In this document: positions 1 through 45,989 of the stretch, in pieces
Layout of the letters: the number at the start of each line of letters is the position of its first letter
How positions within the stretch are numbered: the stretch's first letter is position 1
From: Spirochaetia bacterium
Lineage (GTDB): Bacteria; Spirochaetota; UBA4802; UBA5550
Length of the DNA stretch: 45,989 nt
Direction: 5' to 3'
Assembly (NCBI GenBank): GCA_009885955.1
Contig: VFJS01000012.1
Location: 1-45,989 of the forward strand
Position numbers and translations under genes: made by a program
Notes under the pieces: generated by a model
Databases searched by the model: none
Told to the model about the DNA's origin: nothing
Seen by the model: only the letters and a program-made list of their open reading frames with translations

Positions 1-107
1 CTTGAGATGAATCCTGTCGGTAAGCCGTATGCCTTAATAGGGCACGTACGGTTTGATGAGGGGCTTCTGGTCGGATGTAGATATCCGACCAGAGTCTACT
101 CTATTGA
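1..107 (+). ncRNA. 3' end of a group II intron (domains V and VI)
   Basis: Positions 22-54 match the conserved domain V hairpin of bacterial group II introns: an AGC triad at 23-25, a GCCGTATGCC arm and a GGGCACGTACGG return arm. A second hairpin follows, with arms 66-76 and 83-93 (TCTGGTCGGAT and its complement) around a GTAGAT loop. It is in the right place for domain VI, and the intron would end near TCTACTCTATT at about 95-105. The intron body and any reverse transcriptase lie upstream of the window. The end falls about 55 bases before purQ, so it sits in the purQ leader. The call rests on domain V recognition; the exact 3' splice point is uncertain. Confidence 0.62.
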
Positions 108-161
108 GCCTATTAATATTGCGAGTTGTTATGATGAATCTATTTATTACCGGGGCCTGCC

Positions 162-980
162 ATGGCAAGGCCTGAGACGCTGGTACTGGCAGGATACGGG
201 ATAAACTGCGAGGAGGAGACTGCCCATGCCTTTGAACTTGCCGGTTCGGGCACAAGGATTGTCCATATCAATGACCTCATCGCAGACAAAAAAATGCTCC
301 GTAATTTCAATATTTTTGTTTTTCCCGGCGGATTCTCCTACGGCGACGACACCGGCAGCGGCCTTGCCCTGGCAAACAGGATAAAGAACAATATGCTCGA
401 TGACCTGGCGGCATTCATCGATAGGGACACCCTGATGCTCGGCATATGCAACGGCTTTCAGGTGATGGTCAATATCGGCGTTGTACCTGGACTTTTAAAT
501 GCAGGTTTGTTCACCGGAAACGCAGAGGCGGCCCTGGAGCATAACAATACCAACAGGTACCAGTGCCGCTGGGTGGACCTACTCGTGGATACAAAATCGC
601 CGTCAGTATTCACCCGGGGCATTGAAAGGCTTCATGTACCGGTGGCCCACGGCGAAGGAAATTTTTTCGCCCCTGCCGGGATTATGAAAGCAATTGATGA
701 GGGGTCCCTGGCATGCATGAAATATGCCGGGCCCGCAGGCGGGCCTGCGGACGGGGAATTCCCATATAACCCCAACGGGTCCATGAACGACATTGCCGCG
801 CTCTCTGACCGGAGCGGAAGGATCATGGGGATGATGCCGCACCCGGAAAGGGGAATCGCCTTTACCCAGCGCGACGACTGGCCCAGGCTTAAAGCGGAAA
901 TGGAGAGGAGAGGCTCGGCAATCCCGGTTTTTTCCGACGGGATGGAGATTTTCAGGAATGGGGTAAACTATTTTAAATGA
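162..980 (+). CDS. purQ: Phosphoribosylformylglycinamidine synthase, glutaminase subunit PurQ
   Basis: This is the class I glutamine amidotransferase subunit that supplies ammonia to FGAR amidotransferase in purine synthesis. At 272 residues it belongs to the longer PurQ type that works with a separate PurL. Visible signatures are an oxyanion-region GGFSYGDD, the nucleophile Cys96 in GICNGFQ, and the His227/Glu229 pair in MPHPERG. The start is set by the family N-terminus; no clear Shine-Dalgarno precedes it, which may reflect the group II intron end just upstream. The next gene follows after about 20 bases, so the two may be co-transcribed although they serve different pathways. A cytosolic host gene. 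Confidence 0.93.
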   Translation: MARPETLVLAGYGINCEEETAHAFELAGSGTRIVHINDLIADKKMLRNFNIFVFPGGFSYGDDTGSGLALANRIKNNMLDDLAAFIDRDTLMLGICNGFQVMVNIGVVPGLLNAGLFTGNAEAALEHNNTNRYQCRWVDLLVDTKSPSVFTRGIERLHVPVAHGEGNFFAPAGIMKAIDEGSLACMKYAGPAGGPADGEFPYNPNGSMNDIAALSDRSGRIMGMMPHPERGIAFTQRDDWPRLKAEMERRGSAIPVFSDGMEIFRNGVNYFK

Positions 981-999
981 GAAGGGTAGAGGAATAAAA

Positions 1000-2028
1000 A
1001 TGAGTCTTAAATTTATCAGCGTAATCCCGACGGTGGAGGAGATCCTTGCCGATCAGCCTCTCAGGAAGGACCTGGTTGAAGTCAAGCTCCGCAGGGACAG
1101 GGAGATCACCGATATATTTACCGGCAAAGACGGAAGATTTCTTCTGATCATAGGGCCCTGTTCCGCCCATGACGAAGATGCCGTGTGCGAGTATGTGTCA
1201 AAAATAGCCAGGCTCCAGGAGAAGGTGAAGGAAAGGATTCTCATGATCCCGAGGATATATACCAACAAGCCCAGGACTACCGGTACTGGATACAAGGGGA
1301 TGCTCCACCAGCCCGACCACCAGAAGAGCCCGGACATATCCAAGGGTATAAAGGCGATACGGCACATGCACATCCGTGCCATATCAGAGTCGGGCATACC
1401 AGCCGCTGATGAAATGCTCTATCCCGGCAACTATTCCTACCTGGAGGATGTCCTGGCCTACGTGGCAATCGGGGCCAGGTCCGTGGAGAACCAGCAGCAC
1501 AGGCTCACGGTAAGCGGCCTCGAGATCCCCATCGGCATGAAGAACCCCACGTCCGGCGATTTCAAGGTGATGCTCGATTCCATAAAGGCGGCCCAGGAGC
1601 CCCACGTATTCATCTACAACAGCTGGGAGGTTTCAACAGACGGGAACCCCCTCGCCCATGGGGTCCTCCGCGGTTCCGTGGACAAGCACGGGAACCATAT
1701 ACCCAATTATCACTATGAAGACCTCATTGATATGGCAGAAAAATACCGTGGGAGGGACCTTGCCAACCCGGCCATCATTGTCGATACAAATCATTCCAAT
1801 TCCGGAAAGAACTTCAGGGAGCAGCCGAGGATAGCAATGGAGGTCCTCAGGAGCAGGCAGCATTCCGGTATCCTGAGTAAAATGGTGAAGGGTTTCATGA
1901 TCGAGAGCTTTCTCCTGGACGGCTCGCAGGATCCAAACGGCAGCGAGTTTGGAAAGTCCATAACAGACCCCTGCCTCGGCTGGGACAGCACCGAACGCCT
2001 TGTCCTGGACCTTGCGGAGATGCTGTAG
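1000..2028 (+). CDS. 3-deoxy-7-phosphoheptulonate synthase (type I, AroG/AroF/AroH class)
   Basis: The enzyme condenses phosphoenolpyruvate and erythrose 4-phosphate in the first step of the shikimate pathway. Its 342 residues are normal for the AroG class. Recognisable blocks are GPCSAHDEDAV near residue 50, the substrate-binding RIYTNKPRTTGTGYKG near 85, GARSVENQQHR near 155, GMKNPTSGD near 180, and the metal-site DTNHSNSGK in the C-terminal third. Which aromatic amino acid inhibits it cannot be read from the sequence, so no isozyme letter is given. A purine-rich GAGG lies before the ATG. Host gene. Confidence 0.95.
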   Translation: MSLKFISVIPTVEEILADQPLRKDLVEVKLRRDREITDIFTGKDGRFLLIIGPCSAHDEDAVCEYVSKIARLQEKVKERILMIPRIYTNKPRTTGTGYKGMLHQPDHQKSPDISKGIKAIRHMHIRAISESGIPAADEMLYPGNYSYLEDVLAYVAIGARSVENQQHRLTVSGLEIPIGMKNPTSGDFKVMLDSIKAAQEPHVFIYNSWEVSTDGNPLAHGVLRGSVDKHGNHIPNYHYEDLIDMAEKYRGRDLANPAIIVDTNHSNSGKNFREQPRIAMEVLRSRQHSGILSKMVKGFMIESFLLDGSQDPNGSEFGKSITDPCLGWDSTERLVLDLAEML

Positions 2029-2050
2029 GCGGGGAATGAGAGAGAATTTT

Positions 2051-2190
2051 GCCACAGAGGCACAGAGACACGGAGAAGATGGGGTTAACCGTTATTAATT
2101 TTAAAAATTAGTATTAATAATTGATTTGCCTTTATTTTTTTTCAAATAAATTTAAAAATATTAAACTCTGTGTCTCCGTGTCTCCGTGGC
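2051..2190. repeat. Inverted intergenic repeat of the CACAGAGACACGGAG type
   Basis: Positions 2051-2076 and 2166-2190 form an imperfect inverted repeat with about 20 of 25 positions paired; each arm is itself a tandem of GCCACRGAG/CACRGAG units. The 90 bases between are very AT-rich and hold no gene. Related repeats are common between genes in several bacterial phyla. It sits between the DAHP synthase stop and the rubrerythrin promoter region and could be a small non-autonomous mobile repeat. The function is unknown. Confidence 0.55.
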
Positions 2191-2317
2191 TGACTTCTTA
2201 TATAGCCTGATACAGTGAGAGCGAATGCATCCGGTTTTATATTAAAATTGAAATAATGCTTTCCCTATATATGGGAATGAGCCAAATTATTTTTAATAAA
2301 TGGAGATGGTGTATCCT

Positions 2318-2815
2318 ATGAAAGAGAGAACAGCGAAAAATGTCCACGACGCCTTTGTGGGAGAGGCAAAGGCATATCAGCGGCTCCTTGAATATGCGAA
2401 GAAGGCCGAGGAAGAGGGATTTTCCCAGATAGCCCACCTGTTCCGGGCCGTGGCCGAATCGGAGAGCGTCCATTCCCGCCGGCATTTCAGGCTTCTTGAG
2501 GCCGTGGCCGATACCCAGGCGAACATGGAAAAGGCCTTCCAGCAGGAGACTACGGTAAACGGCAACTATTACCCCAAGATGCTCACCGAGGCCGAGCAGG
2601 ACAGCGAGACAGCGGCAGCCCTTGTTTTTTCCCAGGCAAGGGATGTGGAAGAGGTGCACGGAAAACTCTACCGCAAGGCCCTTGACCATTTTATGGAAGA
2701 GGTCAGCGTGGAATATTATATCTGCAGTGTCTGCGGATTTGTCCATGAGAAAGAGGCCCCGGAAAAATGCCCCATCTGCAATGCACCTGAGAGTAAATTT
2801 TTCAAGGTGGAATGA
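2318..2815 (+). CDS. Rubrerythrin
   Basis: A non-haem diiron peroxidase that protects anaerobes from hydrogen peroxide. The N-terminal four-helix domain carries the iron ligands in FVGEAKAYQRL and ESVHSRRHF; a further Glu lies in the region of VEEVHGKLY. The C-terminal rubredoxin-like domain has two CxxC pairs, YICSVCGF and EKCPICNAP. At 165 residues it is slightly shorter than the classic form. I chose the ATG at 2318 because family members begin MKERTAKN; an upstream in-frame ATG at 2300 would add six residues. The gene supports an anaerobic or microaerobic host. Confidence 0.92.
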   Translation: MKERTAKNVHDAFVGEAKAYQRLLEYAKKAEEEGFSQIAHLFRAVAESESVHSRRHFRLLEAVADTQANMEKAFQQETTVNGNYYPKMLTEAEQDSETAAALVFSQARDVEEVHGKLYRKALDHFMEEVSVEYYICSVCGFVHEKEAPEKCPICNAPESKFFKVE

Positions 2816-2980
2816 GCGGGTATTTTTAATATATGCCCTTTGAGTATCCATACAGGTAAGGGATTTTGGGATATTATTGATTTGGATGATAAATATTTTA
2901 TAGCTTGTAAAAATTTTTGGAAAAAATAATTGACTATTTTCAGTCATTTTCACAGATGTTAAACATATTCCAGTTTCAAT

Positions 2981-3053
2981 GGTGGCTGTAGTTCAGCGGT
3001 AGAGCCCTGGATTGTGGATCCAGTTGTCGCGGGTTCAAATCCCGTCAGCCACC
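2981..3053 (+). tRNA. tRNA-His (anticodon GTG)
   Basis: A full cloverleaf can be drawn: acceptor GTGGCTG (2982-2988) with CAGCCAC (3046-3052), an anticodon stem CTGGA/TCCAG around loop TTGTGGA with GTG at 3014-3016, and a T arm CGGGTTCAAATCCCG. The extra G at 2981 facing C73 at 3053 is the histidine identity element. The following bases are CAT, so a full CCA end is not encoded. The T loop contains the stop codon of the convergent recombinase, which marks this tRNA as the prophage attachment site. Confidence 0.96.
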
Positions 3054-3060
3054 CATTTGG
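3030..3060. other. Probable left attachment site (attL) in the tRNA-His 3' end
   Basis: The tRNA T arm and acceptor arm run directly into the recombinase coding sequence on the opposite strand, so the crossover must lie in or next to this stretch. Serine integrases need only a very short core, so the exact base pair cannot be fixed. A diverged copy of this stretch and the adjacent recombinase end is found at 44049-44171. Confidence 0.6.
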
Positions 3061-4579
3061 TACGATTTCCGAACCCTCCGTCAAAATGCTTCATTATTTC
3101 CGGATTCAGAATGAATGAAAAAGGCTGTTTCCATGAAATTTCAACTCGGTCGTCATATATGGTGATATGGTCGGCCATGGCGCGGATCCCTTCGGCCTTC
3201 TCTTCTGCGGTCCCCATGCGGTAGATCTCGGGGAAATGCCTTATTTTTTCCACGATATCTGATATATAGAAAATGAATTTCTGGTTGTCAAGGCGGCCGG
3301 CCTGTCGGCTTTTCTCCAGTCTTTCGATGGTCTTCCTGTTGCTGTCTATTTTTGCCTTAACTGTTTTAGGATCAATGCCCTCGATGAGGAGCTCTATGAG
3401 CTTCTGGTTTTCAATTTCCAGGCGGGCGATTTTCTTTGTTATGAGTCCCATATCAATTGATTTTTCTTTTTCTTCTTTATCCACTGATTGACGGAAAATT
3501 TCCGTGATAAATTCTGCAAGTTTTTTGCTATATTCGATAGCATCTACCTGATCATCGATGAGTTTTATAATTTTGTCTTCTTTTATTGAAAAATTGGGAT
3601 TATGATGCGTGTAATATATATATTCCCCGCTGTTATGGGCTCCGGTATGCCTTTCTCCCGTAAGGGTGCGGCCGGTTTTGCCATTGATTAATATCCCGCT
3701 AAAGTGGAATTTAATTTTACCTTTTCCGCCTGTGCATCTTTCCCCGAGCCGAACAAGCCTGGTTGCATATTTTTCTATGCTGCAATAGGGTTCATGGTTC
3801 CCGGGCCACAACTCTCCCTGAAAGTCAAAACGGCCGGTATAAAAGGGGCTGGTGAGTATTCGGTGCACCGAGGATTTATTCCATTTCCCTCCCCGTATGG
3901 TTTTGTGACCGGCATCATTGAGTAAATCCATGATTTTATATATGCTTTTCCCTCTGTCAGCTGCTGAGAATATTTTCCGGACTATTTTCTGGGCTTTATA
4001 ATCAATCACATGGTTTTTCCCATCATATTTATATCCATAGGGTGAGGGACCCGGGGATACTCCCATGGATGCCTTATAATGGAAGGTATTTCTCACGCTC
4101 TGGCTTATTTTATTTGACCAGTACTTTGCCATGGATGAGGTATTATCTAAAAACATCTCTTCCTCGGCAGTGGATCTCTGCCGGAATATGGTGCTCAGTT
4201 CATACAGGTGGATGTTGAATCCCTTTTCCCGGGCCAGCTTTTTGCACCTGGGCCAGTCGATGTCGTTCCTTCCCAGGCGGTCGGTGTTTTTGAAGATAAT
4301 ATGTTTGATACCGAATTGCTCGGCAATGGTAAGCATCTCATTGAAGTTTTTCCGGCCCTCTTTGAAGGCCGATTCCGTGGCCGAGTAGGTATGCACAATA
4401 TACAGATTATTCAGCGCTGCGTACTTCTGGGCATTGCTGCTTTGATATTCAAGGCTCATGCCCTGTGAGGCCTGTTCTGTCGTAGATACGCGGTCATAGG
4501 CAAGTGCCGGGAGCATATTTTTTGCTGCAGCTTTTTCAATTTCTTTAATGATTTTATTTGATAATTTTGAGTGGCTCAT
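3035..4579 (-). CDS. Large serine recombinase (phage integrase)
   Basis: This 514-residue protein catalyses integration and excision. The resolvase domain starts with AYDRVSTTEQA, which places the catalytic serine at residue 32; LGRNDIDW near residue 100 belongs to the same domain. The recombinase domain includes PYGYKYDGKNH and the RILTSPFYTGR block. A long coiled-coil stretch (about 380-440) follows. The domain that normally holds a zinc ribbon reads SGILINGKTGRTLTG, with Gly and Thr where family members usually have CxxC cysteines, so zinc binding looks lost. The TGA stop (3035-3037) is inside the tRNA-His T loop, and the last residues are encoded by tRNA sequence. Confidence 0.92.
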   Translation of the reverse strand: MSHSKLSNKIIKEIEKAAAKNMLPALAYDRVSTTEQASQGMSLEYQSSNAQKYAALNNLYIVHTYSATESAFKEGRKNFNEMLTIAEQFGIKHIIFKNTDRLGRNDIDWPRCKKLAREKGFNIHLYELSTIFRQRSTAEEEMFLDNTSSMAKYWSNKISQSVRNTFHYKASMGVSPGPSPYGYKYDGKNHVIDYKAQKIVRKIFSAADRGKSIYKIMDLLNDAGHKTIRGGKWNKSSVHRILTSPFYTGRFDFQGELWPGNHEPYCSIEKYATRLVRLGERCTGGKGKIKFHFSGILINGKTGRTLTGERHTGAHNSGEYIYYTHHNPNFSIKEDKIIKLIDDQVDAIEYSKKLAEFITEIFRQSVDKEEKEKSIDMGLITKKIARLEIENQKLIELLIEGIDPKTVKAKIDSNRKTIERLEKSRQAGRLDNQKFIFYISDIVEKIRHFPEIYRMGTAEEKAEGIRAMADHITIYDDRVEISWKQPFSFILNPEIMKHFDGGFGNRTKWVADGI

Positions 4580-4620
4580 ATAATTATATTATTCAGAATG
4601 ATTACATCAAAGTCAAGAAA

Positions 4621-5079
4621 TTATTTTAATCCAGTGATCCCGATGTTATTTAAACTTTTTTTTATGCTATCCAAAATTTTAGGGCTATAGTGAGGGGCTT
4701 TTTGCAATAAATTCCATATTCTTCTTATGGCATCTTCCGGAAGTATGCCTTTTAATTGTATATTGTTCAAATTATTTTCAATATAATAGGTTGGTATGGA
4801 ATAATTTTTTTCTCTAAAATTTATTATGCAATGATCGTCAAAAATTTCATATTGTTTTTTTGAAAATGAAATTGTTAAATCGTTTTTTCTATCCCCGGTG
4901 TCAGTAAAATGCTGGATTTGTGAAGTGAACCTATGACAGTAGATATATATCGGACAATCAAAAACGCTGTCTTTCCCTAAATAAATAAACCAGGTATCTT
5001 TGATTTTACCGGGATAATTTGGTATGTTGAAATCATTCCAAAAAATAACAGTTCCCGGTTTTAAATCTGATACATTCAT
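4621..5079 (-). CDS. Putative PanT-type toxin paired with a Panacea-domain antitoxin
   Basis: A 152-residue protein encoded directly after the Panacea-domain gene: the upstream TAA touches this ATG, so translation is coupled. I do not recognise the toxin family with confidence. The N-terminal part, PGTVIFWNDF followed by WFIYLGKD, is compatible with a small beta-barrel of the PemK/MazF kind, but key residues are not clear. Known Panacea antitoxins neutralise very different toxin folds encoded next to them, so a toxic role follows mainly from position and size. The pair sits between the integrase and the aspartic protease, a typical site for lysogenic cargo. Confidence 0.55.
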   Translation of the reverse strand: MNVSDLKPGTVIFWNDFNIPNYPGKIKDTWFIYLGKDSVFDCPIYIYCHRFTSQIQHFTDTGDRKNDLTISFSKKQYEIFDDHCIINFREKNYSIPTYYIENNLNNIQLKGILPEDAIRRIWNLLQKAPHYSPKILDSIKKSLNNIGITGLK

Positions 5080-5646
5080 TTAAGATAAATGGTTTATTGT
5101 GGAAAAAATGAGAAAGTGCTGCTCAATATCTGAAAGTTTTTCAGGTGATTTTTTTAAAAGTTCTCCAGGGAAATCATCAATATATTTTATCATTGAATTT
5201 GGATTTTTTTTCCAGGTTCTTCTCCATGCCGTAATGGCTTCATGACTTGCTTCACATGCCATATTTGTACTTACATATTCGCTGGCAAATATTTCTATAA
5301 GATTGCCGAGGAGATTAATCTCATATTTTGAAAAGCAATCATAATTTGGTTTTGATTCCGGGAGAGGGTTTATAATTGTTCCATAATTGTCTTTTTGGAA
5401 TTTATATAAATCTGTTGATTTATATTGATCTGAGTTGTATATTTCATCAGGAACTGGGCCATGCTCCAGCGCTAAATAATGCAGCCCGAGAGCCGGCTCA
5501 CCTGTTTCTTCCAGGCTTCTAAAATCAAAAAAGGCAAGATATTTATAAAGAAATGTTTGATATAGGTATTTCCTGACCATTTTTTTATGCTGATCTGCAA
5601 AAAAATAAATTGCCTGTATTATTTTTTCATCTCTGTAGGGAATCAT
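5080..5646 (-). CDS. Panacea-domain (SocA-like, DUF4065) antitoxin
   Basis: The 188-residue protein shows the Panacea pattern: an N-terminal helix EKIIQAIYFFADQ, then GLHYLALEHGPVPDEIYN, which matches the conserved block with a GPVP turn before a helix, and a C-terminal helical part with EASHEAITAWRRTW. Panacea proteins act as antitoxins in PanAT modules, inhibiting the neighbouring toxin by direct binding. The antitoxin is first in the operon and abuts the toxin gene. An AGGA element precedes the ATG. PanAT loci are known in prophages, some acting in phage defence. Confidence 0.8.
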   Translation of the reverse strand: MIPYRDEKIIQAIYFFADQHKKMVRKYLYQTFLYKYLAFFDFRSLEETGEPALGLHYLALEHGPVPDEIYNSDQYKSTDLYKFQKDNYGTIINPLPESKPNYDCFSKYEINLLGNLIEIFASEYVSTNMACEASHEAITAWRRTWKKNPNSMIKYIDDFPGELLKKSPEKLSDIEQHFLIFSTINHLS

Positions 5647-5822
5647 ATAATGATCCTTTTTGTTATAATATATATATATATCGGACTTAAAAAATCAAGA
5701 AATGTTGTAAATTTAGTTCAAAATTTGATAAAAATATATTTATTCAAGCTTCATTTTTTTGTCAACCATCTATAATTTTTTCATATAATGATTTTATAAT
5801 ATTAAAATTGGAAATGAATAAT

Positions 5823-5857
5823 GTCGTTCATTACACAAAAAATAGCGTTCATTACAT
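5823..5857. repeat. Direct repeat with paired GTTCATTA boxes, copy 1
   Basis: Two GTTCATTA boxes at 5826-5833 and 5847-5854 are 21 bases apart, two helical turns. A near-identical unit lies at 6099-6131. Both share ATAGCGTTCATTA and an A-run. Copy 1 is directly upstream of a strong promoter, which suggests a protein-binding site. Confidence 0.55.
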
Positions 5858-5871
5858 CCATATAATTATAT

Positions 5872-5900
5872 TTGACATAAAAGAGCAAGTACTATATATA
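5872..5900 (+). promoter_or_regulatory. Strong sigma-70-like promoter
   Basis: TTGACA (5872-5877) and TATATA (5895-5900) are separated by exactly 17 bases. The promoter points right, towards the 33-codon reading frame at 5985, and lies just after the paired GTTCATTA boxes. Confidence 0.55.
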
Positions 5901-5984
5901 TGTATAGTAATCATTTCTAATGGTGCAAGCCTGAAAAACACTGCCATAATCTTGCTTTAATTCTTAAATGCAATGGAGTGCTAT

Positions 5985-6086
5985 ATGGATGATAAAGAGG
6001 ATCTAAAAAAGGAAGATTTATCCGAAGAAATAATCGATGCCTGGGAGCGAATTAATGAGATACTGAGGAAGAAACTTACAGTGTAG
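5985..6086 (+). CDS. Small acidic protein of 33 residues, unknown function
   Basis: The frame encodes a short, highly charged, probably helical peptide beginning MDDKEDLKKEDL and ending RKKLTV. A GGAG lies six bases before the ATG, and a good promoter lies about 85 bases upstream, so expression is plausible. It is the only rightward gene inside an otherwise leftward block and is bracketed by the two GTTCATTA repeats. It could be an antitoxin-like or regulatory peptide, but nothing identifies it. Confidence 0.45.
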   Translation: MDDKEDLKKEDLSEEIIDAWERINEILRKKLTV

Positions 6087-6098
6087 AATTGTGATGGA

Positions 6099-6131
6099 TG
6101 TTGTTCATTACATAAAAATAGCGTTCATTAG
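6099..6131. repeat. Direct repeat with paired GTTCATTA boxes, copy 2
   Basis: GTTCATTA boxes at 6103-6110 and 6123-6130, 20 bases apart, in the same arrangement as the copy at 5823-5857. It lies between the 33-codon frame and the end of the aspartic protease gene. Confidence 0.55.
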
Positions 6132-6135
6132 TTTA

Positions 6136-6513
6136 TCAACTTATCTTTTTTTCCCAATTTATTTCTAATGAATTACCATTCATAGTTATTTTACATTGAG
6201 ATAGAACAGACATGCCCAAGATAAAATGAATTCCTTCGGGGAGGCTTGAAACTCTTAATAATGGAACGGTTATACTTTGCCTATCGAATTCAATCTCACA
6301 GCTGTAAATAAGAACTTGTTTTGTTTCATTATTTATAGTGCTTACCATTTTAAAATCGATAGGCCTAATTTGAAGAGTGGTTATAACCTTATATGTGCAA
6401 GCGCAGTCAGTACTTCCGGTATCAATTAAACCTTTTACAGTCTGATTTTTTTTAAGACCACTAACGTTTATATCAAATTCATATAAACCTTTAGTATTGA
6501 TTGGTATTTTCAT
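6136..6513 (-). CDS. Retropepsin-like aspartic protease
   Basis: A 125-residue single-domain protein with the retropepsin signatures: GLIDTGSTD, the catalytic Asp in the DTG motif near residue 32, and a C-terminal hydrophobic-hydrophobic-Gly flap-end motif HFILGMSVLSQ. The length is that of one retropepsin monomer, which must dimerise to form an active site. There is no signal peptide, so it is probably cytosolic. Its ATG overlaps the stop of the upstream small gene at 6513, so the two form a unit. The substrate is unknown; the partner is an obvious candidate. Confidence 0.8.
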   Translation of the reverse strand: MKIPINTKGLYEFDINVSGLKKNQTVKGLIDTGSTDCACTYKVITTLQIRPIDFKMVSTINNETKQVLIYSCEIEFDRQSITVPLLRVSSLPEGIHFILGMSVLSQCKITMNGNSLEINWEKKIS

Positions 6514-6758
6514 TAAAGCGTTACAAGCGCAGAAAGTATCGGCATTTCTTTCGAAACTTTTTTTACGACAAATCCAGTTTTTTCACCAAATTTATCTATT
6601 CCAAGGGTAACGCCTTCTTTAAAAGTATTTACAAAAAAAATATCCCCTTGATTAAAAACTGCATATTCATCTTTATTTGTTTTGAGATAAGTTGATAATT
6701 TTCCTTCAAAAAGGATACTATTTATCTTAACTTCATTTTCCAATTTTTTTAAATTCAT
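6513..6758 (-). CDS. Small partner of the retropepsin-like protease, unknown function
   Basis: An 81-residue protein with alternating hydrophobic strands and a central DIFFVNTFKEGVTLGIDKFG segment; I do not recognise the family. It is translated first in a two-gene operon, preceded by a strong AGGGGGTG ribosome binding site, and its stop overlaps the protease start. Tight coupling suggests a shared complex, perhaps substrate and protease or inhibitor and protease. Confidence 0.6.
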   Translation of the reverse strand: MNLKKLENEVKINSILFEGKLSTYLKTNKDEYAVFNQGDIFFVNTFKEGVTLGIDKFGEKTGFVVKKVSKEMPILSALVTL

Positions 6759-6861
6759 TGTAACACCCCCTAAAAACTATGTTTATTATTTTTTTCGACA
6801 TATTTATATATTTATATGATGATTTGAGTCTAAAAATAACAAAAAGTTTTATTTAATTATT

Positions 6862-6890
6862 TATATAATTATTTATTTAATATATGTCAA
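6862..6890 (-). promoter_or_regulatory. Promoter of the protease operon
   Basis: Read on the minus strand, TTGACA (6890-6885) and TATATA (6867-6862) are 17 bases apart, a near-consensus sigma-70 promoter about 100 bases before the first ATG. The 6759-7005 stretch holds nothing else recognisable and is extremely AT-rich. Confidence 0.55.
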
Positions 6891-7005
6891 GTAAAAAAAG
6901 AGGGTAATTCTGTCAAATATATATTTAATTTTTAAAATATGTTTGTATTTTAGAGGTTTCCCATCATTCATTCGCTATTAATATATAAGTAAATGACTTC
7001 AATTA

Positions 7006-7410
7006 TCACTTATTGTTCATCTTTACATACTTATCAATATATGTTTTCCCTTCAAATTTGCTTGAAAGTGCCATTTCTTCATTATCAATTTTAATAATTT
7101 TTGAAGATATGTAGCTTTTATCATTTTTTAATATCAGCTCATCGTCTTTAATTGAATAATTGAATTCATTCTTAAATTCAACAACGTCTTTATCAATTTC
7201 ATCATCTTTATCACGCAAGAATTGCTTCATAGTTCCGGAGGATAAAAACTCCCTGGTAAAGGTATAATTCATGGGATTATTTTCACAATTTTTACCGGTA
7301 GGATCGCATTTTTTCCCGACTTCCTGCCATTTCCCGAGAATTTTTTCATTGAAATTCTTGTTACATTGAATCAATAGAAAGGGGAATAATATTATAAATA
7401 TAATTCTCAT
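7006..7410 (-). CDS. Small lipoprotein with a lipocalin-like pattern
   Basis: A 134-residue protein with a short signal sequence of hydrophobic residues ending in a lipobox, LLIQC, so Cys16 would be lipidated. After it comes ILGKWQEVGKKCDP, the GxW start common to lipocalin-like lipoproteins, then alternating beta-strand segments (YTFTREFL, ELILKND). Two internal cysteines lie near CDPTGKNC. It is probably expressed from the lysogen as an envelope protein. Its specific role, for example superinfection exclusion, is a guess from its place among lysogenic genes. Confidence 0.6.
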   Translation of the reverse strand: MRIIFIILFPFLLIQCNKNFNEKILGKWQEVGKKCDPTGKNCENNPMNYTFTREFLSSGTMKQFLRDKDDEIDKDVVEFKNEFNYSIKDDELILKNDKSYISSKIIKIDNEEMALSSKFEGKTYIDKYVKMNNK

Positions 7411-7418
7411 TAAATGCC

Positions 7419-7805
7419 TTATTCAACAACTGTTCCAGTGATTATATAATGCTCAATTTTATTCAATTTTTTTGTCAAATAACTTTTCGCTCGTTCATCA
7501 TCATAGGGGCCAGCATCTCTCTCGCCCGTTATCATAAGAATGAACTTTATTTTATCATTTCCAAGTTCTCTTATTATGAATATGGAATGCTCTCCAGTAG
7601 AATCTTTTATTGCCAATACATGGTCGTTTTGGGTTAAAAATGAATATCCATAAAATTGAGCCAGGTAACTATGAGCTCGGCTCCAGGATACGGCATTATC
7701 CTTTGATGGTATTAGAAATTCACTTTTTACCCTCATCGCTGATGTGCAGCTAAAAGCAGATAAAACTACAATACAAATTAGGATTTTATTAATTGATTTC
7801 ATCAC
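7419..7805 (-). CDS. Small lipoprotein, unknown function
   Basis: This 128-residue protein has an N-terminal signal peptide, ILICIVVLSAFSC, ending in a lipobox with Cys at about residue 20. The mature part is a compact alpha/beta domain that I do not recognise. It lies 8 bases before the second lipoprotein gene, and the two are probably co-transcribed. Either of the two leading Met codons could be the start. Likely lysogenic cargo acting at the envelope. Confidence 0.6.
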   Translation of the reverse strand: MMKSINKILICIVVLSAFSCTSAMRVKSEFLIPSKDNAVSWSRAHSYLAQFYGYSFLTQNDHVLAIKDSTGEHSIFIIRELGNDKIKFILMITGERDAGPYDDERAKSYLTKKLNKIEHYIITGTVVE

Positions 7806-7852
7806 TCATCCGCCGTCAATATCTCAGTAAACGCATTCAAATACTTCAATCA

Positions 7853-8758
7853 TTATTCCACCAGTGCGTCCCAGAAATCCACTTCATGGGCAATGATTAT
7901 TTTGTGTCCATTTATTCTTAAATCACGGGCCTTTTCAACTTTTCTCCCATAACAGGAAAAGACCCAGAAGGGACTGGATTCCGCACCTACTATTAAATAA
8001 TCAGTGTTCAGGATAACTGTATCCTGGTAGGCTCCGCCCTTTTGCTTTATAATATCAGCAATCTCATTCCTTTTGGCTCTTTTTGAGTTACCAGTAAAGC
8101 AAAATAATTTATGATGAAAAATTATTTCCGGATCGACCGAGCAAATACCAGGAAGTGTTATTTCATTCTTTAAAAATTTAATTTCATCTGTATTTATGGA
8201 AATTGTATTGGTTAAATCAATAAAATCGCTGAAAAAAACTTTAAAAAATTTTTCATCCTCTTCTGCCAGTTTTTTTTGATTAATGGTTGTTATAACTTTA
8301 CTGCAAATTTCATCGTATGGATAATAATTTTTAAGATGTTCATTCTCCATGAGCCATTGCTGTAATGATTGGATCTCTTCATACGCAATTTTATTATCAG
8401 CAAGGATCCCATGGAAATATCCATGAAGTCGCTGAAGGTCTGATGTAATGGTATTAAAATATTTATTTTTTGTGTTTATATTTCCGCAAAGCCAAATCAA
8501 ATCATCATATTCTTCCCCGGTTACTATGTTATCTTGCACTATTGCAGATATTGATACGATGAGTTCATTAATAAAAGGAACATCAATGAAATTATTATAT
8601 TTTTTACACCAGTTTTTAAGTTCATCAACTTCTTCTGATACGATTTTTTTATCAGCCTGAATGCCTTTGAGTAATCCTTCAAGAATATGTACTGCTTTAT
8701 CTGATTCATTGGAAAAAGAAAATTTTCTGATATCATTATTTCTTTCTTCGTTCATCAT
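7853..8758 (-). CDS. BRCT-domain protein with a helical N-terminal region
   Basis: The C-terminal part (about 212-300 of 301 residues) is a BRCT domain: HHKLFCFTGNSKRAKRNEIA, IKQKGGAYQDTVILNTDYLIVG, and a terminal tryptophan region EVDFWDAL. This matches the phosphopeptide- or DNA-end-binding domain found in NAD-dependent DNA ligase. The N-terminal two thirds contain two similar helical stretches, DNIVTGEEYDDLIWLC and DNKIAYEEIQSLQQWL, reminiscent of a TerB-type helical fold. Its start overlaps the repressor stop, so it is co-expressed with the immunity gene in the lysogen. The role is unknown. Confidence 0.78.
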   Translation of the reverse strand: MMNEERNNDIRKFSFSNESDKAVHILEGLLKGIQADKKIVSEEVDELKNWCKKYNNFIDVPFINELIVSISAIVQDNIVTGEEYDDLIWLCGNINTKNKYFNTITSDLQRLHGYFHGILADNKIAYEEIQSLQQWLMENEHLKNYYPYDEICSKVITTINQKKLAEEDEKFFKVFFSDFIDLTNTISINTDEIKFLKNEITLPGICSVDPEIIFHHKLFCFTGNSKRAKRNEIADIIKQKGGAYQDTVILNTDYLIVGAESSPFWVFSCYGRKVEKARDLRINGHKIIIAHEVDFWDALVE

Positions 8759-9087
8759 TCATCCGCCATCAGTATTTCAGTAAATGCATTCAAATACTTC
8801 AACTGCTTTTTCTCTGGTAACTGGTTAAACAATTCCAGAAACGTGAGCTGCTGGGGTTGTATCCAGGAGGGCATGTAATTTTTGAGTTCTTCAGGATCCT
8901 CAATGAAAAATTCCCAAACTTTTATATTCAGAGCATTACATATTTTTTCAATTGCATCAAGTGGAGGATAAGAAGATTTTTCCCAAAAGGAAATATTGCC
9001 TTGATTTGTATTTATTTTATCAGCAAGGTCTTTTTGATAAAGCCCGGCATTTTCACGAATTGATTTTAATTTTATTCCGTAATTCAT
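8755..9087 (-). CDS. XRE-family phage repressor
   Basis: A 110-residue protein with an N-terminal helix-turn-helix of the Cro/CI type: GIKLKSIRENAGLYQKDLAD followed by INTNQGNISFWEKSSYPP. The C-terminal 40 residues are a short helical, probably dimerising segment; no peptidase domain is present, so it would not self-cleave as lambda CI does. It is divergent from the early genes, and the 190-base gap between carries a promoter and an inverted repeat. It is the best candidate for the lysogeny repressor. Confidence 0.8.
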   Translation of the reverse strand: MNYGIKLKSIRENAGLYQKDLADKINTNQGNISFWEKSSYPPLDAIEKICNALNIKVWEFFIEDPEELKNYMPSWIQPQQLTFLELFNQLPEKKQLKYLNAFTEILMADE

Positions 9088-9191
9088 TTACTCTTTTAAT
9101 AAAAACACCCTGAAATTACTCTTCTTGCTATTTTAATATACTAAAAATCGGTATATGAAAACAAAAAAATTTAATTTTTTGGTTTTTTTTC

Positions 9192-9221
9192 TTGACAATA
9201 CTAAAATATTTTGTTTATATG
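9192..9221 (+). promoter_or_regulatory. Rightward early promoter (PR-like)
   Basis: TTGACA (9192-9197) is followed by TATATG (9216-9221) with an 18-base spacer. It faces the early genes and is overlapped by the left arm of the inverted repeat at 9204-9249. Confidence 0.55.
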
Positions 9222-9249
9222 TGACATATTAACGATAAACAAAATATTT
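9204..9249. promoter_or_regulatory. Candidate immunity operator, 15-bp inverted repeat
   Basis: AAATATTTTGTTTAT at 9204-9218 is perfectly complementary to 9235-9249. The arms are 16 bases apart; the left arm covers the promoter spacer and -10 region and the right arm lies just downstream. This is the expected place for repressor binding in a repressor/early-gene divergon. ATACTAAAA also occurs twice (9138 and 9198). Confidence 0.6.
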
Positions 9250-9279
9250 AGATATAAAATAGAATGGTTTGATAGATAA

Positions 9280-9462
9280 ATGATTCACGATCCTCAAAAA
9301 ATAGTCCCCATGTCCCTGAAAGTTCCTTTGGGGTTACGTTTAAAGTTTAAGACAATTTGCGCATCCCGTGGTGTTGATATGCAGGACGTGGCAAAGCGTT
9401 TGATTACTGATTTCATCGAAAAGGAAAACGGCGAAAATTGCAAGCCGGAAAATCATGAATAA
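9280..9462 (+). CDS. Ribbon-helix-helix-like small protein
   Basis: The 60-residue product has SLKVPLGLRLKFKTICASRGVDMQDVAKRLITDFIEKE, a strand followed by two helices in the ribbon-helix-helix pattern of MetJ/Arc-like DNA-binding proteins. It is the first early gene after the probable PR promoter, where phages often place a Cro-like or early regulator. The next gene overlaps its end by 8 bases. The ATG at 9280 has only a weak ribosome binding site; the in-frame ATG at 9310 is a possible alternative. Confidence 0.6.
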   Translation: MIHDPQKIVPMSLKVPLGLRLKFKTICASRGVDMQDVAKRLITDFIEKENGENCKPENHE

Positions 9463-9718
9463 TCAAAAACCAAAAGTCAATAAGACATCTGACGTCAATC
9501 CCTCGGATTTCAGCAATGAGGACCGGTTCAATATGGCCCATACCATGGCCAAGTATATTGATTGGTGCCAGCGCATGCAGGACAAGTACCCGCAAAAATT
9601 CAAAAAGATCGGAATATATCGCCCTCTGGATAGAGCCATGAGGACTGAATTTAAGATAAGAGAACACCGCAGGGGCGGTGAATTTGAAGATCATGTCAAT
9701 GAGTATGAATTCAAATGA
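9455..9718 (+). CDS. Early phage protein, unknown
   Basis: 87 residues, rich in Lys, Arg and Asp, with a central helical stretch, NMAHTMAKYIDWCQRMQDKY. I do not recognise a family. It overlaps the genes on both sides by 4-8 bases, so translation of the early block is coupled. Confidence 0.6.
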   Translation: MNNQKPKVNKTSDVNPSDFSNEDRFNMAHTMAKYIDWCQRMQDKYPQKFKKIGIYRPLDRAMRTEFKIREHRRGGEFEDHVNEYEFK

Positions 9719-9996
9719 GATCAACTGCGACAAAAATACATAGTGAATGCCCAGCTGTACCCAGGGAGCCCTCTGACCGGGATAAAATCAATCAGCTGGT
9801 CAGGGATTACTCCAGGAACCACAGGATCGCCTATGCCCTGGCCTGGAATGCATTGTATAAAACAGTCTCTCAGCGGCTCGGCGAGAGTTTTACTTATAAA
9901 GCATCTATGCATAAAATGCAGCCGTTAGATTACCTGGAGAGCCGGGGGCTCATGGGATATGTGCTCGCGGTTGCTGTAGAACTTTTTGAGGAATAG
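9715..9996 (+). CDS. Early phage protein resembling an antirepressor C-terminal (ORF6C/P22AR-type) domain
   Basis: A 93-residue protein with INQLVRDYSRNHRIAYALAWNALYKTVSQR and a C-terminal PLDYLESRGLMGYVL helix. This helical arrangement resembles the C-terminal domain of phage antirepressors, here without the N-terminal Bro/AntA part. The similarity is from memory of the pattern and not a scored match. It starts on an ATGA overlap with the preceding gene. Confidence 0.5.
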   Translation: MRSTATKIHSECPAVPREPSDRDKINQLVRDYSRNHRIAYALAWNALYKTVSQRLGESFTYKASMHKMQPLDYLESRGLMGYVLAVAVELFEE

Positions 9997-10012
9997 GGGG
10001 GATTGAATAGCA

Positions 10013-10285
10013 ATGATTTACCAGCATCCATTATTTTCAAAATCATCTATAAATGAGGCCAAAGCTTTTTTAATGAATAATAATGCTGAGCTTGAATCAT
10101 CAAAAACAAATCATTGGCTTGAAGATTCGAGTATGACCGTTAATTTATGGATTATAGCTGGAGACCGTTATCGCGAGCATGAATCAACTCCGATGAATTT
10201 CGAAATAGATTATTCTTTAGATAAAATTTGCAGGAACCATCACTGCGCTGGATGCAAGGGGTGTTATATAAAATATGACAATTAA
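10013..10285 (+). CDS. Early phage protein with a C-terminal Cys cluster
   Basis: 90 residues, unknown family. The C-terminus, ICRNHHCAGCKGCYIKY, has four Cys and two His in 14 residues, suggesting a small metal site. It overlaps the next gene by 11 bases. Confidence 0.55.
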   Translation: MIYQHPLFSKSSINEAKAFLMNNNAELESSKTNHWLEDSSMTVNLWIIAGDRYREHESTPMNFEIDYSLDKICRNHHCAGCKGCYIKYDN

Positions 10286-10589
10286 TATGACCACTAAAAA
10301 GCACTGCTCTATTAAGGCAAAAGAATCCATTCACACAGCACTGTGCGGCAGGATCGCCAGGGGATACGTAAGCCTTATTTTCACCGGCACCATGGACAGG
10401 GTTGAGTTCATGGGGGGGAATATTCAAATCGGATGGTATAGGTATCACGTTGATTACTGGCTGTCAAATCATGAGATACTTTTATCGAGCCTGGGATATG
10501 ATGCCAGGCAAATCAATGAGTATTACGATTACATCAAATTCTGCGCTGATAAATATGCAAGTGTCATGGGAAAGGTATGTGTCAATTAA
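10275..10589 (+). CDS. Early phage protein, unknown
   Basis: 104 residues with a mixed alpha/beta pattern (GYVSLIFTGTMDRVEFMGG, YHVDYWLSNHEILL). No family recognised. An in-frame ATG at 10287 is an alternative start. The coding sequence continues directly into the following small overlapping gene. Confidence 0.55.
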   Translation: MTINMTTKKHCSIKAKESIHTALCGRIARGYVSLIFTGTMDRVEFMGGNIQIGWYRYHVDYWLSNHEILLSSLGYDARQINEYYDYIKFCADKYASVMGKVCVN

Positions 10590-10735
10590 CGAATGAGGAG
10601 TGGGGCCTTGTGCTGGTGCCCGATAAAAATATCAATTACCAGGTATCGGATAAGGAGGATGATAAAACTCTCCTCCGGCTGATACCCATTGGAATTATCA
10701 ATTATCCAGGAGATGAACTTGAAAAAAATTACTGA
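10577..10735 (+). CDS. Small early protein, 52 residues
   Basis: An open frame from ATG 10577 to TGA 10733-10735, beginning MCQLTNEEWGLVLVPD and ending GDELEKNY. It overlaps the preceding gene by 13 bases and covers an otherwise unexplained gap. It fits the compact early layout, but no homologue is recognised. Confidence 0.45.
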   Translation: MCQLTNEEWGLVLVPDKNINYQVSDKEDDKTLLRLIPIGIINYPGDELEKNY

Positions 10736-11000
10736 AATGCAGGCGAGAATCATGCTCCTGGATGTATGCAAAGTTGTGAGTGGTGTAGATTCCGATAAAT
10801 TTGATGCCATAATAAAGAAATGGAAGGACGAGGGGTGCATTGAGCCTGGCGCTCATGAGCTTGCCAGGGAGTTTGTCCAGGAACTTAAAGATAAGGCCTC
10901 AGCAGATGCCAGGATGGACTCTGGAGAGGTGCTGGGCTCTCTCAGGATGATATCAGAGCATTATGAGAAAGCCATCATGGATATGCATATGTTACTATAA
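10713..11000 (+). CDS. Early phage protein, helical, unknown
   Basis: About 95 residues, almost all helical: ITEMQARIMLLDVCKVV, FDAIIKKWKDEGC, ELAREFVQELKDKAS. The start is uncertain: ATG 10713 follows AGGAG with no spacing, TTG 10689 and ATG 10737 are alternatives. The stop overlaps the next ATG by one base. Confidence 0.5.
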   Translation: MNLKKITEMQARIMLLDVCKVVSGVDSDKFDAIIKKWKDEGCIEPGAHELAREFVQELKDKASADARMDSGEVLGSLRMISEHYEKAIMDMHMLL

Positions 11001-11143
11001 TGGCTGTCATACGGATTACATATCACTGCAAACGTTGCGGGATTTGTTATAAGACAATAATGTCCGATACCCGGAAGAAGTCAGAATCTGTTACCGAGGG
11101 ATATTGCAGAGAGTGCGGGTTGTCGTTAAAGGGGAGCAGTTAA
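11000..11143 (+). CDS. Small zinc-ribbon protein, 47 residues
   Basis: MAVIRITYHCKRCGICYK and GYCRECGLSLKG give two CxxC knuckles about 25 residues apart, a zinc-ribbon arrangement. The ATG overlaps the preceding TAA. Such small ribbons are common among phage early genes; the target is unknown. Confidence 0.6.
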   Translation: MAVIRITYHCKRCGICYKTIMSDTRKKSESVTEGYCRECGLSLKGSS

Positions 11144-11144
11144 A

Positions 11145-11369
11145 ATGGAAAACCGTAAGGTTCCATGTGATATATACAGCCGGGTTGTTGGTTATTACAG
11201 GCCCGTTGCTTACTGGAATACAGGGAAAAGGGAAGAGTTCAGGAATAGGAAAGTTTTTGATATGGGTAAAATAGATTTGAGTGATATTATTCGAGAAACT
11301 CCTTCTAACTTATTGAATCCGTTAGTAAGCTATCAAGGTCCAGTGCTGAAAGCGGATTTATTTTTTTAA
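11145..11369 (+). CDS. Small early protein, unknown
   Basis: 74 residues starting MENRKVPCDIYSRVVGYYRP, a short motif seen in some phage proteins that resemble the N-terminus of anaerobic ribonucleotide reductase-associated peptides (CDIYSRVVGYYRPV.YWN.GK). The C-terminal part is unrelated to that motif. It starts one base after the preceding stop. The functional link is weak. Confidence 0.5.
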   Translation: MENRKVPCDIYSRVVGYYRPVAYWNTGKREEFRNRKVFDMGKIDLSDIIRETPSNLLNPLVSYQGPVLKADLFF

Positions 11370-11384
11370 ATTTGGAATTTTGAA

Positions 11385-11582
11385 ATGGATGTAATTCAAA
11401 TTGTAAAAGAATATTTAATATCTAAAAAGTATGACGGTCTATACTGCCATGATTGTTCATGTGATATTGAAGATTTATTTCCATGTACTGATTATTCAGG
11501 AGAATGTCGTCCAGGAATTAAAGTTCCATGTCCTGATGATTGCGGAGATCATGACTTTCATATTAAGGTAAGAGTAGAATGA
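11385..11582 (+). CDS. Small Cys-rich early protein
   Basis: 65 residues with seven Cys in the middle: LYCHDCSCDIEDLFPC, then GECRPGIKVPCPDDCGDHDFH. The pattern suggests one or two metal sites. I have an impression of similar short phage proteins carrying YC-x2-C-x-C, but no function is known. It is followed by an ATGA overlap. Confidence 0.6.
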   Translation: MDVIQIVKEYLISKKYDGLYCHDCSCDIEDLFPCTDYSGECRPGIKVPCPDDCGDHDFHIKVRVE

Positions 11583-11755
11583 CAATTGAAGGCTCTATAA
11601 AACGTTTAAGAAGCAAACTCACGGAATTGGAGGTCTTATTGTCCTTTTCCAATGACAGAAAGGCCATGGTCAAGACCGTTGCTGATATAAAAGAAATGAC
11701 TGATGATATGTCGCGTAAAATGAATAATTGTAAATGTGAGGAGGTGATTAAATGA
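11579..11755 (+). CDS. Small coiled-coil early protein, 58 residues
   Basis: The frame runs from an ATG overlapping the previous TGA to a TGA overlapping the ParB-like start (ATGA). The product is helical (IKRLRSKLTELEVLLSF, AMVKTVADIKEMTDDM) with a terminal CKCEEV. The double overlap supports that it is translated. Confidence 0.5.
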   Translation: MTIEGSIKRLRSKLTELEVLLSFSNDRKAMVKTVADIKEMTDDMSRKMNNCKCEEVIK

Positions 11756-12438
11756 AACTCGGAGAAATTATCCATGTTAAGGTCAGCAAATTAAAGCCGA
11801 ATGAGCATAATCAGAGATTTTTTAAAATCGAAACCGGCAGTTATTTTAAACAGCTTTCTGAGGATATTGAAAAGCGTGGAATACAGGTCCCGCTCATCGC
11901 TAAAAAGGACGGTACTCTCTTGGCAGGACATAACAGGCTGAAAGTAGCGAAATCCTTGGGAATTGAAGAAGTGCCGGTGCAGTATTTATCAGGCAAAATT
12001 ACTGAAAAAGTGGAACTTGAATATATCATCAAGGATAATCTTTTGCGCCGGCATCTGTCTCCAGAAGAGAGAAGGTCACTGTATACACAGATTCATAAAG
12101 ATTTGGAAGATAGGCTGATGATAAAAAACAACTCAGTTATGGGAGTGATTATCAAAAATATCTCCGAGCAAACAGGGATAAATCCTACAACCGTTAATTA
12201 TGACATCACCAAAATGAGAAGAGCAAAACAGAAAGAGCTCAATGAGCAGTCGGCAGTCCAGGTGACCAATGAGAAGGCAATAAGTGCATTCAAAAAAGCC
12301 GTAGGCGCCATGCTCAATGTGGCTATAATCGATAACATCGAAACCATTGAAGTATTCAACGGCCTGCTGGTTTTAGCATCGGAAAAAATCCAGTCATTAA
12401 AAGAAATGAGAAATGCAAAGGAAACTGTGAGGAAATAA
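11752..12438 (+). CDS. ParB/sulfiredoxin-domain protein
   Basis: The 228-residue protein opens with a ParB N-terminal domain: KLKPNEHNQRFF, LSEDIEKRGIQVPLIAKKDG, LLAGHNRLKVAKSLGIEEVPV. A helical DNA-binding-like middle follows (LRRHLSPEERRSL; EQTGINPTTVNYDITKMR, a plausible helix-turn-helix). No partner ParA is visible, so partitioning of a plasmid-like prophage is unlikely; it may regulate transcription or act in replication. AGGAGG lies just before the ATG. Confidence 0.8.
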   Translation: MKLGEIIHVKVSKLKPNEHNQRFFKIETGSYFKQLSEDIEKRGIQVPLIAKKDGTLLAGHNRLKVAKSLGIEEVPVQYLSGKITEKVELEYIIKDNLLRRHLSPEERRSLYTQIHKDLEDRLMIKNNSVMGVIIKNISEQTGINPTTVNYDITKMRRAKQKELNEQSAVQVTNEKAISAFKKAVGAMLNVAIIDNIETIEVFNGLLVLASEKIQSLKEMRNAKETVRK

Positions 12439-12638
12439 TGGCACAGTATCCTATATTTATTCCGTTCCCCACAAAGGAAGAAAAAGAGAAGGCACAGAAT
12501 ATGCTGGCTAACATCAAGAATAAAACAGGAGATAATTATTGCAGTATTTTTTTCAAGGCAATCGAGTCTTACTATGGGGAAATTAAGGGTATGAATGTTA
12601 AATCAGTTCGGGAGGATGTTTATGAAGTATACGATTGA
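12438..12638 (+). CDS. Small early protein, unknown
   Basis: 66 residues, MAQYPIFIPFPTKEEKEKA and a helical remainder. The start overlaps the ParB-like stop and the end overlaps the replication gene by 17 bases. No family recognised. Confidence 0.55.
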   Translation: MAQYPIFIPFPTKEEKEKAQNMLANIKNKTGDNYCSIFFKAIESYYGEIKGMNVKSVREDVYEVYD

Positions 12639-13566
12639 TGGGTTTCAGCAGGAGGAGTTGGTAAGGCTTGATTTGGATCTCGTTCATGCCCAGATGCTCC
12701 GCTGGTTTGTTGATTTTCAGAATACTGGAAAAATGAAAAGAGTCCATTTTAACGATAAAGATTACTACCTGGTCTCATACGATTATATCATCAAACAACT
12801 CCCTATTCTCAGAATAAATAACAAAATTGTTATCGCGAGAAGATTCAAAGAAATGTGCACTGCCGGGATTTTATCCAAGCATATTGAAAAGAATCATAAT
12901 GGCACTTATACCTTTTATCGCATTGTTGAGGAAAAATACATCAGACTCGTCACTATTCCGGATAAAGATGATGTGGAATATGCGGACGATTTTGAAAATG
13001 TTCATATTGAAATTGTTAATAAACAGGATGTCGAAATTTCTGAAAATGATGAAAAAAAGTCTGCACACAACTTTAAAGTAGATGCGGACACAACTTTAAA
13101 GTTGTCCGGCACTAAACTTAAAAGTATAACCAAAGACTCTTCTACCAAATATGATTATTCTATCAGTGATTCTATTAGTGAGAAAGCTGGTGATGATTTA
13201 CGTAAACTCCTGTTTGCAATATTCAGCTATGAGTATCCCAGGCTTTACCAGGAAGAAAAGATAATCTATAAGGGCAAAGAGGAGGGATGCATTAAAACAT
13301 TAGTAAAACTGGTCATTAAGCATTACTCTGATCATGAACGTGTTGATATCATAAACAGGAAATGCCTATTACTTCTTGAAATTGCCAAGCAGAAAGATAA
13401 ATACAGGGACTGGAGGTTTCTCCCGAGTGTGCTTTTGAACAAGTGGAATGACCTGGTTCCTGGATGTGTGAGAAAGAATACGGGGCCCGGAAGTATAACG
13501 AATCCGGCTGAAAGAGCAGCGATGTATGATGCTAAACTGAAAGAAATGCGCGGAGGCAAGGCATGA
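12622..13566 (+). CDS. Phage replisome organiser / replication initiator-like protein
   Basis: The N-terminal about 110 residues form a winged-helix pattern seen in phage replication initiators: DLVHAQMLRWFVDFQNTG, YLVSYDYIIKQLP, IARRFKEMCTAGIL, then a beta-wing YTFYRIVEE. A low-complexity linker carries a near-duplicate block, HNFKVDADTTLKL, and a C-terminal helical domain ends KWNDLVPGCVRKNTG. I start at ATG 12622 because GGAGG lies six bases before it. The following gene overlaps by 4 bases and is a likely helicase loader. Confidence 0.68.
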   Translation: MKYTIDGFQQEELVRLDLDLVHAQMLRWFVDFQNTGKMKRVHFNDKDYYLVSYDYIIKQLPILRINNKIVIARRFKEMCTAGILSKHIEKNHNGTYTFYRIVEEKYIRLVTIPDKDDVEYADDFENVHIEIVNKQDVEISENDEKKSAHNFKVDADTTLKLSGTKLKSITKDSSTKYDYSISDSISEKAGDDLRKLLFAIFSYEYPRLYQEEKIIYKGKEEGCIKTLVKLVIKHYSDHERVDIINRKCLLLLEIAKQKDKYRDWRFLPSVLLNKWNDLVPGCVRKNTGPGSITNPAERAAMYDAKLKEMRGGKA

Positions 13567-14216
13567 CACACGGCCAGTTTCTTATAGCCATTGAGGAATG
13601 GTATGGACAGTATACCAGCGATTTAAAGCGTGATACAGTCCTGGCATGGCTCAATGAGAATGTTAAGGAGCTGGTTCTGGAAAGTCTGTTTAAGCGGGTC
13701 ACTGCTGATTACAGCGAGCAATACAAGACCCCTCCAACTCAGTTCAATTTCAACCAGATAATCAACGGTGACAGGATTGAGGTCATGGCAGAGCGGGCCT
13801 TTGATAAGCTCAGGGGTATGTCTGCAATGGAGTCCTATATAATCGAGGATGTGAAGATACAGCAGGTTGTGGATAGCATGGGCGGGATCATTAAGTTTGT
13901 GGATCGCAAGGATGGCGATGATGCAGTATGGGTGCGCAAAGAGTTCGTCCAGAAGTACATGGAGGAGTGCAGGTATCCCAGGGAGATAGAGCGCCGGGTA
14001 ATGCTGGGGTACCGGGATAAGTCAAATATGTATGCAACGAGCGGTGCAGGGGTTGGATATTATGGCTATAAATACATAGGCAATGATAAGAACAGGGAAC
14101 AGATAATGCAGAGTGTCAAAGGATTAAACGTAGGGCATTCCATGATTGGATTGGTTGAGGATATGATGAGCAGGATGAAGGTTGATAACATTTTACAGAA
14201 AGTGGAGGCTGAATGA
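13563..14216 (+). CDS. Phage protein of the replication block, possible helicase loader
   Basis: The 217-residue protein begins TLAWLNENVKEL-like helices after MTHGQFLIAIEEWYGQY, a start pattern also seen in phage replicative helicase loaders and inspectors. No ATPase motif is visible. The C-terminal half has VWVRKEFVQKYMEECRYPREIERR. The role is inferred mostly from position directly after the initiator, with an ATGA overlap. Confidence 0.4.
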   Translation: MTHGQFLIAIEEWYGQYTSDLKRDTVLAWLNENVKELVLESLFKRVTADYSEQYKTPPTQFNFNQIINGDRIEVMAERAFDKLRGMSAMESYIIEDVKIQQVVDSMGGIIKFVDRKDGDDAVWVRKEFVQKYMEECRYPREIERRVMLGYRDKSNMYATSGAGVGYYGYKYIGNDKNREQIMQSVKGLNVGHSMIGLVEDMMSRMKVDNILQKVEAE

Positions 14217-14217
14217 T

Positions 14218-14634
14218 ATGTTACCAGAAATACATAACGGTATTTGTATTTCAAAAGATTCCCTCGGGGAAAAGTGTGATGGTTTTGCAAAGTCTGAAAT
14301 TTGCAATCAATGTAAATGTTATTGTGTAAAACAGGATAAGTTTATAGATGAACATCCTGCTTCTCCCTTGAAACAAATAGAAAAGGTATGTGAAAGCCTG
14401 CAGTTCTTCCTTGAGGAAAAGAATAACAGGTATGGCAATAGCGCGATCAACCCCGTCAATGTATTCAGTTCATTGAGTATCAACGATTCAATCAGCGTGC
14501 GCATAGATGATAAGATTTCAAGAATAAAGAACAGTGATAAGCTCAGGAAAAATGATGTGGTGGATCTCATGGGGTACCTTGCCCTGCTATGTATATCAGG
14601 GGGGTGGACTGACTTCAATGATTTGCTGGACTGA
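14218..14634 (+). CDS. Phage DUF6378-like protein
   Basis: The 138-residue protein has an N-terminal Cys-rich segment (KCDGFAKSEICNQCKCYC) and a C-terminal block typical of a phage domain of unknown function: LEEKNNRYGNSA, SVRIDDKISRIKNS, KNDVVDLMGYLALLCI. Proteins with this block are often placed with nucleotide-metabolism or DNA-modification genes. The start at 14218 has GGAGG nine bases upstream. Confidence 0.55.
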   Translation: MLPEIHNGICISKDSLGEKCDGFAKSEICNQCKCYCVKQDKFIDEHPASPLKQIEKVCESLQFFLEEKNNRYGNSAINPVNVFSSLSINDSISVRIDDKISRIKNSDKLRKNDVVDLMGYLALLCISGGWTDFNDLLD

Positions 14635-14783
14635 AAACATTATAATGAATGGTTATATTTCATCAGCTCGTGTGATTCAAGGTACTTCCAGAACCGCGGC
14701 ATGTGAGGGTTGCCAACAGCGCGGAAAACGGGCAGATAGAAATTTGGTATCTTAGTGAACAGGGGAACAGGTAGGGACAGACA

Positions 14784-15419
14784 GTGACAACGGACAAAGC
14801 AGCTGATAAGGGGAAAAAGCAGAAGGGCGAGCTCATGAGCCAGCGGCAATTTGCACGCTGCATGAACATGTCGCCGTCCTATATCAACAAGCTGATAAAG
14901 CAGGGAAAGATTCCGGTCCATGAAGGACGTCAGGTTGCCTATGAGGAAGCGGTCCGGGCCATGGAGTCTGTGAAAGAGCATACCAGGGAGTCCCAGAGAC
15001 AGCATGCCGAGAAGCTCCGGAAAAAGAAGAAGGGTGGGATTGTCGAGATTGAAGATTTCGGCATAAAGATAGATCTGAATGACATCGACTTCGGGGACCT
15101 GGACCTGAAGAGCATCGAGGAGATAGGCCAGAAAACACAGAGGGCCAAGCTCATCACCGAGGCATTGAAGGGGGCCCTGCTGAAGCTCCAGGCGGAAAAG
15201 GAAAAGGGGAATCTCATATCAATACAGGACGTGAAGGACATCAACGATAAGGTGGCCTCGGCAATTCGGGCAAAGATGCTGACGCTGCCGGTGAAGGTGG
15301 CGGCGAAGCTGGAAGGACTCACTGCAGCCGAAATCAAACATGAGCTTGAAAACGAAATCAATGAAGTACTGTCGGAGCTGAACCGGCTGGAATATAAGGG
15401 GAAAGGGAAAAGTGCATAA
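14784..15419 (+). CDS. Terminase small subunit (Nu1-like)
   Basis: The N-terminal part has a helix-turn-helix resembling Nu1/MerR-type excisionases: MSQRQFARCMNMSPSYINKLIKQG, then IPVHEGRQVAYEEAVRAM. A long helical region follows, including the probable oligomerisation segment ending ELNRLEYKG. At 211 residues it is close to lambda Nu1. It recognises the packaging site and activates the large subunit. The large subunit starts 8 bases before its stop. A cos-type site would be expected just upstream (14635-14783), but I cannot define one. Confidence 0.82.
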   Translation: MTTDKAADKGKKQKGELMSQRQFARCMNMSPSYINKLIKQGKIPVHEGRQVAYEEAVRAMESVKEHTRESQRQHAEKLRKKKKGGIVEIEDFGIKIDLNDIDFGDLDLKSIEEIGQKTQRAKLITEALKGALLKLQAEKEKGNLISIQDVKDINDKVASAIRAKMLTLPVKVAAKLEGLTAAEIKHELENEINEVLSELNRLEYKGKGKSA

Positions 15420-17334
15420 TTCATCGGAAGCAGTACAGGGCATCGTATTCAACGACTTCATGGCCAAGATGAAACCGAGGCCCAGACTCACTGTGTCCCA
15501 GTGGGCCGATGAATACCGATACCTTTCTCCTGAGTCTTCATCGGAGCCTGGGAAGTGGAAGACTGACCGTGTGCCGTATCTCCGGGAGATCATGGATTCC
15601 GTGAATGACCCGAGGGCCCGCATTATCGTTGTAATGACTGCTTCCCAGGTGGGAAAGTCCGAGGCCATAAATAATGTCCTGGCATACTTTGCTCATCAGG
15701 ATCCGTGCCCCATACTCATGATACAGCCTACTTTAGACGCGGCCAGGGATTACTCAAAGTCGAGGATTGCTCCCATGATACGGGATACCGAAGTCCTCAC
15801 AGAAATCATGGGTGATACAAAGACCAGGACAAAGGACAACATGATTCTGGAGAAGTATTTCCCAGGCGGTAGGATGGTAATGGTTGGTTCCAATTCACCG
15901 TCCGGAGTTTCCTCAAAGCCGATGCGGGTAGTCCTGGCTGATGAGATTGACCGGTACGAACCAACGAAGGAAGGGGATGTTATTGATTTGGCACGAAAGA
16001 GGATGGCGACATTTTTCAATTCACTTTTGTTCCTGACAACAACTCCCAGCACAAAGGATCTGAGTAAAATTGAAAGTTGGTGGGAGATATCCGATAAACG
16101 GAAATTCTTTGTTCCCTGTGGCGGATGTAGTGAGCTCATGGTTCTCCGCTGGTCAAGGGAAACCGTGATATGGGACAGGGACGAGGCAGGAAATCATCTC
16201 CCTGAGACTGCGAAATATTGCTGTGAGCATTGTGGAGTTCTTCTTAGTGACCTTGAACTTAATAAGATGATACAGAAAGGCCGGTGGATTGCCACTGCAC
16301 CGTTTAACGGAATTGCCGGATTTGGTGAACTCCCTGAATTTTACAGTCCATGGAAGCGGCTTGTTGATACAGTGAAAGATTTCCTCGATGCTCAGGGAGA
16401 TGATGAGAAGCTGAAAGTATGGGTGAATACCTCTCTTGGCCAGTTATGGGAAATCCGGAATCAGAGAATGGAGCCAAACTTTATTTATGAGCGCCGGGAG
16501 CAGTATGGCATGGTGGTCCCCATGGAAGCTGCCTTTATCACTGCCGGCATCGATGTCCAGGAGAACCGTATTGAGGTCTATACCAAGGCCTGGGGCCGTA
16601 ACGAAGAGAGCTGGGCACTGGAGCATGTGGCTTTTTTTGGGAGCCCGGCTATCATGACCAGTGAGGTTATGAATCCGGAGCAGAACGGGCTTTTCGGGAA
16701 ATATGCCGATGACCAGACAAATATATGGTCTCAGGTGGATCAGTTTCTGCAGAAGACCTATGAGCACGCATCGGGCGTGCGGCTGAATATATCATGCACC
16801 GCAATTGATACCGGGTACCTGGCGGATCAGGTTTACGCATTTATCAGGCCCAGAGAAAAAAGGGGTATTTGCGCGGTAAAGGGTTCCAGTGAAAAGCAGA
16901 ATCCTATCATATCAAACCCTTCCAGAAATAATAAAGGTAAAGTTAATCTTTATAATGTGGGGATTTTCGCGGCGAAGGAGCTGCTTATGGAGAGGCTCTT
17001 CATTGAGGCCTCGGGGCCGGGCTGTCATCATTACCCGGACAGGTTTAACTTTGAATTTTTTGAGCAGCTCACATCAGAGAAGAAGGTTATTACGGTTAGG
17101 AATAACCAGAAGATTATCTCCTGGGTGAAGATACGGCCGAGGAATGAGGCCTGGGATTTGGAAGTTTATAACCTGGCAGCCCTGCGCATCGGGTGCCCCA
17201 GCCGTGAGGTATTGAATAATCTGGTTGATTTCATGTACGCCAAGAAGCGGGAGATTGAGGACCATATCCCGGCGCCGGCTTTCAATAAGGCCCGGAGGCA
17301 GCGGAGGGTCATCAGCAGCGGGGTTCAGCTATGA
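15412..17334 (+). CDS. Terminase large subunit (lambda GpA family)
   Basis: The packaging motor and nuclease, 640 residues as in lambda gpA. The N-terminal region SQWADEYRYLSPESSSEPGKW is diagnostic of the family. The Walker A is TASQVGKSEA at about residue 76, and the acidic Walker B is VLADEIDRYEP near 174. A zinc-finger pair follows (VPCGGCSE and CCEHCGVLL). The nuclease domain begins with ITAGIDVQENRIEV. It starts with GTG and overlaps the small subunit. The family suggests cos packaging into a lambda-type procapsid. Confidence 0.95.
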   Translation: MHNSSEAVQGIVFNDFMAKMKPRPRLTVSQWADEYRYLSPESSSEPGKWKTDRVPYLREIMDSVNDPRARIIVVMTASQVGKSEAINNVLAYFAHQDPCPILMIQPTLDAARDYSKSRIAPMIRDTEVLTEIMGDTKTRTKDNMILEKYFPGGRMVMVGSNSPSGVSSKPMRVVLADEIDRYEPTKEGDVIDLARKRMATFFNSLLFLTTTPSTKDLSKIESWWEISDKRKFFVPCGGCSELMVLRWSRETVIWDRDEAGNHLPETAKYCCEHCGVLLSDLELNKMIQKGRWIATAPFNGIAGFGELPEFYSPWKRLVDTVKDFLDAQGDDEKLKVWVNTSLGQLWEIRNQRMEPNFIYERREQYGMVVPMEAAFITAGIDVQENRIEVYTKAWGRNEESWALEHVAFFGSPAIMTSEVMNPEQNGLFGKYADDQTNIWSQVDQFLQKTYEHASGVRLNISCTAIDTGYLADQVYAFIRPREKRGICAVKGSSEKQNPIISNPSRNNKGKVNLYNVGIFAAKELLMERLFIEASGPGCHHYPDRFNFEFFEQLTSEKKVITVRNNQKIISWVKIRPRNEAWDLEVYNLAALRIGCPSREVLNNLVDFMYAKKREIEDHIPAPAFNKARRQRRVISSGVQL

Positions 17335-17483
17335 CAAAGGAGATAGTCAGAGCGGAGTGTGAACGGTGTGGCCTGGTGCAGCTCATCGAGGCCTTTGTGA
17401 AGATTACAAAACATAAATGCATCAACTGTGGGACTTATATATGGTTGAATAACGCCGGAGATGAAAATGAAAGAAAAACTTAA
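17331..17483 (+). CDS. Small zinc-ribbon protein, 50 residues
   Basis: MTKEIVRAECERCGLVQL and HKCINCGTYIWL supply two CxxC knuckles. It overlaps the terminase stop by 4 bases, and the next small frame overlaps its end by 17 bases. Unknown function. Confidence 0.6.
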   Translation: MTKEIVRAECERCGLVQLIEAFVKITKHKCINCGTYIWLNNAGDENERKT

Positions 17484-17601
17484 AAGGATTTGCCGTAAAC
17501 TTTATCGGATATTTTGGGATTTCCCTCTTAACTGGAAACGGTATGGATGGAAAATTTCAGACATGAGAATAAAATATTGGCGAGGAGATTCTTTTGATTA
17601 A
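17467..17601 (+). CDS. Small basic Trp-rich protein, 44 residues
   Basis: The frame reads MKEKLKRICRKLYRIFWDF and then NWKRYGWKISDMRIKYWRGD. It is strongly basic with five Trp. It fills the space between two genes with overlaps on both sides. No family recognised. Confidence 0.45.
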   Translation: MKEKLKRICRKLYRIFWDFPLNWKRYGWKISDMRIKYWRGDSFD

Positions 17602-18076
17602 ATTCAACTTCTTCTCAGTGATAAAATTCGTCCGCATGGCACAGTTGAAATCGGCCCTGAAAGAACGTAAAAAGAATGATGAGTTTTATGATAAGGAAAT
17701 CTGCCGGCTTGGGGAAGAAAACAGGTCGGCCCTGGATGCCATGGAAAAGCACATGAAGGCTAAAATTATTGAGGCAAGAAAAGAAGAGCGGGCCCAGGCC
17801 GGGAGAATGATTTCCGAAAAGAACAAAGTGATTAAGGATTTGGAAGAAAAGGTGAAGGACGGCCAGGATGCGTATAAGATGTACCGAGCACAGGAGCAGT
17901 ATTTCGCCGGCCTCATCTTCGATTTTGCCGTTGATGCCAGGTCCGCCATGCTCCGGCAGAATGAGGCCTTCCAGACTATATCGAAATATACTGAAAAGCT
18001 TGAAGCATATACCAGGCACATGGAAAAAATCGATGATAAAGTGAAGCGAAAACTTTGTCTGAATGAATCCATATAA
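17594..18076 (+). CDS. Coiled-coil phage protein
   Basis: The 160-residue protein is almost entirely helical, with long charged heptad stretches (ALDAMEKHMKAKIIEARKEE, EKNKVIKDLEEKVKDG). I keep the TTG at 17594 as start because GGAG lies six bases before it; ATG 17636 is the alternative. It lies between terminase and portal, but nothing links it to the capsid. Unknown function. Confidence 0.55.
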   Translation: MIKFNFFSVIKFVRMAQLKSALKERKKNDEFYDKEICRLGEENRSALDAMEKHMKAKIIEARKEERAQAGRMISEKNKVIKDLEEKVKDGQDAYKMYRAQEQYFAGLIFDFAVDARSAMLRQNEAFQTISKYTEKLEAYTRHMEKIDDKVKRKLCLNESI

Positions 18077-18088
18077 AAAGAGGTTGAT

Positions 18089-18331
18089 ATGAACCAGAAA
18101 AACGCTGAACCAAAGAGCCCGAAAACGGCAAAGGCCCTCAAGAAACTTTACAAAAAATCAGGTCAAAAAGCTGGCCCGGCGGAAGGTAGGGGAGGAGTTC
18201 AGGTCCTTATAGCAGTAGAGATGGCCTGGATGAACAGGGTGAGGGACAGGATCCGGAAAAGGCTGATGAAGACTATGGTTCTGCTTCCCGAGAGAAAAGA
18301 GCAGGTTGAATTTTTGTTAAGGCATGTATGA
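18089..18331 (+). CDS. Small basic phage protein
   Basis: 80 residues with a Lys-rich N-terminal tail (PKTAKALKKLYKKSGQK) and a helical C-terminus (MNRVRDRIRKRLMKTMVLL). A GAGG precedes the ATG. It could bind nucleic acid. The end overlaps the next ATG. Confidence 0.55.
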   Translation: MNQKNAEPKSPKTAKALKKLYKKSGQKAGPAEGRGGVQVLIAVEMAWMNRVRDRIRKRLMKTMVLLPERKEQVEFLLRHV

Positions 18332-18612
18332 TGCAGCATGAACTTCCTTTTAATATGACCCTGGGAACATCACTTCATTGGTGTAATTATCTTTACAGGT
18401 ATTTTGAGGAATGTCTCGGAGGGTATGTTTTTTCAATTGGTGAAAAGCGAGATTGTTTTGAATGCGCTTCGGATGGAGGATGTATTGAAATGGCGGTTAA
18501 TTTTGGATTTATGAATCTTTTAGATGTTTATCATTTAATTCAGAGGCCTGAAATACTGGCTGAGAAGTACAGAATTGCCCTGGATGTGGCAGGGATTAAA
18601 ATAAATCAATAA
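18328..18612 (+). CDS. Small phage protein, unknown
   Basis: 94 residues containing a CFECASDGGCIEMA segment and a helical end. Its stop shares a base with the start of the DNA methylase, so it is probably co-expressed with it. Confidence 0.55.
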   Translation: MMQHELPFNMTLGTSLHWCNYLYRYFEECLGGYVFSIGEKRDCFECASDGGCIEMAVNFGFMNLLDVYHLIQRPEILAEKYRIALDVAGIKINQ

Positions 18613-19484
18613 TGAATATCATGGTTAATTCATATTTTTCAGGCGCCGGACTTTTTGATTTGGGAATTATGAATGGTGGTCTCAATATTCAACAGAGCTT
18701 TGAAATTGATAAAGTGTGCTGTGAGACCCAGCTGAGGAATTTTACTCATGAGGTCATCGAGGGAGATATCAGAAATAAGACCGTTCTCCAGGATAAAGAG
18801 TGCCATGTGATGGTTGCGGCATTTCCATGTACAAAATATTCAACCGCAGCTGATATCCATGGGAAAAGGGTTGGTGATGAATTGTTTTTACATTTTTTCA
18901 GACATATTGCAATCCGAAGACCTGAGATATATGTCATAGAAAATGTCCCGGGAATGAAGAAATTTCCGGTTGTTATGGAGGCCATGAGCAAACTTCCAGA
19001 TTATTATATTTCAGTATTCTGCCCTGTTCGGGCTGGCATATGGCTTCCTCAACGGAGAATGAGGCTTATTTTAATAGGGTCAAGGACCTCTTTCGCGTGG
19101 AGAGAGCCTAGAGCATCAAGAAGAGTGACATTGAAAGAGATAATAGAAGATTCTCCGGAAATTGAAATAAATGAATCGGTTTATAGCAGAATCAAGGGGA
19201 AATATCGGGACATGCCTATTATCAGCGATCCTGATGCGGATGACATTGCTCCGACCTGTGTTGCACATTATTCAAAAGACCAGTCAACCAGGCTGGTGAA
19301 AGATAAAAGATTTCCTGGAGGAATGCGGCCATATACTCCCAAGGAATATGGGAGACTTCAGGGGGTTCCTGACTGGTTTGAATTTTCTGGAACAGATAAC
19401 CAGATATATCGGCAAATAGGAAATGGTGTGCCTGTTCCGATTGGCGAATGGATTGGAAGGGAAGTTACAAGATATTTTAATTGA
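18612..19484 (+). CDS. DNA (cytosine-5) methyltransferase
   Basis: The 290-residue enzyme has the ordered C5-methylase motifs: I, YFSGAGLFDLG; IV with the catalytic PC, AAFPCTKYS; VI, VIENVPG; VIII, LPQRRMRLILIG; and X, YRQIGNGVPVPIGEW. No restriction endonuclease is adjacent, so it is an orphan enzyme, likely protecting phage DNA or marking it. The specificity is not readable. An alternative start is ATG 18621. Confidence 0.92.
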   Translation: MNIMVNSYFSGAGLFDLGIMNGGLNIQQSFEIDKVCCETQLRNFTHEVIEGDIRNKTVLQDKECHVMVAAFPCTKYSTAADIHGKRVGDELFLHFFRHIAIRRPEIYVIENVPGMKKFPVVMEAMSKLPDYYISVFCPVRAGIWLPQRRMRLILIGSRTSFAWREPRASRRVTLKEIIEDSPEIEINESVYSRIKGKYRDMPIISDPDADDIAPTCVAHYSKDQSTRLVKDKRFPGGMRPYTPKEYGRLQGVPDWFEFSGTDNQIYRQIGNGVPVPIGEWIGREVTRYFN

Positions 19485-19537
19485 ATCTACTGTCTGACCT
19501 TTGGCAGACTATGGATAAATAAATATTAGAATCGTGG

Positions 19538-19558
19538 GGACCGGGAGTAGCTCCCCGG
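19538..19558 (+). terminator. Weak stem-loop after the methylase gene
   Basis: GGGAG-TAG-CTCCC near 19543-19555 forms a short hairpin in the 93-base gap between the methylase and the next gene. No T-run follows, so this is at best a weak attenuator. Confidence 0.25.
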
Positions 19559-19577
19559 GCTTTACAACAAAGGTATT

Positions 19578-19763
19578 ATGGTACAATATTTTAAAAGTAA
19601 AGGTTTCTGGTTGCTGGTGGTAACAGGGATGACGGTTATTAATCTTGTGATTCAATTCATGACAGTTGAGGCATTCAACAAGGCGTCTCTAAAATTTGAA
19701 AAGACCGCCAGGGAGATCCTGACACAGCAGAAAATATTAAATAAAGCCCTGGGTTTGGAATAG
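19578..19763 (+). CDS. Small membrane-anchored protein
   Basis: 61 residues with one hydrophobic helix (FWLLVVTGMTVINLVIQFM) and a charged helical tail. A single-span inner-membrane protein, unknown role. Confidence 0.55.
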   Translation: MVQYFKSKGFWLLVVTGMTVINLVIQFMTVEAFNKASLKFEKTAREILTQQKILNKALGLE

Positions 19764-19773
19764 AGGCTGAACG

Positions 19774-20163
19774 GTGAAACTGTATTTGATTCGGGGCCTC
19801 CCGGGTACCGGTAAAAGTACTTTTGCTAAAAGTTTGAATATTATGCATGTTGAGCACGATATGATGTGTATTAATAATGGTGAATACTCCTGGTGCGCTG
19901 AAAAGATTGAGCCCAGGGATGAGGCCTGCAGGACCATAGTGGATATTTGTCTCGGGGCCGGCGCGGATTGTGTAGTCAGTGATGTTTTTATATATCGGAA
20001 TGATATTGATGATTACCGGAAACTGGCTGAGAAACATGGGGCAGAGCTGATTATTTATACTTTGAGAAAGGAATTCGGGACCATACATGGTGTTTCGAAA
20101 ACAGATTTGATTGCCATGAGGCTTTGCTGGCAGAGCTGCCAGGGGGAAGTTTTTTTGACATGA
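19774..20163 (+). CDS. P-loop kinase-like protein
   Basis: The 129-residue protein starts with YLIRGLPGTGKSTFAKSL, a Walker A typical of polynucleotide kinase/zeta-toxin-like small AAA proteins. VEHDMMCINNGEYSW may hold the acidic substrate site, and GADCVVSDVFIYRNDI a Walker B-like strand. It is short for a full kinase, and its C-terminus ends just before the attC-like gene unit, so it could be truncated. GTG at 19774 is the start. Confidence 0.7.
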   Translation: MKLYLIRGLPGTGKSTFAKSLNIMHVEHDMMCINNGEYSWCAEKIEPRDEACRTIVDICLGAGADCVVSDVFIYRNDIDDYRKLAEKHGAELIIYTLRKEFGTIHGVSKTDLIAMRLCWQSCQGEVFLT

Positions 20164-20208
20164 TTTCACTTAATAGTATGAGCATAGCCGAAATCGGCAG
20201 GAGAAAAA

Positions 20209-20454
20209 ATGAGTGATGGAACATGGGAAAGTTACATAGAAGAAAAGATTTCAATTTTGGAAAAAAAGTTTGCCGATTTGCCGAAGGCGGGCGGCCAGGA
20301 GATGTTAGCGGATGTGCGAGCGATTTCACAAGCATGGTTGGCTGGAATAGCTCATCAGATAACTCAATGTCCGAAAGAAGAAAGAAAAATATGGGAAAAG
20401 GCATTAAAAATTTCAGGGGAATATTACAATAAGTTAAGCGAGCATTTCCGCTAA
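20209..20454 (+). CDS. Small helical protein in a cassette-like unit
   Basis: 81 residues, helical (YIEEKISILEKKFADLP, EERKIWEKALKISGEYY). No family recognised. A good GGAG precedes the ATG. Its TAA stop is also the first three bases of the attC-like inverted repeat, which is typical of integron gene cassettes. Confidence 0.6.
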   Translation: MSDGTWESYIEEKISILEKKFADLPKAGGQEMLADVRAISQAWLAGIAHQITQCPKEERKIWEKALKISGEYYNKLSEHFR

Positions 20455-20512
20455 CATGCGAAGGCACCCGCCACCCGATAGGGTGAGCGAAGCGAACGGG
20501 TGCCGCGTGTTA
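20452..20512. repeat. attC-like imperfect inverted repeat
   Basis: The left arm TAACATGCG-AAG-GCACCCG (20452-20470) pairs with CGGGTGCCGCGTGTTA (20497-20512), leaving one mismatch and a three-base bulge. An inner stem CACCC/GGGTG lies at 20472-20485. The ends are TAAC and GTTA, as in integron attC sites with extrahelical bases, and the upstream stop codon overlaps the site. There is no T-run, so it does not look like a terminator. No integron integrase is in the window. Confidence 0.5.
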
Positions 20513-20568
20513 TATGCTGTTGCTGGAAGGCCACAAAAAGAGGAGAGGATACAGGACGTATTAACGAC

Positions 20569-20934
20569 ATGAGTAAACTAAGTCATTCTGAACTTGTTGA
20601 AAGAGCATATAACTGGCTTTTAAATAAGCAACGGTGCGGATTTGCATTTAAAGAGTTGGTGACCATTTGCATCTCTGGAGAAACGCCGGATGTAATAGGA
20701 TTTAAGGGAGGATATTCCGCTGGGGGTGGATATTCAATTTTAGTAGAATGCAAAACCTCATTATCAGATTTTTATGCAGATAAAAATAAAATATTTAGGA
20801 AATATCCTGATTACGGAATGGGAAATCAAAGATATTTATTAACAGATAATGAACTAATAAAAATAGAACAAGTTCCTGAATTGCATATAACAACAGGCCG
20901 TACCCGAAATACTTCGCAATATAAAATTAAGTGA
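20569..20934 (+). CDS. Nuclease-like protein of the MmcB/VRR-type fold
   Basis: The 121-residue protein has the features of a small PD-(D/E)XK nuclease: a first helix (ELVERAYNWLLN), ETPDVIGFKGGYS with an Asp, then YSILVECKTSLSDF, the ExK pair, and a final DYGMGNQRYLL. Phage and mobile elements often encode such proteins for DNA repair or as resolvases. I start at ATG 20569; a longer frame to 20500 would run into the hairpin. Confidence 0.6.
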   Translation: MSKLSHSELVERAYNWLLNKQRCGFAFKELVTICISGETPDVIGFKGGYSAGGGYSILVECKTSLSDFYADKNKIFRKYPDYGMGNQRYLLTDNELIKIEQVPELHITTGRTRNTSQYKIK

Positions 20935-20943
20935 GGGTCATAA

Positions 20944-21531
20944 ATGCAAGTAAAAATAGACATCAAAGGCCATGAACAGGTAATAAAAGCCCTCGATCCT
21001 AAGCAGCAAAGGACTATCATCCAGAAAGTCACGAATGAGCTGGCCCGGGATGCCAGGGCCGAGGTGCGCCGGGAGATTAAGAATATTTACAACCTGAAGC
21101 TTTCTGATATTGAAGTCAATGTCAAGAAAGCCACCCCGGATAATCTGGCAGCCTATCTCCTGGGATCCGCAAAGAGACTTGCATTGTATAAGTTCGGGGC
21201 AAAGATGACGAAATCCGGTGTGAGTGTCATGATTAAGCGCGGGGCCAGGGTGATTGTCAAGGATGCATTCATGGCCCAGCCGAAGGGCATAGACTATTCA
21301 AAGCGGGGACAGAAGAGGAAAGTTGTTTCTGCAATATCTTTTGTGTTCAAAAGAAATGATATGGGAAGTAAGCGGCCATATACAACAGCAAATTTAAAGA
21401 CCTTCAGTATCTTTAAACTTATTAATAGCAAGCGTATGGTGGATCATATACAATCTTTCGTGAGCAAAAAAACCGGGAAGCTCTTAAGTGACCATATAAA
21501 TTTACTACTTTTTGGAAAAAGAAAAATATGA
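20944..21531 (+). CDS. Minor tail protein Z-like
   Basis: The 195-residue protein resembles lambda gpZ: a beta start KIDIKGHEQVIKAL, then a long helix, IIQKVTNELARDARAEVRREI, and YNLKLSDIEV. gpZ helps form the head-tail joining interface. It is unusual that it lies upstream of portal and capsid; in lambda it is downstream of the head genes. The next small gene overlaps by 4 bases. Confidence 0.7.
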   Translation: MQVKIDIKGHEQVIKALDPKQQRTIIQKVTNELARDARAEVRREIKNIYNLKLSDIEVNVKKATPDNLAAYLLGSAKRLALYKFGAKMTKSGVSVMIKRGARVIVKDAFMAQPKGIDYSKRGQKRKVVSAISFVFKRNDMGSKRPYTTANLKTFSIFKLINSKRMVDHIQSFVSKKTGKLLSDHINLLLFGKRKI

Positions 21532-21728
21532 AAAAAAATGAAATATTAAGCGACATAATCCAAAATGCGCTTGACATATTTCGGGCGTGGGGATATTCTC
21601 GTGGCCACATAGAAATTAATGTTGATGTTAATAAGAACATTGTTATTTTAAAAATTGGTAAAAAATCAAAGAAAATCATTCAAGGGGAAGAAGTAATTTC
21701 TATTGAACAAAGAATGTTTACTAATTAA
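21528..21728 (+). CDS. Small phage protein, unknown
   Basis: 66 residues with an amphipathic start (ILSDIIQNALDIFRAWGYSRGH) and two strands. It begins on an ATGA overlap with the Z-like gene. No family recognised. Confidence 0.5.
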   Translation: MKKNEILSDIIQNALDIFRAWGYSRGHIEINVDVNKNIVILKIGKKSKKIIQGEEVISIEQRMFTN

Positions 21729-21764
21729 ATAAGTGCCCTTCGGGGAGCGCCGACAACCTACATA

Positions 21765-21825
21765 AAGGACCGGGATTGACTGCATAGATAAGCTTGCTAT
21801 GTCGTCAGTCCCGGTCCTTTTTTTT
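21765..21825 (+). terminator. Strong intrinsic terminator inside the late region
   Basis: Arms 21765-21780 and 21804-21819 pair over 15 of 16 bases (AAGGACCGGGATTGAC with its complement), an inner CATAG/CTATG stem extends the hairpin, and eight T follow at 21818-21825. This is a textbook Rho-independent terminator between the Z-like gene and the gpW/portal block. It would cut off head gene expression unless antitermination or a separate late promoter operates. Confidence 0.82.
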
Positions 21826-21835
21826 GGAGAAAAAA

Positions 21836-21940
21836 ATGGAACCATATTTTGATAAGCCATCATTTTCAATATTTTGTGATTACTGCCTCAGCCATAAGGC
21901 TGTTGTTAAACGTATTAAACGCAAGAGGCGGGGAAAATAG
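21836..21940 (+). CDS. Small basic protein, 34 residues
   Basis: An open frame directly after the terminator, with GGAGA before the ATG and the stop touching the next ATG. The product has FCDYCLSH and a C-terminal string of Lys and Arg. Possibly a small nucleic-acid-binding peptide. Confidence 0.45.
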   Translation: MEPYFDKPSFSIFCDYCLSHKAVVKRIKRKRRGK

Positions 21941-22159
21941 ATGGCAGGTATCACCGTAACGCAAGCTCAGGCGAAACTTGACCTATGGATGGCAGCTGAT
22001 GACGCCGTGGCAACGGGCCAGTCTTATGCAATAGCAGGAAGGAATCTAACCAGGGCCGATGCCAGAGAAATAAGGTCTAATATCGATTACTGGGAAAAGC
22101 GTGTTGTGAGGCTTTCAAATGGCGGGATAAGGATCCGCGGGGCCACGCCCACGGGATAA
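21941..22159 (+). CDS. Head-tail joining protein, gpW-like
   Basis: 72 residues: helical start TVTQAQAKLDLWMAADDAVA, then a short strand pair and RADAREIRSNIDYWEKRVVRL. This is the layout of the DUF6148/gpW-like head-completion proteins that sit next to portal genes. It lies where W lies in lambda, just before the portal. Confidence 0.7.
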   Translation: MAGITVTQAQAKLDLWMAADDAVATGQSYAIAGRNLTRADAREIRSNIDYWEKRVVRLSNGGIRIRGATPTG

Positions 22160-22173
22160 ATCACGAGGTAATT

Positions 22174-22410
22174 ATGGCAACAAACAGGGTTATCACATGC
22201 AAATCATGTTCATCAAAAATATCCGGACAGGATTCTTTTGATGAAATTGCCCTCATGGCAGGGTGGAAGAAGGAAGGGAGTTTCTATATCTGTCCGAATC
22301 ACTCTGGCGGCATCAAACCAGCGGAGCCATCGGAGAGGGTATCGAGGAGTTATCCGAAACCGGTAAAAGATTCAGAAAATCCGGTCGATTTTGAGGACAA
22401 ATCGAAGTAA
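22174..22410 (+). CDS. Small zinc-binding-type protein upstream of portal
   Basis: 78 residues with CKSCSSKIS and later YICPNH, which may form a single metal site, then a polar tail. No family recognised. It lies between the joiner and portal genes. Confidence 0.5.
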   Translation: MATNRVITCKSCSSKISGQDSFDEIALMAGWKKEGSFYICPNHSGGIKPAEPSERVSRSYPKPVKDSENPVDFEDKSK

Positions 22411-22417
22411 ATAAACT

Positions 22418-24016
22418 TTGGAAAAGATTAAAAAAAATATCATAGACCGGGCTGTTGAGTTTGTTGCGCCCATCCACGCCGCGAAACGGACGATGGCGCG
22501 TATGCAGATTGCGGCTTCCGGGAGTTATCACGGGGCATCGACTATCCGGCGGGCTGTATCGGAATGGTTTGTCTCAAAAAAAAGCGCCGATGCTGATGTT
22601 CTTCCGGATCTGCCCACTCTGCGGGAGCGGAGCAGGGACCTGGTGCGTAATTCCCCGCTTGCCGGCGGGACCATCAATACCAATGTCACCAATATCGTGG
22701 GCTCCGGTCTCACCATGCAGTCTCGTGTTGACCGGGACGTGCTCAGTATGACCGAGGATGAGGCCGATGCCTGGCAGTCCAAGACCGAGAGGGAGTGGAG
22801 GCTCTGGGCTGAGTCTTATGAGTGCGACATCGAGCGGAAGCTTAATTTCGGCGGTATACAGGAATTGACCATACGGCAGGCTTTTGAAAATGGCGAGGCA
22901 TTTATCATCCCCGCGAGAGTGGCAAGAAAGAATATGCCTTATGATCTCCGTATGCAGATGATTGAATCAGACCGGGTTGTAAATGAAAAATATGTGGCTA
23001 ATACCAGGGAATTGTCCGGCGGGATAAAGAAAGACCAGTACGGGGCGCCGGTAGAATACCATATACTTGAGCAGCATCCGGGGAATATTTTACAGGCAAA
23101 AGAAATGACCTGGAAAAAGGTCCCTGCTTTCGGACGGGAGACCGGCCTCCGTTCAGTTATTCATCTGTATAAAATCCTCCGCCCTGGACAGTCCAGGGGA
23201 ATTCCGTATCTTGCCCCGGTCATTGAGGCTATAAAGCAGATAGACCGTTATACAGAAGCCGAAATTATGGCCGCGGTTATCACCTCCATGCTCACGGTGT
23301 TTATTCACAGTGAAACTCCAGCCGGCTTTGCTCCGCAGGCTCCAATTTCAGAAACCAATGCCAAGGGTGGCGATCAGGATATTAAGCTTGGAAACGGGGC
23401 GGTTGTGGAGCTTGGGTTAAATGAAAAAATTGAAACAGTCAACCCACTCCGCCCCAATACTGCCTTTGACCCCTTTGTCATGTCGATTCTCCGGCAGATT
23501 GGTGTCGCTTTGGAGCTTCCATTCGAGATTTTAATTAAGCATTTCACCGCGTCCTATTCCGCAGCCCGGGCCGCGATGCTTGAGGCCTGGAAGTTTTTCC
23601 TGTCACGCCGGCGGTGGATTGCTGATAATTTCTGCCAGGTGGTTTACGAGATATGGATGTTCGAAGCTGTGGCGAAGGGCCGCATCATCGCCCCGGGGTT
23701 TTTTGATGACCCGATTATAAGAAAAGCATATCTCGGCTCTGAGTGGGTGGGCAATGCTCAGGGGCAGATAGATCCCCTAAAAGAGGTCGATGCCGCGACA
23801 AAGAGGGTGAACGAGGGATTTACCACCAGGTCCTATGAAACGGCCCAGATGACCGGCATGGATTATGACAAGGTCCACAAACAGACAGTCAAGGAAAACA
23901 AAATGAGGCAGGAGCTCCTGTCGGATCCCGCTGAATTAAAATCGGGGGGTGTTGCCCCGGGCAATCAAAATCAATATCCTTCAGATCCACAAGGAGATGG
24001 CAATGGCGTTAATTGA
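22418..24016 (+). CDS. Portal protein (lambda gpB family)
   Basis: The 532-residue protein forms the dodecameric DNA gate at one capsid vertex. Family features: RTMARMQIAASGSYHGAS near the N-terminus, RERSRDLVRNSPLAGG, NIVGSGLTMQSRVD, the central EHHPG-like block LEQHPGNIL, and the C-terminal DPFVMSILRQIGVALELPFE. It begins with TTG. The protease gene overlaps its end, as lambda C follows B. Confidence 0.94.
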   Translation: MEKIKKNIIDRAVEFVAPIHAAKRTMARMQIAASGSYHGASTIRRAVSEWFVSKKSADADVLPDLPTLRERSRDLVRNSPLAGGTINTNVTNIVGSGLTMQSRVDRDVLSMTEDEADAWQSKTEREWRLWAESYECDIERKLNFGGIQELTIRQAFENGEAFIIPARVARKNMPYDLRMQMIESDRVVNEKYVANTRELSGGIKKDQYGAPVEYHILEQHPGNILQAKEMTWKKVPAFGRETGLRSVIHLYKILRPGQSRGIPYLAPVIEAIKQIDRYTEAEIMAAVITSMLTVFIHSETPAGFAPQAPISETNAKGGDQDIKLGNGAVVELGLNEKIETVNPLRPNTAFDPFVMSILRQIGVALELPFEILIKHFTASYSAARAAMLEAWKFFLSRRRWIADNFCQVVYEIWMFEAVAKGRIIAPGFFDDPIIRKAYLGSEWVGNAQGQIDPLKEVDAATKRVNEGFTTRSYETAQMTGMDYDKVHKQTVKENKMRQELLSDPAELKSGGVAPGNQNQYPSDPQGDGNGVN

Positions 24017-25370
24017 TATCATAAAGCAGGCCTGGGCCATAGTGCCCAATCGCCTGGCCGGAATTGACAATGTGATTAAATCCCACATGGCCGGAGAGAA
24101 GCTGAACCTTAAAAAAATGGAAGCCAGTATTCTTGACTTTCCCGGAATGGATAAAAAAACCGGGCTCTCATACGACATTCTCAACAGGACTGCATTGATA
24201 CCCGTCCAGGGTGTTCTTGCCAAGCGTCCGGGTATTTTCGAGCGGCTTTTTTTCGGGGCCATTTCCATGGAAAATATCAAAGCCGATTTTCTCGATGCCT
24301 CGGTAAACCCGAATGTTGACAAGATTATCCTGCTTATTGATTCCCCCGGAGGTACCGTTGACGGAACCGAGGAGCTGGCATCGGCGGTATTTGCTGCCAG
24401 GGGAACAAAAAAAATTATCGCGTATTCCGATGGGATGATATGCAGCGGGGCCTACTGGCTCGGCGCAGCCGCGGACAAGATATATATATCCGGAAACACG
24501 GTGACCGCCGGCTCCATCGGTGTGGTGGCCACGCATGTTGATTACAGTGAGATGGACAAAAAGGCCGGGATGGTTGTAACCGAAGTTTATTCCGGAAAAT
24601 TTAAAAGGCTGGTGTCTCAAAACAAGCCCCTCTCTGAAGAAGGTAAAAATTATCTTCAGGACCAGGTCGATTATATCTATTCAATTTTCGTTTCAACCGT
24701 CGCCAATTACCGGGGAGTCTCAATTGAGAAGGTTCTTTCGGATATGGCTGATGGCAAAATTTTTATCGGTGAACAGGCAATTAAGGCCGGGCTGGTTGAC
24801 GGTGTATCAACCCTGGACGGCTTGATTAATATGGCTCCTGCCGGTGTTGCGGGAAAAAATACAATGAAAGCGGAGGATGATATGCCAATAACATTGGAGT
24901 CTTTGAAAAAAGAAAATCCTGAAATATATAACGCAGCGTTTCAGGAAGGGAAGAAATCGGTTGAGGGAACTATGCCCGATGCGGTGAAAGCCGTTGAAGC
25001 CGAAAGGGAAAGAATGAAGTCTGTTAAAGAGCAGCTGCAGCCGGGCTATGAATCTCTTATCGATGCTATGATGTTTGACGGGAAAAGTACCGCCGGTGAC
25101 GCGGCCGTTGCCATCAACCAGGCTGAGAAAAAGAAGAAAGAATCAATGCTGGGTAAGCTCAATGCCGATAAGGTGGATCCTCTTCCCGGTGCGGAAGGCG
25201 GAGCATCAGGCACGGAAAAACCCGAAGATAAAAAGGATTTTGACGCCCTTGTAAAAGAGCATTCCGAAAAAAACGGATGCACCAGGGCAAAATCCATAAT
25301 CGCTATCGCGAAAGAGCACCCTGAAAAACACAGGGAATGGATCAACAAAGTAAACAAGAGGGAGGCGTAA
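24003..25370 (+). CDS. S49-family head maturation protease (lambda gpC-like)
   Basis: The 455-residue protein belongs to the ClpP/SppA fold. The oxyanion region is LIDSPGGTVDG, the nucleophile is Ser148 in ICSGAYW, and Lys199 in YSGKFKR is the probable general base. The C-terminal about 150 residues are helical and charged, a scaffold-like extension comparable with the lambda C/Nu3 arrangement. A scaffold could start at an internal Met such as the one at 24892 or 24864. AAGGAG six bases before ATG 24003 sets the start. Confidence 0.9.
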   Translation: MALIDIIKQAWAIVPNRLAGIDNVIKSHMAGEKLNLKKMEASILDFPGMDKKTGLSYDILNRTALIPVQGVLAKRPGIFERLFFGAISMENIKADFLDASVNPNVDKIILLIDSPGGTVDGTEELASAVFAARGTKKIIAYSDGMICSGAYWLGAAADKIYISGNTVTAGSIGVVATHVDYSEMDKKAGMVVTEVYSGKFKRLVSQNKPLSEEGKNYLQDQVDYIYSIFVSTVANYRGVSIEKVLSDMADGKIFIGEQAIKAGLVDGVSTLDGLINMAPAGVAGKNTMKAEDDMPITLESLKKENPEIYNAAFQEGKKSVEGTMPDAVKAVEAERERMKSVKEQLQPGYESLIDAMMFDGKSTAGDAAVAINQAEKKKKESMLGKLNADKVDPLPGAEGGASGTEKPEDKKDFDALVKEHSEKNGCTRAKSIIAIAKEHPEKHREWINKVNKREA

Positions 25371-25371
25371 T

Positions 25372-26328
25372 ATGAATGAAGGAATCAGAACATTTACCGC
25401 CAACGGCGCAATCACGGCCCATTCGAGGGTTAAGGTTTCCTCCGGGACAACCACTACTCCTCCACAGGTTGAGCTTGCCGGTTCCGGCGAACAGCATATA
25501 GGTTATGCTGAATATGCCGTTGCAACAGGCGAACTGGTTGCCGTAAGAATCAGAAATTACAACGGAACCGTTGAGGCTATTGCAGGAGAGGCTCTTGCAA
25601 AAGGAGCGGTTCTTTATGGTGCGGCAGCCGGAAAGGTGAAGGACACTTCGGCCGGGTCGGCCATCGGCATCGCCCTGGAGGAAGCAACTGCAGATGGAGA
25701 CATCATCGAGGTCGTTGATTTCACGGTCATGTCAACCACTGCCGCTACAGTTTCCGTGGCAGATACGGGAGGATTTACCTCGGCGGCCACAGTGGAAGCG
25801 GCCCTGGCAGAGATTTACCAGGACCTTGTAACAGCACAGGCGACAATTACGGTTCCCCTGGGAGCAATAACCCAGGAGGACGGGACAGCCCTGACAAAGC
25901 AGGCCACCACCGTTGCCGGTTATTCTCAGCTCGGAAACAAGGAAACCGTCATTGACATTCCTGTTAACTGCTCAGCCGGGGAAGCCCTGGGATTTTCCAT
26001 TCCCGTTCCCCAGGACCTTGATAACACAGCTGACATCACGGTCCACGTATTGGCAGGGAAAGCCGCGGATCTCGATACTCTTACCCTGGACTGCGAGGTT
26101 TACCCGAGCGCTGCCGGTGACGTTGGAAATGCCGATATCCAGGACACTGCAGCGCAAGCCATTACCGCAGCGGTGAGCGAACTTGTCTTCACTTGCGGGG
26201 CCGATGGAGTGCTTGCCGCTCCCGGGACCTTATCAGTTGTCCTCACTCTTGGCGGGACAAACGACGGTGATGCCGTTTACATTTACGGCGCTTGGATCGA
26301 GTACACAAAAGCAATCCTGGCCAGTTAG
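25372..26328 (+). CDS. Capsid decoration protein (DUF2190/gpD-like) with an extra C-terminal domain
   Basis: The first about 115 residues match the DUF2190 decoration-protein pattern: an N-terminal extension, then beta-rich HIGYAEYAVATGELVAVRI and AGEALAKGAVLYGAAAGKV. These stabilise the expanded capsid. The remaining about 200 residues form a separate Thr/Ala-rich beta domain ending AVYIYGAWIEYTKAILAS, which resembles jelly-roll fibre heads. So the capsid surface may carry an added domain at each decoration site. Confidence 0.8.
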   Translation: MNEGIRTFTANGAITAHSRVKVSSGTTTTPPQVELAGSGEQHIGYAEYAVATGELVAVRIRNYNGTVEAIAGEALAKGAVLYGAAAGKVKDTSAGSAIGIALEEATADGDIIEVVDFTVMSTTAATVSVADTGGFTSAATVEAALAEIYQDLVTAQATITVPLGAITQEDGTALTKQATTVAGYSQLGNKETVIDIPVNCSAGEALGFSIPVPQDLDNTADITVHVLAGKAADLDTLTLDCEVYPSAAGDVGNADIQDTAAQAITAAVSELVFTCGADGVLAAPGTLSVVLTLGGTNDGDAVYIYGAWIEYTKAILAS

Positions 26329-26375
26329 GATTGAAGAACCAGTTTTAAATTTATGAAAATATGAGGTAAATAGAT

Positions 26376-27341
26376 ATGCCGAGACCAACAAGCGGAACAA
26401 CATTACAGAGGCCCGATCTGGGGGCGCTGGCTTATGAGTGTCTGACGTCAGCATCCCAGGGCGGGTTTATAGGATTGTCTCTTCTTCCGGTTTTTCCGGC
26501 GAAAAGGCAGTCAGCTGATTATCCCAAAATTCCCATTGAAGCCCTTCTGAAAATGAAGGATGTCTCCAGGGGGCCCCGGGGTGATTATAACCGGTCCGAT
26601 TATGAATTTGAGACCGGGACCTATGCGTGCAAGGAGCGCGGCTGGGAAGAAAGGGTCGATGATGTTGAAGCGGCGATGTATAACAATTACTTCGACGCTG
26701 AAATCGTCGCGGTTGATAGGTCCATGGATACGATTTTAAGGGCTCAGGAAAAGAGGGTTGCAGACATGCTTTTTAACACGGGTAACCTGGGAAATACCGG
26801 GGTCTCTATCGAATGGAGCACAGCTGCAAGCGCAACGCCTAAGCATGACGTTGTTATTACCGGTAAGGGAAACATGAAGGCCGCATCGGGCCTTGTCCCT
26901 AACGCCTTGGCAATGGGGATTACCGCTTTCAATAACCTCATGCTTACGGCAGAGGTAAAGGACGCTTTCAAGTACACCAACCCCGTTGACATCGGTACCA
27001 TCGAGGAGCAGGCAAAAGTAGCTGCAAGATATTTCGGTGTTGAGCAGGTCCTCATCGGAGGCGCCATCTACGATTCAGCCAAAAAGGGAAAATCTTTCAC
27101 CATCGCTGATATATGGGACGATGAATATGTCCTGCTCTGCAAAATTGCGAGCGCTCGGGACCTTAAAGACCCTGGGCTGGGAAGGACGTTCCTCTGGGAA
27201 GAGGACAGCCCTGAGAATGTGGTTGTTGAGACTTACCGGGAAGAGCAGACGAGATCCAATATCGTCCGGGTACGTCACAACGTGGACGAGTGCTTTGTTT
27301 TCGCCGGAGCCGGTTACCTGTTATCAAACATAACCGCTTAA
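26376..27341 (+). CDS. Major capsid protein (HK97 fold, gpE-like)
   Basis: The 321-residue protein has the length and position of lambda gpE. Visible features are LPVFPAKRQSADYPKIP, a central KERGWEERVDD block, the A-domain-like FGVEQVLIGGAIYDSAKKG and a C-terminal YREEQTRSNIVRVRHNVDE strand ending in FAGAGYLLSNITA. It forms the icosahedral shell. Confidence 0.9.
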   Translation: MPRPTSGTTLQRPDLGALAYECLTSASQGGFIGLSLLPVFPAKRQSADYPKIPIEALLKMKDVSRGPRGDYNRSDYEFETGTYACKERGWEERVDDVEAAMYNNYFDAEIVAVDRSMDTILRAQEKRVADMLFNTGNLGNTGVSIEWSTAASATPKHDVVITGKGNMKAASGLVPNALAMGITAFNNLMLTAEVKDAFKYTNPVDIGTIEEQAKVAARYFGVEQVLIGGAIYDSAKKGKSFTIADIWDDEYVLLCKIASARDLKDPGLGRTFLWEEDSPENVVVETYREEQTRSNIVRVRHNVDECFVFAGAGYLLSNITA

Positions 27342-27349
27342 TAACAATA

Positions 27350-27370
27350 GGGGCGGGCTTTGCCCGCCCC
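27350..27370 (+). terminator. Perfect stem-loop after the major capsid gene
   Basis: GGGGCGGGC, loop TTT, GCCCGCCCC: nine GC-only pairs at 27350-27370. No T-run follows. It lies 9 bases after the capsid stop and may stabilise the 3' end of the capsid message or attenuate transcription. Confidence 0.7.
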
Positions 27371-27386
27371 ATATTAAAGGTAATAT

Positions 27387-27701
27387 ATGACGCTTCTTGA
27401 CCAGATGGAAACTGATTTTGATGCCTTAATCAACACCGGAGACTTTGCTCAGAGTGTAGTTTATACTCCTTCCGGTGGGCCGGCAAAACCGATTGATGCC
27501 ATCTTTGATGATGAATTCAGCGGCCTCAATACTCAGACCGGGCAGATGGAAACATCAAAGCCCCAGGTGATGGTCAGGGATTCGGATGTTGCGGGGGTAA
27601 CTAAAAAGGCCACCGTGACGGTCGGGGTTATTGTCTATAAGGTCATAGGAATTAATCCCGATGGTACAGGCTTAACAACTCTTATTCTGAGCAAGGATTA
27701 A
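27387..27701 (+). CDS. Head-tail attachment protein (lambda FII-like)
   Basis: 104 residues. AIFDDEFSGLNTQTGQ, then KPQVMVRDSDVAGV and VIGINPDGTGLTTLILSKD follow the pattern of the phage attachment (FII) family, which binds the head after DNA packaging to receive the tail. Located between capsid and tail terminator, as in lambda. Confidence 0.78.
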   Translation: MTLLDQMETDFDALINTGDFAQSVVYTPSGGPAKPIDAIFDDEFSGLNTQTGQMETSKPQVMVRDSDVAGVTKKATVTVGVIVYKVIGINPDGTGLTTLILSKD

Positions 27702-28142
27702 ATGGCAAGCAAGAAAAGACAGGACATCATAAGCGCTGTGGATACCAGGATGAAAGCCATTCTGGTGACCGGCGGGTATGAAACGGATCTCGGGGAAAAT
27801 GTGATTGAATACCAGTTACATCCACCGGATCCCGATGAACTGCCTTTTCTCTCATACCGGGACACCGGAGCCGATTCCATTGACCGGGACAATGTTTATG
27901 AATACAAAAAACTTAACCTGGAAATCGGAATCAAGGTCTCCAGCTCCACGGCCCTGTCCGATGTACGGAAGTATATCCGGGACGTTCTGAAGGCCGTTAA
28001 GGCGGATCTGTCCTGGGGAAAGAATGCCTATGAGACCGTCTATGAAGGCGATACCATTTCAGCTCAGCAGGAAGAGAATGTCTTCGCCGATGTCCTGATT
28101 AAAATCGGCATATATTATCAAACACTATTATGGGAGGATTAA
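27702..28142 (+). CDS. Tail terminator-like protein (gpU-like)
   Basis: 146 residues: helical start IISAVDTRMKAIL, strand-rich middle with LEIGIKVSSSTALSDVRKYIRDVLKAV, and a C-terminal IKIGIYYQTLLWED, the last strand typical of tail-completion proteins. It starts immediately after the previous stop. The family call is from pattern and position. Confidence 0.65.
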   Translation: MASKKRQDIISAVDTRMKAILVTGGYETDLGENVIEYQLHPPDPDELPFLSYRDTGADSIDRDNVYEYKKLNLEIGIKVSSSTALSDVRKYIRDVLKAVKADLSWGKNAYETVYEGDTISAQQEENVFADVLIKIGIYYQTLLWED

Positions 28143-28143
28143 C

Positions 28144-29019
28144 ATGCCAGCAGACAATCCGATTGGACAATTCGGAATTCATTCTGCCTGTTTTTACGAC
28201 AGGGATACCGGAATACCAATAAGCATACTCAAGATAATCGGTGAGGCGAACTTCGACATGAAGGCCGACTATGCCGATCTGGAGGGAGGTTCCCAGATGT
28301 TCTCATGGGATTCAGAACTGACAAAAATAGGATCTGAAATATCCTTAACGGGAAGAGAATATGAACCGAACACCATGGCAATGCTCATGGGGGCCACATT
28401 AACAGAGAATGCCGCTGAAGCAACCGGTGCGATTGATGGTTACGCCAATGTCAATGGCTCATCCATTAAAAATGCGACAACCGGTATCGCGTCAGTTGAT
28501 GTAACCGGGGCCGATTCGGCTGATCTAAAAGAAGGGAAATATATCATCAAGGCCACCGGCGCGCAGGCAGTCAGCATCTATGCTTTAACTGATGTTGATT
28601 TCGCCAATGGCACCGATGAAGTGCTGGATGATAACTTCGGCCTTGTTGAGACCGGAGTGTCCGTTTCAGCAACGGCTGCAATAGCAAATTTCGGTTTAAC
28701 TCTTACAAAAGGGAGCGGTACCGTAGCCCTCACAATCGGCGACACCGCGGAATTTTATGTAAGGAAACCGAATAAGAAAAGCTATGAGCTGCCCTTCGGA
28801 TCATCGAGCTCCAATTACCAGGAAGTGGGAGTTCTTCTCGCCGGCCAGAAGCAGGCAGACGGATCCATCACTACACTTGAGATATACCGGGCAAAGGTTG
28901 CCGGGTTCCCTATATCGTTCAAGGAAAAGGCCTGGTCTGAGTGGTCGTTGACTATCAAAGTCAATTATGATTCCACGAAAAACGGGGTCGGTACATGGAG
29001 AAAGACCATAGCAGCATAG
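28144..29019 (+). CDS. Major tail tube protein
   Basis: The 291-residue protein starts with IGQFGIHSACFYDRDTG, then EANFDMKADYADLEGG, and ends FPISFKEKAWSEWSLTIKVNYD, a standard tube-protein outline with beta-sandwich core. It is preceded by the terminator protein and followed by the G/GT pair, as in lambda gpV. Middle residues (about 90-210) look like an inserted Ig-like domain. Confidence 0.78.
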   Translation: MPADNPIGQFGIHSACFYDRDTGIPISILKIIGEANFDMKADYADLEGGSQMFSWDSELTKIGSEISLTGREYEPNTMAMLMGATLTENAAEATGAIDGYANVNGSSIKNATTGIASVDVTGADSADLKEGKYIIKATGAQAVSIYALTDVDFANGTDEVLDDNFGLVETGVSVSATAAIANFGLTLTKGSGTVALTIGDTAEFYVRKPNKKSYELPFGSSSSNYQEVGVLLAGQKQADGSITTLEIYRAKVAGFPISFKEKAWSEWSLTIKVNYDSTKNGVGTWRKTIAA

Positions 29020-29042
29020 TGTGAAGTGAATTTGAAATCAAT

Positions 29043-29072
29043 TTATCCTGGGGGAATGAAACCCCAGGATAA
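29043..29072 (+). terminator. Perfect stem-loop after the tail tube gene
   Basis: Arms TTATCCTGGGG and CCCCAGGATAA (29043-29053, 29062-29072) are perfectly complementary over 11 bases with an 8-base loop. A weak T/A stretch follows. Like the one after the capsid gene, it marks the end of a high-copy structural gene. Confidence 0.7.
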
Positions 29073-29087
29073 AATTTAAGGATATGT

Positions 29088-29393
29088 ATGAAAATAGTAA
29101 CCATCGACGGCAAGCGGATAAAGTTGAAAGCAACGGGACGCTCTGCCATGGAACTCATAAAGAAATTTAATCTGATGAATATGCAGGATGTCCATCCGGA
29201 TTCGATATTCAATTTTTATTACGAAGCTATCTGGAAATTCATTGTCCCGAAATATGGATTTCTAAAGCCTTTTTTAACATTCAGAAGGTTTAAAAACAAG
29301 TTTGATCTCGAAGAATTGCGGGAAATAGGAATTATGATTTTGCCCATGCTTTATGGTTCACTCCCGGAGGTGGATGAATCTAAAAAAAAGTAA
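29088..29393 (+). CDS. Tail assembly chaperone, gpG-like
   Basis: 101 residues starting KIVTIDGKRIKLKATG, followed by helices and a C-terminal run, DLEELREIGIMILPMLYG. It lies between tail tube and tape measure, where lambda G lies. It keeps the tape measure soluble and recruits tube subunits. Its last codons are AAA AAA AAG TAA, a slippery site for a -1 shift into the next frame. Confidence 0.75.
   Translation: MKIVTIDGKRIKLKATGRSAMELIKKFNLMNMQDVHPDSIFNFYYEAIWKFIVPKYGFLKPFLTFRRFKNKFDLEELREIGIMILPMLYGSLPEVDESKKK
29366..29390 (+). promoter_or_regulatory. Programmed -1 frameshift site for the G-GT fusion
   Basis: The heptamer A AAA AAG at 29384-29390 is in the zero-frame phase needed for a -1 shift. 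After slipping, the next codons are GTA AGT GAG CCG, with no stop, and then join the downstream frame at 29402. A GGAGG at 29366-29370 ends 13 bases before the heptamer, a distance at which a Shine-Dalgarno-like element stimulates -1 shifting in dnaX. Confidence 0.78.
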
Positions 29394-29749
29394 GTGAGCC
29401 GGTGTCGTTTGAAGAAATATTATTCTGGCTTACGACATATCAGGAAAATCTTCTCTTCATATCGAAGAGGCACCTTCATCTCAGCATGAAGGAGTTTTAC
29501 CAGGAGGATCTGGAAGTACTTACGATGCTGGCTAACAAATACCTTGATGAGAATAACTATCGCGAGATTCAGAACCTGCAAATGCAGGGGATAGATCCGA
29601 ATAAGATTCCGTATTATAAAAGTATTATGGACCGGACCAAAGAAAAAGTAAATAAAATAAAAAAACATGAAATCATTTCAGCAGTAGAAAAAAAGGAATA
29701 CATTAATACCTTTACCAATGTGTTAAGCGAGATAAAAAAGAATGGCTGA
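29390..29749 (+). CDS. Tail assembly chaperone T-part, expressed by -1 frameshift (GT-like)
   Basis: The downstream frame encodes a mostly helical segment, beginning SFEEILFWLTTYQENLLF after the shift. Alone it would need GTG at 29402, but no Shine-Dalgarno lies before it. Read through the slippery site, it gives a fusion of about 220 residues. Such GT proteins bind the tape measure protein in siphoviruses. The tape-measure gene starts 8 bases before this stop. Confidence 0.72.
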   Translation, partial: VSEPVSFEEILFWLTTYQENLLFISKRHLHLSMKEFYQEDLEVLTMLANKYLDENNYREIQNLQMQGIDPNKIPYYKSIMDRTKEKVNKIKKHEIISAVEKKEYINTFTNVLSEIKKNG

Positions 29750-31760
29750 TGCAAATAAAGTTGCCATAGAGCTGGCTCTTGAAAACAGGAAGTATCTCCA
29801 GGAGATAAAAAAATCCCAGGAAGCAATTTCAAAGTTTTCAGATAAAGCCTCATCCGGAATGAAGATGCTCGGGAATGTGATGTCGGCCCTTCCAATTATA
29901 GGGCTTATTGCCGCATTTCAAAAGCTCATTACAACAACCGACGCTCAGGAAAAGGCCGAGATTCAACTCAATGCGATCCTGAAAAGCACCAAATTTGCAG
30001 CCGGCATGACAGCGGATGAGTTAATCAACCTTTCAAAGAACCTTGCAAGCGTAACAACCTTCTCAGACCAGGCAATTCTGTCAGCTGAAAATATGCTTCT
30101 CACATTTACCAATATTGGTCAAAAGGTTTTCCCGCAAGCAACAGAAGCAATCCTGAATATGTCAGTTGTCATGGGAACTGACTTGAAATCCCAGGCAATA
30201 CAGCTGGGCAAAGCTCTTAACGACCCAATAGCTGGAGCATCGGCCCTGAAAGAAGTCGGGGTTGCCTTTACGAATCAGCAAATTGAACAGATTGCTGTAA
30301 TGCAGAAATCGGGCAATATTCTCGGGGCTCAAAAAATTATTTTAAATGAGCTCAATACCGAGTTTGGCGGCCTGGCTCGGGCATCGAGGGACACCGTTGG
30401 CGGATCATTTACCGTCCTTGGTAATAAATTCACCGATTTGATGGAGAAATTTGGAACACAGCTTGAACCTGCTATCAAGGGGCTGTTAATTGCCTTTTCG
30501 GATGCAACGGATTCATCCGGTGTTTTTGGCAAGGCTCTCATGGTTCTCACAGTCCCAGCCAATTTAGTTATTAAATCAATCGCCAACATCGTCATGGCTC
30601 TTCAGCGTTTATCATTAGCAGGAGATATTGGAAAGCTTGATGAGAGGATGGAGAAGCTTGGCGAGAGCATGAAAAAGGCTGCAGCTGGAGGGAATACAGA
30701 GAGGGTAGCCGCATATAAACAGAAACTAATTGATTTATGGAATGAGAAGAAAAAGCTACAACAGCAAGATTGGGATATGGGCGACCAGATAGAGAAGAAT
30801 GCAAAAAATGCATTCGGTCTCTATGACACCGAAATGAAAAAGCTTCAAGATAAAAACAAGCAATTAAAAGAGAATAAATATACCTATGTTCAGACCGCTC
30901 AAGAACAGAAAAAATATCAACAGGAACAAATTGCTTTATTGAACTTTTTGGGTGAAGAGGAAAAAGCGCAGCTTGAACAACTGCAATTAGAAAAGATGGA
31001 GATGATTAAGCTCCATAAGGAGCAGGAAGTTGCAATCACAGTAGCCGCTGAACAGAAAAAACAAGATATATACAGGCTGACAAAGGAAAAACAAATAGGT
31101 TATGGGATGACTATTCTCGGCACGATTGGCGGGTTTGTTGGTCAATTGGGGGCGTTGCAAAATCAAGCATCGCAGAACAGAATAGCAAATATTGATTTGG
31201 AGCAACAGAAAGAAGTTGAAGCAATAAATAAATCATCGATGAGTGAAGAGCAAAAACAGGCAGCGATAGCAAAAATCAATGAATCCTATGAATTAAAAAA
31301 AAGAGCAGAGCAAAGAAGGGCTGCCGTAAAAGCAAAGGATTTTGCCATTGCCGAGACATTGCTCTCCATTCCCCAGGCCGCATTCGCTGCTTTCACCGGG
31401 CTTGCAAAAATAAATATTGTTGCCGCTGGTATTGCCGCTGCCGCTGCCACGGCTTTAGGTATTGCGAAGCTCCGTATGATTCAGCAACAGCCTCTGCCGG
31501 CAATGGCAACAGGAGCTTTTAATGTCCCGCGGGATATGACAGCCTTAATCCATCAGGGGGAGACTGTAATTCCGAAAACCATGACTGAAAGCATACAGAG
31601 AGGGGATGTATCATTAGGAAGCGGATCCGGCGGAGATACTTTTATTTTTAATGGGGCAATACTCGATGAAGGTAAACTTCTCAGTATAATTGATAGCCAG
31701 AGGCAGAAGAAAGCCGCCAGGATGGGAACGAGAGATTATAGACCTGCGAGCGTTTATTAA
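29742..31760 (+). CDS. Tape measure protein
   Basis: The 672-residue protein sets tail length; at about 1.5 angstrom per residue a tail near 100 nm would follow. The N-terminal part (LENRKYLQEIKKSQEAISKF) is typical of lambda H-like proteins, with ILNELNTEFGGLARASRDTVGG near residue 210. A hydrophobic segment, VAAGIAAAAATALGIAKL, lies near 550-580. The final part, IFNGAILDEGKLLSII, is the standard tape-measure C-terminus. It overlaps the T-part by 8 bases. Confidence 0.92.
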   Translation: MADANKVAIELALENRKYLQEIKKSQEAISKFSDKASSGMKMLGNVMSALPIIGLIAAFQKLITTTDAQEKAEIQLNAILKSTKFAAGMTADELINLSKNLASVTTFSDQAILSAENMLLTFTNIGQKVFPQATEAILNMSVVMGTDLKSQAIQLGKALNDPIAGASALKEVGVAFTNQQIEQIAVMQKSGNILGAQKIILNELNTEFGGLARASRDTVGGSFTVLGNKFTDLMEKFGTQLEPAIKGLLIAFSDATDSSGVFGKALMVLTVPANLVIKSIANIVMALQRLSLAGDIGKLDERMEKLGESMKKAAAGGNTERVAAYKQKLIDLWNEKKKLQQQDWDMGDQIEKNAKNAFGLYDTEMKKLQDKNKQLKENKYTYVQTAQEQKKYQQEQIALLNFLGEEEKAQLEQLQLEKMEMIKLHKEQEVAITVAAEQKKQDIYRLTKEKQIGYGMTILGTIGGFVGQLGALQNQASQNRIANIDLEQQKEVEAINKSSMSEEQKQAAIAKINESYELKKRAEQRRAAVKAKDFAIAETLLSIPQAAFAAFTGLAKINIVAAGIAAAAATALGIAKLRMIQQQPLPAMATGAFNVPRDMTALIHQGETVIPKTMTESIQRGDVSLGSGSGGDTFIFNGAILDEGKLLSIIDSQRQKKAARMGTRDYRPASVY

Positions 31761-31761
31761 A

Positions 31762-34700
31762 ATGACACTACAGACTTATCATAACGACTCATCGTTAAAA
31801 ATCGAATATAATCCTCAAAACCATAAAGAGTTATTCACATTAAAAAATGTTGGCGCAGTTCCTGCTATTGAAATTGAAGAGGCAATAACCTATTCAGATT
31901 CTGATTCAATTTTCTTTTCTAAATCAGGAAATGATTCTACAGGTGCAGGAACCCAAGCTTCTCCTTACTTGACAATGCTAAAAGCAATCAACTCTTGTTC
32001 AGCATTAAAATCTCAAATAGTTTGTTTGGATTCAGGAATTTACAGTGAGGATTTTTCCACAGCATCAAATTTATATTTTACTGGTGTTAACTGTGCAACT
32101 GGTCAAACGCCAACATATCAAGCAAGGGGAGTTGCATCTCATTCTAATAGTGACACTATTTATGTTAAAAAAACAGGGAGTGACTCAAACACAGGAACCC
32201 AAGCAAGTCCCTTGCTTACAATTGCACACGCAATTACGCATTGTGATGGAAGCCATCAAAAGATTGGCATTCTTGATTCAGAAACGTACAATGAATATCC
32301 TTTTGAATTTTCTGGAAATTTCAAACAGATTTTTGCTACAGAAGGACAAGCCCCTACTGTTAGAATTGATAGAGAGGGACTAAATACATTAACGAGCTTT
32401 GATGTTATGTTTCCTCCTTCACTGACTAATAATCTTATTAGCAATCGTTCCATATCTCTTGCCAATGGGAATATAGCAGTCACCTACCAAGATCTTCTTA
32501 CAAGCAGTCACACATATTTACAAATAATGAATGATGTTGGAGTTGCCGTAACATCTCAGATTGATCTTGGTGATATAGCAGGAGCGGGAAATCTTGGTAC
32601 TTCAGGGCAGATGACCATTCTTGCCAATGATAATTTTGTAGTTCTTTATACTCTATCAGGAAGATCCTATTTCAGGATATATGATTATTCAGGCAATCTT
32701 ATAAAATCAGAGACAGTGGCATCAGCTTGGTCGGCCAGTTATCCTGCCTATGACAATGCTATTATGTTGTTACAAAATGGTAATTTTATAGTTCTTTATA
32801 ATAATGATATAGGGGCAGGGAGTGGAGGATTTACAATATTTACGCCTGGAGGAGAAGTTGTCAAACGAGTTGAAGGGTACAGCACCGGTCCTCCTGAAAC
32901 AGGTTGGTTTTATTTTTCTTATAGAAGAATTGTTTGTCCTCTTGTTCTCAGCGATGGAAATGTTTATTTGTATCAGAGATGGACATTCAACGTAGGGACT
33001 GGAAATTACTCGTGCGAATTAGCGTGGATGACTCAAGATGGTGAGACGCTTACGTATGATTATCATACTGGACTTGCATACATTAACTTTGATGGAAAAA
33101 AAATTGCTATGGATGGGTATTACTTCAGCATAGATAATGGAAATGTTTACAAATCTGATAGTAATTATTCCTACACACAGTTCACCACTGTTATGACTTC
33201 TCCTGGGGCATTTCTATCTAAGTGCATCAAGCTTGGTCAATTCCTTGTTTTTGCTGGAATAGACTCTGCTGTTTTAAAGTTTGCTGTCTACACCATAACA
33301 GGGGTTCAAGTAAAAGCTGTGACTGCTATGTATGTTTATGATTGGTGGACTCACGGTGCTCCAGCAAATTTCCTCCTACAAGCTATACGCAATAATTCAG
33401 AATTCATAATGGGATCAGATAACTTTGATGGCTGGAATGGTGCTACGGTCAGCGACTATGTTCTTGGAACAAATCCATTAGAAATTCAAGTACCAAGTCA
33501 CGGGATGTCAACAGGAACAAGATTTCAGATTATTTGCACTGGCGGTGGTTCTAACAATCTCCCAGGGGAATACTCTGGAGGTCTTGTGAGATCACACGAT
33601 TACTATGCAGTATTCAAAGATGCTAATACTGTATGGTTGGCAACAAGCTATGCCAATGCCATGGCAAATACAAGAATCATATATAATGGATATGATGGTC
33701 ATCAAGGATCACAGTATGTAAGATGGTGGTTGGATTTGGGCTACACAAAATATTTTAAAGTTTCAGACTTTGCCACAACCGGAATAAAAGTCTCAACAGC
33801 ATCTATCCTTGATGGGATTACTATTGATTATGATAACCAGGAAGGAATTGTAAAAGGGATCCATCTTGCATCCGCAGGATTGACTATGCGGAATTGTATT
33901 CTTAAAAATCTCGTGGCGCCGACTCAAAATTCAAATGGAACAGCAGAATTACAAAAAGCATATTCAATTTTTGGGAGTTACTCAGTTGATATTGATAACT
34001 GCATTTTCCAAGATAATCACTATGGTGTATATGTCACATCAAATGCTGCTGATATCCAGAATTCAGCTTTTTACAGAATACTTTCAGGTTATGGATTATA
34101 TATAACGGGAAATGGAACAGGTATTGTTTGTGAACACAACACCTTCTTTTCAAATTATGGCGGGATCAGGCTTGTTTCAAATGATGGAACTGAAATAATT
34201 AAGAACTGCATTTTTCACGATAACAATATTTATGAAATTTATAGCAATGCTTCAATAATTATTGCATACTGCATCAACACCGGGACCAATTATAATGTGA
34301 CATTAGGAACAGCGACAATGTCAAATAATCCGTTATTCCGAAATGAAGGAGCATACGATCCTGATGATATTGATTTAAATATTAAAATGACGGATCTTAA
34401 TGACCCTGTTTCTTCCCCGGCTTACTTGTTATCTGACGACAATAGAAACGCCGGCGCTTATAATGTCGGTTTAATTGGAGATATTACTTCCTGGTCCTCA
34501 ATCACAATAGAAAAACATACAAATCTTGAATTTGAGCTTCAACCGGTGGAAAAAGTTATAAACATATCCAAAGATGGGTCAGCGGACACATCTGTCACGG
34601 GTTGGAGCCAATCATTTACTCTTGAATCAACAGGTATGAAAAATGAAGACCTCGAAAACATCATAGCAATGTTGATATGCAATAGCAGCGAAGTCAGAAT

Positions 34701-34845
34701 ATATTTTGAACCTGTTACCAATCCAAATGATTATACGCTTTATAAAATCAATTACAATAAATTAAAAATGTCACCCAACTTTTACAAGTTATCAAGAACC
34801 GGTGTTCAAGGTGTATCTGTTAGCTTTATCAGAGGTTATGAATAG
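31762..34845 (+). CDS. Tail protein with duplicated and parallel beta-helix repeats
   Basis: The 1027-residue protein follows the tape measure. Its flanks look like a tail component (an N-terminal IEYNPQNHKELFTLKN and a C-terminal SFTLESTGMKNEDLENII and GVSVSFIRGYE). Between them lie two copies of the FSKSGNDSTG/VKKTGSDSNTG...ASPxLT module, seen at the start of right-handed beta helices, then a blade-like region (NFVVLYTLSGRSYFRI, NFIVLYNNDIG), and a classic beta helix around residues 720-870 (NCIFQDNHYGVYVTSN, NTFFSNYGGIRLVSN). This suggests a carbohydrate-binding or depolymerising tail spike. I start at ATG 31762; the open frame begins further upstream. Confidence 0.72.
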   Translation: MTLQTYHNDSSLKIEYNPQNHKELFTLKNVGAVPAIEIEEAITYSDSDSIFFSKSGNDSTGAGTQASPYLTMLKAINSCSALKSQIVCLDSGIYSEDFSTASNLYFTGVNCATGQTPTYQARGVASHSNSDTIYVKKTGSDSNTGTQASPLLTIAHAITHCDGSHQKIGILDSETYNEYPFEFSGNFKQIFATEGQAPTVRIDREGLNTLTSFDVMFPPSLTNNLISNRSISLANGNIAVTYQDLLTSSHTYLQIMNDVGVAVTSQIDLGDIAGAGNLGTSGQMTILANDNFVVLYTLSGRSYFRIYDYSGNLIKSETVASAWSASYPAYDNAIMLLQNGNFIVLYNNDIGAGSGGFTIFTPGGEVVKRVEGYSTGPPETGWFYFSYRRIVCPLVLSDGNVYLYQRWTFNVGTGNYSCELAWMTQDGETLTYDYHTGLAYINFDGKKIAMDGYYFSIDNGNVYKSDSNYSYTQFTTVMTSPGAFLSKCIKLGQFLVFAGIDSAVLKFAVYTITGVQVKAVTAMYVYDWWTHGAPANFLLQAIRNNSEFIMGSDNFDGWNGATVSDYVLGTNPLEIQVPSHGMSTGTRFQIICTGGGSNNLPGEYSGGLVRSHDYYAVFKDANTVWLATSYANAMANTRIIYNGYDGHQGSQYVRWWLDLGYTKYFKVSDFATTGIKVSTASILDGITIDYDNQEGIVKGIHLASAGLTMRNCILKNLVAPTQNSNGTAELQKAYSIFGSYSVDIDNCIFQDNHYGVYVTSNAADIQNSAFYRILSGYGLYITGNGTGIVCEHNTFFSNYGGIRLVSNDGTEIIKNCIFHDNNIYEIYSNASIIIAYCINTGTNYNVTLGTATMSNNPLFRNEGAYDPDDIDLNIKMTDLNDPVSSPAYLLSDDNRNAGAYNVGLIGDITSWSSITIEKHTNLEFELQPVEKVINISKDGSADTSVTGWSQSFTLESTGMKNEDLENIIAMLICNSSEVRIYFEPVTNPNDYTLYKINYNKLKMSPNFYKLSRTGVQGVSVSFIRGYE

Positions 34846-36677
34846 TGTATATTTACACCATAAATAATCAAGTAATACCTGATGCAGATATTTTATCTGA
34901 AGTTAAAATGACAGAGAAGATGACTGAAGACCAGAATCTTATTGCATCAGAATTAAATATTGAATTAAATAATATTGATAGAACAAAGTATGATGACCGA
35001 GTTGAAGGTTCATTGTTTTATGGAACAGATTTTTATAATATGCCGGTGTCTATTTATGATAATGTTATTAACATTTATATCTGGAAGGGATTGATTAAAA
35101 ACCTGACTGTTGCTAATAATAAAATTATTGTTAATACTTTAAATTACGTCCAGCAAATGGCTGAACGTACCTGTGTTATTAGTTCATCAACAGACAAAAC
35201 TCCTGCTGAAATAATTTTTACAATTCTGACAACAGTTGCTGGTATTTCTGCTGATGATATAAACTACAAGGGATTTCAGGAAGCCATCAATCTCCAAACA
35301 GCTAATCAGCTTTATGTCAATTGTAATTTTACCATTACTGATAATCAAACCTCTATGGCAGTCATATCGGAATTATCAAGGATATCAAACTGCAATTTGT
35401 ACATTGTTGACAATAGAATTTTTATGCACCCATGGACAGCCTGGAATGGCGAATCGGGATTAAGAATAAAATCAAGTTATGTTTTAGAAGGAAGCTATTC
35501 TCACACATTCAGTGAAGAGGATAAAATTTATAATCATTACAACATAGCTTATGATAACAGTTCAATTGTTGCCTATGCAACCGGTTCTGATACTGAATCA
35601 ATATCAAGTTATGGTCAGAGAGATTTCATTATCCCAAACAAAGAGGGTGGAGTAAGTAGCACAGCATCTTCAGCTTTTAAAATACTTATTAGAAATGCAA
35701 CAGGTGCTGCTTGGGTTGGAACACAAACATTAAGCAGATATAAATTCCGTACAAAAGTGTTCAATTTTAAAATTAAACACTCTCTGGAATTGCTTAGACT
35801 TAATGACATTATTTTATTAGATTTTGATTCATATTATGGTGAGCCTGCACTTATAACAGAAAGGATTGTTGACCGAGAGAACAGAACAATTGAATTCAAA
35901 GGTTATTTCCTTAACACTCCTCACGAATATTATGAAAGGGATAAAACACCACCTGCAAAACCTGAACTTATATCTGCATTAACAGAAGCTGATGGAACTG
36001 TCTATCTGAGATGGTCTGCAAATACTGAAACTGATTTCTTAGGGAATAAATTATATTTTACAACTACAAGAGGTGAATGGGAATCAGAATATTGCAATCA
36101 AGGTAAGTCTCCGATTGATGTCAAAGGATCTGACCTTTCATATGATGGTTATCGTTATTATATCATTGGGAATTTAAATCTTGATACGGAATATTATTTT
36201 AAAATGACTGCGTATGATACCAACTTAAATGAGTCAGATTTTAGTAACATTTTATCCTGCACGCCAACACTGGGAACTGGAATTCTTTACTGCTTAACAG
36301 GAGACCCGATCACCTCTGGATTGGAACTTGACATGATAAACTCAATGGGCGGTGTTCTAACCAATGATGATATGTTAGAAATGTATGGTGACCACAATTA
36401 TGACTTAAATAATTATGCTTACACAGCCTGTTACGAATCTCCAGAGTTATCAGACCGTCACGGATTCAATTCAATAACAATCAAAGGGTACGGCGATCCA
36501 AATGATATTAAATTCACCTATAAGGATATAGAAACAGGATTATGGTCAACACCTGTTGATGCAGTAGGAAATAAAACAATTTCACTAAATGGTGTAAAGA
36601 AAATGATATATCGAATTTTATTCTGCTCTGAAAATTGGACAGACACAGACAGAGCTTATGTAATGGATTTGAGGTAA
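34845..36677 (+). CDS. Tail hub/tip protein (gpJ-like) with an FN3 domain
   Basis: The 610-residue protein, starting GTG on the overlap with the previous stop, has an N-terminal hub-like region (VKMTEKMTEDQNLIASELNI, YVQQMAERTCVIS), a C-terminal part of the first half, FNFKIKHSLELLRLNDIILL, and a fibronectin type III domain at about 370-475 (PPAKPELISALTEADGTVYL; LNLDTEYYFKMTAYDTN). It is expected to sit at the tail tip and bind the host or carry the next proteins. The final region (about 480-610) is unassigned. Confidence 0.72.
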   Translation: MYIYTINNQVIPDADILSEVKMTEKMTEDQNLIASELNIELNNIDRTKYDDRVEGSLFYGTDFYNMPVSIYDNVINIYIWKGLIKNLTVANNKIIVNTLNYVQQMAERTCVISSSTDKTPAEIIFTILTTVAGISADDINYKGFQEAINLQTANQLYVNCNFTITDNQTSMAVISELSRISNCNLYIVDNRIFMHPWTAWNGESGLRIKSSYVLEGSYSHTFSEEDKIYNHYNIAYDNSSIVAYATGSDTESISSYGQRDFIIPNKEGGVSSTASSAFKILIRNATGAAWVGTQTLSRYKFRTKVFNFKIKHSLELLRLNDIILLDFDSYYGEPALITERIVDRENRTIEFKGYFLNTPHEYYERDKTPPAKPELISALTEADGTVYLRWSANTETDFLGNKLYFTTTRGEWESEYCNQGKSPIDVKGSDLSYDGYRYYIIGNLNLDTEYYFKMTAYDTNLNESDFSNILSCTPTLGTGILYCLTGDPITSGLELDMINSMGGVLTNDDMLEMYGDHNYDLNNYAYTACYESPELSDRHGFNSITIKGYGDPNDIKFTYKDIETGLWSTPVDAVGNKTISLNGVKKMIYRILFCSENWTDTDRAYVMDLR

Positions 36678-36681
36678 TGAA

Positions 36682-37542
36682 ATGTATATAAAACTTCCAA
36701 CAAGAACAGCAAGTGACCTTGATTCTTCAGCAGATATGAATCAGGTTGAATTAAACATTGAAGCACTGAAAGGTGGCGACCCTGCAGTTCCTCCAACACA
36801 AGACCTTGAGACACACATTGCTGATACAACAACAAAGCATGTAACTAATGGTAACAGCCACGACCATAATGGCGGTGATGGTGGACAGGTTGACCATACA
36901 GGGCTATCAAATAAGGGAAGCAATACACATGCTCAGGTTGACACTCACATTGGTGATGATGACAATGTTCATGGGGTGACAGGGAAGGTGGTTGGAACAA
37001 CCGACACACAGGATATTTCAGGCAAAAGAATATCTGGGTTTGGGTCAACTAAACTGGCAAGCTCCTTGTATGGAGGCAACACTGATCCAGATGCGATAAC
37101 TCGGTTAAATTGGGATGGATACTTCTATGCAACCAGGGTTTATAATGCATACTGGAATGACATTGCAGAGATGGTTGAGAGTGATGGTTCCGCAAAACCA
37201 GGTGATTTGCTTACAGTTGATACAGAGCATCCAACTTTCCGTGTTAAAAAATATGAAGGAAAACTTCCTCATACATTTTTAGGAATTGCTTCTGAAAATC
37301 CTGGCTTTGTTGTTGGTGCTAATGAAGATTTTAAATATCCATTGTTCCTTACGCTCAAAGGACAAGTTTATATTAATACAGAATATACAGATGATTATAG
37401 ATATAAAGTTGGTCAGGTTTTATACATTACTCAATACGGAATAAAGACTTTTGGTGATGCGAGAAAATTAAATTTTTTTGATGTGGCTAAATTAGGAACG
37501 GTTGTTGAGAACGATGGAAAGAGAGTTAAGGTATTTGTTTAA
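36682..37542 (+). CDS. Tail fibre protein with His-rich repeats and a C-terminal G2-like domain
   Basis: The 286-residue protein has an N-terminal helical region and a repeat of His/Asp motifs: GNSHDHNGGDGGQVDHTG and NTHAQVDTHIGDDDNVHGV, a pattern found in many trimeric phage fibres and able to bind metal. The C-terminal 130 residues begin YWNDIAEMVESDGSAKPGD and end KLGTVVENDGKRVKVFV, resembling the peptidase G2 chaperone domain. GAGGT lies six bases before the ATG. The stop shares a base with the radical SAM start. Confidence 0.7.
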   Translation: MYIKLPTRTASDLDSSADMNQVELNIEALKGGDPAVPPTQDLETHIADTTTKHVTNGNSHDHNGGDGGQVDHTGLSNKGSNTHAQVDTHIGDDDNVHGVTGKVVGTTDTQDISGKRISGFGSTKLASSLYGGNTDPDAITRLNWDGYFYATRVYNAYWNDIAEMVESDGSAKPGDLLTVDTEHPTFRVKKYEGKLPHTFLGIASENPGFVVGANEDFKYPLFLTLKGQVYINTEYTDDYRYKVGQVLYITQYGIKTFGDARKLNFFDVAKLGTVVENDGKRVKVFV

Positions 37543-39065
37543 TGAAACCATCTGAATTTAAACAAGGTAAATCCCCTAAAGAACTCGGTAAAAAAATTAC
37601 AGCCATATCCATTGACTTGACTGAGGACTGCTCTCTTAGATGCACATATTGTTTTTGTGACCAGTCCCCATCAGGACAAGTTTCAAAAAGTAAAAATGTT
37701 TTATCACTTCAAGCTGGAAAAGAGATTATTGATTGGGCATTGTCAGATGATGTAAGTGATAAGGAACTTCATATTGAATGGTGGGGTGGAGAACCCTTTA
37801 TCCAGTTTGAACTAATGAAAGAACTTACAATATATGCAAAACAGAAAGCAAATGAACTTGGAAAGCAAATCAGCTTTGGAGGGACAACTAATATTGTTTC
37901 TCTGACGGAAGAAAAAGTCCAATGGATTATTGATGAAACAAAAGGTTTCCTTTTATCTTGTGATGGTAGAGGTGAACGGAATAAAGAAAGGATTTTCCCT
38001 GATGGTTCTAATTCTTGGTCAGCGCTTGAAATGAAATTAGAAATGGTTAAAGAAGTTTACTCTAAAAATAACAAACCCTTACCGTCAATTAGAATGACAG
38101 CATCATCTTCAACTGTTGAAGGTATGGCAGATGATATGATTTACTTTCACGAACAAGGATGGAGTCATGTTTTCAGTTCGGAAAATTATGATTGTACCTG
38201 GACACCAGAACAATTTAAACAATTTGAGGTTGAATGTAGAAAACTATCAGATTATAGATTTGATTGTTTAAAAGATAATAAAAAATTTATGGCCTCAAAG
38301 TTCTTTGATGATATGGCCATGCACGTCATCGAACCTCGTAAAATGAAAGAAGATGAACCGGCTTGGTCTTGTGGGGCAGGTAAAGGCTATATGGGTATTT
38401 CTGTTGAAGGTGCTATATATGCCTGTCATAGAAACAACAAACACAACACTTTGGACAAGGAATGGCACGATAAGGATAGATGTCTTGGCAGTATATACGA
38501 AGGTATTACTAATTTAGAATTGTATGATAAAATAAATAAAACTCTTATTCCTGATAAATGCAAAGGATGTCCGGTTGAAACTTCATGTTTGGGTGGATGT
38601 ATAGCAGTCTGTAAAGATTTAACTAATGATGAATTTGGCTCAGTAGATAATATCTGCAAAACCAAAATGATTATGTATAATGTTGTTTTGAATGAAATAA
38701 ATCAAGTGATGAAATTAGGAAAGTTTCAGGATTATCTAAAATTAGTAAACACAAGAAAGAATAGAAATAAAGATCATAAACCTGTAAGCTGTGCTTGCCA
38801 TTCAACAACCTACACCAACTCAGTTAAGATATTTGCGGAAGTAGGCAAGGACAAAGATGATGTCACTAACCTATTAATATATGTTTCAAAAATAATTGAT
38901 CAGGAATTAGCTAAAAAAATTAAGAATAATATTCCACATTGCTTGTGCAATACTCAGCAATATAATGATAATAATCTTCACAAACAATTCAATATCTCAG
39001 AAGTACAGAAAAAAGATATAATAAATACTTTTGCCTCAATGTTCGGAGGTGAAACAAATGGCTAA
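37542..39065 (+). CDS. Radical SAM/SPASM peptide-modifying enzyme
   Basis: The 507-residue enzyme has the CxxxCxxC cluster motif at Cys30, Cys34 and Cys37 (TEDCSLRCTYCFCD), plus Cys39, and the SAM-binding GGEPF near residue 85. The C-terminal SPASM region has SCGAGKGYMGISVEGAIYAC, then CKGCPVETSCLGGC and further cysteines, enough for two auxiliary [4Fe-4S] clusters. Such enzymes install thioether or other crosslinks on peptides. An extra C-terminal stretch has CACH and HCLC. Its start overlaps the fibre stop and its stop overlaps the Cys-rich gene by 8 bases, so the latter is the probable substrate. Expect activity only without oxygen. Confidence 0.9.
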   Translation: MKPSEFKQGKSPKELGKKITAISIDLTEDCSLRCTYCFCDQSPSGQVSKSKNVLSLQAGKEIIDWALSDDVSDKELHIEWWGGEPFIQFELMKELTIYAKQKANELGKQISFGGTTNIVSLTEEKVQWIIDETKGFLLSCDGRGERNKERIFPDGSNSWSALEMKLEMVKEVYSKNNKPLPSIRMTASSSTVEGMADDMIYFHEQGWSHVFSSENYDCTWTPEQFKQFEVECRKLSDYRFDCLKDNKKFMASKFFDDMAMHVIEPRKMKEDEPAWSCGAGKGYMGISVEGAIYACHRNNKHNTLDKEWHDKDRCLGSIYEGITNLELYDKINKTLIPDKCKGCPVETSCLGGCIAVCKDLTNDEFGSVDNICKTKMIMYNVVLNEINQVMKLGKFQDYLKLVNTRKNRNKDHKPVSCACHSTTYTNSVKIFAEVGKDKDDVTNLLIYVSKIIDQELAKKIKNNIPHCLCNTQQYNDNNLHKQFNISEVQKKDIINTFASMFGGETNG

Positions 39066-39936
39066 TTGTAATGCAAATACAGATATAAATACTTATGCAG
39101 TTGGTAAAATTGAAGCTGAGTTTATTCAAGGATGTCTTAATAGATTACGAGCATATAACACCAAATATTCAGTTGCTGGAATTCCTACTCCAAAAAAAAT
39201 ATCTGATGCATATCCTAACGACTTAACTGTAAGGCTTGTTCAAACAAGAACAAATGATATAGAGGGGACAGTTACTCTTCAAGCTTTAAAGACTCTCGTT
39301 GATGATATTAAACATACCCTTTTAGATTATTCCGAATCAGCAACTTATGGTTCTCATCCTACAATTGATCATCCAACAGATACTAATTTTCCTGATGATG
39401 TAAATGATAGGGATTATTTAAAGAATGGAATTACAACTATAGAGGCAGGTTGTTGGGCTTGTTATACAGGTCATGGAACAGATACTTGTTCATCCTGTCA
39501 TCACGAAAGTCACACCTGTTCTTGTAATTCCGCTTGTTATGGGCACTCCTGCACAGCCTGTCACGGGACAACTGATAGTTGCACGTGTAATATTCCTTGC
39601 AATATACATACACCAGCAGGATGCACCATCTGTGATTCTGCTTGCAATGGATATTGTTGGCACTGTTCTTGTTATGATGATTGGTGTGCTGCATGTTATA
39701 GTACTGATGATTATGCTGAGTATCTTTGCTCTGGATGTGATGTAGCTTGTTATACAGAAGTGTCGGACTCTTGCACCTCATGTCATCATTCCACAAATGC
39801 TTGCACTTGTGATTCTGCTTGTTATGTTCACGGATGCACAGCTTGTAATGCATCAGCAGATACTTGCTCGTGTAATGCAAGTCCTTGTTATAGTCATACA
39901 GATAACTGCACTCAGTGCAATGCGACAACATATTAA
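39058..39936 (+). CDS. Cysteine-repeat protein, probable substrate of the radical SAM enzyme
   Basis: A 292-residue protein. GGAGGT at 39045-39050, seven bases before ATG 39058, fixes the start. Residues 1-131 form a normal domain with two Cys and a helical segment (LQALKTLVDDIKHTLLDY). Residues 132-292 hold 35 Cys in 161 positions (22%), no Lys, Arg, Met or Phe, and many Ser, Thr, His, Asn and Asp. The repeat is C-x2-C-x6-C-x-C-x3-C-x4, clearest in CSSCHHESHTCSCNSACYG and CTSCHHSTNACTCDSACYV. Cys132 directly follows EAG, a possible leader boundary. It lies in the tail operon, so the product may be a crosslinked tail-tip or fibre part. Metal binding is the alternative. Confidence 0.85.
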   Translation: MANCNANTDINTYAVGKIEAEFIQGCLNRLRAYNTKYSVAGIPTPKKISDAYPNDLTVRLVQTRTNDIEGTVTLQALKTLVDDIKHTLLDYSESATYGSHPTIDHPTDTNFPDDVNDRDYLKNGITTIEAGCWACYTGHGTDTCSSCHHESHTCSCNSACYGHSCTACHGTTDSCTCNIPCNIHTPAGCTICDSACNGYCWHCSCYDDWCAACYSTDDYAEYLCSGCDVACYTEVSDSCTSCHHSTNACTCDSACYVHGCTACNASADTCSCNASPCYSHTDNCTQCNATTY

Positions 39937-39948
39937 AAAGGAGTAATA

Positions 39949-40314
39949 ATGAAAGGAATTATAATTTATTCAGATGTTTTGATAAGGATATTAACTTTTG
40001 GAGGTTCCTGGCTTGGTATAGCACGATTTCCTTTTATTATTTTGAGGTCTTCATACAAAGTAAATCCAGACATGGGTATAATAAATCACGAAAGGATTCA
40101 TCTGTATCAGCAGGCAGAATGTCTTATTCTGATATGGTGGTTTATATGGGTGATTGAAGTGATTTTTAAATCTCTATATTACAGATCCTTTTCAAAAGTA
40201 TATTACTCTCTCTCTTTTGAAAGAGAAGCTTATTCCAATCAGGATAATTCAAGTTATCTGGATAACAGAAAATGGTTCAGTTTTATAAAATATATTTATA
40301 TGAAAGAGGAGTGA
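39949..40314 (+). CDS. Membrane-associated HExxH protein
   Basis: 121 residues with INHERIHLYQQAE, a HExxH zinc-metallopeptidase motif, followed by a hydrophobic helix (ECLILIWWFIWVIEVIF) and a conserved-looking SFEREAYSNQD, whose Glu could be the third zinc ligand. I recall a similar uncharacterised family in other bacteria. GGAG precedes the ATG. It is 12 bases after the Cys-repeat gene and could process that product, but this is only inferred from position. Confidence 0.65.
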   Translation: MKGIIIYSDVLIRILTFGGSWLGIARFPFIILRSSYKVNPDMGIINHERIHLYQQAECLILIWWFIWVIEVIFKSLYYRSFSKVYYSLSFEREAYSNQDNSSYLDNRKWFSFIKYIYMKEE

Positions 40315-40316
40315 TA

Positions 40317-40646
40317 ATGACTGCAGATATTTTATCAATAGGGAATGTTGTGACTATCTTAACATGTATTATAGCATTGGTTGTCTTTGCAATACGATTA
40401 GAAGGTAAAATAGATAAATTGGAATATAAAATACATTCTGAGAAAGAAATAACCAACCTCCAATTCCAGAACAAATCTGAAAAGGTTGAAGCTCTGTTTA
40501 AATTTAAGGATGAAATATCCCAGAATATGATAAAAGACTTTGCCGAATTAAAAAATCAGATTTCAGAGGTAAATGAATCTCTCAGAGAAATTACAACAAC
40601 ACTTTCATTGTGCGAAGTAAGCCCAAAAAGAAGAAGTGGAGAATAG
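40317..40646 (+). CDS. XhlA-like membrane protein with a coiled coil
   Basis: 109 residues: an N-terminal membrane helix (VVTILTCIIALVVFAI) followed by a heptad-rich segment (LEGKIDKLEYKIHSEKEI, FAELKNQISEVNESLREI). Proteins of this shape often sit in phage lysis cassettes next to holin and endolysin. GAGGAG precedes ATG 40317. Confidence 0.6.
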   Translation: MTADILSIGNVVTILTCIIALVVFAIRLEGKIDKLEYKIHSEKEITNLQFQNKSEKVEALFKFKDEISQNMIKDFAELKNQISEVNESLREITTTLSLCEVSPKRRSGE

Positions 40647-40649
40647 CAA

Positions 40650-41246
40650 ATGGCAGATAAAAAATGGGACGTCGGCCAAAATGACCAGGATAACAATTTT
40701 GATTTCAATAAATTATTTTTAGCAACCTGGCAGTGCTTTTCAACCTGCTCCTGGATGCTCATGTCTTGGATATGCCCTGAAATTAAATATGATGACGATA
40801 AGGGCCTGGCTAAATATCTTGATGATGTTGAGATAAATGTCGGCTCTCCGGGGATAGGGGAGGAAATAGCCAGGAAACTCGGCATTAAAGCCGGTTCAAG
40901 CTATTACTTTGCAGTGCAGCAGGCTGGGATACAGAAATGGATGAATGACCGGGACTGCAAGGGGAAAGTAGTATTCTCTGAAAAGAAGATTAAATTTTAT
41001 GATCTCCCGGATATGCTCGATAAATCCCCGGTTATCTTAAACACATCCGGCCTGGGAGGGACCAGGGGGCACATTATCCTGGCAATCGGTTATACAGATG
41101 ACAACATTATTGTAAATGACCCCTTCGGGGATGCCAGGGACAGTTATACTGACAAGTATGGTGAAGGGTTGTTTTATGAAAAGGAATGGCTCAAAAGATA
41201 TTGCGGTGAAAATATAATTTGTTTGTACTGGGAGGGTGGGGCATGA
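40650..41246 (+). CDS. C39-like peptidase, probable endolysin
   Basis: The 198-residue protein has a papain-like C39 pattern: ATWQCFSTCSWMLMSW supplies a Gln/Cys catalytic region, and GHIILAIGYTDDNIIVNDPFGD supplies His and Asp. In phages this fold cuts peptidoglycan crosslinks or acts on surface peptides. Position between a membrane protein and a holin supports an endolysin. C39 peptidases also remove leader peptides after a double-Gly-type site in RiPP systems, an alternative worth noting because of the Cys-repeat gene nearby. Confidence 0.68.
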   Translation: MADKKWDVGQNDQDNNFDFNKLFLATWQCFSTCSWMLMSWICPEIKYDDDKGLAKYLDDVEINVGSPGIGEEIARKLGIKAGSSYYFAVQQAGIQKWMNDRDCKGKVVFSEKKIKFYDLPDMLDKSPVILNTSGLGGTRGHIILAIGYTDDNIIVNDPFGDARDSYTDKYGEGLFYEKEWLKRYCGENIICLYWEGGA

Positions 41247-41539
41247 AAAAGAATCAAATAAATGGATCTGCCACAGTTCCTCCCGTTGTTTCTATGGGAA
41301 AAAAAGAAATGTCTATCGGGAAAAAAATCGGGGTGATAGCTTTTGCGATTACCGAAGCAGTCATAGTATTTGCCTGCGGGTTAACCTGGTATGACTGGAA
41401 GAATGATAAGACACTGGATGCTAATGCTCTCACAAATATAGTTTTTTATCAGATTATTGTATTGATGACCGTTTGGGGCAGTAAGGCTTCGGCTAACTTT
41501 GCGGAATTTTTAAAATTGAAAACAGGGGGGGCGAAATGA
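41243..41539 (+). CDS. Holin-like membrane protein
   Basis: 98 residues with two predicted membrane helices (VIAFAITEAVIVFACGLTW and NIVFYQIIVLMTVWG) and charged ends. GGAGG lies seven bases before ATG 41243, which overlaps the preceding stop. It follows the endolysin gene, the usual holin position. Confidence 0.68.
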   Translation: MKKNQINGSATVPPVVSMGKKEMSIGKKIGVIAFAITEAVIVFACGLTWYDWKNDKTLDANALTNIVFYQIIVLMTVWGSKASANFAEFLKLKTGGAK

Positions 41540-41892
41540 TAGCTGAGATAAAAGCAAATATCGATAAAATTTGTATGGGGCTTATGTTTATAATAATATT
41601 ATCAGCTGGAACTTTCATTCTTTTCGGCTGCAAAAGTTTTGACCCGGTGCAAATTAAAGACCAGCCGGCAGAATGCAATGATATGTATTCTGCCATGAGG
41701 CTGGTGGTCTTGATGGGCAGTAAGGAGAGTAATCTTGTTGCCCTTTCTATGCCCGAGTGCCAGAAAGTCCGGCAGAAGATACGCAAGGACGCTCAAAATG
41801 ATAAATGTCAGAAGCGGGTATTCGGTGAATCGGCGGTCAACCGGGAGGACTACAAGAAATATGCTGAATTTTCAGATTGTTTGAAGGAATAA
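41536..41892 (+). CDS. Putative lipoprotein of the lysis cassette (spanin-like)
   Basis: 118 residues. A hydrophobic signal (GLMFIIILSAGTFILFGC) ends in a lipobox LFGC, so the mature protein would be lipidated. The rest is helical with several Cys (ECNDMYSA, PECQKVRQ). Position after holin and its small size suggest an outer-membrane spanin subunit, which disrupts the outer membrane at lysis. The ATG overlaps the holin stop. Confidence 0.55.
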   Translation: MIAEIKANIDKICMGLMFIIILSAGTFILFGCKSFDPVQIKDQPAECNDMYSAMRLVVLMGSKESNLVALSMPECQKVRQKIRKDAQNDKCQKRVFGESAVNREDYKKYAEFSDCLKE

Positions 41893-42001
41893 TCAGGCAA
41901 TTCTGAGGAAATATTCCTGAACATCAGGGGATATCCGGAATATGATGTCCCGAAGGTCATTCTGTGCGGGTTCGTGAATCGTTCCGTTCGGGACCCAGTT
42001 A

Positions 42002-42036
42002 TATAGGGCTGTCACAGTTTGTGATAGCCCTATATG
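42002..42036. terminator. Terminator-like hairpin at the end of the lysis genes
   Basis: TATAGGGCTGTCAC and GTGATAGCCCTATA pair over 14 positions with one G-T, with an AGTTT loop, about 110 bases after the last lysis gene. The flanks are T- and A-rich. It probably ends the late transcript and perhaps also the reverse RelE-relic strand. Confidence 0.65.
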
Positions 42037-42039
42037 GTT

Positions 42040-42160
42040 TTATATTTCCTTTCCATGCCTTATTCTTAAAATAATTACAATCGCTTCTTTATCGTAAATT
42101 TCATAAATAATCCGGTAATCACCGATTGGTATTGTTAAAACCTGCTGGATTGCACCTCAG
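42040..42160 (-). pseudogene. Truncated RelE/ParE toxin gene, C-terminal remnant
   Basis: On the minus strand the sequence reads LTIPIGDYRIIYEIYDKE, then IVIILRIRHGKE and a stop at 42040-42042. This is the C-terminal half of a RelE/ParE toxin. Upstream of LTIP the frame hits a stop within a few codons and the rest is missing. No antitoxin is left. The break may mark an old recombination end. Confidence 0.7.
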
Positions 42161-42615
42161 AAATATTTTGTCGCCCGTAGTGTAAAGTTTAATATAATTG
42201 TTAACAGAGAAAGAAACTGTTGTAATAACTTTCATAACAGCCAGATTACAGAAGTAAACCATGCGAAGCTGACGGTTAAATTCAGGTATAAAATGGGTCG
42301 ACAGGGGGACAAAATAAAAGCATTTTTCAACAATGATTATGGACATTTATTCTTTCATGGTCCGGATGTTATTTTTTTTATCAGGTAAACATTTAAAATT
42401 GATACGACATTTATTTCTCTTGAATTGGGTTGTATGAAATATTACCTGATTTTCTTTTTGCTTTCAGGGAACAGTTGCTATCATTTGAGGGCGTAATTTC
42501 CTATGTTCACAAAAAAATAAGTCAATTGCTCAGAGCACCGCAGGGCATATGAAAACCATGAAGCATATCCTCTATTTTAATTTTTGAAATTTTTTGAAAT
42601 TTTTTAAAAAAAATC
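42161..42615. other. AT-rich gap with no gene
   Basis: Between the RelE relic and the TetR promoter I see only short frames with no support. It contains one copy of a diverged 35-base direct repeat (42420-42454) whose partner lies at 43893-43927. Confidence 0.4.
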
Positions 42616-42646
42616 TTGACATAAAATATACCAATCGGTATATTTT
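42616..42646 (+). promoter_or_regulatory. Promoter and operator of the TetR gene
   Basis: TTGACA (42616-42621) and TATATT (42639-42644) are 17 bases apart. The 24-base near-palindrome at 42623-42646 (AAAATATACC-AATC-GGTATATTTT) covers the spacer and -10, so TetR binding would block its own promoter. Its exact reverse complement occurs at 43269-43292. Confidence 0.8.
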
Positions 42647-42662
42647 AATCAGGATAAAAATC

Positions 42663-43256
42663 ATGGGAAAATCAGAGGAGACAAGGAGTACCATAATCGA
42701 AAAGGCGGCCCCCATTTTCAATCGGAACGGGTACACAGGGACTTCCATCAGCGATATTACCAATGCCGTGGGCATGACTAAAGGTGCCATTTACGGGAAT
42801 TTCACCACCAAGGAGGAGCTGGCCCTGGAGTCCCTTGTCTTCAACTTGAAGGTTATAACGGACAATATCGCAGCGGAGGTGAGAAGGCATGAAGGATCGC
42901 TCGACCGGCTCAGGGCCTTTGCCATGGCCAATCTGGACCACTATGATGGAATTGAGGCCATGGGGGGGTGTCCCCTCCTGAACGCAGCAATAGACACTGA
43001 TGACGGCAACCCTCTTCTGAGGCACAAGGTGATTGATTTCATCAGGGAGTGGCACAAAAAGCTGGTTAAGATGATTCAGAGGGGGAAGAGGCGAGGGGAG
43101 ATCAGGGAAGATGCCGATGAGGAGACTTTTGCCACACTCTTTATCATGATTGTCGAGGGGGGGATTATGCTCTCCAAAACCACGGGAGAGAAAAAACATC
43201 TTGAGAAAGCGGTACATCACATCATTGAGGTGATAGAGAAAAAACTGGCATTATAA
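42663..43256 (+). CDS. TetR/AcrR-family transcriptional regulator
   Basis: The 197-residue protein has the TetR N-terminal helix-turn-helix (STIIEKAAPIFNRNGYTGTS, ISDITNAVGMTKGAIYGNF) and a helical ligand domain with MGGCPLLNAAIDTDDGNP, a region found in the TetR_C-type subgroup. The start ATG 42663 follows AGGA. It is flanked by two mirrored operators. Base use is GC-richer than the AT-rich prophage tail, suggesting a host or moron gene. Confidence 0.9.
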   Translation: MGKSEETRSTIIEKAAPIFNRNGYTGTSISDITNAVGMTKGAIYGNFTTKEELALESLVFNLKVITDNIAAEVRRHEGSLDRLRAFAMANLDHYDGIEAMGGCPLLNAAIDTDDGNPLLRHKVIDFIREWHKKLVKMIQRGKRRGEIREDADEETFATLFIMIVEGGIMLSKTTGEKKHLEKAVHHIIEVIEKKLAL

Positions 43257-43264
43257 TTTTTTTT

Positions 43265-43298
43265 CTCACAAAATATACCGATTGGTATATTTTGTGAG
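43265..43298. promoter_or_regulatory. Second TetR operator, 15-bp inverted repeat
   Basis: CTCACAAAATATACC (43265-43279) and GGTATATTTTGTGAG (43284-43298) are perfect complements around GATT. The core is the reverse complement of the site in the TetR promoter. It lies 22 bases before the next gene, so it probably controls that gene. Confidence 0.78.
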
Positions 43299-43319
43299 TG
43301 CCAAAAGGAGGCTGTTACA

Positions 43320-43535
43320 ATGAGATTTTTAATCTACAGAATGCTCGACCTTGTGCCATGGGAAAGGAAACCCATGCTTAACATGGAAAATGAATTGAAG
43401 GGGGGAGGCGCGTTAAAATCCTCTGGCGAATCGGCAGTAGAGGTGACAGGGACGGGCCCTGGCCACTACGATCCCTTCAATGATTACATTGATATTCTGG
43501 TTTCCGGGATCGAGAGGCATTTTATGGGTATGTGA
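43320..43535 (+). CDS. Small protein, unknown, probably TetR-regulated
   Basis: 71 residues with no recognised family; the C-terminus is hydrophobic (YIDILVSGIERHFMGM). AGGAGG lies upstream of the ATG and a TetR operator lies before it, so expression is likely to respond to the TetR ligand. Confidence 0.6.
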   Translation: MRFLIYRMLDLVPWERKPMLNMENELKGGGALKSSGESAVEVTGTGPGHYDPFNDYIDILVSGIERHFMGM

Positions 43536-43581
43536 GGATGAATTTTTAAGGATTATTTTTATTTTAGAAGGAGAATAGATC

Positions 43582-43842
43582 ATGCAAGGAAACAAGGAAA
43601 TTGCAGAAAAAAATACCTTTGAGCATCGAGTCCAGGATCTTCCCCGGGGGAAGGAATTTCTTGAATTGAGGGACCAGCTTCTTGAAGATGTGCGGGATGA
43701 AAGGGCCCCTGAATGGTTCGATGATATACTGGAGAGGTACATCCGGGGGGATGGGGCGGAGAGGATCGCCCTTTATATGTCCTTCCGCGATTTGCGGCAG
43801 CTCTTCACCTTGCTGGAGAAAATTTTAAGGCAGAGTGCATAA
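43582..43842 (+). CDS. Small helical protein, unknown
   Basis: 86 residues, charged, helical (GKEFLELRDQLLEDVRDE, YIRGDGAERIALYMSF). AAGGAG precedes the ATG. It follows the 43320 gene by 46 bases and may be part of the TetR-controlled unit. Confidence 0.6.
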   Translation: MQGNKEIAEKNTFEHRVQDLPRGKEFLELRDQLLEDVRDERAPEWFDDILERYIRGDGAERIALYMSFRDLRQLFTLLEKILRQSA

Positions 43843-43892
43843 ATCTTTTCATATGCTATATACATTGATTCCGATATAAATCTGTATATCCA

Positions 43893-43927
43893 TTGAATAG
43901 GGTTGTATTAAATACTTTCAGATTTTT
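43893..43927. repeat. Diverged direct repeat flanking the TetR module, copy 2
   Basis: TTGAATAGGGTTGTATTAAATA and the following bases match 42420-42454 at about four of five positions. The 1.47-kb interval between copies holds TetR and the two small genes. Confidence 0.4.
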
Positions 43928-44048
43928 TACTTTTTCCGGAATATGTTTTAACCATGCATTAACTGAAAGTCCTAAGTACATAAAGTTCATTTCAGTTAAG
44001 CTGCATTCATATGAAAAAGCAGGATATTCATCAACATTTCATCAATCA

Positions 44049-44171
44049 GCGGGTTACCGTCAGTCACCCGTTCCCCGCGATTTACGAACCCGACTGTCGA
44101 ACTACTTCATGACATCGGGATTCAGGATAAAAGAGATGGACTGTTACCTCCTGTTATCAATTTCCATGAAA
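44049..44171 (-). pseudogene. Relic of a second recombinase end and tRNA-His 3' end
   Basis: 44049-44069 (GCGGGTTACCGTCAGTCACCC) aligns with the tRNA-His T arm and acceptor end, with a few bases lost. The following 100 bases align with the 3' end of the intact recombinase at 3058-3145. On the minus strand the relic reads SFILNPDVMK, a stop, then FDS, against SFILNPEIMKHFD in the intact gene. About 16 inserted bases lie before the CCATGAAA match. The alignment stops at 44171, where an IS21-type end begins. This is a decayed tandem attachment junction. Confidence 0.75.
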
Positions 44172-44453
44172 CTGACCCCTTCGTAATCGCAAAGCTGACC
44201 CCCTGAAAATCGGTATATTGACCCCCCGTTAAAATCTAAAATGTCCTCAAAAAATTGAGGATGGAAACATGGATAAAAGGGAGGTAGATATGTACAAACT
44301 ACAGGATATAATCGAAGACCTGCTGCGTAGCGAACCGGTAAAAGGCATAGTAAAAAAACGAAAGCTTTCCAAAAACACGGTAAAAAAATACCGGGCGATA
44401 TTGGAAAAAATAAAGGAGGGACTACCGGATTGCGAAACTGATATAGAAAAAAT
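44172..44453 (+). mobile_element. IS21-like left end with istA fragment
   Basis: Three TGACCCC motifs near 44173, 44197 and 44219 match the repeated left end of IS21-family elements. The frame from 44269 encodes the start of an IstA-like transposase: QDIIEDLLRSEPVKGIVKKR and KLSKNTVKKYRAILEKIK, its helix-turn-helix. The element stops at 44453, where the IS66-type element has inserted. The rest of istA and istB is not in the window. Confidence 0.7.
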
Positions 44454-44457
44454 GTAA
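44269..44457 (+). pseudogene. istA fragment (IS21-family transposase N-terminus)
   Basis: 62 codons remain. The N-terminal helix-turn-helix pattern KGIVKKRKLSKNTVKKYR is visible. The stop codon TAA at 44455-44457 is part of the terminal repeat of the IS66-type element, showing that the gene was cut by that insertion. Confidence 0.7.
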
Positions 44458-45989
44458 CTACTCAGCTCTTCAGCTTTGAAAATCCAAATATATCTGTCTA
44501 CCGATCATGATCTGATAAATAGATTCAATAACATTTAAGCCCTGTTTTCTGACAGTCGAAATAAAACTGCGTATGCTGCAAAATTGTTCAGCCCCTATAT
44601 ATGTTCGAAATAATCCCGATATTTTTTGCTGCACCTTAATCATTCGAAGATCCCGTTCTGCAAGGTTGTTATCAAATGGAACATCAATATCATACATAAA
44701 TGCAAGAGTTTCGTTTTGATAATCCCGTAGCCGGACAAGAAGATTTTGAATTTTAGTTTTCTTCGGTCGCCCTCGTTTTTTTATTGTATCACCTTTTGAC
44801 AATGGATTTTTTCTGAACCCTTTCAGCAGAATTTCATTATATTTACTCTCATAACGTTTCATGAGCGATGGCGCAATCAATTTCCCTTTTCCCCTCGCTT
44901 TTTCAACCGACTTTTTTATATCGAGAAGGCAATCGATCATCTTCTGCGCCCAAGTCTGCCCTTTCAGCTCATACACATTGATCAATTCCCTGATATGATG
45001 CGCATTGCATAAAGCATGATTGCATGAATATTTAAAATACACCGGCCAATGATCATGTACTGCTCTCCCGGTAAAACCGGGTAATATATCAATTGCATCA
45101 ATAGCCTCTGACCCTCTCCGTTTATGCGCAAAATAGGTTGTCAGTAATGGTGTCCCGGCAGAATGTATCCAGTGTAATGAACCGCCTATATTGACTCCCG
45201 TTTCATCAAAATTAACTACACGGGAGTCCCTTATCATTTTAATAATCCATTCTTCGAATCCGCTTAGTGCTTCTCTGCATCGTATGGAAGCTGCAACAAT
45301 TGTTCCTTCGGAAAGCGGTATATTAAACAGATCAGAAAAAATTTCAGCGCTCCTTTCAAGTGGAATCAGTTGATAATTTCTGAAATAAACCGCTATTGCT
45401 CTGAGATAGTTTCCATATTGCGTTTTATGGGTTATCCCTTCAGGAAATATTCCCCTGTTCTCAACACCGCAATGGGGGCAGTCGGTGATTTCAGCCTGAT
45501 ATTCCGTTACTTCAACAACTGGTGCCGGTATCTCAAATTCCTGCCTGGATTCATATCCTTTTCTATGAGCCGATTTCATCGATTTTCCACAGCACATACA
45601 GGCCTTAACCTTTATTTTTATGACATGGTCAGGATTTCCAACCATTTTTAGTGTATTTCCCGGATGTCCATTCTGACCGCCTGATTTTTTTCCTGAACGC
45701 TTCCTCTGACTTCTTGTCCTTTTTTTCTTCTTCAATCCATCACTTGAAGGTGGTTTACTGCTGTTATGACTGTCGGTTTTCAGCCTCTTCTCAAGCTCTT
45801 CAACTCTTGCAGTCAATGTATCAATTTTCTCCAAAAGTTGAAAAATAAAATCAACAACTGCGTCTTTACCTAAATCATAAATTTTTTCAATATCTTCTCG
45901 TCTCATTTTCATGAGACATAATCTAAAACATGCCTACCCGATTAATATTCTTTTTTTATTTTTTTTAAAAAAAATAGCTGAGTAGTTAC
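44454..45989. mobile_element. IS66-family insertion sequence (single-transposase type), complete
   Basis: GTAACTACTCAGCT at 44454-44467 and AGCTGAGTAGTTAC at 45976-45989 are perfect 14-bp terminal inverted repeats. The 1536-bp element carries only the transposase, without the small TnpA/TnpB genes of larger IS66 members, as in the ISBst12 group. It has inserted in the istA fragment. The right end is the last base of the window, so the target duplication (8 bases expected; GAAAAAAT precedes the left end) cannot be checked. Confidence 0.9.
44470..45912 (-). CDS. IS66-family transposase (TnpC/ISBst12-like)
   Basis: The 480-residue enzyme has the N-terminal leucine-zipper region (ARVEELEKRLKTDSHNSSKPPSSDG), the zinc-finger CMCCGKSM and DCPHCGVEN, and the DDE catalytic residues in VVNFDETGVNI, AVHDHWPVYF and DNNLAERDLRM. 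The insertion QNLLVRLRDYQNETLAF precedes the Glu. The gene is full length and intact, so the element could still be active. Confidence 0.92.
   Translation of the reverse strand: MKMRREDIEKIYDLGKDAVVDFIFQLLEKIDTLTARVEELEKRLKTDSHNSSKPPSSDGLKKKKRTRSQRKRSGKKSGGQNGHPGNTLKMVGNPDHVIKIKVKACMCCGKSMKSAHRKGYESRQEFEIPAPVVEVTEYQAEITDCPHCGVENRGIFPEGITHKTQYGNYLRAIAVYFRNYQLIPLERSAEIFSDLFNIPLSEGTIVAASIRCREALSGFEEWIIKMIRDSRVVNFDETGVNIGGSLHWIHSAGTPLLTTYFAHKRRGSEAIDAIDILPGFTGRAVHDHWPVYFKYSCNHALCNAHHIRELINVYELKGQTWAQKMIDCLLDIKKSVEKARGKGKLIAPSLMKRYESKYNEILLKGFRKNPLSKGDTIKKRGRPKKTKIQNLLVRLRDYQNETLAFMYDIDVPFDNNLAERDLRMIKVQQKISGLFRTYIGAEQFCSIRSFISTVRKQGLNVIESIYQIMIGRQIYLDFQS

Follow-up and report, generated by a model that had tools for sequence, protein, structure and literature searches.

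A radical SAM/SPASM enzyme gene paired with a cysteine-repeat protein gene in phage tail modules suggests a tail part cross-linked after synthesis

A gene pair at the tail-lysis junction of a spirochete prophage

The window, by which we mean the whole 45,989-nucleotide stretch of Spirochaetia bacterium DNA analyzed here, carries a prophage that encodes a terminase, a portal protein, a maturation protease, a major head protein, and an integrase. Its tail region runs from the tape measure gene through the tail and hub-like genes at 31834-36677 and the gene of a tail protein of 286 aa to a gene for a radical SAM (rSAM)/SPASM enzyme and then one for a cysteine (Cys)-repeat protein, after which come small open reading frames (ORFs) and an endolysin-like gene (Table 1). 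This is the placement between tail and lysis genes that the original prediction, made from the sequence alone, had described; family searches gave the 286-aa protein no tail fiber identity. Start and stop codons overlap at both ends of the enzyme gene, making translational coupling likely: the enzyme start codon and the upstream tail gene's stop codon have one base, 37542, in common, and the enzyme stop (39063-39065) lies within the first codons of the Cys-repeat gene (ATG at 39058), an overlap of 8 nt; that the genes overlap here had also been described. Elsewhere in the window are a prophage DNA methyltransferase gene (18612-19484) and, near the right end, a transposase-like ORF (44470-45912).

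Table 1. Features of the tail region (window coordinates) and Cys-rich ORFs of two jumbo phages (coordinates in the named locus)
Feature	Position	Strand	Basis or remark
Tape measure protein	29742..31760	+	phrog_27166, 4.4e-35
Tail protein, probably fiber or spike	31834..34845	+	phrog_4577
Tail hub/central fiber-like protein	34845..36677	+	Resembles the L190 hub with fused Cys-repeat tail (pairwise E=8e-5)
286-aa tail protein directly 5' of the enzyme	36682..37542	+	Resembles a gut phage L010 tail protein encoded ahead of the Cys gene (pairwise E=3e-7)
Radical SAM/SPASM peptide-maturase-like enzyme, 507 aa	37542..39065	+	Motifs, PDB and domain-model matches
Ribosome-binding site (GGAGG) for the Cys-repeat gene, within the rSAM gene	39045..39049	+	Sequence
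Cys-repeat protein, 292 aa; proposed substrate and tail-tip component	39058..39936	+	Cys content, motifs
Cys-rich C-terminal region, four C-x-C-[N/D] motifs	39451..39933	+	CSCN, CTCN, CTCD, CSCN; shuffle P=0.0085
Endolysin-like protein (peptidase C39-like), lysis module start	40650..41246	+	Family searches
SPN3US tandem Cys-rich ORFs	L071 6142-6534 and 6545-6949		Absent from RefSeq, which lists an overlapping out-of-frame ORF
Huxley tandem Cys-rich ORFs	L072 6125-6514 and 6524-6916		Absent from RefSeq, which lists overlapping minus-strand ORFs

The complete CxxxCxxC motif and SPASM region attributed to the enzyme are both present: C30/C34/C37, GGEP at 82-85, and seven SPASM cysteines (C277, C295, C340, C343, C349, C353, and C372), the features by which we class it as a radical SAM/SPASM protein. 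These positions are invariant relative to 12 other phage enzymes, except that C34 and C37 are absent from one partial row, and the SPASM domain model TIGR04085 scores the enzyme above its cut-off of 27 (28.2 bits). The best solved relative is the SCIFF maturase CteB (PDB 5wgg; 1.6e-34), with which the rSAM and SPASM regions align. Unlike CteB, the window enzyme does not have the N-terminal domain (~90 aa) of SCIFF maturases, starting almost at the rSAM core, and it bears a C-terminal extension of ~120 aa with CAC and CLCN motifs.

The Cys-repeat protein had been described as a protein with 35 Cys in 161 residues; that count is exact for the last 161 residues, and the protein itself is longer, with 292 aa and 37 Cys. 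No other ORF in the 46-kb window reaches 10 Cys in 50 residues, and window ORFs of at least 150 aa have a median Cys fraction of 1.3%, so the Cys richness is not a matter of chance. The N-terminal ~130 aa are predicted, with low confidence, to be helical, and AlphaFold gave no usable model of the protein (pLDDT 36). Direct searches of IMG/VR, GTDB contigs, phage records, and related genomes returned no close relative of either the enzyme or the Cys-repeat protein. A search with the pattern WWGGEP likewise yielded no relative, and those gut contigs with ~25%-identical enzymes that were scanned turned out to be SCIFF or CcpM loci. For the Cys-repeat protein, 393 genomes of the phylum gave, besides the window, one weak match with an internal stop, and a codon-level pattern of its repeat gave out-of-frame or chance matches only.

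Recurrence of the pair in phage tail modules

Similar pairs are nevertheless found in many phages. The gut phage contig L010 carries a tail protein resembling the window's 286-aa protein, a Cys-repeat protein, two small genes, and an enzyme 24% identical to the window's. A DNA pattern for a Gly/Cys repeat fetched Cys-repeat genes from diverse phages, many of them with an enzyme in the same fetched stretch; some matches of the pattern were GC-rich noise, and we set aside two short membrane ORFs with GKGCSGCSG. The original prediction had asked whether homologues of the two proteins always occur as neighbors in prophages, and the enzyme side of this question was addressed by an enzyme-alignment search of IMG/VR in which Cys content was not considered. 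Among the 78 newly found loci, 73 have a same-strand Cys-repeat ORF beside the enzyme; each of the remaining five is either a short contig or a locus where the enzyme ORF is broken. Some ascertainment remains in this proportion, because Cys repeats had led to most of the loci in the seed alignment and because the 78 include duplicate loci. The density control, however, is strong: 77 Cys-repeat ORFs lie within 2.5 kb of an enzyme, in 469 kb of sequence, compared with 3 in the remaining 401 kb. Homologues of the Cys-repeat protein that stand apart from any radical SAM gene had been named as evidence that would refute the original prediction. Five Cys-repeat loci did appear in our set without an enzyme; these had been cropped, and the full records hold the enzyme in all five. 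Gene order varies, with the enzyme first in 26 of 68 dereplicated loci (repeat-found loci included), and at many loci the two genes overlap or abut, as in the window. Enzyme/Cys-repeat pairs are present in genomes of the same host phylum as well (L198-L200).

The surroundings of the pair are those of a tail module. Among 111 upstream neighbors, named PHROG matches are most often to tail fiber, tail collar, and baseplate families, and Pfam matches to phage tail-fiber and Mu gp48 families; endolysins are found among the downstream neighbors at some loci. At L186, ORFs that read from their translations as tape-measure-like, distal-tail-like, and hub-like are followed by an rSAM gene, a Cys protein gene, and a second rSAM gene. 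At two loci (L194 and L156), Cys-repeat C termini are fused to proteins with tail-fiber matches, and in L190 such a C terminus is carried by a protein resembling the window's hub, the gene for which overlaps an rSAM gene. These fusions are the most direct hint that the Cys repeats may be located in the tail, and they favor the earlier reading of the window protein as a tail part. If we define the grouping as an rSAM/SPASM gene adjoining a Cys-repeat gene within a tail module, the window pair belongs to it.

The phage Cys-repeat proteins typically have 130 to 500 residues, with a helical N- or C-terminal domain in the place of a leader peptide. Structure prediction for proteins of the family is confident for the helical domain and not for the Cys repeats, and the family model has no significant match in the PDB. 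The lack of a predicted fold for the repeats would fit a modification-dependent structure; a missing predicted fold is also usual for repetitive sequence. Three BFVD entries (A0A8S5VQ11, A0A8S5NK66, and A0A8S5VD55) match the family model, one of them automatically named a TNFR-Cys domain protein.

Two forms of the pair and their nearest relatives

In the main family, Cys residues are spaced by three or two residues (CxxxC/CxxC) on a Gly/Ser/Thr background. The window Cys region is unlike this, being Gly-poor with irregular Cys spacing. When the window enzyme was combined as a query with the second enzyme of L148, which resembles it, a scan yielded a second group of enzymes, whose partners are Gly-poor and rich in C-x-C-[N/D], with the Cys gene mostly directly 3' of the enzyme gene (a gap of 9-32 nt in most). 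The same motif is found in the C-terminal tails of three enzymes, as CLCN in the window (38790-39062), CLCN and CLCD in L182 (5941-7260), and CLCD in L186 (5962-7323), and in none of 73 first-group enzymes. A C-x-C-[N/D] motif in the enzyme tail could serve as a pseudo-substrate or an extra metal site. Several window-type loci (L182, L186, L189, and L191) have two or more rSAM genes; at L189 (1346-8895), five rSAM ORFs surround two similar Cys-repeat proteins rich in CTCN/CSCD.

How does the window pair relate to the others? The enzyme tree does not fix the place of the window enzyme (support 20-59), and the N-terminal domain of the window Cys protein does not match that of the family: a comparison with shuffled sequences led us to reject homology between the two, leaving the C-x-C-[N/D] motif as the only feature in common. 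On sequence comparison, the window pair is thus a divergent member by layout and motif, as distinct from demonstrated homology.

Among curated families, the best NCBIfam matches of the window enzyme are thioether maturases, and the enzyme falls far short of every curated maturase cut-off. The top family is that of the PapB ranthipeptide maturases (NF047865), with 174 bits for the window enzyme and 149 for the second enzyme of L148 against a cut-off of 340; where PapB-type maturases have a short precursor as partner, the window enzyme has a 292-aa protein encoded in a tail operon. The SCIFF maturases (TIGR03974) follow at 139 bits, below a cut-off of 425, and the partner is again not the SCIFF peptide. 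The CXXX-repeat peptide maturase family (TIGR04115; cut-off 350) is matched by phage group-1 enzymes, with 630 bits for L014 and 301 for L010, and its name describes a CXXX-repeat target resembling theirs. In contrast to that family, the window enzyme scores 102 bits, and the phage members lie in tail modules, with partners that have a helical domain or tail-protein fusions. L014 (a gut contig), together with L081 and L084 (Bacteroidales MAGs), encodes a related enzyme and Cys-repeat proteins with SRRxFFK leader-like N termini.

Phage families with corresponding content have been compiled without a function. Several Cys-repeat proteins, the window's not among them, match the unannotated families phrog_6085 and phrog_26958. 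The window enzyme (1e-28) and four neighboring rSAM genes in related loci match the radical SAM proteins of phrog_1802, which is filed as "other" without a role. Radical SAM genes of Campylobacter phages have been noted as a rare feature, with suggested roles in DNA methylation or in activating pyruvate formate-lyase or ribonucleotide reductase (PMC3322345). In the open-access literature, a scope that leaves bioRxiv preprints and most subscription journals outside, we found no paper in which radical SAM maturation is connected with tail proteins of phages. We found no agreed role for phage radical SAM genes, and for many of them, the adjoining Cys-repeat protein is a candidate substrate.

A candidate cross-linked tail tip and the alternatives

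That many unrelated bacterial viruses keep an enzyme and a Cys-rich protein together among their tail genes suggests that a part of the tail is cross-linked after synthesis. We posit a model in which the enzyme, translated in coupling with its neighbor, would act during tail assembly and modify the Cys-repeat region of the adjacent protein. The bonds would most likely be intramolecular thioethers joining Cys sulfur to a carbon of nearby residues, in the manner of ranthipeptides or sactipeptides, and the stapled Cys region would form a rigid, protease-resistant tail tip or adhesin. We think it probable that the pair is a phage maturase and its substrate in this sense, with cross-linking of the Cys residues of a tail-tip protein, and the simplest mechanism is for the neighboring enzyme to modify the Cys-repeat region and for the cross-linked product to be used at the tail tip. 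Cys thioethers are the products of the nearest curated families. Weighing against this reading for the window pair are the low family scores of its enzyme, the low support for that enzyme's position in the tree, the Cys protein's lack of a detectable sequence relative and its irregular Cys spacing, and the failure of family searches to give the 286-aa protein upstream a tail fiber identity.

If the tail protein is modified, is the product necessarily a thioether? SPASM enzymes catalyze several linkages, the profile scores to families of differing products are all below cut-off, and more than one rSAM gene is present at several window-type loci, all of which would fit C-C or C-O bonds, epimerization, or an Fe-S-type cofactor on a Cys ladder. 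Such chemistry is a minority prospect in our assessment, given that the two families with the best scores, PapB and SCIFF, both make Cys thioethers and that Cys dominates the substrate region. It is also conceivable that the enzyme modifies the Cys protein but that the product never enters the virion, being released at lysis or acting on the host as an antimicrobial or moron-type RiPP. The closest curated enzyme families do make short modified peptides, the gene lies at the tail-lysis junction, and the N termini of the Bacteroidales relatives resemble leaders and not the tail-module domain. Against this, fiber and baseplate genes are consistently upstream, Cys repeats are fused to fiber and hub proteins, and the proteins, typically 130 to 500 residues long, have a helical domain where a leader peptide would be; we regard a non-virion product as unlikely. 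We give slightly less credence still to the idea that the rSAM enzyme has some other target and that the Cys-repeat protein stays unmodified in the tail, rich in metal or disulfides. Cys-rich repeats could indeed bind metal or form disulfides, but the enzyme and the repeats co-occur almost without exception, their genes overlap or abut at many loci, relatives of the enzyme act on Cys-rich peptides, and the motif in the enzyme tail follows that of the partner.

Returning to the cross-linked tail tip, we also lean toward its more general form: in tailed phages of many hosts, model jumbo phages included, the tail tip may consist in part of a Cys-repeat region cross-linked by a dedicated radical SAM enzyme, a virion protein modification not previously described and present in at least two forms, one with Gly-rich CXXXC repeats and one with C-x-C-[N/D]. 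On that reading, the pair points to radical chemistry in the making of a virion component. The further expectation that infectivity would be tied to anaerobic growth is not supported, since the host genome encodes COX1, a heme-copper oxidase, and the pair is carried by Salmonella and Erwinia phages.

A dedicated cross-linked adhesin, if real, would add a new type to the structural proteins of phages, one that is testable in established laboratory phages. Related enzymes are present in Salmonella, Erwinia, and Cronobacter jumbo phages, and the pairing with Cys proteins was confirmed in SPN3US (Salmonella) and Huxley. In SPN3US, a tandem pair of Cys genes is flanked on one side by a virion structural protein gene and on the other by two rSAM genes. 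On NC_027402, the two Cys genes occupy 143828-144220 and 143413-143817 of the minus strand. The large gene preceding the Cys genes has the length given for gp168, an essential baseplate/tail-fiber candidate (PMC5694885). Because both Cys genes are absent from the RefSeq annotation, a proteome search of SPN3US against annotated proteins would miss them. In both SPN3US (L071, 8103-9017) and Huxley, a smaller second rSAM gene directly precedes that of the SPASM enzyme.
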